From positions 1-30,318 of IMG/VR virus record IMGVR_UViG_3300034160_000014: 30,318 nt of DNA. One strand, given 5' to 3'. Below the pieces are notes generated by a model. It made no database searches. It was not told the DNA's origin and was given only the letters and a program-made list of their open reading frames with translations. Every line of letters starts with the position of its first letter. Within the stretch, counting starts at the first letter, position 1. This document shows, in pieces, positions 1 through 30,318 of this stretch. The DNA is from a virus. The translations under genes and the position numbers were made by a program.

Positions 1-2555
1 GCAAATCCATTACCGAAGATTGATTGGGCAAGATTTGCGGCAAGTGCATCTGATACCATCCTGTCCAACATCTGCTTGAATCTGTCTCCCAATGAACTCA
101 ATTTGCCTTGCATTAAGTCAAAGAAGAAGTCAGACATTGCAGACTGCATTCCCTTTGCTGCTTCTTGCCAGAAAGTAGAGACCTCCTCTGCGGTCTTCTT
201 ATTGAGGTCAGTGAGTCTCTTGGACTGGCTCTCCACATAACGCACATAGTCGTCTTCACTAATCTTCTTTGTCTCAAGTAGGCCTGCTGCAAACTGGATG
301 TTCTTCTGTACAGAAGCATTGATTGCTGCTTCAGATGAATCAATAATACCATTTACAACAGCAGCATCCTTCAATGAAGCAGACAGTGTTTCCTTGTTCT
401 TGACAATATTAGAAGTAGCATTTGCAATCTGTGCTGCATGTTCTGGAGACAGCCCTTCAGTAATCTTTGCAAGGCGGAGTTCTTCACGCTTAGTAGCAAG
501 CAGGCGCTCACGCTCATCTGCTGACTTGCCTGTTAGTGTAAGTTCATATTCAAGAAGAGCAACTTGTTCCTGCTCTGCCTTTACTTGCTTCTGTGCATTG
601 CCAAATGCTTGCTCTTCCTTAGTACGAGCAATGCGCAAGTCAACTTCCTTTGCAAGGTCAATAAGGGCAGCCTTTTGTGCTGGTGTGAATGCCTTGAACC
701 TACCCTGTTCTGTTTCAAACAGTGTCTTCTCTGCAACAGTTGCTTCCTTTGTCAAATCAATCTGACGAAGCATGTCTTCCTTTGCCTTGGCAAATTCATC
801 TACCTTAGGAGTACCTTCCTTCTTCGGTGGTGGCTTTGCTGCTTCTGATTTGGCCTTCAGTGCTGCTGCTTCTGCATCAGTGCGCACCTTCTCATCTGCA
901 GTACGGGCATCCTTTACTGCATTTATCTTCTTCAGTTCAGCATCGTACAGTTCAAGTCTGTACTTGATAAAGTCTGCATTGGATGGGCCGATTGTGCCTG
1001 CCTTTTGGGCTGCTTTTGCTTGTTCTGAAAGTTGTGCACGTCTTTCAGGAGAAATCTGCATTACCTGTTCACGAAGTGCGCCGTACTTGTTTGCTTCATC
1101 AAAAACACTTCTGATTGACTTGATAGAAGAAGCGGCCCATTCAGATAGACTGGTTACAATGTCGCCAGTGTATTCACCTATAGAATTCTTCAGTCCCTTC
1201 CATGCAAGTCCAAGGTCAGAAACAGCCTTCTCCTGCTCACCACCCTTCTTGACAAGATTGTCAGTGGCAGTTGAACCGAATTTGTCTACACGGTCTGAGT
1301 ACTCACCAAATTTGTCTCCGGCTTCCTTGATGGCAATAGACTGGTCTCTGAAGTTAGGACCAAGCAACTGTACAATTGCTGAAGTGGCCTTTGCAGACTT
1401 GCCAATCTGCTCGTAGTTCTTTACGATAAGTGCAGCGACTTCTTCTGGCTTCTTGTCCTTGATGTCATCTAATGCAATACCAAGTGATTCGAATGCGTAA
1501 GTTGTCTTCTCATTATCTTCATCCATCTTGTTCATGGACTTTGACAACTTGTCATAGACACGCTGCATTGCTTCTACAGAACCGCCATTCTCCTCTGCAA
1601 TGAGGGTTAGTGCTTCAAGTTTGTCTCTTGAAATACCTAACTTCTGTGCCATCTCATCAGAAGCATCTGCTGCTGAACGGGCAGAAACTGCTATTGCTGT
1701 GACTGCTGCCGCTGCAATAGCGGCCACTGCGGAAATAGATGCTATACCTGTAGCCGCAGATGCAGTGAATGCAAGTACATCTGCTTTCCCTTCTGCCATT
1801 AATGCTGCAGTCGCTAAATCTTTAGCCTCTGCTCTAGCAGGTCTAACTGTATCACGGAAAGTATCTCTTAGTGCTAATCTTTCTGCTCTACGTTCAATTG
1901 CAAGGTCAGAGCCATTTGCTGCTCTAGCAATACCAGAGGCAGATTTCTTTTCATAATACTTCCTCTCCATTTCTGCGAGAGCTTCCAATGCAAGCTTTTC
2001 CTTAGCCATTGCAGCAATTGCATCTAGACTTGCTTGCTTAGCTGCTTCTTTTGCGGCTAAGATAATCCCAGATAATCCCTTATATGCACCGGCTGATACT
2101 ATAGCACCACCTGCAAGTTGTCCTGCACTTACTTTTGCTGCTTCACCTACCGCTGTAGTTGAATGTGCTGCTGTTTCTGCATCAGAACTGAACATCTTGA
2201 AGATGCCACCAACACCGCCTGCAACCAGACCGGCCAGCATCTTACCTGCAGAACCCAATTGAGTTGCAAGGCCTAATGCTGCATCTGCTGCCCTGTCACC
2301 ACCTTGTGTTACACTGTTTAGTTCACCAATGATGCCGTGGATTGCACTACCTGCCTTACCGGCATCTACAGAAACACCCTTTAATCCGGTGCCTACAGTA
2401 TTGACTGCAGTCGCACCCTTCTTCTCCATAGCGGCCAGTTCTGCAGCAGCACCTTCTCTAACACCCTTAGCGAATTCATTGAGCAACCCATTCAGATTGG
2501 TCAATGGGCCAGACATCTTGTCTATTAGTTCTGCTGTGACTTTCAAGTCGCTCAT
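1..2555 (-). CDS. Tail tape measure protein, lambda gpH-like (3' end outside window)
   Basis: This gene sets tail length and forms the core around which the tail tube assembles. About 851 residues are visible, beginning MSDLKVTAELIDKMSG, and the frame is still open at the window edge, so the C-terminus is missing. It has alternating alanine-rich amphipathic and coiled-coil segments, a hydrophobic stretch rich in A, I and V around residues 260-290, and near the visible end a segment (MSDFFFDLMQGKLSSLGDRF, then an alanine-rich stretch) that resembles the conserved C-terminal region of lambda-type tape measures. The start is the ATG at 2555 behind AAGGGGAAATC. It follows the G/GT chaperone genes directly, as in lambda. 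The family assignment comes from pattern and gene order; the order makes it secure. Confidence 0.93.
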   Translation of the reverse strand, partial: MSDLKVTAELIDKMSGPLTNLNGLLNEFAKGVREGAAAELAAMEKKGATAVNTVGTGLKGVSVDAGKAGSAIHGIIGELNSVTQGGDRAADAALGLATQLGSAGKMLAGLVAGGVGGIFKMFSSDAETAAHSTTAVGEAAKVSAGQLAGGAIVSAGAYKGLSGIILAAKEAAKQASLDAIAAMAKEKLALEALAEMERKYYEKKSASGIARAANGSDLAIERRAERLALRDTFRDTVRPARAEAKDLATAALMAEGKADVLAFTASAATGIASISAVAAIAAAAVTAIAVSARSAADASDEMAQKLGISRDKLEALTLIAEENGGSVEAMQRVYDKLSKSMNKMDEDNEKTTYAFESLGIALDDIKDKKPEEVAALIVKNYEQIGKSAKATSAIVQLLGPNFRDQSIAIKEAGDKFGEYSDRVDKFGSTATDNLVKKGGEQEKAVSDLGLAWKGLKNSIGEYTGDIVTSLSEWAASSIKSIRSVFDEANKYGALREQVMQISPERRAQLSEQAKAAQKAGTIGPSNADFIKYRLELYDAELKKINAVKDARTADEKVRTDAEAAALKAKSEAAKPPPKKEGTPKVDEFAKAKEDMLRQIDLTKEATVAEKTLFETEQGRFKAFTPAQKAALIDLAKEVDLRIARTKEEQAFGNAQKQVKAEQEQVALLEYELTLTGKSADERERLLATKREELRLAKITEGLSPEHAAQIANATSNIVKNKETLSASLKDAAVVNGIIDSSEAAINASVQKNIQFAAGLLETKKISEDDYVRYVESQSKRLTDLNKKTAEEVSTFWQEAAKGMQSAMSDFFFDLMQGKLSSLGDRFKQMLDRMVSDALAANLAQSIFGNGF

Positions 2556-2564
2556 GATTTCCCC

Positions 2565-3232
2565 TTATCCGTATCGTAAGTGGTTGATATGACGTGTTGC
2601 GTCTTGCTCATCAATGTTTCCAGAAGCAACTCTCATATCAGATATAGTACTTATTCTTTTGAAGTTATCGTATTGAAGTCCGGCCTTCTGGAAAAGCATA
2701 ACCTGTCTAATAGTCAACTTCATAACTTCATCATATCTAAAACCCCTACTGATAATGTCCATCATCGTAAGTGTCCACGGGTAATCAATTAGTACATCGT
2801 CTTCTTGAGAAGAGGCATTACCCGTTTCGTAAAAAAACTGACATTGACTGCCAAGAATTGAATCATCATTTCGATGCCGACATCAGAGTCTAGTGTGTCA
2901 AAGAAGGAACGTGGCTTACCAATGTTCAGTGCAAGTGCTTGCATTACATCATCGCCTGCTTCTGAAATAATGTGCATAATGGCATCAGTAGTGTCAACCT
3001 TGCCTTGCTGATAGTAGTGCGCATAAAGGCCACCTACATTACGTAGGAGTTTAAGTACTGCCGGCAACTGGCCAAATTTGAATGGGGTGATTCTAATCTT
3101 TTCACCATTGACTTCGAATACCTTGTCTTCTTCAAAGAGTACTTCGAGTTCATTGACAACCTTGTTGGTGTCTGGCTTAATCGTGCTTGCTCGAGCAAGC
3201 ATCTGCTCTTCTGTTAACAATTCTGTGGTCAT
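2565..3232 (-). CDS. Tail assembly chaperone GT fusion made by -1 frameshift
   Basis: This is the long form of the chaperone that keeps the tape measure protein soluble and recruits tail tube subunits. It reads 3232 to 2831, slips back one base on TTTTTTT, and continues 2831 to 2565, giving about 222 residues. The -1 frame is open without interruption from the slip site through the downstream reading frame, and the extension contains MKLTIRQVMLFQKAGL before ending in HINHLRYG. No ribosome binding site suited to independent translation is evident before the internal ATGs at 2765 and 2762. The position between the tail tube and tape measure genes matches lambda G/GT and its many counterparts. 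The fusion is inferred from the sequence and has not been shown experimentally. Confidence 0.85.
2778..2837 (-). promoter_or_regulatory. Programmed -1 frameshift signal (slippery heptamer plus stem-loop)
   Basis: On the minus strand TTTTTTT (2837-2831) is aligned as T TTT TTT with the zero frame. After a 6-base spacer, CGGGTAAT (2824-2817) pairs perfectly with ATTACCCG (2785-2778). Inside the loop TCTTC and GAAGA (2813-2800) form a second small hairpin. The zero-frame stop lies in the loop. Slip site, spacer and downstream structure together match known -1 frameshift signals. Confidence 0.82.
2789..3232 (-). CDS. Tail assembly chaperone, gpG-like short form
   Basis: This is the unshifted 147-residue product of the same gene, starting MTTELLTEEQMLARAS. 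The ATG at 3232 is chosen because AGGAATCA lies just upstream; a longer reading frame to 3268 would run into the palindrome region. It is a soluble, mainly helical protein without membrane segments, with a middle part (ITPFKFGQLPAVLKLL) typical of phage tail assembly chaperones. In lambda, G is made in large excess over GT and both coat the tape measure protein during tail assembly. The gene ends at TAA 2789-2791, which lies inside the predicted frameshift stem-loop. Confidence 0.87.
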   Translation of the reverse strand: MTTELLTEEQMLARASTIKPDTNKVVNELEVLFEEDKVFEVNGEKIRITPFKFGQLPAVLKLLRNVGGLYAHYYQQGKVDTTDAIMHIISEAGDDVMQALALNIGKPRSFFDTLDSDVGIEMMIQFLAVNVSFFTKRVMPLLKKTMY

Positions 3233-3257
3233 GTTGATTCCTATGATATGAGAAGCA

Positions 3258-3279
3258 GGGGTAGACAATTGTCTACCCC
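3258..3279 (-). terminator. Perfect 22-bp palindrome between tail tube and chaperone genes
   Basis: GGGGTAGAC-AATT-GTCTACCCC forms a 9-bp stem with a 4-base loop. On the plus strand it is followed by six T and looks like an intrinsic terminator. On the transcribed minus strand it is preceded by six A and followed by TGCTTCTC, so termination there would be weak at best. It lies in the leader of the chaperone gene and could lower chaperone expression relative to the tube protein or block antisense transcription. Confidence 0.55.
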
Positions 3280-3299
3280 TTTTTTATTACCTAATCAGA

Positions 3300-3872
3300 T
3301 TAGGCTTCGTCCTTGATAGCGACGTAGAAGAACTGCGACTTGCCTGCAGTCGTAATGGTCGTGTCAGGCAGAAGAGCACCAGCGACAGTGAACTTGGCAG
3401 TCGAAGTACCTAGCAAGCTAAGTGCTGAAGCCACGTTCATGTAGGCACGGTGAGCACGCACGAGAACAGAAGTTCCAGAGCGGTTCATATTCTTGCCTTC
3501 AAACACAATGCAGTACTCACGTGCATCAGTAGCAGTGAATGCTTCTGTCAGCGTGTCGTAAGACGATGCAGTGCCACCACCAACTGGAGTGACAGACTGA
3601 GAAGTAGTCGTTGTACCCAGGATAGCACGTGCAAGGTTAGCACCATTGAAGTTGAGGATGTCAAGCGAGAAGTTGACATCAAGTTGCGTTGCCGAATAAA
3701 CAGACTTGACGCGTGCGCCAGACTGGGATTCGTACACACTGTCAAAAGCTTCTGTTTGAGTGATTTCAAACTTGTCAGCATCGCCAATTTCAGCGAATGT
3801 GCCAAGAGTACCGTCTGTTGCGCGAGTTGCAATCCAAACCTTACCTTGACCTCTGTAGTAGTTAGTAGCCAT
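3300..3872 (-). CDS. Major tail tube protein
   Basis: The 190-residue protein beginning MATNYYRGQGKVWIATR is the likely tail tube subunit, which stacks as rings around the tape measure. It is beta-rich with few charged helices, and contains FEITQTEAFDSVYESQSG, then LDVNFSLDILNFNGANLARA, then a C-terminal domain ending in SQFFYVAIKDEA. The length is usual for siphovirus tube proteins. The start is the ATG at 3872 with AAGGAGCAAAA upstream. It lies directly before the G/GT chaperone and after the tail terminator candidate, exactly where the tube gene is expected. Function rests on gene order plus composition. Confidence 0.82.
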   Translation of the reverse strand: MATNYYRGQGKVWIATRATDGTLGTFAEIGDADKFEITQTEAFDSVYESQSGARVKSVYSATQLDVNFSLDILNFNGANLARAILGTTTTSQSVTPVGGGTASSYDTLTEAFTATDAREYCIVFEGKNMNRSGTSVLVRAHRAYMNVASALSLLGTSTAKFTVAGALLPDTTITTAGKSQFFYVAIKDEA

Positions 3873-3893
3873 TTTTGCTCCTTCGAAGGGAAA

Positions 3894-4310
3894 TTAAACT
3901 ATGTATGAAGCCGAAACCATGAACTTCAGCTCGTAAACCAACCTATCCGTGAATGCATCTACCAATTGGGCGCCCTGGTATTGCCAGTTCATTGCAAAGT
4001 CGGTGCTCTCTCTGCCAGAAACACTGCGGGCGAGTGCCTCTAACGTCGGTAACTGTGTATTTATCAAATCTGCCTGAGACTCGTAGTTCACCATCACTGC
4101 AACTGAGAATACGTAATCGACATCTCCAGTCCGTGATGATTCATATGTCACTGAATCCGATTCGAATAAGACCCATGCTGCAGGTAGAGGAACAGTCTTC
4201 ATAGACGGGTCAGTCATACCACCAGCGGCTGCAAGTCCGATTCTGTTGCCCATAGCAGGAACAGTCTTCAGTTTGTCAATTAGATTACTTGCTAATTCTG
4301 CGATTGCCAT
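3894..4310 (-). CDS. Tail terminator / tail completion protein candidate
   Basis: A 138-residue protein beginning MAIAELASNLIDKLKTVPAM. Small alpha/beta proteins with an N-terminal helix followed by strands, encoded just upstream of the tube protein, are typically tail terminators, which cap the tail tube and join it to the head; the pattern here (N-terminal helix, WVLFESDSVTYE strands, a long middle helix LPTLEALARSVSG, C-terminal strand VYELKFMVSASYIV) fits that. The start has AAAGGAATAAT. The gene begins 1 base after the preceding stop. No diagnostic motif is seen, so the role is inferred from position and size. Confidence 0.66.
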   Translation of the reverse strand: MAIAELASNLIDKLKTVPAMGNRIGLAAAGGMTDPSMKTVPLPAAWVLFESDSVTYESSRTGDVDYVFSVAVMVNYESQADLINTQLPTLEALARSVSGRESTDFAMNWQYQGAQLVDAFTDRLVYELKFMVSASYIV

Positions 4311-4311
4311 A

Positions 4312-4725
4312 TTATTCCTTTAGCCATTTATTCCAGATGTCGAGGATGAGTGCTTCTTCTTTTTTACCAATACCAAGGAATGGACGAGCAGGCATTCTAC
4401 TTGTTCCGTTCTGTAGGTACTGTGCATAAGGAGAAGAGGAATGGACTGAAACCTTCGGTCCTTGCACTGAGTAGGTTAGACTTTTGTCTAATGCACCAGT
4501 ATTGAAGAGGAGACCAGTTCCAGCAGTTCCTGCTTTGCGTCTTGCTCTAGCAGTAGAAGAAGCCCAAGGTGCCCAAGGAGTACCGTCAGGACTAACTTTT
4601 GTCTTCTGAATGCGCTCATGTGTTGCTTGTAGAAGTGCTTCACCAATTCTACTCAGGTAGACAGCAGGATTTCTAAGCTTGTCTACTTGCTTGTTAAAAT
4701 CCTTGAGGTTCGAATCTATTCTCAT
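4312..4725 (-). CDS. Phage virion morphogenesis (Mu gpG / P2 gpS-type) tail completion protein
   Basis: A 137-residue protein beginning MRIDSNLKDFNKQVDKLRNP. It has the hallmarks of the phage virion morphogenesis family: an N-terminal helix, the segment SPDGTPWAPWASSTARARR, then LLFNTGALDKSLTYSV, and a later YAQYLQNGTSRMPARPFLGI in which NGT and PARPFLG are the familiar signature. These proteins act at the head-tail junction during tail completion. The start ATG overlaps the preceding stop (ATGA at 4722-4725), so translation is probably coupled. The family assignment is confident; the exact step is less certain. Confidence 0.85.
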   Translation of the reverse strand: MRIDSNLKDFNKQVDKLRNPAVYLSRIGEALLQATHERIQKTKVSPDGTPWAPWASSTARARRKAGTAGTGLLFNTGALDKSLTYSVQGPKVSVHSSSPYAQYLQNGTSRMPARPFLGIGKKEEALILDIWNKWLKE

Positions 4726-5333
4726 ACTAGAGAGCAGGTTAACACCTGATAGAGTTGGTGTGTTTCAATTGTGTCTACATGCAGGATGCTACCATTAGCC
4801 CTGATGATGTTGTCAGTCTGTTGAATAGGAGTATTTGCCCAGATTCGAACCTCCCATCTGTCTGCCTGTGCTGTATTTGCAACAGTACCAAGGCTGATGT
4901 CTGATACTGATGACATGCCTGTGATTGAAGCAGGTACATTTTTCCCGATTCGAACCCGCACTGGCTGTAGTCCATCTGTGGTGCTCCAGGATGGGCGGTG
5001 TATTTCGACTAAGTCACTGCACCTAATTGCCATGACATCCTCAATGCCCTTGTTCCATACAATCACATAGGTGTCTGTACCATCGCTAAAAATGTCGCCC
5101 TCATCACACTTAGAGGAGTCCGTGTACGTAATGTACATTTTGAATGTCTCTGCTTGGTCGTGTGAGTACTGTCTTGACAGAGTGAATGATGCGGTCTGTT
5201 TAAGTAACAAGTTCTGTGGCGCAAGGCAATCAGACATATCAACAGGCCTGTACACGTCAAATTGCTTGCCAAGTATCTTGCCAGCCTGAGCATATGCACG
5301 TGTAAGTTTCTTTCTAATAGTAGCTTCACTCAT
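4722..5333 (-). CDS. Tail-region protein of unknown function
   Basis: The 203-residue protein is taken to start at MSEATIRKKLTRAYAQAGKI (ATG 5333), because this ATG overlaps the outer spanin stop in an ATGA arrangement; a longer frame to 5381 would run deep into that gene. It begins with a helical segment containing KILGKQFDVYRP, followed by beta-rich sequence and a second strand-rich half with WEVRIWANTPIQQTDNIIR. It sits between the lysis genes and two tail completion genes and ends in a 4-base overlap with the virion morphogenesis gene, so a head-tail joining or minor tail role is likely. No family is recognised with confidence. Confidence 0.72.
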   Translation of the reverse strand: MSEATIRKKLTRAYAQAGKILGKQFDVYRPVDMSDCLAPQNLLLKQTASFTLSRQYSHDQAETFKMYITYTDSSKCDEGDIFSDGTDTYVIVWNKGIEDVMAIRCSDLVEIHRPSWSTTDGLQPVRVRIGKNVPASITGMSSVSDISLGTVANTAQADRWEVRIWANTPIQQTDNIIRANGSILHVDTIETHQLYQVLTCSLV

Positions 5334-5581
5334 TTGGTGCTCCGGTAAGCATTGAGGGCTGCTTCTAATTCCAACCCCCATTGCTGAAGTTTCTTTATTG
5401 TCAACCTGTGGGCCTGTATTACTGTACCTGCATCATCACCTGATTTAATGTAATCAGTGTCCAAGTCCGGACGTGTAATCACAGGTGGTTCAGCAGGTGG
5501 CACCTTGATGTACTCTGTCTTGGTAGTTGTTGCACATCCTGCAAGTACAGCACAAATAAGAAGGTACTTTATTTTGTCCAT
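5330..5581 (-). CDS. Outer spanin-like lipoprotein (Rz1-like)
   Basis: An 83-residue protein with a signal peptide (MDKIKYLLICAVLAGC) ending in the lipobox LAGC, where Cys16 would be lipidated. The mature part starts ATTTKTEYIKVPPAEPPVIT, proline-containing as in o-spanins, and ends in a helix. O-spanins sit in the inner leaflet of the outer membrane and bridge the periplasm with an i-spanin to fuse membranes at lysis. The gene starts inside the end of the putative i-spanin gene (13-base overlap), the usual arrangement for Rz/Rz1 pairs, though the nesting is slight here. Lipobox plus neighbour make the call good. Confidence 0.8.
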   Translation of the reverse strand: MDKIKYLLICAVLAGCATTTKTEYIKVPPAEPPVITRPDLDTDYIKSGDDAGTVIQAHRLTIKKLQQWGLELEAALNAYRSTK

Positions 5582-5928
5582 GAAAGGTCACCCTTGTTAG
5601 TAACAGCCCAGTCGACGGCTTGCTGGCAGTCCTTTGGAGGTTGCTGCTTGCGTAATGTATTTACTTGGGCTGTGAGTGTACTGATTATTGCAAGGCGTGC
5701 TAGTTCAGCATCATGCCTGTTTTTCTCGGATTGCAGTGCTGCGGATTCGAACCCCGCAACTTTAGCATCCTGTGCTGTCAACCTGTCAGTTAGTTCTGTA
5801 ATCTTCTGCTTTTGTTCAGAGATAACCTGCTGCTGTCCCATGTAGTCGTATGCGAGCCATACTGCTAAACAGACAAAAACTGCAACAAGTATTCCCCTCC
5901 AATTACTCTTTAGGAATAGTAGGAACAT
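5569..5928 (-). CDS. Inner spanin-like protein (Rz-like)
   Basis: A 119-residue protein beginning MFLLFLKSNWRGILVAVF. An N-terminal membrane segment (about residues 11-28, ILVAVFVCLAVWLAYDYM) is followed by a long periplasmic coiled coil (QQQVISEQKQKITELTDRL onward) and a C-terminal tail with one cysteine (PPKDCQQAVDWAV). This N-in, C-out layout is that of i-spanins. The ATG at 5928 is preferred over 5976 because it puts the membrane segment close to the N-terminus and reduces the overlap with the holin gene to 26 bases. The ribosome binding site is weak, so the start is not certain. It is paired with the lipoprotein that follows. Confidence 0.78.
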   Translation of the reverse strand: MFLLFLKSNWRGILVAVFVCLAVWLAYDYMGQQQVISEQKQKITELTDRLTAQDAKVAGFESAALQSEKNRHDAELARLAIISTLTAQVNTLRKQQPPKDCQQAVDWAVTNKGDLSWTK

Positions 5929-6223
5929 CTTCTGGTGCTTTCTGTATGCGTGATGCCATTGCCTTTGAGAAACCATCTACCGAGGCAACGTATGTCAGGT
6001 AGATTGCAAACATATCCCATGTCAGCGTTCCTGTTGCCGTCATCTTGACAACAACCCATGTACCAACAGCACCACCAACCAATTGAAGTATCATGGTGGT
6101 GCTTAGTTTCCCATTGCGAGAAACAAGGTCAATCAGAGAGGCGTGATTATCAGTTTTGAAATGGGCTACAATTAGTGAGATGCCTATCGCTATGATAAAA
6201 GCGCCGATTATGAAAGCCCACAT
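5903..6223 (-). CDS. Holin candidate (three membrane segments)
   Basis: A 106-residue protein beginning MWAFIIGAFIIAIGISLIV. Three hydrophobic stretches are visible: residues 1-19, about 44-60 (MILQLVGGAVGTWVVVK) and about 69-85 (MFAIYLTYVASVDGF), followed by a short charged tail. Holins accumulate in the inner membrane and open lesions that trigger lysis. The call rests on size, topology and placement directly upstream of a spanin pair. The ATG at 6223 overlaps the preceding TGA by one base (TGATG), implying translational coupling; a TTG one codon earlier also exists. It could be another small membrane protein. Confidence 0.68.
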   Translation of the reverse strand: MWAFIIGAFIIAIGISLIVAHFKTDNHASLIDLVSRNGKLSTTMILQLVGGAVGTWVVVKMTATGTLTWDMFAIYLTYVASVDGFSKAMASRIQKAPEDVPTIPKE

Positions 6224-6726
6224 CAAAATACCTTAAAATAAGTTAGAACCTGCCAACCTGCTGTAATAGTAGCTCCACCAATGGTTGCAAGTATCGGAAC
6301 AACCCAGTAGATACGATTTACTCTCTCCCTGTTGTGCAGTATTGCATTATTAACTTCAGCAAGCTTAGTACGTAATCTATCTCTGTCAATATCACAATCT
6401 TCAGTATGAAGTGTGATTGAACGTCTGAATTCCTCTAGTGCAACAATCTTTGAGTCGCTCTTTGCTAAAATTTCTAGTGTGTGTTGCATACGTTGCATAC
6501 TGTCATTTTGTCTTTCAAAAGCTGCTGCTTGTCTTTCAGTGGCAATAGCCATTGTTTGCATGTGCATGCGCAGTTCTTCAAAGCCACGGGCATTTTGTTC
6601 TACGTGAGTTTCAAACTTATCAGAAATACCGTCAATAGCTGTGTGCATATGTTCGACATTCGTTTCTAATTTAACTACTCTCTCACCAATCACATCTGAG
6701 TCTGTAGCTCGTCTATTGAATTCCAT
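6223..6726 (-). CDS. Coiled-coil protein with C-terminal membrane anchor, lysis cassette
   Basis: A 167-residue protein beginning MEFNRRATDSDVIGERVVKL. Residues 15-110 form a long heptad-like helical region rich in E, H, M and Q, and residues about 139-160 (IYWVVPILATIGGATITAGW) form a membrane segment followed by only a few residues. This C-anchored layout recalls XhlA-type holin-associated proteins, although those are usually about half this length. The start has AAGGAGCAG upstream. It ends in a TGATG overlap with the holin candidate, so a partner or regulator of the holin is a reasonable inference. No firm family. Confidence 0.68.
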   Translation of the reverse strand: MEFNRRATDSDVIGERVVKLETNVEHMHTAIDGISDKFETHVEQNARGFEELRMHMQTMAIATERQAAAFERQNDSMQRMQHTLEILAKSDSKIVALEEFRRSITLHTEDCDIDRDRLRTKLAEVNNAILHNRERVNRIYWVVPILATIGGATITAGWQVLTYFKVF

Positions 6727-6765
6727 TTTTACTGCTCCTTGTCGCGTAGAAGGCTTTTCTTTTAT

Positions 6766-6954
6766 TTAAGAGTTGCTCCAGGATTCTCCATTCCATCTTA
6801 GTAATGGTTTCTCTACCCATGCAGTTCCAGTCCAGACCTTCAAGGGTTTCTTAATCCAAGAACCGAGCCAAACCTTTAGCCCTCCTGGGGTGATTATTAC
6901 AGTACCCCAAGAGATGCCCCAAGAGATGCCCCAGCTCTTGCCCCAGACGTTCAT
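6766..6954 (-). CDS. Small tryptophan-rich repeat protein
   Basis: A 62-residue protein starting MNVWGKSWGISWGISWG. The ATG at 6954 overlaps the preceding gene's TGA (ATGA), which fixes the start better than the upstream in-frame ATG at 6966. The N-terminus has three WGxSWG-like units, encoded by a short direct repeat of CCCCAAGAGATG-type DNA on the plus strand. The C-terminal half has LKVWxGxxW and KPLLRWNGESWS repeats, a pattern seen in virion appendage proteins. It is the last gene of the appendage block. Function unknown; probably a minor virion protein. Confidence 0.68.
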   Translation of the reverse strand: MNVWGKSWGISWGISWGTVIITPGGLKVWLGSWIKKPLKVWTGTAWVEKPLLRWNGESWSNS

Positions 6955-7445
6955 ACTGGACCCCATGGACTATTTTCTGTGCCAGAACCATGGACAAGCA
7001 GGTCATTGACCTTTCTAATATTGACTGGTATGGTTATTGCTTCTAATGCTGCGACAACAGCTGCTGCAATCTCTACAGGAGAAGAGCCGCCTGATGTAGA
7101 TATGCCCTGTGCTGCAACAGGAACTGTGAATTGGATTATAACATTGTGAGTACCAAGTGTGGGAACAATTGGATTACCACCTCCATCAACACCAATGTTG
7201 CCATTGATTTCAAGGTTGTGGTCCTGTTCCATAGGCCTGATACGCCACCCATTTGTTAGAAAGAAGTAAGAGGCAACAAACAACCCGCTACCAAGTGGGT
7301 CTCCGCCTACAACGCGAAATGCAGGTAGATATTCTGCATTGCCCGCTAGGACCCATTCTTTCCATCGCGAATAGATGTCCTTGACTGTTACGTAAGTAGA
7401 GTCAAGGACAATCCGCTTATTAGTTGAGTCGAAAGTAATTGCCAC
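6951..7445 (-). CDS. Putative virion structural protein
   Basis: A 164-residue protein beginning MAITFDSTNKRIVLDSTYV, initiated by GTG at 7445 with GAGGT eight bases upstream; no ATG gives a better start. It is beta-rich with few lysines and has a middle segment ASYFFLTNGWRIRPMEQDH and a glycine-rich GNIGVDGGGNPIVPTLGTHN. The region NGWRIRP followed by strands resembles conserved phage structural proteins of unknown role. It lies downstream of the 449-residue protein and upstream of the Trp-rich protein with an ATGA overlap, so it is probably part of the same virion appendage. Confidence 0.72.
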   Translation of the reverse strand: MAITFDSTNKRIVLDSTYVTVKDIYSRWKEWVLAGNAEYLPAFRVVGGDPLGSGLFVASYFFLTNGWRIRPMEQDHNLEINGNIGVDGGGNPIVPTLGTHNVIIQFTVPVAAQGISTSGGSSPVEIAAAVVAALEAITIPVNIRKVNDLLVHGSGTENSPWGPV

Positions 7446-7460
7446 GTGGGCACCTCTATC

Positions 7461-8810
7461 TTATGGGTTTGAGTAGTTACGTTCTTGAGCTGGTGCAAGT
7501 AGGATTGATTGACCTGCAGCACGAGTGATAGAAGCATCAACCTCCACATATTGGCCACCAGTTAGACCAATACCGAGCACCTTCACTGTTGGTGTAGTAC
7601 CAGCAATCCGTCCACCCTGTGTATTCGTGTCATACGCAAAAGTGAAGCTAACAGGTGAACCTGCATAGGTGCCATTGATTGGAGTTCCATCCTTGTCATT
7701 GACGATGATAGCATTGTCCGTTCCATAGTTGCCAGAAGGAGTCGTGTCAAAGAACATCCAGTACTTGAAGTCGCCAGAACCTGCATTCGTACCGAAGTTG
7801 ATGGTACCTGCTGAAACGAATGGGTACAGACGCTTCACACCATTCTTGTCATACAGTTCAACCGCATTCAAGAAGTTGCTGTTAAGGTTGTCAATAGCAA
7901 CAGAAGTAGAGCCTACTAACACATCACCCAAGAAAGCAGCAAGTGCATCTGCAGTGGCACCGATAACTGTACCTGCACCAGAGTCAATGTCAGAGTTCTG
8001 GCGGAGTTGGTACTGCAACTTCTCATAAATCTGGGTAGTTGTAGCAGTTCCACCTGCATCTGTCACAATGATGCGGAATGGAGCAGAAGTTCCATCGATG
8101 TTGCGCATCTGGTCAGAACCATAGTACTGAACAGAGATGTTCGTGTAAGGTGCATTTGCTGCTATAGTTGCATCAGAAGCAGTTACCTTAAGGTCAGTTG
8201 CATTTGACAGTGGGAAACGGTATGTGATGTACGACAGTGTTGAAGCACCGATAGAAGCATTGTTAGACGTTGCATACGTCTTGCCCTGTTCACGGCAGTA
8301 CAGTGTGAAGGTGTCTCCGCCATCAGTGTAGTCAAAGTTGCCATTTGCTGCATCACCATAGACCTGTACGGCTTGGTTGATTGGACCAGCAAAACTGAAG
8401 TTGACCTTAGAGCCAGTATTCCAGCGGTAGTAAGGTTGGTCGCCTGCACCGATTGAACCTAGGGAGACAACACCCATGTACTTGCGGAGAACTGTGCCTG
8501 AACTGTTCTTCTCTGCCCAACCTGCAGTACGGATTAGGTTACGGGTAGTGTCGTCCTTAGGAGCCCATCCATTGATGAATTCAAACTGTTCAGGGGTGAT
8601 GGCCTCCATTGGGAATGGATACTTGATGAAAGTGGCAGATGATTTCCACTGTTCCTTCAGCCATGAGTAAAGTGCCTGACCTGAAACACCACCAGTAGAA
8701 CCCGTATTAGAAACAGCTCCAGTAGTCTTGATTTCAATGGTCTTCGTAGAAGTGTTTACAGCTATGTCAGTTGTTAGTACTAGGTTGTCTGGGTCGATAA
8801 TGATTGCCAT
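7461..8810 (-). CDS. Putative virion structural protein with C-terminal RNYxNP motif
   Basis: A 449-residue beta-rich protein beginning MAIIIDPDNLVLTTDIAVN. Near residues 40-100 it has QALYSWLKEQWKSSATFIKY and ITPEQFEFINGWAPKDDTTR, segments I associate with conserved uncharacterised phage structural proteins. The rest is Gly/Ser/Thr-rich strands. It ends LLAPAQERNYSNP, very like the end of the 860-residue protein upstream. The start codon immediately follows the stop of the 58-residue gene (TAAATG). A role in a head or tail appendage is inferred from context; no enzymatic motif is seen. Confidence 0.75.
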   Translation of the reverse strand: MAIIIDPDNLVLTTDIAVNTSTKTIEIKTTGAVSNTGSTGGVSGQALYSWLKEQWKSSATFIKYPFPMEAITPEQFEFINGWAPKDDTTRNLIRTAGWAEKNSSGTVLRKYMGVVSLGSIGAGDQPYYRWNTGSKVNFSFAGPINQAVQVYGDAANGNFDYTDGGDTFTLYCREQGKTYATSNNASIGASTLSYITYRFPLSNATDLKVTASDATIAANAPYTNISVQYYGSDQMRNIDGTSAPFRIIVTDAGGTATTTQIYEKLQYQLRQNSDIDSGAGTVIGATADALAAFLGDVLVGSTSVAIDNLNSNFLNAVELYDKNGVKRLYPFVSAGTINFGTNAGSGDFKYWMFFDTTPSGNYGTDNAIIVNDKDGTPINGTYAGSPVSFTFAYDTNTQGGRIAGTTPTVKVLGIGLTGGQYVEVDASITRAAGQSILLAPAQERNYSNP

Positions 8811-8987
8811 TTAGTCCTCGCATTCAAGTTGGTAATTAGGATTCGAGAACAAAGTGTTCCCATTCTCTAGGGTTTCTATTTGTTGTACTTCGAAGGTGAA
8901 GCCGTCAAGCTCAACGATATCACCTTTATTTACAACCGGGATGACAGTACCTATGTGCTGTCTATCAGTGCTTCTAACAACACGCAT
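8811..8987 (-). CDS. Small conserved-looking protein, 58 residues
   Basis: This short gene reads MRVVRSTDRQHIGTVIPVVN and ends NPNYQLECED. It has a strong ribosome binding site (AAGGAGCAAAT) before ATG 8987, and its TAA directly abuts the ATG of the next structural gene, so it fits exactly between two large structural genes. The composition suggests a small beta-barrel: alternating hydrophobic residues in IVELDGFTFEVQQIETL. Function unknown; presumably part of the appendage block. Confidence 0.75.
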   Translation of the reverse strand: MRVVRSTDRQHIGTVIPVVNKGDIVELDGFTFEVQQIETLENGNTLFSNPNYQLECED

Positions 8988-8996
8988 ATTTGCTCC

Positions 8997-11579
8997 TTAT
9001 GGGTTCACGTAATTACGGTCAACAACCTGCTGAATCAGGATGCTGTCATCAGTGCTCTTGAAGGTGTACGGCAGGTAGATTGGTTGGTACCCCATCGCGA
9101 AGATTGCAATGACGCCTGCTTGACCACCAGAGCTGTGGGAGAAGCTGAAGGTGCTTCCTGATGTTGATTCAACTCCACCAATCTCTACGGCAGTTGCTGG
9201 GTTTGTGCCCTGGTAGACACGAACCTCAGAACCAGCTACTAGATTTGTAAAGCCTAGAGTGTTCGTGTCCATTGGGTACACATTTGCTGTCTGCGCAGCC
9301 AATGTACTTACTGTGGCGATTGTCACACGAGTAAGAAGGTTGGTGCTTGCCGAACCTGTAGCCGTGATTCTAAGCTTTAGCTTCACACCAGACGGTGAGA
9401 CTGTCTCAGCCGAGAGATTTGCGCCATTGACGGTCTTCCAGGTACCATTCCATCCAGAACCAATGTCAATCTGGTACTCATAAGTGTATGAACCTGTGGC
9501 AGTAACAGTTGCAGTGGTGTTAGCAAACCCAGTCACACCCTTGATAAAGTATGGTGTCTCAGAGATAATGTAGTCACCAGCATTCTTCATTGTCAACGTG
9601 CCATTGGCGCTGAATCCAGATGAAGAACTTGCTACCGAGAGTGTGTTGTAAGCCGAGGATGCTGTGGTGATGGCATTGGCTAGCCACACAATACCACCTG
9701 CAGTGTTAGATGTGAAGTAGTCTTGAAAGTGTGTACCAGCAATAAGAGGCGTAGCAGCATTTGTGCCACCATACCCAAGTGAACGGTAAGTTGAATCTCG
9801 GCCCTTTGTAATGCCATTCGAAACAGCAGTTGCCCCGTAGCAGTGCTCATAGAGCAAGTTATTGCTGTCGTTTGGTGAGTTACCAGTCTGAATGTTGCCC
9901 AAGAAGTTGAAGAACATCCGTTGAATACGGATGTTCACATCATTTGTCGTTGAGTGCAAGAACGTTGGTGCAATAGCAGTTGATGTGCCACAATACAGCG
10001 GCGCTGAGATTGTGCCCGCATTACGAACTGTCACATTGTAGCAGTTCGAGGTGTCAAGGATGCGGAAGTATGGTTGGACATTTGTTAGAGTTCCACCATA
10101 ACCGAATGTAATCCCATCAACAACCACATCATTAGTGGCTGCAGTCATCGCGAACAAACCAGAAGTAGTACCAAACAAAGACGTATTACCACGACCATGG
10201 TCAATGTAGTCGATGCCATTGATGCGAATAGCAGAGCTGGTGGTGATTGCCCAGTGCGCAGAAAGAGTCCGAATGGTGTTGAACGTGATGTTCTTGCAGC
10301 GAAGCAACGAAAGAGTGGTCCGTTGGTTATTTGCCGAAGAGTAGTGCACGAAATCACAGTTAGCGAACACAAAGCCTGTAGTGTCAGTTAGGTTCAAATG
10401 GTTGCTTGAACCGGATGCTGTGGTGTGGAACTTGCAGTCCGTAAATGTGACAGGTTGTGCCATCGAGGTCACAACATTTGGTGCAACATAACTGGTTGTG
10501 GTAGCGAATAGCACGTTGGTGACCGTAAGTGGCTTCTGATTGAAGCCAATAGTCATAGAGTCACGAATGATTGAGTTCGTAAGAGTAAGAGCTGTCGCGT
10601 AGTAAGGTGTCATGTTCCAGTCGGACATGACCTTGTCTACAACAGCGTCAAAGCCTACCACTGCTGAACCACCAAAGAACGGGCGAAGACCCATGTTGGT
10701 AGGAGCGGTGTTAGTCTGACGTGCAGCTGTGGTGCACATACGGAGGAAAATGTTTGGCACACGCACTGCACAACCAGATGGTGGTGTGAATCCTGTGTTC
10801 GAAGTGCCATTATGCCCAATGCGAACTGTGCCGCTAGTGAGAAGTTGCACAACCTTTGCACGAATGTCAGTTGTGATGTTGGCTGGTGCAAAACCACTTG
10901 TAGCATCTTGCGCCGGGTACCACTCGTACACCCCAGAACCTGGTGATGTCTCAATGCTCAAGCCAGAAAGTGGGGTAACTGTGCCTCCACCATTCACTGG
11001 GACTTGGAACTGCTGACCTGGTGTACCATTGGTTGTGCCAAGGATAAACCAATCGCCAGACATAGTGATACTTCGGCCAATAGCACTTGTGGAGATACCT
11101 GACGAGTTGTCCATAACAACTTCAAGCCACCCGCGCACATCGGCACTTGTTGCATTTGCACTGATACCTGTTAGGGCGCCAGCGGCAAATGTGCCGCCTG
11201 TTACTTCACGGAACTTGATGTAGCCAGTTGCCGGCATGGCAGCACCAACAGCAGTAGGTGCGCTCGTGTAGTCTGCCCATACACCAAGAAAATACCCTGA
11301 GACACCACCCTGAGATACAGTAGTCCCTATTGCAGGAACTGTGCCAGACCCCGTATCAAATGGCATCCAGCGAACATTGGTTCCAATAATTTCAAACTGC
11401 CCGCCAAGTGTTGGGGAGCATGTGACCGTTCCAAGAGACCCTGTCATCGATGCAGGGGCATTTGCGTGCCAACGAGTATCAGTGCGAATGGTCAACTTCG
11501 CGCCATTGAGTGCCCACGTTTCGCCAGCAGTCCGGGCAGTTCCACCATCAAGATATGTGTCAGTTGTAATTGTTGCCAT
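8997..11579 (-). CDS. Large beta-helix-like virion appendage protein
   Basis: An 860-residue protein beginning MATITTDTYLDGGTARTAGE. The middle (about residues 330-560) has repeated turns of the type VTFTDCKFHTT, FVFANCDFVHYSS and LLRCKNITFNTI, typical of right-handed parallel beta-helices in phage fibres and tailspikes. A later segment (about 675-745) looks immunoglobulin-like (TATVTATGSYTYEYQIDIG). It ends YVNP preceded by QQVVDRN, matching the RNYxNP end of the 449-residue protein. The ribosome binding site is AAGGATAG. No catalytic residues for a polysaccharide lyase can be assigned by eye. Its position next to head-tail connector genes makes a head or neck appendage as likely as a tail role. 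Confidence 0.78.
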   Translation of the reverse strand: MATITTDTYLDGGTARTAGETWALNGAKLTIRTDTRWHANAPASMTGSLGTVTCSPTLGGQFEIIGTNVRWMPFDTGSGTVPAIGTTVSQGGVSGYFLGVWADYTSAPTAVGAAMPATGYIKFREVTGGTFAAGALTGISANATSADVRGWLEVVMDNSSGISTSAIGRSITMSGDWFILGTTNGTPGQQFQVPVNGGGTVTPLSGLSIETSPGSGVYEWYPAQDATSGFAPANITTDIRAKVVQLLTSGTVRIGHNGTSNTGFTPPSGCAVRVPNIFLRMCTTAARQTNTAPTNMGLRPFFGGSAVVGFDAVVDKVMSDWNMTPYYATALTLTNSIIRDSMTIGFNQKPLTVTNVLFATTTSYVAPNVVTSMAQPVTFTDCKFHTTASGSSNHLNLTDTTGFVFANCDFVHYSSANNQRTTLSLLRCKNITFNTIRTLSAHWAITTSSAIRINGIDYIDHGRGNTSLFGTTSGLFAMTAATNDVVVDGITFGYGGTLTNVQPYFRILDTSNCYNVTVRNAGTISAPLYCGTSTAIAPTFLHSTTNDVNIRIQRMFFNFLGNIQTGNSPNDSNNLLYEHCYGATAVSNGITKGRDSTYRSLGYGGTNAATPLIAGTHFQDYFTSNTAGGIVWLANAITTASSAYNTLSVASSSSGFSANGTLTMKNAGDYIISETPYFIKGVTGFANTTATVTATGSYTYEYQIDIGSGWNGTWKTVNGANLSAETVSPSGVKLKLRITATGSASTNLLTRVTIATVSTLAAQTANVYPMDTNTLGFTNLVAGSEVRVYQGTNPATAVEIGGVESTSGSTFSFSHSSGGQAGVIAIFAMGYQPIYLPYTFKSTDDSILIQQVVDRNYVNP

Positions 11580-11588
11580 CTTCTATCC

Positions 11589-11909
11589 TTAGTTTGTATC
11601 TACCCATAGGTCGCCTACTGCTGGCCCTACCGGAGCAGTCGTACCTACGTGAATCTTTGTATGAGGAATCCATTCAACGTCAAATGAGGTCGAAGTCTTC
11701 TTTGCCAATATCTGGCCAATTGTGCCGTATCCAGGAATACCAGGTTCACTGTCTGTTAGCAACTCTACAGTCTCATCCTGGACAATAACCTCTGCATCTG
11801 CTACAACAGTAAGTTCTAGTCCGTCATCCACAAACACCAATTCGGAATCGGCTTCAAATGCCAACTCCAGGTCTACCTCTTCGATGACTACTTCTAACAC
11901 ATCACTCAT
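11589..11909 (-). CDS. Acidic small structural protein
   Basis: A 106-residue protein beginning MSDVLEVVIEEVDLELAFEA. The first 50 residues are extremely acidic and alternate E/D with hydrophobic residues, suggesting a long beta-strand-rich or repetitive segment. The C-terminus has HVGTTAPVGPAVGDLWVDTN, a GTTAP...GDLWVDT motif common near chaperone or linker regions of phage fibres. Its ATG overlaps the preceding stop (ATGA 11906-11909). It is probably a minor component of the appendage encoded around it. Confidence 0.68.
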   Translation of the reverse strand: MSDVLEVVIEEVDLELAFEADSELVFVDDGLELTVVADAEVIVQDETVELLTDSEPGIPGYGTIGQILAKKTSTSFDVEWIPHTKIHVGTTAPVGPAVGDLWVDTN

Positions 11910-12208
11910 GATGTCACCACTAAGTTGCCTTGTAGGAGTGTTTGAACAGTACTATCTGCATAGGTGCAAATGACCTCGTATGTGTGGACACCAATAGGAA
12001 CGCCTGCAGTTTGAACTGCACTGAGCCCGAATGAGAATTGTCCTGCTGGTCCATTGGTAACTGCACATGTCAGAGCAAGTCCTGCTGCTGTTCCAGAAAT
12101 GGTTGCACCTGTCAAGTTGATAGGCACCTTAGTAGTTTTACGGCGGAATGTTGGTGTCTTAGAGAATGTGTCGCCTTGCACTACTGTAAAATTTGCTTTT
12201 GCTGCCAT
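11906..12208 (-). CDS. Small beta-sandwich-like structural protein
   Basis: A 100-residue protein beginning MAAKANFTVVQGDTFSKTPT. The pattern VVQGDTFSKTPTFRRK, then INLTGATISGTA and a final YEVICTYADSTVQTLLQGN resembles small domains of phage baseplate and fibre proteins in which a polymer-like sandwich begins with xxQGDTxxxxxxF. It overlaps the next gene by 4 bases and the previous by 1 (TAATG). Function inferred as virion structural; no precise family. Confidence 0.66.
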   Translation of the reverse strand: MAAKANFTVVQGDTFSKTPTFRRKTTKVPINLTGATISGTAAGLALTCAVTNGPAGQFSFGLSAVQTAGVPIGVHTYEVICTYADSTVQTLLQGNLVVTS

Positions 12209-12780
12209 TATAACTCCATCTCGTCCAGTAGTAGTTTGATATCGCCTGTCCCAAAGTTGTCTACATCATCAAAATCAGAAGGGTGTGCCATGAATTGAAG
12301 CACAAGCCAATTGGTCCAGACAGTCTGATTTGGTCCTATTGACACTGGTCGGGTAGTTGCTGACCATGGGCCGTCTGTACTAAAGAATGGGTACAGTGTA
12401 GTTTCTTCTGTAAGTGTCATGCAAGCACCATCAAATACACCTGCCATTCTGCCGAATTCATTGATAGCACCAACAGGTTCAACATAGGTGCTTGTCATTC
12501 TGTACATAACACGCCAATTGTCTGGTGCAAATCCAGATGGTATCACAATGCGTGCATTCTTGAACCTACTATACGTGCCGGATATCCTAAAGCTGAAGAA
12601 CCGTGTAAAGCTGCACATATGCACACCTTGCAGGTATGGCCGTTGCACATCATTCAGGTAGTAGTTCTGAGCTGGGTCTGACCAGCATTTCAGATTGAGG
12701 TTGGTGACTGGTGTTCTTGTTACTCCCGCACCGAATGCTGTCGGCCCCCAGTCTTCCCATGCTTGTATAGTTATGCTCAT
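12208..12780 (-). CDS. Structural protein of unknown function, 190 residues
   Basis: The protein begins MSITIQAWEDWGPTAFGAGV and is rich in aromatic residues and strands (MCSFTRFFSFRISGTYSRF; WTNWLVLQFMAHPSDF). It has no signal peptide or membrane segment. The ATG at 12780 overlaps the TGA of the connector gene (ATGA) and its TAA overlaps the next ATG, so it is translated as part of a tight coupled series from the connector to the acidic protein. A head-tail junction or appendage attachment role is inferred from position only. Confidence 0.68.
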   Translation of the reverse strand: MSITIQAWEDWGPTAFGAGVTRTPVTNLNLKCWSDPAQNYYLNDVQRPYLQGVHMCSFTRFFSFRISGTYSRFKNARIVIPSGFAPDNWRVMYRMTSTYVEPVGAINEFGRMAGVFDGACMTLTEETTLYPFFSTDGPWSATTRPVSIGPNQTVWTNWLVLQFMAHPSDFDDVDNFGTGDIKLLLDEMEL

Positions 12781-13274
12781 AGTGTCATTGTAGAAATGTT
12801 ACCATCTGCTAGCACATTTGGTCCGATTGCTTCAAGCAAGTCTTCAATGAAGTCGGGAATGTACTCGGCATCATCCTTAACTTGGTACTTGACTGGGCCA
12901 ATCTCGACTGACTTCATTGACTCTAGTTCGAACCTACCAGCAAGACGGTCGTCTTCTGTTAGGTTATAGATTGCCAATTCACATTGGGCTGCCTTCAGTT
13001 TTGAAGGAATGCCTGTCACCACATACGCATCAAAGTCGTAAATGTAGAAGCGGGGCCATGAAAGTGACTGCGCTTGTGTTTGACGTCGGCCAGTAAATTG
13101 CATGTTCTCAATGAACCTGCAAGCAGAGACAAGTGCTGCCTTCTTCTGTTCGTCAGTGAATGCTGCCCAGTCTGCCGCCTTCAGATGTGCCTCAAGGTAA
13201 GCATCTGCCTCTTCTAAGGTGACGTAACTGTTAGCTGTCGCACTGAAAGGTGTTGCTGTAATCGTTATTGCCAT
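12777..13274 (-). CDS. Head-tail connector, DnaT-like/gp6-like family
   Basis: A 165-residue protein beginning MAITITATPFSATANSYVTL. The sequence NSYVTLEEADAYLEAHLKAADW, an all-helical core with KKAALVSACRFIENMQFTGR, and a tail ALIxxSxxxG-like region are characteristic of phage proteins often annotated DnaT-like ssDNA binding but generally acting as head-tail adaptors. The ATG at 13274 with AGGAGAAATA is preferred to a TTG at 13289. It is the first gene after the capsid terminator and heads the appendage gene series. The adaptor role is inferred from family and synteny. Confidence 0.77.
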   Translation of the reverse strand: MAITITATPFSATANSYVTLEEADAYLEAHLKAADWAAFTDEQKKAALVSACRFIENMQFTGRRQTQAQSLSWPRFYIYDFDAYVVTGIPSKLKAAQCELAIYNLTEDDRLAGRFELESMKSVEIGPVKYQVKDDAEYIPDFIEDLLEAIGPNVLADGNISTMTL

Positions 13275-13340
13275 TATTTCTCCTATCAACAGCTCTATTT
13301 ACAGATATTCTCAGTACCTGTACAAATACGTAGATGCAAG

Positions 13341-13370
13341 AAAGGGGAACCCTTTAACAGGCTCCCCTTA
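13341..13370 (-). terminator. Intrinsic terminator after major capsid gene
   Basis: On the minus strand TAAGGGGAGCC, loop TGTTAAA, then GGGTTCCCCTTTCTT forms a stem of about 9 bp with one or two imperfections, followed by a short T-rich tail. It lies 18 bases beyond the capsid stop codon, where phages often limit read-through from the very abundant capsid transcript. Confidence 0.65.
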
Positions 13371-13388
13371 TGTCAGTTCAAGATGAAC

Positions 13389-14315
13389 TTAAGCTGCGTT
13401 GTCGCCGACGCTAGAAGCGGTGAGACCAACGTAGACAGCATCAGTATCAACGATACCGTACTTGCCAACCCAGTACCAGCCAACATTCACGAAACGGCCA
13501 AGGCTGTCGAAAGGACCAGTTACCTTGATGGTGAGTAACTGCGACTCTGCCTTACCAAGTGCATTTGCGCCAAGGAACAGTCCCTTGTACGAATCAACAG
13601 TGCCAGCACCTGCTTGGTCAGCAAACACGACGTTGTTGTTGCGGAGGATACGGAATCCCTTGAACATACCAACTTCGTTAGCCATTGCTTCACCTGGCAG
13701 GCTGTACTTGGTGACGTCAACCCATGAACCAGCACCGGTAGCAGCACGGAGGTCATGAATCTGGTCGTCGTGCAGAACTGCAACATACATGCCATTGATG
13801 GTTGGGACATTGGTACGAGCCAACTTGTTGTACATCTTGTTCAGGAAAGCTGCATCGCACACGTCAGTGTCAGCAAGAGTAGCATCAGTCTTACCACCAG
13901 CAACAATGAGGTTGGACGAAGCAGACAGAGCCAGAACAGCTTGCTTGTCAAGAGAAGAACCAGCATTGATACCTACGAGTTGTGCGGCCGCCAAGTCGGA
14001 CTTTCCGCCGGTTTGCAATTTTGCAAGGTTAGTACGGGTAACAACACCACCGTATTCAGCAGGCGTGAACAGAATTGCGCTGTCAGCCAATTGAACACGA
14101 GTTGCGTCTTCATCTTCAGTGAGTGGCGTAGTTACAAGTGCAAGACGTGCATACTTCGTCATTTGAATGGACTTAGCACCAATATTGGAATTGTACTGTG
14201 CAAGTTGGTCCATCACGTTGTTTTGTCCATTGGCGACAATGAACGATTGTTCGAAGGCTAGAACCAAGCTGTCATCAAGCTGGGTCGTACCTGTCATATT
14301 TGCTACAAAAGGCAT
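13389..14315 (-). CDS. Major capsid protein (HK97 fold)
   Basis: A 308-residue protein beginning MPFVANMTGTTQLDDSLVLA. The N-terminal helix, the E-loop-like segment QMTKYARLALVTTPLTEDED, the long spine region TNLAKLQTGGKSDLAAAQLV, and the P-domain with NGMYVAVLHDDQIHDLR fit phage coat proteins of the N4 gp56-like kind; the subfamily is my reading, not certain. It lies between scaffold and connector genes, has a strong AAGGAGCATAAC site, and is followed by a terminator, all consistent with the most abundant virion protein. No protease gene is evident nearby, so cleavage of the N-terminus is not indicated. Confidence 0.87.
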   Translation of the reverse strand: MPFVANMTGTTQLDDSLVLAFEQSFIVANGQNNVMDQLAQYNSNIGAKSIQMTKYARLALVTTPLTEDEDATRVQLADSAILFTPAEYGGVVTRTNLAKLQTGGKSDLAAAQLVGINAGSSLDKQAVLALSASSNLIVAGGKTDATLADTDVCDAAFLNKMYNKLARTNVPTINGMYVAVLHDDQIHDLRAATGAGSWVDVTKYSLPGEAMANEVGMFKGFRILRNNNVVFADQAGAGTVDSYKGLFLGANALGKAESQLLTIKVTGPFDSLGRFVNVGWYWVGKYGIVDTDAVYVGLTASSVGDNAA

Positions 14316-14336
14316 GTTATGCTCCTTATTTGTTGG

Positions 14337-14945
14337 TTAACGGTTGAAGCCGTATTTCTTAATAACAGCGTTAATCTGTTCCTGTGTCTTAGCCGCCCGC
14401 ATCTCCTGTTGATAACCAGTCTGAGGAACTCCATCAGTAGGTCTCTTCACAGGGGGAGAATTTACATTCTCGCTGACACCAAACAAGATTGGGTCTGTCT
14501 TCTTTAACTCTTCAATCTGAGATTGGATGGTCGTGATATCAACTGTAAAGTCGTCACCATTTACATCAACCTTAGATTTGTCGATTAGCTTGGCTACGGT
14601 ATCCACCGCTCTAGCACCCGCCTTTTGGATAACATCCAAAAGTGCGGCATCGACTGCCTTGTTCTTTAGGCCTGTCTTTAGAGCTACCTTTTCGGCTTCC
14701 GCCTTTTCGTAAAGCTCTTTGTACTTGCCTTGCTCTGTTAGAGCAGATTGTTCACGCTGCGTTTGCTCATATTCAAAAGCTTTCAGTTTACCCTTCAGCT
14801 TATCTCTCTCACTGAAGGCTTCTGATTTGACGCCTTTAAGATAATTGATAATTGCGAGTGCTTCCTCTAACGTTTGAGGTGTTTCCACCTTTTGAGACTC
14901 TGCTGCTTGCTGTTCGCCATCCGGCTTAGCTGTTTCGGTGGTCAT
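14337..14945 (-). CDS. Capsid scaffolding protein
   Basis: A 202-residue, highly charged helical protein beginning MTTETAKPDGEQQAAESQKV. Residues about 45-95 form a coiled coil (SERDKLKGKLKAFEYEQTQR and onward), with a basic C-terminus ending VIKKYGFNR, as expected of phage scaffolds whose C-terminal tail binds coat protein. It is immediately upstream of the capsid gene. A T4-late-type TATAAATA lies 35 bases before the ATG, and AAGGAGGG is the ribosome binding site. Scaffold identity rests on composition and synteny. Confidence 0.84.
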   Translation of the reverse strand: MTTETAKPDGEQQAAESQKVETPQTLEEALAIINYLKGVKSEAFSERDKLKGKLKAFEYEQTQREQSALTEQGKYKELYEKAEAEKVALKTGLKNKAVDAALLDVIQKAGARAVDTVAKLIDKSKVDVNGDDFTVDITTIQSQIEELKKTDPILFGVSENVNSPPVKRPTDGVPQTGYQQEMRAAKTQEQINAVIKKYGFNR

Positions 14946-14979
14946 CCGACCCTCCTTAAGTGAAAATTAATGCTCAGTT

Positions 14980-14987
14980 TATTTATA
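14980..14987 (-). promoter_or_regulatory. T4-type late promoter-like TATAAATA upstream of scaffold
   Basis: ACCTATAAATAAAC on the minus strand, 35 bases before the scaffold ATG and overlapping the stop codon of the upstream gene. The octamer equals the T4 late -10 consensus recognised by gp55-type sigma factors. It would drive scaffold and capsid expression. Confidence 0.55.
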
Positions 14988-15357
14988 GGTCTTCCACAGG
15001 ACTGCTTGCGGAAACATAATCAGGAATTGAAATTGATACTGTAACTGCACCATAGGGCTTGTGTCCTATGTATCCACGAAGGATTGAAGGCAATTGCTGT
15101 ACCGCCTGTTCGAGTACGCCATTCGGTGCTTGTGAAGACCAACCATCTTCTAGGAAAGATGCGTACTCTAATGGGTTGATTATCTGGTAAATGTCTGGTG
15201 CTAGTCTGTACATCTCCCATGCGTCTTGAAATGCTCCAGTATCCACAGGAGATTTCTCAACACAGATATCGAACACGTCCATACAGGCGGCATCCCATGC
15301 TTCTGGGCTTACCTCCTGTGGATTTGAGTTGATAAGAGTTGCACTGATTGCAGGCAT
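14983..15357 (-). CDS. HK97 gp10-like protein between portal and scaffold
   Basis: A 124-residue protein beginning MPAISATLINSNPQEVSPEA. The segment CVEKSPVDTGAFQDAWEMYR, then NPLEYASFLEDGWSSQAPNG and VLEQAVQQLPSILRG, carries the classic signature of the HK97 gp10 family (SPVDTGxxxxxW ... YxxxxExGWSxQAPxGxLxxA). Such proteins usually join head and tail, and are normally encoded after the capsid gene, so the location before scaffold is odd. Its ATG follows directly on the stop of the 44-residue gene. Family assignment is strong; the functional reason for the placement is unknown. Confidence 0.82.
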   Translation of the reverse strand: MPAISATLINSNPQEVSPEAWDAACMDVFDICVEKSPVDTGAFQDAWEMYRLAPDIYQIINPLEYASFLEDGWSSQAPNGVLEQAVQQLPSILRGYIGHKPYGAVTVSISIPDYVSASSPVEDL

Positions 15358-15492
15358 TTACTGTTCTTTCCAAAGTTCTCTATGAGTCAACTTATGACGA
15401 TTGCGCGTCTTCTGTTTCTTCTGTGGAGCGTACTCCTCTTTCTTTGGCTTACTAGCACGTATTTTAACTACATGCCCATTTCCTTGGCTCAT
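15358..15492 (-). CDS. Small basic protein, 44 residues
   Basis: The frame reads MSQGNGHVVKIRASKPKKEE and ends THRELWKEQ. About a third of the residues are K, R or H, and the middle (KKQKTRNRHKLTHRE) is strongly basic. The ATG overlaps the portal stop (ATGA 15489-15492), and the TAA abuts the ATG of the gp10-like gene, so it fills the gap exactly. A small DNA- or scaffold-binding head factor is possible, but nothing identifies it. Confidence 0.72.
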   Translation of the reverse strand: MSQGNGHVVKIRASKPKKEEYAPQKKQKTRNRHKLTHRELWKEQ

Positions 15493-16898
15493 GCGACCCT
15501 CACTGCTGTGTTTCGAACCAGTGTAGAAGCAGGTGCTGCAAGTGCATCAATCTCTGCAACCTTTGCAATAGCTTCTTCTCGTGTCATGCCCTGTGTTTCC
15601 ATGAAGTAGTCTACGCGTGAAGCACGACCTTCAAGGATACGACGGGACCATACTTCTTCTTGTGCCTTGTCATCTACAGGCAGAGCCAACTTACCGAAGT
15701 TTGTAAAGACTTCACCATCTAAAGGCAGAGCTGAACCAGGCACACCTGCAAGCACTAATGCTATTACCTTGTAGAGTCGTGCAAATCCTGCTGCAAACAT
15801 CTTCTGGCGCTGCTTGCGCAATTCAAGATTAGGTAGTTCCTCTACAACCAATTGAAATCCAGATGTAGCAGAAGCTTCACCTGATGACTTAAGCCGTACT
15901 GACCAATCAGCAGCAAAGTCCTTAACCCATTGGCTGAACATTTCGTCTACTGGGCTCAATGTAACATCTGGGCCTTTATATTCAACAAATGCTGTCTGTC
16001 CGCCACTAACATCAATCTGCACAATCTTACCAGGTCCGCCACAGACAGATGGGTTCTTCGGCACTTGTCGTGGGATGCCTGTAGCAGGGTCAACCCATGT
16101 TTCGGTAGTGTTAGAGTTGCCACTAATTTCAGCATTTGTAAACAGGGTCTTGACCTTAGACCATGCAGCACTGTACTCACTGTCCATCAGGTGCAGGTTG
16201 TACATCTCATTCATACCAACTAAGTCAGCAGGGGCCATATTCCATACACCGTACCGTGGTGTCTGTGTGTCGTGGAATATTGCAATAGGAATAATCCCGT
16301 ACATATTCGGGAACTGTGCTTTGATTGTCAGAATCTTTAGTTCTCTGTCGTACTCAAGGTCATAGATAGTGTCTTGTGTGAATAAGCGGTACTCATCTGA
16401 ATCCTCATCACCAGTAATCATAATCAGCTCAATTATTTGACGGGTGGTGGGGTCAACACTAACAGCACAGTTGCCACGATGTAGTGCATCAAAGATGAGT
16501 GCTTTATTAATAGGGTCCCACTGCACTAGCACAAGGCCAGTCTTCAACATCCGGACTTGGTTGTCAAAGTTGGTAAAGAACTCAATCCAGCCGACCTGGT
16601 CCATGACATCATTGAATGCTTGAGTTGCTGCTTGGTTGATTACAGACTTTGTCCATACTTCTAGTACTGGTTCAGGTCCATTGAATAGCAGGCCAGACTT
16701 GTCAACAATGGCCTTAGTGATATTGCGGGTACGTGGGTACATACCCTTCTCTCGCCATTCTCGTCTGAAGTTAGACGGGTCTGACAAACATTTGATAAGT
16801 TCCTCTACTTGACATCCATCGTAGTAGTTGATTGCCTTGCGTGCAAACCTGGCATCATTATCGCCAAGGCACTTGATTAGACGTTCTGCATTGTTCAT
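15489..16898 (-). CDS. Portal protein
   Basis: A 469-residue protein beginning MNNAERLIKCLGDNDARFAR. Segments NFRREWREKGMYPRTRNITK and AIVDKSGLLFNGPEPVLEVW, then YNLHLMDSEYSAAWSKVKTL in the middle and PNLELRKQRQKMFAAGFARL near the end match the layout of SPP1 gp6-like portals. The portal forms the dodecameric DNA entry ring at one capsid vertex and docks terminase. Start TAATG overlaps the TerL stop. Length is typical. No head morphogenesis (Mu gpF-like) domain is fused, and none is seen nearby. Confidence 0.9.
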   Translation of the reverse strand: MNNAERLIKCLGDNDARFARKAINYYDGCQVEELIKCLSDPSNFRREWREKGMYPRTRNITKAIVDKSGLLFNGPEPVLEVWTKSVINQAATQAFNDVMDQVGWIEFFTNFDNQVRMLKTGLVLVQWDPINKALIFDALHRGNCAVSVDPTTRQIIELIMITGDEDSDEYRLFTQDTIYDLEYDRELKILTIKAQFPNMYGIIPIAIFHDTQTPRYGVWNMAPADLVGMNEMYNLHLMDSEYSAAWSKVKTLFTNAEISGNSNTTETWVDPATGIPRQVPKNPSVCGGPGKIVQIDVSGGQTAFVEYKGPDVTLSPVDEMFSQWVKDFAADWSVRLKSSGEASATSGFQLVVEELPNLELRKQRQKMFAAGFARLYKVIALVLAGVPGSALPLDGEVFTNFGKLALPVDDKAQEEVWSRRILEGRASRVDYFMETQGMTREEAIAKVAEIDALAAPASTLVRNTAVRVA

Positions 16899-18184
16899 TA
16901 GTAGGTCCTTAGTGTTGCTCTACCTTGTACTGGGAATTTGTAGTGAATGAAGTAGCCTCCGGCATCCAACGGGTGGTCGACGTCATTTGATTTATCAGGC
17001 TCACCTTTAACCCAGGCTTGCCGCTCGAGTGATTTTGTATATGTTGGACATAACGTTGTATTTACTTTATACCGGCGTTCATTAGCGGCATTACAGAACA
17101 TTGCATTCATTGAGTTGACACGGTCACCAACTAATGGATTTACGCCATTCACATGGATTTTGAACCCTGCTTGTTGCAGTATAGCATGTGCAGTGCCAAC
17201 ACCAGATATACCTAAGCCTATTGCATTTCTGTTCTTGCCAGAAGCATCAGGGTAAACATAGATGGGTTGAGTCGGGTACCTCTGCCTGATAGCAGAACAC
17301 ATTGCATTTGTGTCCTTTATCTTTGTGAATTCATCTACAGCATATGGCAGACCGTCCTTGATGATGTGCACGATGCTTGCGCACTTGTCAATGTTGAAGT
17401 CCATACCAAGGTGAAGTGGCTCTCCACGAGGATTGTCTTTGACCGTGTAGTTAGTGTGGTTTAGAACCCGGTCAAAGTCAGTGTAGACAGTGGAGGTGTT
17501 GATGTTTGCAAACTGACCCTCAATGTAGGCCTTTTGTTTGGACTTTGGAATATTCTCTAGTCGTGAAGCAAGATAGTTCTTTGGCAAAAGGAAATTGTCT
17601 CGCATGTCAACGTGCCATATGCGGGTAAAGTCAGAAGCTTCCTCCACAAATCTCTTGTACATGAAGCCATAACCTTCTGGTGTAGACACAGCAAACTGCA
17701 TTGCATTGTCTGATTCTGATAACCGGTTGCCGAGTTCAACAAATGCGTCATAGGCAATCTCTGAATTTCGGCAGAGGTCTGCTTCGTCAAATCCGCCCCA
17801 TGCTAAGCTCATACCATTCATGCGTGTGTAGTTCTCTGCAGATACATTTAGCCAAATACGTGATGTGCGCTTTCCTACTTGGATGTCAATATAGTCAACG
17901 TACTTATTAGCAAGGTGTTCCTCATCATAGATAAGGCCGGTATTTGGCAGTATCCGCTTTAGTATGGGTACTATGTTGCGCTGATTCATACCGGCAATTG
18001 GGCTGATGATAACACCACATTCGCCTGGATAGATTTCTGCTGCACATCTTAGTGATTTCCAGGTCAGTGCTTCAGATTTGCCTGACCGGTATCCGCCAAC
18101 AAATGCTTGAATTGCAACATCATCGCACATCACGAATTCTACCTGATGAGGTAGAAGTGAAGGCTTTAACTGAAGTACTTTCAT
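16898..18184 (-). CDS. terL: Terminase large subunit
   Basis: The 428-residue DNA packaging motor begins MKVLQLKPSLLPHQVEFVMC. Walker A is GGYRSGKS (30-37), Walker B with catalytic Glu is FDEAD (132-136), and the coupling motif is VSTPEG (166-171). The C-terminal RNase H-like nuclease shows MDFN (D262), YPDASG (D313) and DVDHPLDAGGY (D403, D407). The domain order and length are normal for phage TerL. The ATG overlaps the preceding stop (ATGA 18181-18184) and the gene ends in TAATG with the portal. The assignment is secure. Confidence 0.96.
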   Translation of the reverse strand: MKVLQLKPSLLPHQVEFVMCDDVAIQAFVGGYRSGKSEALTWKSLRCAAEIYPGECGVIISPIAGMNQRNIVPILKRILPNTGLIYDEEHLANKYVDYIDIQVGKRTSRIWLNVSAENYTRMNGMSLAWGGFDEADLCRNSEIAYDAFVELGNRLSESDNAMQFAVSTPEGYGFMYKRFVEEASDFTRIWHVDMRDNFLLPKNYLASRLENIPKSKQKAYIEGQFANINTSTVYTDFDRVLNHTNYTVKDNPRGEPLHLGMDFNIDKCASIVHIIKDGLPYAVDEFTKIKDTNAMCSAIRQRYPTQPIYVYPDASGKNRNAIGLGISGVGTAHAILQQAGFKIHVNGVNPLVGDRVNSMNAMFCNAANERRYKVNTTLCPTYTKSLERQAWVKGEPDKSNDVDHPLDAGGYFIHYKFPVQGRATLRTY

Positions 18185-18420
18185 ATCATGAAGGTCGGGG
18201 TTACCTGTTCAACTAACACCATAGTGCGTTCAGTAGGAACTCCTAGTGCATCAAGGTGAATGTGTATGACCTTCTTGACAAGGTGGAATTTACTCTTATC
18301 AGGTGCTGCAATGCAACCACCAAGCACTTTCCCATTTAGAGTAGTCCGCCATACGACATAGTCTGTATTAGAGGGTTCAAAGTGGAGAAAGCCGAATTCA
18401 ATGTTATAGTGTGTTGTCAT
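18181..18420 (-). CDS. Hypothetical protein between terminase subunits
   Basis: A 79-residue protein beginning MTTHYNIEFGFLHFEPSNTD. Alternating hydrophobic residues suggest a small beta-rich protein with one helix (KKVIHIHLDALGVPTERTMV). Both ends overlap the terminase genes by 4 bases (ATGA at 18417-18420 and 18181-18184), so it is co-translated with them and may assist packaging. I do not recognise a family. Confidence 0.7.
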   Translation of the reverse strand: MTTHYNIEFGFLHFEPSNTDYVVWRTTLNGKVLGGCIAAPDKSKFHLVKKVIHIHLDALGVPTERTMVLVEQVTPTFMI

Positions 18421-18896
18421 TCTGAAGGTCTCTCAATGATGATTGGCAATGATTCAACAGCATCATACTTTGCTCCAGTCTCATGGACAATAGTCTGCTT
18501 TGAACCCAGTCCTTCAAATTTCTTACCATGCAGTTCAATTGCCTTCAGTAAATTGTGGATTGGGATGTCACCACGGGCAAATACACCTTCTGGTAAGTCA
18601 GCAAAGTCCTGTAAAATACGATTTAGAAGCATCCGTGGCTTCTGCATTGCATTGTTCTTACCTTCACGGAAAGCCTCACCATGGAGTGCTTCAAGTGTAG
18701 TGGGAGAGACTGAAAAGTACTCTGCTATTTCGACAAAGGTGTAATAATGACGTGCCAAATCATAAACAGATGCGTCTGTCATTCTCTTCGGCTTATAGTT
18801 GGTATTTCCTTTGAGAAATAGTTTCATTTCAGTGTCAGGTTGACGGTTGTCAGGTTGACTATCGTCAGGATGATAATGGGGGTCAGGTTGAATCAT
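18417..18896 (-). CDS. terS: Terminase small subunit candidate
   Basis: A 159-residue protein starting MIQPDPHYHPDDSQPDNRQP (ATG 18896, AGGAGCAAAC). The N-terminal 25 residues are a QPD-type repeat encoded by the DNA iterons listed separately. A helix-turn-helix follows (SVYDLARHYYTFVEIAEYFSVSPTTLE), as in TerS DNA-binding domains, and then a helical region with NNAMQKPRMLLNRILQDFAD for oligomerisation. A longer frame to 18956 exists but lacks a ribosome binding site. Adjacent to TerL via one small gene. TerS recognises the packaging site and regulates TerL. Confidence 0.8.
   Translation of the reverse strand: MIQPDPHYHPDDSQPDNRQPDTEMKLFLKGNTNYKPKRMTDASVYDLARHYYTFVEIAEYFSVSPTTLEALHGEAFREGKNNAMQKPRMLLNRILQDFADLPEGVFARGDIPIHNLLKAIELHGKKFEGLGSKQTIVHETGAKYDAVESLPIIIERPSE
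18834..18891 (-). repeat. Four 10-bp iterons in the 5' end of terS
   Basis: On the minus strand TCAACCTGAC occurs at 18891-18882, 18858-18849 and 18843-18834, with a one-base variant TCATCCTGAC at 18873-18864. Start-to-start spacing is 18, 15 and 15 bases. The repeat is in frame, yielding QPD or HPD units, but the regular spacing near the terS start also suits a protein-binding array such as a packaging (pac or cos-flanking) site. Confidence 0.75.
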
Positions 18897-18931
18897 GTTT
18901 GCTCCTATCCAGGTTGGTATCCACCAGTACT

Positions 18932-18939
18932 TATTTATA
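18932..18939 (-). promoter_or_regulatory. T4-type late promoter-like TATAAATA upstream of terS
   Basis: GCCTATAAATAAGT on the minus strand, 36 bases before the terS ATG. It has the same core and nearly the same distance to the start codon as the element before the scaffold gene. It would drive terS-terL-portal. Confidence 0.55.
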
Positions 18940-18947
18940 GGCAGAAT

Positions 18948-19077
18948 GCGCTTCAATAAAAGCGCGCGCCCTCTTAGGACTAGAGCTGCATTACTTGGGT
19001 GAGTGTTACTTACTCACTCTTGTCAATGAGCACATCCGGGACAAGTAAATGCCCTAGCAACATTACTTGGTTAGGGC
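18948..19077. other. Non-coding region with three hairpins upstream of terS
   Basis: No supported gene lies here. Three inverted repeats are visible: GCGCTT/AAGCGC around 18948-18965, GTGAGT/ACTCAC at 18999-19017, and GCCCTA/TAGGGC at 19051-19077, the last extended by an inner CAA/TTG. CAAGTAATG occurs twice on the minus strand. None has a clear U-tract. Location next to terS makes a packaging or regulatory region plausible. Confidence 0.6.
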
Positions 19078-19183
19078 ACGGAAAGTTGTGAATTGAGTGA
19101 ATACCAGTTACACTCAATTCATATGTTTTCACGGAAAGTTGTGAATTGAGTGAATACCAGTTACACTCAATTCATATGTTTTC
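19078..19183. repeat. Perfect 53-bp tandem duplication, each copy with an 11-bp dyad
   Basis: The units 19078-19130 and 19131-19183 are identical. Each contains TGAATTGAGTG, an 11-base spacer, and CACTCAATTCA (19089-19121 and 19142-19174), so the half-sites are centred 22 bp apart, about two helical turns. The second copy ends within the stop codon of the next gene. No U-tract follows on either strand, so a protein-binding site is at least as likely as a terminator. Confidence 0.92.
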
Positions 19184-19670
19184 AAGTCAGTAACTTTGGT
19201 TGCATATTAGTCAATTGAGGAAATGTACGTAACACTTCTACTATGTCAAAGTAGGACAGTCCTGTCTCATGTTGGAGTTCGGCAATAATATCTTTCTGTC
19301 TTGCCCGTAATTGAGCAATGGCATCTGTTCTCTTTTCATCTTCATTCATAAAGTCATACTGTTGTGCTGGCATCATCTCATCAAATGATATTACTTGAGG
19401 TGCAAAATCACATACTAAAGTAAAGATGCGGGTGTACTCTGCAATATTAACACAATACCTAGCAATTCTACCGACTTTATTACCACCGCCTTTATGTACT
19501 CTAGTAAGCAAAGGGCGCAAGAATAATCCTAACCGTGTCTGTCCAGTGCCGAATATTGCATCTGCTTCTTTTAAAGAAAGTGGATGGACACCTATTTGAT
19601 GTTCATGGCACCAAGTAAGTGCCTGTTTGATTTCATCATCATATCTTTTAAGAAATAATCTGTCATGCAT
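19182..19670 (-). CDS. Hypothetical protein, 162 residues
   Basis: The protein begins MHDRLFLKRYDDEIKQALTW and has a helix-rich body with EADAIFGTGQTRLGLFLRPL and a basic patch RVHKGGGNKVGRIARYCVN; near the C-terminus LSYFDIVEVLRTFPQL resembles a helical bundle. The middle part could bind nucleic acid, but no known domain is recognised. The start has ATAGGAGC. The gene ends exactly where the 53-bp tandem repeat begins, and a promoter candidate and a terminator lie upstream, so it may be a single-gene unit between the early region and the packaging genes. Confidence 0.72.
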   Translation of the reverse strand: MHDRLFLKRYDDEIKQALTWCHEHQIGVHPLSLKEADAIFGTGQTRLGLFLRPLLTRVHKGGGNKVGRIARYCVNIAEYTRIFTLVCDFAPQVISFDEMMPAQQYDFMNEDEKRTDAIAQLRARQKDIIAELQHETGLSYFDIVEVLRTFPQLTNMQPKLLT

Positions 19671-19687
19671 TGGAATAGCTCCTATGG

Positions 19688-19716
19688 GTTATAATGAGTA
19701 TATTTATTGTCATCAA
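19688..19716 (-). promoter_or_regulatory. Promoter candidate for the 162-residue gene
   Basis: On the minus strand TTGATG (19716-19711), a 17-base spacer and TATAAC (19693-19688) resemble a sigma-70 promoter just past the terminator. AATAAATA (19708-19701), one base off the late octamer and 31 bases before the ATG, lies within the same stretch. Which one acts cannot be told. Confidence 0.45.
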
Positions 19717-19734
19717 TAACCTGCCCAAGGCATG

Positions 19735-19761
19735 AAAAAGCCGCATATTGCAGCGGCTTTT
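19735..19761 (-). terminator. Bidirectional intrinsic terminator
   Basis: GCCGC/GCGGC stem with loop of 8 bases (19740-19757), flanked by AAAAA on the left and TTTT on the right, so it reads as a terminator on both strands. On the minus strand it ends the series of small genes from 21205 down to 19807. Confidence 0.8.
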
Positions 19762-19806
19762 GTCACAGCACCAGTTTAAAGGAGAGAGGAATAACTTCTG
19801 GTAATG

Positions 19807-20013
19807 CTATTTATTGGCATTCCTCCGAACTGTACCCAGATTAGCAGGACCTCTGAATGCTCTGCAGGTCTTTAGCACTTTGAGACCTTGGGGGTTCGAA
19901 TCCAGCAACTCGATTATTGCATCAAGTCCTGGAGTCGGTATGTACCAGTTTACATGACCCTTAGGATTGGCATTGCCGCCCCTATTGATGATGGTCATTA
20001 CCTTTGGGTTCAT
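19807..20013 (-). CDS. Hypothetical protein, 68 residues
   Basis: The protein begins MNPKVMTIINRGGNANPKGH and ends FRGPANLGTVRRNANK. It is basic, with an N-terminal strand followed by TPGLDAIIELLDSNPQGLKV, a short helix. Its ATG overlaps the stop of the upstream 28-residue frame by 4 bases. It is the last gene before the terminator. No family is recognised. Confidence 0.6.
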   Translation of the reverse strand: MNPKVMTIINRGGNANPKGHVNWYIPTPGLDAIIELLDSNPQGLKVLKTCRAFRGPANLGTVRRNANK

Positions 20014-20096
20014 TTCAGGACTTCACTAAGTGGGCCACCTAGGATGATGTCAATCAATGCCATCACAACTGGTAGACTGATGTAGAGGTATTCCAT
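20010..20096 (-). CDS. Tiny membrane peptide, 28 residues
   Basis: The frame begins MEYLYISLPVVMALIDIILG and ends GPLSEVLK: one hydrophobic segment and a short tail. It starts 2 bases after the stop of the Imm-like gene (TGATATG) and ends in an ATGA overlap with the next gene, so it fills the gap and could be translated by coupling. A very short frame, so support is moderate. It might accompany the Imm-like membrane protein. Confidence 0.5.
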   Translation of the reverse strand: MEYLYISLPVVMALIDIILGGPLSEVLK

Positions 20097-20097
20097 A

Positions 20098-20292
20098 TCA
20101 GCTAGACAGGCACCAGGCCAAGCAGCCAATCCAGCCGAGACCAGTCCATCCGAAGAAGCCATTCACAATGGCAATCGGGCCTACATTCTTGTGTTTCCTG
20201 CGGTATGCAATGTATGTCGGCAAGAAGTACAGGAACAGCATCACAGAAAATCCTGCAAGAGCAGCAATCATACCACCAAGTTCGTTTGCCAT
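20098..20292 (-). CDS. Imm-like superinfection immunity membrane protein
   Basis: A 64-residue protein starting MANELGGMIAALAGFSVMLF. Membrane segment one (about 8-28) ends in FLPTYIAYRRKHKN, and a second follows in IVNGFFGWTGLGWIGCLAW. The pattern YxPxxxAxxRxHxN ... NxxxGWTxxGWxxxLxW is that of the superinfection immunity (Imm) family, to which T4 Imm belongs; T4 Imm blocks DNA injection by superinfecting phage. The ATG at 20292 is preferred, as GGAAG is correctly spaced from it but abuts the ATG at 20298. Some bacteria and plasmids encode the same family with unknown roles, so exclusion activity is inferred. Confidence 0.82.
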   Translation of the reverse strand: MANELGGMIAALAGFSVMLFLYFLPTYIAYRRKHKNVGPIAIVNGFFGWTGLGWIGCLAWCLSS

Positions 20293-20294
20293 TT

Positions 20295-20456
20295 TCATCT
20301 TCCTTTCAAGAAAGTCAACAGGGTAAAAAGTAGTCCGGCTCTGGTTGTGGGTGCCGGACTTGGGATAAGTGCAGTTCGTGTACTACTCACACGGTCAACC
20401 AGTACTAGTGTGTACAGAAAGTCCCGTCTTGTTAAGGTAAGCGGCTCTTCAACCAT
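20295..20456 (-). CDS. Possible small ORF, 53 residues
   Basis: The frame starts MVEEPLTLTRRDFLYTLVLV and ends LLFTLLTFLKGR. It overlaps the upstream gene by 25 bases and the start of the Imm-like gene by a few bases. The ribosome binding site is poor. The sequence, rich in T, L and R, is not clearly protein-like; the stretch may instead be a leader with hairpin potential (CCGGC ... GCCGG on the plus strand near 20335-20357). Confidence 0.33.
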   Translation of the reverse strand: MVEEPLTLTRRDFLYTLVLVDRVSSTRTALIPSPAPTTRAGLLFTLLTFLKGR

Positions 20457-20608
20457 ACCGATTGTCTAACATGACGGATGGCTTGAATGAAACCCATGCC
20501 GGACCAAGCCATCACTTTGATTGCGGCATCTTCTTCGGGTGTAGTCTCACCTCTGAACCAGGCAGAGGGAACTTCTTCAAAGAAGATTTTGGGATTTGTG
20601 ATAATCAT
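20432..20608 (-). CDS. Hypothetical protein, 58 residues
   Basis: The frame reads MIITNPKIFFEEVPSAWFRG and ends VWLKSRLP. It has a convincing composition, with an acidic middle (GETTPEEDAAIKVMAW) and an amphipathic C-terminal helix (GFIQAIRHVRQSVWLKS). It starts 3 bases after the stop of the 127-residue gene, which suggests translational coupling. No family is recognised. Confidence 0.6.
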   Translation of the reverse strand: MIITNPKIFFEEVPSAWFRGETTPEEDAAIKVMAWSGMGFIQAIRHVRQSVWLKSRLP

Positions 20609-20611
20609 ACT

Positions 20612-20995
20612 TCAGAAAATCCTGGTTGTGGAATGAACCATGAACAGATGCACAGCATTTGCAATGGCATACCAATCACCGCTCTGGAAAGAGATGAACC
20701 CAGCATACTCACCCTTGGGGTACTTCAGTGAGTTGAAGGTCCGCACAAATGTTCTGTCTTCAGTGCCGCAAGGCTTTTGGTATGTGAACCTCAGTTTACC
20801 ATCTTCATTCTTGGCATTTAGCATCACCTGTTCCATCAGGTGGCCGAAGACAAGTGCATCTGCTACCAAAGATTTTAAGTTCTTGGTGATGTTAGGGTCA
20901 TTCACCAAGTCACCTTCAAAGGTTATCCCGAACTCATCATACATCACCACATCAATGTAGAAGTTGGCCCATTCGTGAGAGATTGAGTAGTTCAT
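20612..20995 (-). CDS. Hypothetical protein, 127 residues
   Basis: The protein begins MNYSISHEWANFYIDVVMYD. It is a soluble alpha/beta protein with KNLKSLVADALVFGHLMEQV as its main helix and C-terminal FISFQSGDWYAIANAVHLFM. The start has AAAGGCAATC. It lies in the series behind promoter P1 (21232), 12 bases after the 65-residue gene. No motif or family identified. Confidence 0.66.
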   Translation of the reverse strand: MNYSISHEWANFYIDVVMYDEFGITFEGDLVNDPNITKNLKSLVADALVFGHLMEQVMLNAKNEDGKLRFTYQKPCGTEDRTFVRTFNSLKYPKGEYAGFISFQSGDWYAIANAVHLFMVHSTTRIF

Positions 20996-21007
20996 GATTG
21001 CCTTTAG

Positions 21008-21205
21008 TTACAGCAGAACACCATCAACAACACCAGTATTAGCCCAGTTGAACTTCAACTTCGGGCATGCCCGTTCAACAAGTCTCCGTTGTTCACGGCT
21101 AACACCTCCAGGAGGTGTGGACATTCTAATAGTGCCACCCTTATTGAGGAATGCCAAATGGCCATTGAGGTAGGTAATCAGCATCTGAATGTTGGGGTTC
21201 ATCAT
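21008..21205 (-). CDS. Hypothetical protein, 65 residues
   Basis: The protein begins MMNPNIQMLITYLNGHLAFL and ends NTGVVDGVLL. A middle segment STPPGGVSREQRRLVERACP suggests a helix with positive charge. It is the first gene after promoter P1. No Shine-Dalgarno is evident before ATG 21205 or 21202; the leader is the conserved repeat sequence ending ACAGAGTAC. No family is recognised. Confidence 0.6.
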   Translation of the reverse strand: MMNPNIQMLITYLNGHLAFLNKGGTIRMSTPPGGVSREQRRLVERACPKLKFNWANTGVVDGVLL

Positions 21206-21278
21206 GTACTCTGTTTGGTTGGTATGTAGCTATTATACACTAAATAGGGAGAATGTACATAGCTAAAGTGTAACAGTT
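21206..21278 (-). promoter_or_regulatory. Shared promoter P1
   Basis: TGTACA (21259-21254), a 16-base spacer and a perfect TATAAT (21237-21232). TACACTTTAG lies upstream and its near-inverse CTATTTAGTGTA precedes the -10, giving a dyad that flanks the promoter. The 42 bp 21206-21247 are repeated exactly in P2. Confidence 0.8.
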
Positions 21279-21882
21279 ATCCCCTCTTGTAGGCCTTCAC
21301 AAAAACCCGCTTGCCATTCTGAGTCCGATAGTGGCCTTCAACTTCATTCGGAGTGTAGTGTTCAGGCTTGGCACGGGGAGTGGGAGCAGGAGTTTCCACA
21401 AATCCAGGAGGAGTTCCAGTAGAAGTGGGGAACATACTAGACAAGGCCGCAACTGTGGTTCCGTTATATTCGGATTGCTTGATGAACCCACGGACTGTCA
21501 ACCAGCAGATATTCATTGCTGCGATAACCAACTTCTCAATATCGGCATCACTTGCAATCTTACCAGGAGTTTTGATGACCATCAAACGGGCTTCATTGAC
21601 TTGTTCAAACATGTAGTCAACAAACTCTTGACCACCTTCTTCATAGAACTTGTCATACTCGGGGACATTGTCCCAGGCATTCTTGCCAACTTCGAGCGGG
21701 AAAGTTGCAGACAGATTCTTACCACAACTGATGGCAATGACATCCTTCACAGTATCAGTGGGTGAATAGAAGAAGCCGTAGTTGATAACTTCAGGCACCT
21801 TGGGCTGCTTTGGTTCGGGTTGCTTCTTACCCTGTGCCTTCAGTTGTTCAATCTCTGCCTTGCGGTTTTTAGCTTGACCCAT
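21277..21882 (-). CDS. Hypothetical protein, 201 residues
   Basis: The protein begins MGQAKNRKAEIEQLKAQGKK, an N-terminus (MGQAKxR) shared by various uncharacterised bacterial and phage proteins. A basic linker with PEPKQPKVPE follows, then a globular part with DVIAISCGKNLSATFPLEVG and a proline-rich linker (TPPGFVETPAPTPRAKPEHY). It ends GHYRTQNGKRVFVKAYKRG, a small basic C-terminal module. The gene stands alone behind promoter P2, and no Shine-Dalgarno is evident before ATG 21882. Function unknown. Confidence 0.68.
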   Translation of the reverse strand: MGQAKNRKAEIEQLKAQGKKQPEPKQPKVPEVINYGFFYSPTDTVKDVIAISCGKNLSATFPLEVGKNAWDNVPEYDKFYEEGGQEFVDYMFEQVNEARLMVIKTPGKIASDADIEKLVIAAMNICWLTVRGFIKQSEYNGTTVAALSSMFPTSTGTPPGFVETPAPTPRAKPEHYTPNEVEGHYRTQNGKRVFVKAYKRG

Positions 21883-21887
21883 TTGGA

Positions 21888-21960
21888 GTACTCTGTTTGG
21901 TTGGTATGTAGCTATTATACACTAAATAGCTACATGGTACACAACTAAAGTGTAACAGTT
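21888..21960 (-). promoter_or_regulatory. Shared promoter P2
   Basis: TGTACC (21941-21936), 16 bases, TATAAT (21919-21914). Upstream AACTGTTACACTTTAG matches P1 and P3. It drives the 201-residue gene. The -35 differs from the other copies by its last base. Confidence 0.8.
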
Positions 21961-22232
21961 CAGGCCATCGATATTTCGAACCTCTTGAATGCATGCTTGA
22001 ACTTCTTGGCAGCAGCAATGAACCGGAGACAGGACATCAGGGGAGTTGCCTTGTGTTGACGGATGTCAAGTGTATCATTCTTGGGGTCAATGTCTACATC
22101 ATGTGTCATGTGAAAGTGGAAAACGAACACATTTCCCACAATTCTTGCGGGCCAGTAGTCAATTTTCTCAAGAACCGCCTTGAACTTCTCCACTTCAGAC
22201 AGGTTCTTGACCTTGATTGTGACATTCATCAT
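21960..22232 (-). CDS. Hypothetical protein, 90 residues
   Basis: The protein begins MMNVTIKVKNLSEVEKFKAV, with a beta-strand/helix opening and a histidine-rich middle (VFVFHFHMTHDVDIDPK). The C-terminus is basic (AAAKKFKHAFKRFEISMA). The ribosome binding site AAGGAGTAA precedes ATG 22232, one base from the end of the upstream gene. It is the last gene of the P3 series. The His/Asp cluster could bind metal, but no family is recognised. Confidence 0.66.
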   Translation of the reverse strand: MMNVTIKVKNLSEVEKFKAVLEKIDYWPARIVGNVFVFHFHMTHDVDIDPKNDTLDIRQHKATPLMSCLRFIAAAKKFKHAFKRFEISMA

Positions 22233-22565
22233 TTACTCCTTGTTGATAATCCATGTGGTTTCGGCATCACCCTTGTTCAGACCGAGCACAATCAGGTTAT
22301 TTCTGGCCCACCTGATTTGCTGTTCCAGTTTTTCAATTTCTGCCAAGAGGGTGTTGATGTGTGTCTGCAATTGCTTGCCTTCAAACATGGAGTTGTCCCC
22401 AAGTGAGCGGACAATCTGCAAACCGGCCAGCCCAGTCCGCATGTGCTCGAGTTGGAACACTTGGCCTGCAACCCCATTCACAGCAACTGAAAGGCGTGCA
22501 GGGAACGCCTTAGTGGCAGGTTCTCCAGAAGAAGCATGGTTGGTAGTGGTGAAAGTGTAGTTCAT
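22233..22565 (-). CDS. Hypothetical protein, 110 residues
   Basis: The protein begins MNYTFTTTNHASSGEPATKA. The first half is beta-rich and the second half a coiled coil (QLQTHINTLLAEIEKLEQQI followed by RWARNNLIVLGLNKG). It begins 4 bases after the stop of the preceding gene and stops one base before the next start. No known domain. Confidence 0.65.
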   Translation of the reverse strand: MNYTFTTTNHASSGEPATKAFPARLSVAVNGVAGQVFQLEHMRTGLAGLQIVRSLGDNSMFEGKQLQTHINTLLAEIEKLEQQIRWARNNLIVLGLNKGDAETTWIINKE

Positions 22566-22569
22566 GATT

Positions 22570-22821
22570 TTACTCGTTAAACATTACTTGAGCAAGGGGA
22601 TTAGCCCATTCATCAGCAAGCAAATCACGCACTTCAGAATAGGCTGCACTGTAGTAATACCTACCATTTTCATGACGGCAGTTTTGAACAATCTGCCAAA
22701 TGCATTCCATCAAATTGTCAACTGCAAGTTTTCTGTCCGCCTTTGACATCTTGGTAAGTCGGTCCTGAATGTCATCGGGCAGGCTTCCTACTGCATCTTT
22801 GCGGGTGATAGTGTATTTCAT
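22570..22821 (-). CDS. Hypothetical protein, 83 residues
   Basis: The protein begins MKYTITRKDAVGSLPDDIQD and is helical, with KADRKLAVDNLMECIWQIVQ in the middle and YYYSAAYSEVRDLLADEWAN near the end. It is separated from its neighbours by 3-4 bases on either side. No clear Shine-Dalgarno lies before ATG 22821 (GTAAATCATG). No family recognised. Confidence 0.63.
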   Translation of the reverse strand: MKYTITRKDAVGSLPDDIQDRLTKMSKADRKLAVDNLMECIWQIVQNCRHENGRYYYSAAYSEVRDLLADEWANPLAQVMFNE

Positions 22822-22824
22822 GAT

Positions 22825-23055
22825 TTACATCATATTAGTGAGTGTTTCCCAAACCAACTGCTCATGGTCAGTTAGTTCATATTCTGTGTCGAAAAGTTCC
22901 TGCAGTTCGACAAGTTGCCCCCTGCTGAACTCCACATCAATCTCCCATGCTTGCTCATTTATTGTGAGTTCAGCATGAGTTTTTTGGGATTGACCAAAAG
23001 CATCTTCAGGATACTGTTGGTTTGCAAGTTCTTGAAATCTGGCAAGTAGGTTCAT
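22825..23055 (-). CDS. Hypothetical acidic protein, 76 residues
   Basis: Taken to start at MNLLARFQELANQQYPEDAF (ATG 23055), since the longer frame to 23139 would translate promoter P3. The protein is acidic and helical, with SRGQLVELQELFDTEYELTD and a C-terminal LVWETLTNMM. It is the first gene behind P3 and its leader lacks a Shine-Dalgarno. Small acidic proteins in such regions often target host factors, but nothing identifies its role. Confidence 0.63.
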   Translation of the reverse strand: MNLLARFQELANQQYPEDAFGQSQKTHAELTINEQAWEIDVEFSRGQLVELQELFDTEYELTDHEQLVWETLTNMM

Positions 23056-23059
23056 GATG

Positions 23060-23140
23060 TGCTGTTCGGTTGGTATGTAGCTATTATACACTAAATAGGG
23101 CAACTGTACATAGCTAAAGTGTAACAGTTGCCTCCGCACG
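23060..23140 (-). promoter_or_regulatory. Shared promoter P3
   Basis: TGTACA (23110-23105), 16 bases, TATAAT (23088-23083), with AACTGTTACACTTTAGCTA upstream as in P1. Farther upstream TTCTTGCGTGCGGAGG is shared with P4. It drives the four genes from 23055 to 21960. Confidence 0.8.
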
Positions 23141-23146
23141 CAAGAA

Positions 23147-23416
23147 TTAACCGAACATCACCATGAAGAACAATGCAACACCATGAAATTTTTCACCATA
23201 ATTCCTAATAAATTCTTCAGCATTTGCTTCAGACTTACCAGCATCAGCAAGTGTCGGCAGGTTTGCTGAATTACGATAAGGAATACTGACAACTTCACCG
23301 TCAGACGAAAAAGACACATGCGCGGGGAGAAACTTGATGACGTCTTTCACAGGGCCAAGTTCAGGGGTGCCAGAGAAAACAGTATATTCCATCTTGCCAG
23401 TTTTAATGAAGTTCAT
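23147..23416 (-). CDS. Hypothetical protein, 89 residues
   Basis: The protein begins MNFIKTGKMEYTVFSGTPEL and ends KFHGVALFFMVMFG, with a hydrophobic C-terminus that could associate with membrane. AAAGGATTATC precedes the ATG, the best ribosome binding site among the genes behind the shared promoters. It is the only gene behind P4. No family is recognised. Confidence 0.64.
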   Translation of the reverse strand: MNFIKTGKMEYTVFSGTPELGPVKDVIKFLPAHVSFSSDGEVVSIPYRNSANLPTLADAGKSEANAEEFIRNYGEKFHGVALFFMVMFG

Positions 23417-23536
23417 GATAATCCTTTGTTTACATACCGTTGTTGGTATGATGCTATTATACCCACTCTACATACACTGTACATAGTCACATTGTAACTT
23501 CACATTGCAACTGTAACAGTTACCTCCGCACGCAAG
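23417..23536 (-). promoter_or_regulatory. Shared promoter P4 (longer variant)
   Basis: TGTACA (23483-23478), 16 bases, TATAAT (23461-23456). The upstream element is partly duplicated: TTACAATGTGACTATGTACA resembles TTACACTTTAGCTATGTACA of P1 and P3, and a second AACTGTTACAG lies further up, preceded by the same TTCTTGCGTGCGGAGG as P3. Confidence 0.75.
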
Positions 23537-23684
23537 AAAGCCCTGGGTTTTTAGTCCAGGGCTTCTTGTTGCCACCAATGCACATCTTGGGTGGCTCAAG
23601 CGGTTGAAGTAGCCGGCGAGGTACTGGCAAGAGTTGGTAATTTAGCAGGAGTTCTTCAATTCCTTTTGAAAAGTCCTCTTGCAC
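23520..23684 (-). CDS. Doubtful small ORF, 54 residues
   Basis: A GTG-initiated frame (coding QEDFSKGIEELLLNYQLLP after the start, ending GLSCVRR) runs through the terminator hairpin. Its first half looks protein-like. Against it: the start overlaps its only Shine-Dalgarno-like bases (GAGGTG), the frame crosses the terminator, and its last codons lie in the TTCTTGCGTGCGGAGG element repeated at P3. The rest of 23567-23714 shows only a GCCACC/GGTGGC hairpin. Confidence 0.25.
   Translation of the reverse strand: MQEDFSKGIEELLLNYQLLPVPRRLLQPLEPPKMCIGGNKKPWTKNPGLSCVRR
23538..23564 (-). terminator. Intrinsic terminator upstream of P4
   Basis: AAGCCCTGG/CCAGGGCTT form a perfect 9-bp stem with a 9-base loop; TTCTTG follows on both strands. 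It probably ends transcription of the genes from 25477 to 23715 before P4. Confidence 0.7.
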
Positions 23685-23714
23685 CTCACTACAACTGTGC
23701 TCTCGGTGTATTTA

Positions 23715-24458
23715 TTAGTATGTTGGTCCTGTAGCAGATGAATACTTCTTAATCAAATCCTGCTTCATTTCACTAGTAGTATGCAACATATCAAAATAGA
23801 CATCGTCAGCATAATTTCTAGCATCTCGGGCCTTAGTCAATTTCTCTTTTGCCTTCTTAATCTGCTTGTCACATTCAACGCAAGTAATCTGGCCAGATTT
23901 GCGTAATTGAATAATTTCTGCTTTGCGCCTACGGAACTCTGCAATTTCACGGTTCTTTGCTTCAGTTAGTGAGACGACCTTTTTGTAAGTAGCAATCAAT
24001 TTCTTTATTGCATCCCTATATTCACTGTCTAACTCATAGAAGCTTGAATGAATATCATGTGGTTGTTTACTACCTTTGCCTTTACTTAGATTGTACAAAA
24101 GCTTCTCATCAACACCTTTGACAATTTTGTCTTGTTCTGCATCTAATTCTGCATTAGTAGCACCTGGCATAGACTTCAGAATATCAATGTAGAAACTTCC
24201 TACACCGTACTTACGAATATCTTTGCCTAATTGTACACACCCAAAGAATGAATTGGCATTATCAAATGTCCAATATCTCTGGAGCCAGTGAAGCATAACT
24301 GCTCTGCGTCTATCTGGCCTTGTGGAATTACAGATGTACATCCGGCCAGTATTCTTGCAGATGACAGCACATACTGCTGGTTGCTTAAAATAAGCCCAGC
24401 CCTGTGTCCGTATAATGTCACTTACTGGCATTGATAAGTCAAAAGGATTGCGTGCCAT
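23715..24458 (-). CDS. GIY-YIG-like protein with degenerate catalytic motif
   Basis: A 247-residue protein starting MARNPFDLSMPVSDIIRTQG (TAATG overlap at 24458). Residues 29-125 follow the GIY-YIG nuclease layout: VCAVI and MYICNS where GIY and YIG are expected, Arg at 50-51, KDIRKYG and FYIDIL, a Glu in LDAEQDKIV (E108), and LYN (N123). The first motif is lost: no GIY tyrosine, and YIG has become YIC. The C-terminal half is a long basic helical region with one CVEC pair, perhaps DNA binding. It may be a former homing endonuclease, a DNA-binding relic, or an active variant. Similarity by eye only. Confidence 0.65.
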   Translation of the reverse strand: MARNPFDLSMPVSDIIRTQGWAYFKQPAVCAVICKNTGRMYICNSTRPDRRRAVMLHWLQRYWTFDNANSFFGCVQLGKDIRKYGVGSFYIDILKSMPGATNAELDAEQDKIVKGVDEKLLYNLSKGKGSKQPHDIHSSFYELDSEYRDAIKKLIATYKKVVSLTEAKNREIAEFRRRKAEIIQLRKSGQITCVECDKQIKKAKEKLTKARDARNYADDVYFDMLHTTSEMKQDLIKKYSSATGPTY

Positions 24459-24772
24459 TATTCCCACTCCACCATTCTAGACAAAAATGAATCTTTTGCT
24501 TCTTGAGACCGAAGCCACCTGTTTAATTGCCTACGCTTATTCTTCTTTGCTTTGCGCAGATTTTCAGATTCATTATGGACAACATTCAGGCCTGAATCCT
24601 GTATCTTTGACTGTGCATCTCTGTTGTCTATCTTGATTATCTCATCTGCTCTTAGAGCATATTGCAAGTACTGTTCGGGACATTCCTGCAACAAGATATC
24701 TGCAATAAGTGCAGAGCGTTTGCGCCTTGTACCCTCTGGGGTAACTGTTGCATAATAGGTTCTTTTTGACAT
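24458..24772 (-). CDS. Hypothetical basic protein, 104 residues
   Basis: Start taken at MSKRTYYATVTPEGTRRKRS (ATG 24772, AGGAGTAAATC). It is helical and basic, with QECPEQYLQYALRADEIIKI in the middle and a strongly basic LRKAKKNKRRQLNRWLRSQE before the end. The TAA overlaps the ATG of the GIY-YIG-like gene, so the two are coupled and may act together. No domain recognised. Confidence 0.67.
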   Translation of the reverse strand: MSKRTYYATVTPEGTRRKRSALIADILLQECPEQYLQYALRADEIIKIDNRDAQSKIQDSGLNVVHNESENLRKAKKNKRRQLNRWLRSQEAKDSFLSRMVEWE

Positions 24773-24788
24773 AGATTTACTCCTATAG

Positions 24789-24959
24789 TTATCGTATATA
24801 AATTGCAAGCATATCATCTTTGACGAATTCTACTTTGAGAAACTCTTGTCCTGTGTGATATGTCCATTCAATTGTCTTAATGCTGTCTCTGTATTCTTCA
24901 GGAAAACCGGACTTCACTATTAAGTCGATTGCCTCATTAATTGCTTTGTTGGTGGTCAT
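24789..24959 (-). CDS. Hypothetical protein, 56 residues
   Basis: The frame reads MTTNKAINEAIDLIVKSGFP and ends DDMLAIYIR. A good helix-strand-strand composition (EEYRDSIKTIEWTYHTGQEF, then LKVEFVKDD). It overlaps the upstream gene's 3' end by 23 bases and leaves a short gap before the next ribosome binding site. Function unknown. Confidence 0.66.
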   Translation of the reverse strand: MTTNKAINEAIDLIVKSGFPEEYRDSIKTIEWTYHTGQEFLKVEFVKDDMLAIYIR

Positions 24960-25134
24960 TTAGCCTAATCCGTTTGTGCATTAGTGGTTCTACCCTACCT
25001 TGAACGTATATTGGACGACCATTGCTATCTGGTATGATTATACCTGCTTGGATATGTTTTTGTGGAACTGGTTTATTGGATACCAATCTTTTTATGGCTG
25101 CACATATATTAGAAAATGTTTTCATTTCATTCAT
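24937..25134 (-). CDS. Hypothetical protein, 65 residues
   Basis: The protein begins MNEMKTFSNICAAIKRLVSN with an amphipathic basic helix, then IQAGIIIPDSNGRPIYVQGR strands and a basic end (MHKRIRLNDHQQSN). ATAGGAGACAGCA precedes ATG 25134, which overlaps the upstream stop by 4 bases. No family recognised. Confidence 0.63.
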   Translation of the reverse strand: MNEMKTFSNICAAIKRLVSNKPVPQKHIQAGIIIPDSNGRPIYVQGRVEPLMHKRIRLNDHQQSN

Positions 25135-25328
25135 TGCTGTCTCCTATCATACTCAGCAAGTAATTCATCAAAACTAAATTCCTGCCCTGTTTCCAGTACA
25201 ACAAGAGTGTCGTGTTGATTTAGTGTCCGTGTAGTACCACCTTTTACTCCAGCAGAAATACTCCACTGGTAACCAAAACTGCCCATGCCACGTCTTATGA
25301 TTAGGTCCCTTATACTTACTTTGTCCAT
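25131..25328 (-). CDS. Hypothetical protein, 65 residues
   Basis: The protein begins MDKVSIRDLIIRRGMGSFGY and ends FDELLAEYDRRQQ. A short helix at each end brackets a beta-rich middle (WSISAGVKGGTTRTL). AGGAGAATAA precedes the ATG, inside the end of the upstream gene (13-base overlap). No family recognised. Confidence 0.63.
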   Translation of the reverse strand: MDKVSIRDLIIRRGMGSFGYQWSISAGVKGGTTRTLNQHDTLVVLETGQEFSFDELLAEYDRRQQ

Positions 25329-25477
25329 TTATTCTCCTTATTTGCATCAATGAATATCTTCTTGTACTTTTCAATCGAACCAATGAAACTTTTGTGAGTA
25401 CCATCACCGTACTTTCCCAAAGGTTCAACTTCATTTAGGTGTGCGATAAAGCGGTCCCAAAGTTGTTCTGTGTCCAT
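25316..25477 (-). CDS. Hypothetical protein, 53 residues
   Basis: The frame reads MDTEQLWDRFIAHLNEVEPL and ends NKENKWTK, a small charged helical protein (HKSFIGSIEKYKKIFIDANK). ATAGGAGCATAA precedes ATG 25477 and a TATAAATA promoter-like element lies 28 bases before the start. It heads the minus-strand series 25477-23715. Function unknown. Confidence 0.68.
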   Translation of the reverse strand: MDTEQLWDRFIAHLNEVEPLGKYGDGTHKSFIGSIEKYKKIFIDANKENKWTK

Positions 25478-25504
25478 TTATGCTCCTATAGGTTATTGAC
25501 TGTT

Positions 25505-25512
25505 TATTTATA
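25505..25512 (-). promoter_or_regulatory. T4-type late promoter-like TATAAATA upstream of the small-gene series
   Basis: CTTTATAAATAAACAG on the minus strand, 28 bases before ATG 25477. It is the third exact copy of the octamer in the window, with the same flanking A-A-C as at 14980. Confidence 0.55.
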
Positions 25513-25530
25513 AAGCACATATACCTGACT

Positions 25531-25560
25531 GTTGAATAAATAACCAGTGCATCATAAATA
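25531..25560 (+). promoter_or_regulatory. Promoter candidate for the endonuclease I-like gene
   Basis: TTGAAT, a 17-base spacer, then TAAATA resembles a sigma-70 promoter. The same place also reads CATAAATA (25553-25560), one base off the late octamer and 23 bases before the ATG. It is divergent from the minus-strand element at 25505. Confidence 0.45.
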
Positions 25561-25583
25561 TATGTATAACATCAGAGGTGCAT

Positions 25584-25952
25584 ATGCCAAACTTTAGAAG
25601 CAAATTCGAATCCACATTCTACAATAGTCTGCCAGAGAATTCAGTAACATATGAACAATCTGTGTTACATTATACAGTACCTGCTTCAGTGCACAGATAC
25701 ACACCAGATTTCCACATACCTGGAACAAACATCTGGTTAGAGACTAAAGGCAGATTTACAAATGCTGACCGCAAGAAGATGTTGCTTGTGAAAGCACAGC
25801 ATCCGGACAAGCGGATAATAATGGTATTCCAAGACGCAAGAAAGCCCATTGCAAAAGGTTCGAAGACGACCTACTCGCAATGGGCAGAGAAGAACGGGCT
25901 TGAGTGGATGAGCCCGTTAGATGCAACCAGATTTGTTAAGCTGCAGCTTTAG
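25584..25952 (+). CDS. T7 endonuclease I-like Holliday junction resolvase
   Basis: A 122-residue protein starting MPNFRSKFESTFYNSLPENS. It shows the endonuclease I nuclease core: E9, RYTPDF (D42), then ETKG (E53 and K55), and downstream DRKKMLLVKAQHPDKRIIMV and KGSKTTYSQWAEKNGLEW, all aligning well with T7 gp3. These enzymes resolve branched DNA before packaging. The ATG at 25584 has AGAGGTG upstream; a GTG two codons earlier is unlikely. It is the only plus-strand gene, divergent from the small genes and overlapping the fibre gene's end by 4 bases. Confidence 0.93.
   Translation: MPNFRSKFESTFYNSLPENSVTYEQSVLHYTVPASVHRYTPDFHIPGTNIWLETKGRFTNADRKKMLLVKAQHPDKRIIMVFQDARKPIAKGSKTTYSQWAEKNGLEWMSPLDATRFVKLQL
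25893..25918 (-). terminator. Intrinsic terminator of fibre operon inside the endonuclease gene
   Basis: AACGGGCT/AGCCCGTT form a perfect 8-bp stem with a 10-base loop, 31 bases beyond the fibre stop on the minus strand, followed there by CTTCTCT. On the plus strand it lies within the endonuclease coding region, so it should only matter for the minus-strand transcript. Confidence 0.55.
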
Positions 25953-27874
25953 ATGTTGAATGATGTAGAATCTATTAAATGAATTCCATATGTTGAAATA
26001 TCAAGTGCATACACCATGTACCGTCTAATGTAATACTTACCTGAAGCAAGTGCGAAAGCTGTCTGACCTAAAAATTCAAAGGTTCCTGTTCCTGTAGATT
26101 TCACTATCAATGTCAATATCATACCAGTATAACTTGAACTTATCGGCGCCGAAAAACCAATTGCAGCTGATGTCAGCCCACTTTCAGCGTAGTAACTATT
26201 ATTCAATGCAACTGAAACAATGCCAGCAGCAGAAAATGTATGAGAAGTAGGTGTTATCCATTGTGGACCTTGCCATACATTAGCCACATTTGTAAATGCT
26301 GTAAATGTTGGAGTACCTATTACCCCTAAAACGCCACTTGCAGCACTAATAGTCACATTATCTGGTTTAACAATGCCGTATGTTGAAGATGTGGCATATG
26401 ATATTGATGGGATAGAAAGAACACCACTTCCGTCTACTACAACTGTTGTATTATCTGGTTTAACTGTACCAAATATAGTAGAAGTAGAGGTAGGAATTGA
26501 AAGAACACCATTTGCACTAATGTTAATTGTGGTAGTGTCTGCCCTAACTACACCTACTGTCGTGCTTGTTGCCTTTATTGCTTGAAGAGTGCCATTTACA
26601 TCAACACTTATTGTTGCGGCATCTGGTTTAACAATACCCAATGAAAACGATGTTGCAGTTGGTAGAGGCGCTGTAAGTACGCCTGCAGAAACTGTTACTG
26701 TGACTCCATCTGGACGAACAGTACCAAACGTCGAAGTAGTTGCTATTGGAACAGAAAGTACGCCTGCTACTGTCGTTATAGTGGTGTTATCTGGACGAGC
26801 AATGCCTAGTACAGTAGAAGTAGCAGTGGGAACAGACAGTACGCCTGCTGCAACAGTTGTAGATGTGTTGTCTGGACGGACAAGACCAAGTACTGCAGAT
26901 GTCGCAGTAGGTGGAGAAACAGCAGAAAGAACGCCAGACGAAATAGTCATGGATGTGTTGTCTGGACGAGCAATACCTAGTACAGCAGATGTTGCAGTAG
27001 GAATAGAAATAGTTCCGCTAGATACTACTACTGTAGTTCCGTCAACCTTTACAACACCAAGAGTTGAAGTACTTGCTGTTGGTGGAGAAACAGCAGAAAG
27101 AACGCCAGACGAAATAGTCATGGACGTGTTGTCTGGACGAGCAATACCTAATATTGCAGATGTAGCAGTGGGTGGAGAATTTGTTGAGGAAATTACTCCA
27201 GAACCGTTTATTGTTACAGATGTGCCATCCACCTTAACAACACCGAGAGTTGTTGTGCTTGCAGTAGGAACTGAAAGCTGATTTGACCCATTGTAAACAA
27301 TTGTAGTGCCATCAATCTTTGCAATACCCTTTTGTGTAGTGCTGGCATCTAGCAATTTTGTAGTTCCATCTCCGAGAATTGAAAATTGAGCAGCATCTGG
27401 CTTCACAACACCATACACCGTACTAGAAGCAACTGGTACAGAAATGACACCAGATGAGATTTGCACAGTAGTTCCGTCTGGGCGAACAGTACCAAACGTT
27501 GAAGTAGTTGCTGTTGGAACAGAAAGTACACCAGAAGAGATATTCAAAGTTGAATCTGGCCGCAGGATACCCTTTGTAGAAGCAGTTGCAACAGGCAATA
27601 CTGCAGAGATAACCCCATCTGTAGCAGTGATTGTACTTCCATCTACCTTAACTACACCATATGCTGAAGTAGAAGCATGTGTGATGAGTGAGGCAAGAGA
27701 ATTGTTTGTTGCAGATGTAATGCGACCCTTACCATCAACAGTGAATGTTGGTAGTGAATACGAACCGGCTGTAACACCTGATGCAGTGAGTTCTGGCAAA
27801 AGACCATTGTTGCTACCTGCAAGGTCGCCAGTTAATTTGATTTCGCCGAGAGTTGAATTTGTTGCTGTAGTCAT
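25949..27874 (-). CDS. Repeat-built tail fibre protein B
   Basis: A 641-residue protein starting MTTATNSTLGEIKLTGDLAG (AAAGGATAAAC). The N-terminal 65 residues (LTASGVTAGSYSLPTFTVDG, then KGRI) form an attachment-type domain. About 16 repeats of 26-30 residues follow, of the form ATxSTxGxVxPDxTTVxxSSGVLSV, akin to phage fibre repeats of the STTQKGI kind. The last 110 residues, without repeats, form a likely receptor-binding tip (ending YGIHLIDSTSFNI). It is paralogous to the next upstream gene. It probably forms long trimeric shafts. No enzymatic or chaperone domain is seen. Confidence 0.85.
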   Translation of the reverse strand: MTTATNSTLGEIKLTGDLAGSNNGLLPELTASGVTAGSYSLPTFTVDGKGRITSATNNSLASLITHASTSAYGVVKVDGSTITATDGVISAVLPVATASTKGILRPDSTLNISSGVLSVPTATTSTFGTVRPDGTTVQISSGVISVPVASSTVYGVVKPDAAQFSILGDGTTKLLDASTTQKGIAKIDGTTIVYNGSNQLSVPTASTTTLGVVKVDGTSVTINGSGVISSTNSPPTATSAILGIARPDNTSMTISSGVLSAVSPPTASTSTLGVVKVDGTTVVVSSGTISIPTATSAVLGIARPDNTSMTISSGVLSAVSPPTATSAVLGLVRPDNTSTTVAAGVLSVPTATSTVLGIARPDNTTITTVAGVLSVPIATTSTFGTVRPDGVTVTVSAGVLTAPLPTATSFSLGIVKPDAATISVDVNGTLQAIKATSTTVGVVRADTTTINISANGVLSIPTSTSTIFGTVKPDNTTVVVDGSGVLSIPSISYATSSTYGIVKPDNVTISAASGVLGVIGTPTFTAFTNVANVWQGPQWITPTSHTFSAAGIVSVALNNSYYAESGLTSAAIGFSAPISSSYTGMILTLIVKSTGTGTFEFLGQTAFALASGKYYIRRYMVYALDISTYGIHLIDSTSFNI

Positions 27875-27884
27875 TGTTTATCCT

Positions 27885-29840
27885 TTATAAGGTTATCTGA
27901 CCAGTTGAATGAATTATACCAAATGCTGTACCAGATTTTTCAAAGATAGTTAATTCTACCCTGTATAAAGCACCACCAACTACATTAGTTATATTTGTCT
28001 CTGGGTAAAACCACGTTGGCTCAAAATGAAATGACTTAGCGTAATCATTTTTCAATATCATTGTGCATGATAGAATTGTGCCAGACGGTACAGATACGCC
28101 CGACAATGTCAAATCAACATCGTCAGTTGCTGACAGTAATATTGAGCCAAGTTTGCTTGATGGAATATTGTAAATTCCACTAACTGGTGTGAATATACCG
28201 GGTAGTACATTATAATGTTGACATTTCGTAAACGTATTTGCAGTGTTTACATCAGCAATGGCTGTACTTAAAACACCACCTGCATTGACTATACCGGGCG
28301 AATTGCCAATAACTATTCCGAATTCAGAATAAGTTGCCTTCTGTACGGAAATAACACCTGCAGTAGTTTTAAGTAATGTTCCTTCTGTCTTAACTACACC
28401 ATTAGTAGTCGAAGTCGCTTTTGCTGCGGATAGAACACCATCTGAAATAGTTATTGTTGAATTGTCGGGTTTAACTACACCATTAGTCCCAGTCATTTCT
28501 GATATAAAAATAATAGGAGCTAGAGGAATTGATATAACTCCTTGCGCGGTTATATCAAGTGTAACACCACATTTAACTTTACCAGGTGTTGTTGATGTTG
28601 CTATTGAAGGTTGAACAGCAGTTAGTGCACCACTTACTAGTGTTATAGTAGTATTGTCTGGTCTAGCAACCCCAGGTGATGCAGTTGTTGCAAGAGGAAT
28701 TGATAGAACACCGCTTGCAATAGTAGTAGTTGTGTTGTCTGGTCTAATCTTGCCAAGTACAGCATTAGTTGCTGTTGGTACTGATAGAACACCGCTTGCA
28801 ATAGTAGTAGTTGTGTTGTCTGGTCTAATCTTGCCAAGTACAGCATTAGTTGCTGTTGGTACAATATAAGAAAGAACGCCAGCAGATGCAGTAACAGTGG
28901 TACCATCTGGTTTAACTACACCAAGTGCTGCTGAAGTTGCAGTATTAGCACTTAGAACATTACTTACGTCTATTGTGAAATTTGATGAGCTTGGTATAAC
29001 CAGTCCAGCAACAGTATCAGTAGCAATACGTGAATAGAACAGATTTGTTAGAATACCTGAACCGTCAACAGTTACAGTTGTGTTGTCTGGTCGTAGTACT
29101 CCTAATACGGCAGAAGTTGCTGTTTTGCCAACTGAAATAATACCATTGGATAATCCAATGGTGTTCGTGTCAACCTTCACTAGTCCGGCAACTGTAGTTG
29201 ATGCAACATTAGGAACTGACAGCACACCTACTGTATTAACAATTGTAGAACCGTCAATCTTGAATATACCACGTTGTGTAGTGCTGGCATTAGATGCTGA
29301 AAGTGTGCCACCACTCATTGTCAGTCCATCAGTGTTTGGCTTGATTCGACCCACTGCAGAAGTAGTTGCAAGCGGAACTGAAATAGCACCACCCGTGTTT
29401 GTGATATTTACACCAGTCTTTACTAGACCAGCATAAGGGGTGTCTGCGATAAGTGGCCTGATTTCACCATCAACTATTCCAAGTGATGAGTTGTCAACTC
29501 GTGCAATGCCGAGTTCTGTTGTTGTTGCATCAGTTAGTGTGAATGCATTGCAACTGATTAGTCCATCAACATCATTAATGTTAGTACCAATCTTTGCAAC
29601 ACCATACTGACTGGCAGATGTCTTGTCTATAGGACCCGCTGGAGCCGACTTTGCAAATATCACACGTCCCTTGCTGTCAATGACAACTTGTGGAATTGTC
29701 ATCGAGTCATAGTTAGTGTAATGAAATGAGTACGTACCTGGTGTAACACCTGTTGCTCTTAGTGCTGGTGCCTCTCCAGTTCCTGTCAGGTCACCAGAAA
29801 GTACAATTTGTCCTTCTGTTGCGGTTGTTGCTACTGTCAT
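27885..29840 (-). CDS. Repeat-built tail fibre protein A
   Basis: A 651-residue protein starting MTVATTATEGQIVLSGDLTG, the ATG being fixed by an ATGA overlap with the upstream fibre at 29837-29840. The layout is the same as in its neighbour: an N-terminal domain (LRATGVTPGTYSFHY, then VIDSKGRV), about 16 degenerate repeats (such as ATNAVLGKIRPDNTTTTIAS), and a non-repeat C-terminus from about residue 525 ending IIHSTGQITL. The two middle copies are identical in DNA. It is likely a fibre component, perhaps partnered with its paralog. Confidence 0.83.
   Translation of the reverse strand: MTVATTATEGQIVLSGDLTGTGEAPALRATGVTPGTYSFHYTNYDSMTIPQVVIDSKGRVIFAKSAPAGPIDKTSASQYGVAKIGTNINDVDGLISCNAFTLTDATTTELGIARVDNSSLGIVDGEIRPLIADTPYAGLVKTGVNITNTGGAISVPLATTSAVGRIKPNTDGLTMSGGTLSASNASTTQRGIFKIDGSTIVNTVGVLSVPNVASTTVAGLVKVDTNTIGLSNGIISVGKTATSAVLGVLRPDNTTVTVDGSGILTNLFYSRIATDTVAGLVIPSSSNFTIDVSNVLSANTATSAALGVVKPDGTTVTASAGVLSYIVPTATNAVLGKIRPDNTTTTIASGVLSVPTATNAVLGKIRPDNTTTTIASGVLSIPLATTASPGVARPDNTTITLVSGALTAVQPSIATSTTPGKVKCGVTLDITAQGVISIPLAPIIFISEMTGTNGVVKPDNSTITISDGVLSAAKATSTTNGVVKTEGTLLKTTAGVISVQKATYSEFGIVIGNSPGIVNAGGVLSTAIADVNTANTFTKCQHYNVLPGIFTPVSGIYNIPSSKLGSILLSATDDVDLTLSGVSVPSGTILSCTMILKNDYAKSFHFEPTWFYPETNITNVVGGALYRVELTIFEKSGTAFGIIHSTGQITL
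28701..28862. repeat. Perfect 81-bp tandem duplication within fibre A
   Basis: The units 28701-28781 and 28782-28862 are identical and encode one 27-residue fibre repeat each. Identity at third codon positions, unlike the diverged neighbouring repeats, indicates a very recent duplication. Confidence 0.95.
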
Positions 29841-30318
29841 GTATTCACCCATGTTCCAGTTGAAAGTAGAACCTTCAGCTTGCTAGAAATAGTGTTGTAA
29901 TATGTTGCACCAGCATGAAGTCCAGAAGTGGATGGGTCAGCAGAAAATTCGCCCCTGTAAGTCTTGTTGTCAACATAGTCCTTACGTGTCAGGTCAGAAG
30001 CAGCAGATGGTACAGTCTGGTAATTGATTGTTGCAGCAATAATCTCAGTAGACGCATTTGCTGTCTTAATTACAAGAGAAGAAGTGTGGTTTGCATAATT
30101 GCCAGAAACCAGTTTGCCCCAGAACAAGTACGGTTCGAACCCGCCAGTACCCCAGTTGCCACAGGCTATTGACAGGAAATCACTGTTAGCAGGGTCTGTC
30201 TTGTTGATTGCAGAGAACTGAGCTCCAGAGCCAGTTGCAGCACCAGGCATTGCCCCAGTCATAGTGAATGGGTTTGATGTAGAAGTTGTTTGAAACCATT
30301 GTCCTGTAGTAAAGCTGA
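29837..30318 (-). CDS. Tail fibre protein, 5' end outside window
   Basis: The frame is open to the right window edge, with SFTTGQWFQTTSTSNPFTMT preceding the apparent ATG at 30262, so that ATG is internal and at least 160 residues of a longer protein are visible. The segment SDLTRKDYVDNKTYRGEFSA resembles the K/R-DYVD joints common in fibre proteins, and HAGATYYNTISSKLKVLLST looks like a C-terminal fibre domain. It ends in the ATGA overlap with fibre A. It is probably the proximal fibre or a fibre connector. Confidence 0.75.
   Translation of the reverse strand, partial: SFTTGQWFQTTSTSNPFTMTGAMPGAATGSGAQFSAINKTDPANSDFLSIACGNWGTGGFEPYLFWGKLVSGNYANHTSSLVIKTANASTEIIAATINYQTVPSAASDLTRKDYVDNKTYRGEFSADPSTSGLHAGATYYNTISSKLKVLLSTGTWVNT

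Follow-up and report, generated by a model that had tools for sequence, protein, structure and literature searches.

A putative -1 ribosomal frameshift signal in the tail assembly chaperone gene of an uncultivated phage

The gene for a tail assembly chaperone in an uncultivated phage carries a run of seven T close to its 3' end, where a second open frame runs past the stop codon up to the gene for the tape measure protein. Are both frames joined by a ribosomal frameshift as in phage lambda, and which elements around the site would stimulate it? The window analysed here (30,318 bases) corresponds to a complete IMG/VR record and has its structural genes on the minus strand. Judged from sequence comparison, it very probably harbours a -1 programmed ribosomal frameshift of the lambda G/GT type. 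The initial annotation had proposed a frameshift cassette for the tail chaperone, and gene order, family assignment, a homologous -1 domain and the near-universal conservation of T TTT TTY among relatives speak for it. A tail-chaperone frameshift signal is thereby documented in an uncultivated phage without close relatives.

Gene order and reading frames at the heptamer

Gene G (2789..3232, minus strand) starts with the ATG at 3232, stops at 2789 and encodes a zero-frame product of 147 aa. Residues 25-145 match phrog_1442 (tail assembly chaperone) with E=2.1e-21, which assigns G to this family, and the identity to its relatives is 21-40%. Against PF20336 (DUF6631) G reaches 18.1 bits and stays below the Pfam gathering cut-off of 27, i.e. 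it is not a member by this measure, while the relative in phage JBD93 scores 277 bits. Directly upstream of G lies the gene for the major tail protein (3300..3872, minus strand; phrog_807, E=3e-27). On the other side the tape measure protein gene (1..2555, minus strand, 3' end off the window) matches phrog_8462 and other tape-measure families with E down to 2e-12. The chaperone ORF is flanked by the genes for the major tail protein and the tape measure protein, as is characteristic of G/GT loci. The order major tail protein, G, T, tape measure is identical in the phages Summit, JBD93 and DLP_5.

A further mark of G/GT loci is a heptamer X XXY YYZ in phase with G and close to its 3' end. Here it is T TTT TTT (2831..2837, minus strand), in phase with G by the codons AGT TTT TTT (S-F-F). 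An in-phase slip heptamer, a -1 frame open across the junction and a zero-frame stop within the loop of a downstream stem had all been claimed before, and each of them is borne out. The heptamer occupies 2837-2831 inside the ORF 3232..2789, the -1 frame stays open between 2831 and its stop codon at 2567-2565, and the TAA of G (2789..2791, minus strand) is located inside the stem loop, 39 nt past the slip site. Counting both strands, T6Y occurs once in the 30,318-base window as compared to 12.9 (sd 4.4) expected by shuffling. After a slip the -1 frame (T domain, 2565..2831, minus strand) comprises 88 codons. It is open, contains a conserved domain and ends just before the tape-measure ATG (2555), again in agreement with the G/GT arrangement. 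The predicted GT fusion has a length of 222 aa, and its predicted junction peptide reads ...VNVSFF in the zero frame followed by YETGNASSQEDD... in the -1 frame.

Homology of the -1 frame and conservation of the slip site

A T-domain HMM was built from the -1 frames of 16 relatives with the window left out. Using hmmsearch, this model recovered the -1 ORF of the window with E=6.7e-11, and the other ORFs of the window were not significant. A comparison of the -1 domain with the T domains of the relatives by hhalign gave E=3.4e-9. Conserved positions include a W, a G and a T..Q..LF motif. At the level of sequence, this homology is the strongest evidence for translation of the -1 frame as an extension of G, and the combination of a candidate slip heptamer with a homologous -1 domain is far beyond what chance would produce.

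DNA similar to the window was not found in phages, and direct scans of viral and genome contigs with G or the major tail protein of the window yielded no relatives. Another 80 loci came from a profile scan of viral contigs, and GenBank phages including Summit, JBD93 and DLP_5 are distant relatives with the same gene order. The non-redundant set comprises 43 loci with a mutual identity of <80%, window included. The search pattern of the profile scan held Phe-Phe, i.e. the amino acids were ascertained and the synonymous choice was not, and T TTT TTY is in phase at the same Phe-Phe codons in 43 of 43 loci (30 T TTT TTC, 13 T TTT TTT). Throughout this set the codon preceding the heptamer ends in T and the -1 frame is open over 56-123 codons. 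Other Phe-Phe pairs in those loci show T TTT TTY in 2 of 81 cases versus 43 of 43 at the site (Fisher P=2e-31; related sequences are not independent, hence this and the other P values for conservation are indicative only).

A second scan was based on an alignment that stopped before the Phe-Phe motif. It found T TTT TTY in 17 of 20 loci, several of them on contigs shared with the first scan. The three remotest loci of this motif-free scan (L140, L144 and L145) have no Phe-Phe, carry an in-phase A AAA AAA or A AAA AAC nearby and exhibit a similar domain in the -1 frame after the poly-A heptamer. The initial annotation had named relatives that keep both frames but not heptamer and stem as evidence against the cassette. 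The outcome is divided, with the heptamer kept and the stem (see below) not.

In this chaperone family the GT fusion can be annotated reliably by its poly-U site, which sits at two fixed phenylalanine codons. The -1 part of the fusion is often unannotated or entered as separate proteins of unknown function.

T-domain fragments (from L042, L043, L049, L054 and L114) are found in PHROGs as separate families of unknown function, namely phrog_13355, phrog_8022 and phrog_10839, so that annotation would seem to overlook the frameshift product in many cases. The pattern F-F-T-K-R-V-x-P was discarded as a search motif. It retrieved only the L054/L055 contigs, which are devoid of the stem of the window, and two apparently unrelated loci.

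Elements flanking the slip site

Downstream of the heptamer an 8-bp stem (CGGGTAAT/ATTACCCG, 2824-2817/2785-2778) had been described with a 6-nt spacer, a 31-nt loop and a second hairpin nested therein. The stem is present and the loop has the given length. The stem is, however, 9 bp long, as A2825-T2777 also pairs, with ACGGGTAAT as 5' arm (2817..2825, minus strand) and ATTACCCGT as 3' arm (2777..2785, minus strand). By the same pair the spacer shrinks to the 5 nt ACGAA (2826..2830, minus strand). Structure within the loop is predicted as well, in the form of two small hairpins instead of one, TCTTC-TCAA-GAAGA (2800..2813, minus strand) and a weaker CGAT...ATTG (2786..2799, minus strand). RNAfold combines the stem and both hairpins into a three-way junction (-15.8 kcal/mol). 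Stem-loop-stimulated -1 frameshifts are characterized by a stable structure 5-9 nt past the heptamer, and the 9-bp stem behind a 5-nt spacer conforms to this.

The fold of the 60 nt downstream of the heptamer has a z of -2.5, with 4 of 200 shuffles being equally stable. A longer stretch of 113 nt folds at z = -1.3 only, and within the 20 kb structural part 12.6% of the local windows match or exceed the stability at the site. Taken alone the stem is moderately significant and unlikely to be chance. It might nevertheless represent a chance inverted repeat without a role while the heptamer works, a rival to the part of the stem only, which we consider possible but improbable. A shared stem was not found in the relatives, the distant ones having no homologous counterpart, and frameshifting in some tailed phages seems to be stimulator-free (PMC5009743). 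On the other hand, a perfect stem of at least 9 bp starting at the canonical distance of 4-8 nt downstream is present at 0.4% of minus-strand positions and in 0.1% of shuffles, and the one in the window is the longest perfect stem at that position among the 43 loci. Moreover, given the encoded amino acids, the three codons of the 3' arm would occur together with a probability of 0.02, and the window is devoid of the upstream Shine-Dalgarno (SD)-like element carried by most relatives. The stem is probably a lineage-specific stimulator.

Taken over the whole family, no evident structure follows the site (mean z -0.73 versus -0.43 at control positions). The local-structure rank past the slip site averages 0.31 and is better than uniform, but may reflect base composition because dinucleotide shuffles give little support. 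The collections searched contained no close relatives in which covariation of the stem would show.

Upstream of the heptamer most relatives (among L043-L146) possess an SD-like GAGGT or GGAGGT at a distance of ~10 nt, embedded in Glu-Val codons and resembling the stimulator of dnaX. Glu is encoded by GAG in 28 of 29 E-V-N loci as compared to ~16 expected (P=1.3e-7), and the anti-SD duplex energies are lower than in synonymous shuffles (-8.0 versus -4.9, P=6e-10). In the window an SD-like element ~10 nt upstream of the heptamer is absent, with a duplex energy of -2.1 versus ~-10 in many relatives; hence the window does not count among dnaX-like SD-stimulated -1 frameshifts. A trade-off between strong stem and weak SD-like element was considered and is unsupported (Spearman 0.00, P=0.99, 50 loci). 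We tentatively envisage, as a rather doubtful scenario, that T TTT TTY has hardly changed as the slip site of this family, in contrast to variable stimulators. GAGGT would prevail, the window would have lost it and turned to a three-way-junction stem, and the remotest branch would have replaced poly-U by poly-A.

Probable origin of the predicted fusion and comparison with known systems

If the ribosomal frameshift operates as predicted, most ribosomes would read G to the stop at 2789 and release the 147-aa chaperone. A minority would move back by one base at U UUU UUU, where the tRNA-Phe in both P- and A-site can re-pair with UUU, and would pass the stop in the -1 frame to generate the 222-aa GT fusion. 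The frequency of slippage is probably increased by the 9-bp stem 5 nt downstream, at which ribosomes would pause. By analogy with lambda, G would bind the tape-measure protein and T would recruit the major tail protein, and the G:GT ratio would matter for tail assembly. A point against this model comes from E. coli constructs, in which A AAA AAG promotes slippage better than U UUU UUU does (PMC5009743).

A fusion could also arise from transcriptional slippage, whereby the T7 run is transcribed with one U too many or too few and the altered mRNA is translated normally. Polymerases do slip on homopolymer runs (PMC3711429) and the run of the window counts seven T, yet bacterial cases are described for runs of ~9 A or T (PMC5009743). 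In 30 of the 43 loci the run is limited to T6 with a C behind it, and the site is always in the codon phase X XXY YYZ, which is relevant to ribosomes only. With a run of just six T in most relatives and an invariant codon phase, we regard transcriptional slippage as very unlikely. That T is a separate gene translated from its own ATG (2765 or 2762) without any fusion is hardly credible, as the ATG-ATG codons in the -1 frame and the short T fragments listed in databases as own families (phrog_8022, 47 positions) are outweighed by a homology that starts upstream of these codons and includes the conserved W at T residue 20, by the lack of an evident ribosome-binding site before them on reading the sequence, and by the conservation of the heptamer, which would be left without reason.

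The predicted ribosomal frameshift is of a kind known from tailed phages. The finding is correct and ordinary, with a modest interest in the variation of stimulators. In lambda the G/GT heptamer is GGGAAAG and differs from T TTT TTT of the window; the likeness drawn here is one of arrangement. Both systems have the chaperone gene before the tape measure gene, a -1 shift near its 3' end and T as a C-terminal extension (PMC5009743). The initial annotation regarded the poly-T heptamer as a departure from lambda. This does not single out the window, as such sites are ordinary in this chaperone family and in P2-like phages. T6G is known from P2 and T7G has been reported for Smp131 (PMC3931495). P2 E/E+E' resembles the window by a poly-T slip site, a -1 shift and its place in tail assembly genes (PMC3931495). 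In contrast to these likenesses in arrangement, its contractile tail sets P2 apart.

In the Stenotrophomonas phage Summit (MZ326862) G and T are homologous to those of the window and the slip site is the identical T TTT TTT. GenBank annotates a joined 'tape measure chaperone frameshift product' in Summit at the same place. Its zero-frame stop is located 93 nt past the site in contrast to 39 nt in the window, and a comparable stem is missing.

JBD93 is a Casadabanvirus, which we take to be a member of the D3112 group. Its T TTT TTC shares the FF codons, the -1 direction and the place before the tape measure gene with the window, whereas the last base of the heptamer is C instead of T, the 9-bp stem is absent and an SD-like element is present upstream, which the window has not. 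A T TTT TTC frameshift has been published for the tail assembly genes of PaMx73, a D3112-like Pseudomonas phage (PMC4378225).

The cassettes of E. coli dnaX and IS911 have a downstream stem as stimulator, the role that is probable for the stem of the window, and in IS911 the stimulator is a three-way junction (PMC5009743) as predicted for the window. In contrast to the window, dnaX slips on A AAA AAG and also uses an upstream Shine-Dalgarno stimulator.

Apart from the tail genes, two adjacent long ORFs of 641 and 655 aa are located at 25949-29852 on the minus strand of the window. They consist of degenerate repeats of the type LGxVRPDNTTxTxxxGVLS and match the virion structural protein family phrog_27494. 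An endonuclease gene at 25578-25952 (phrog_945, E=7e-35) stands alone on the plus strand, the other recognised genes being on the minus strand. A weak match to a homing endonuclease family (phrog_7168, E=7.5e-7) is seen at 23715-24467 on the minus strand.
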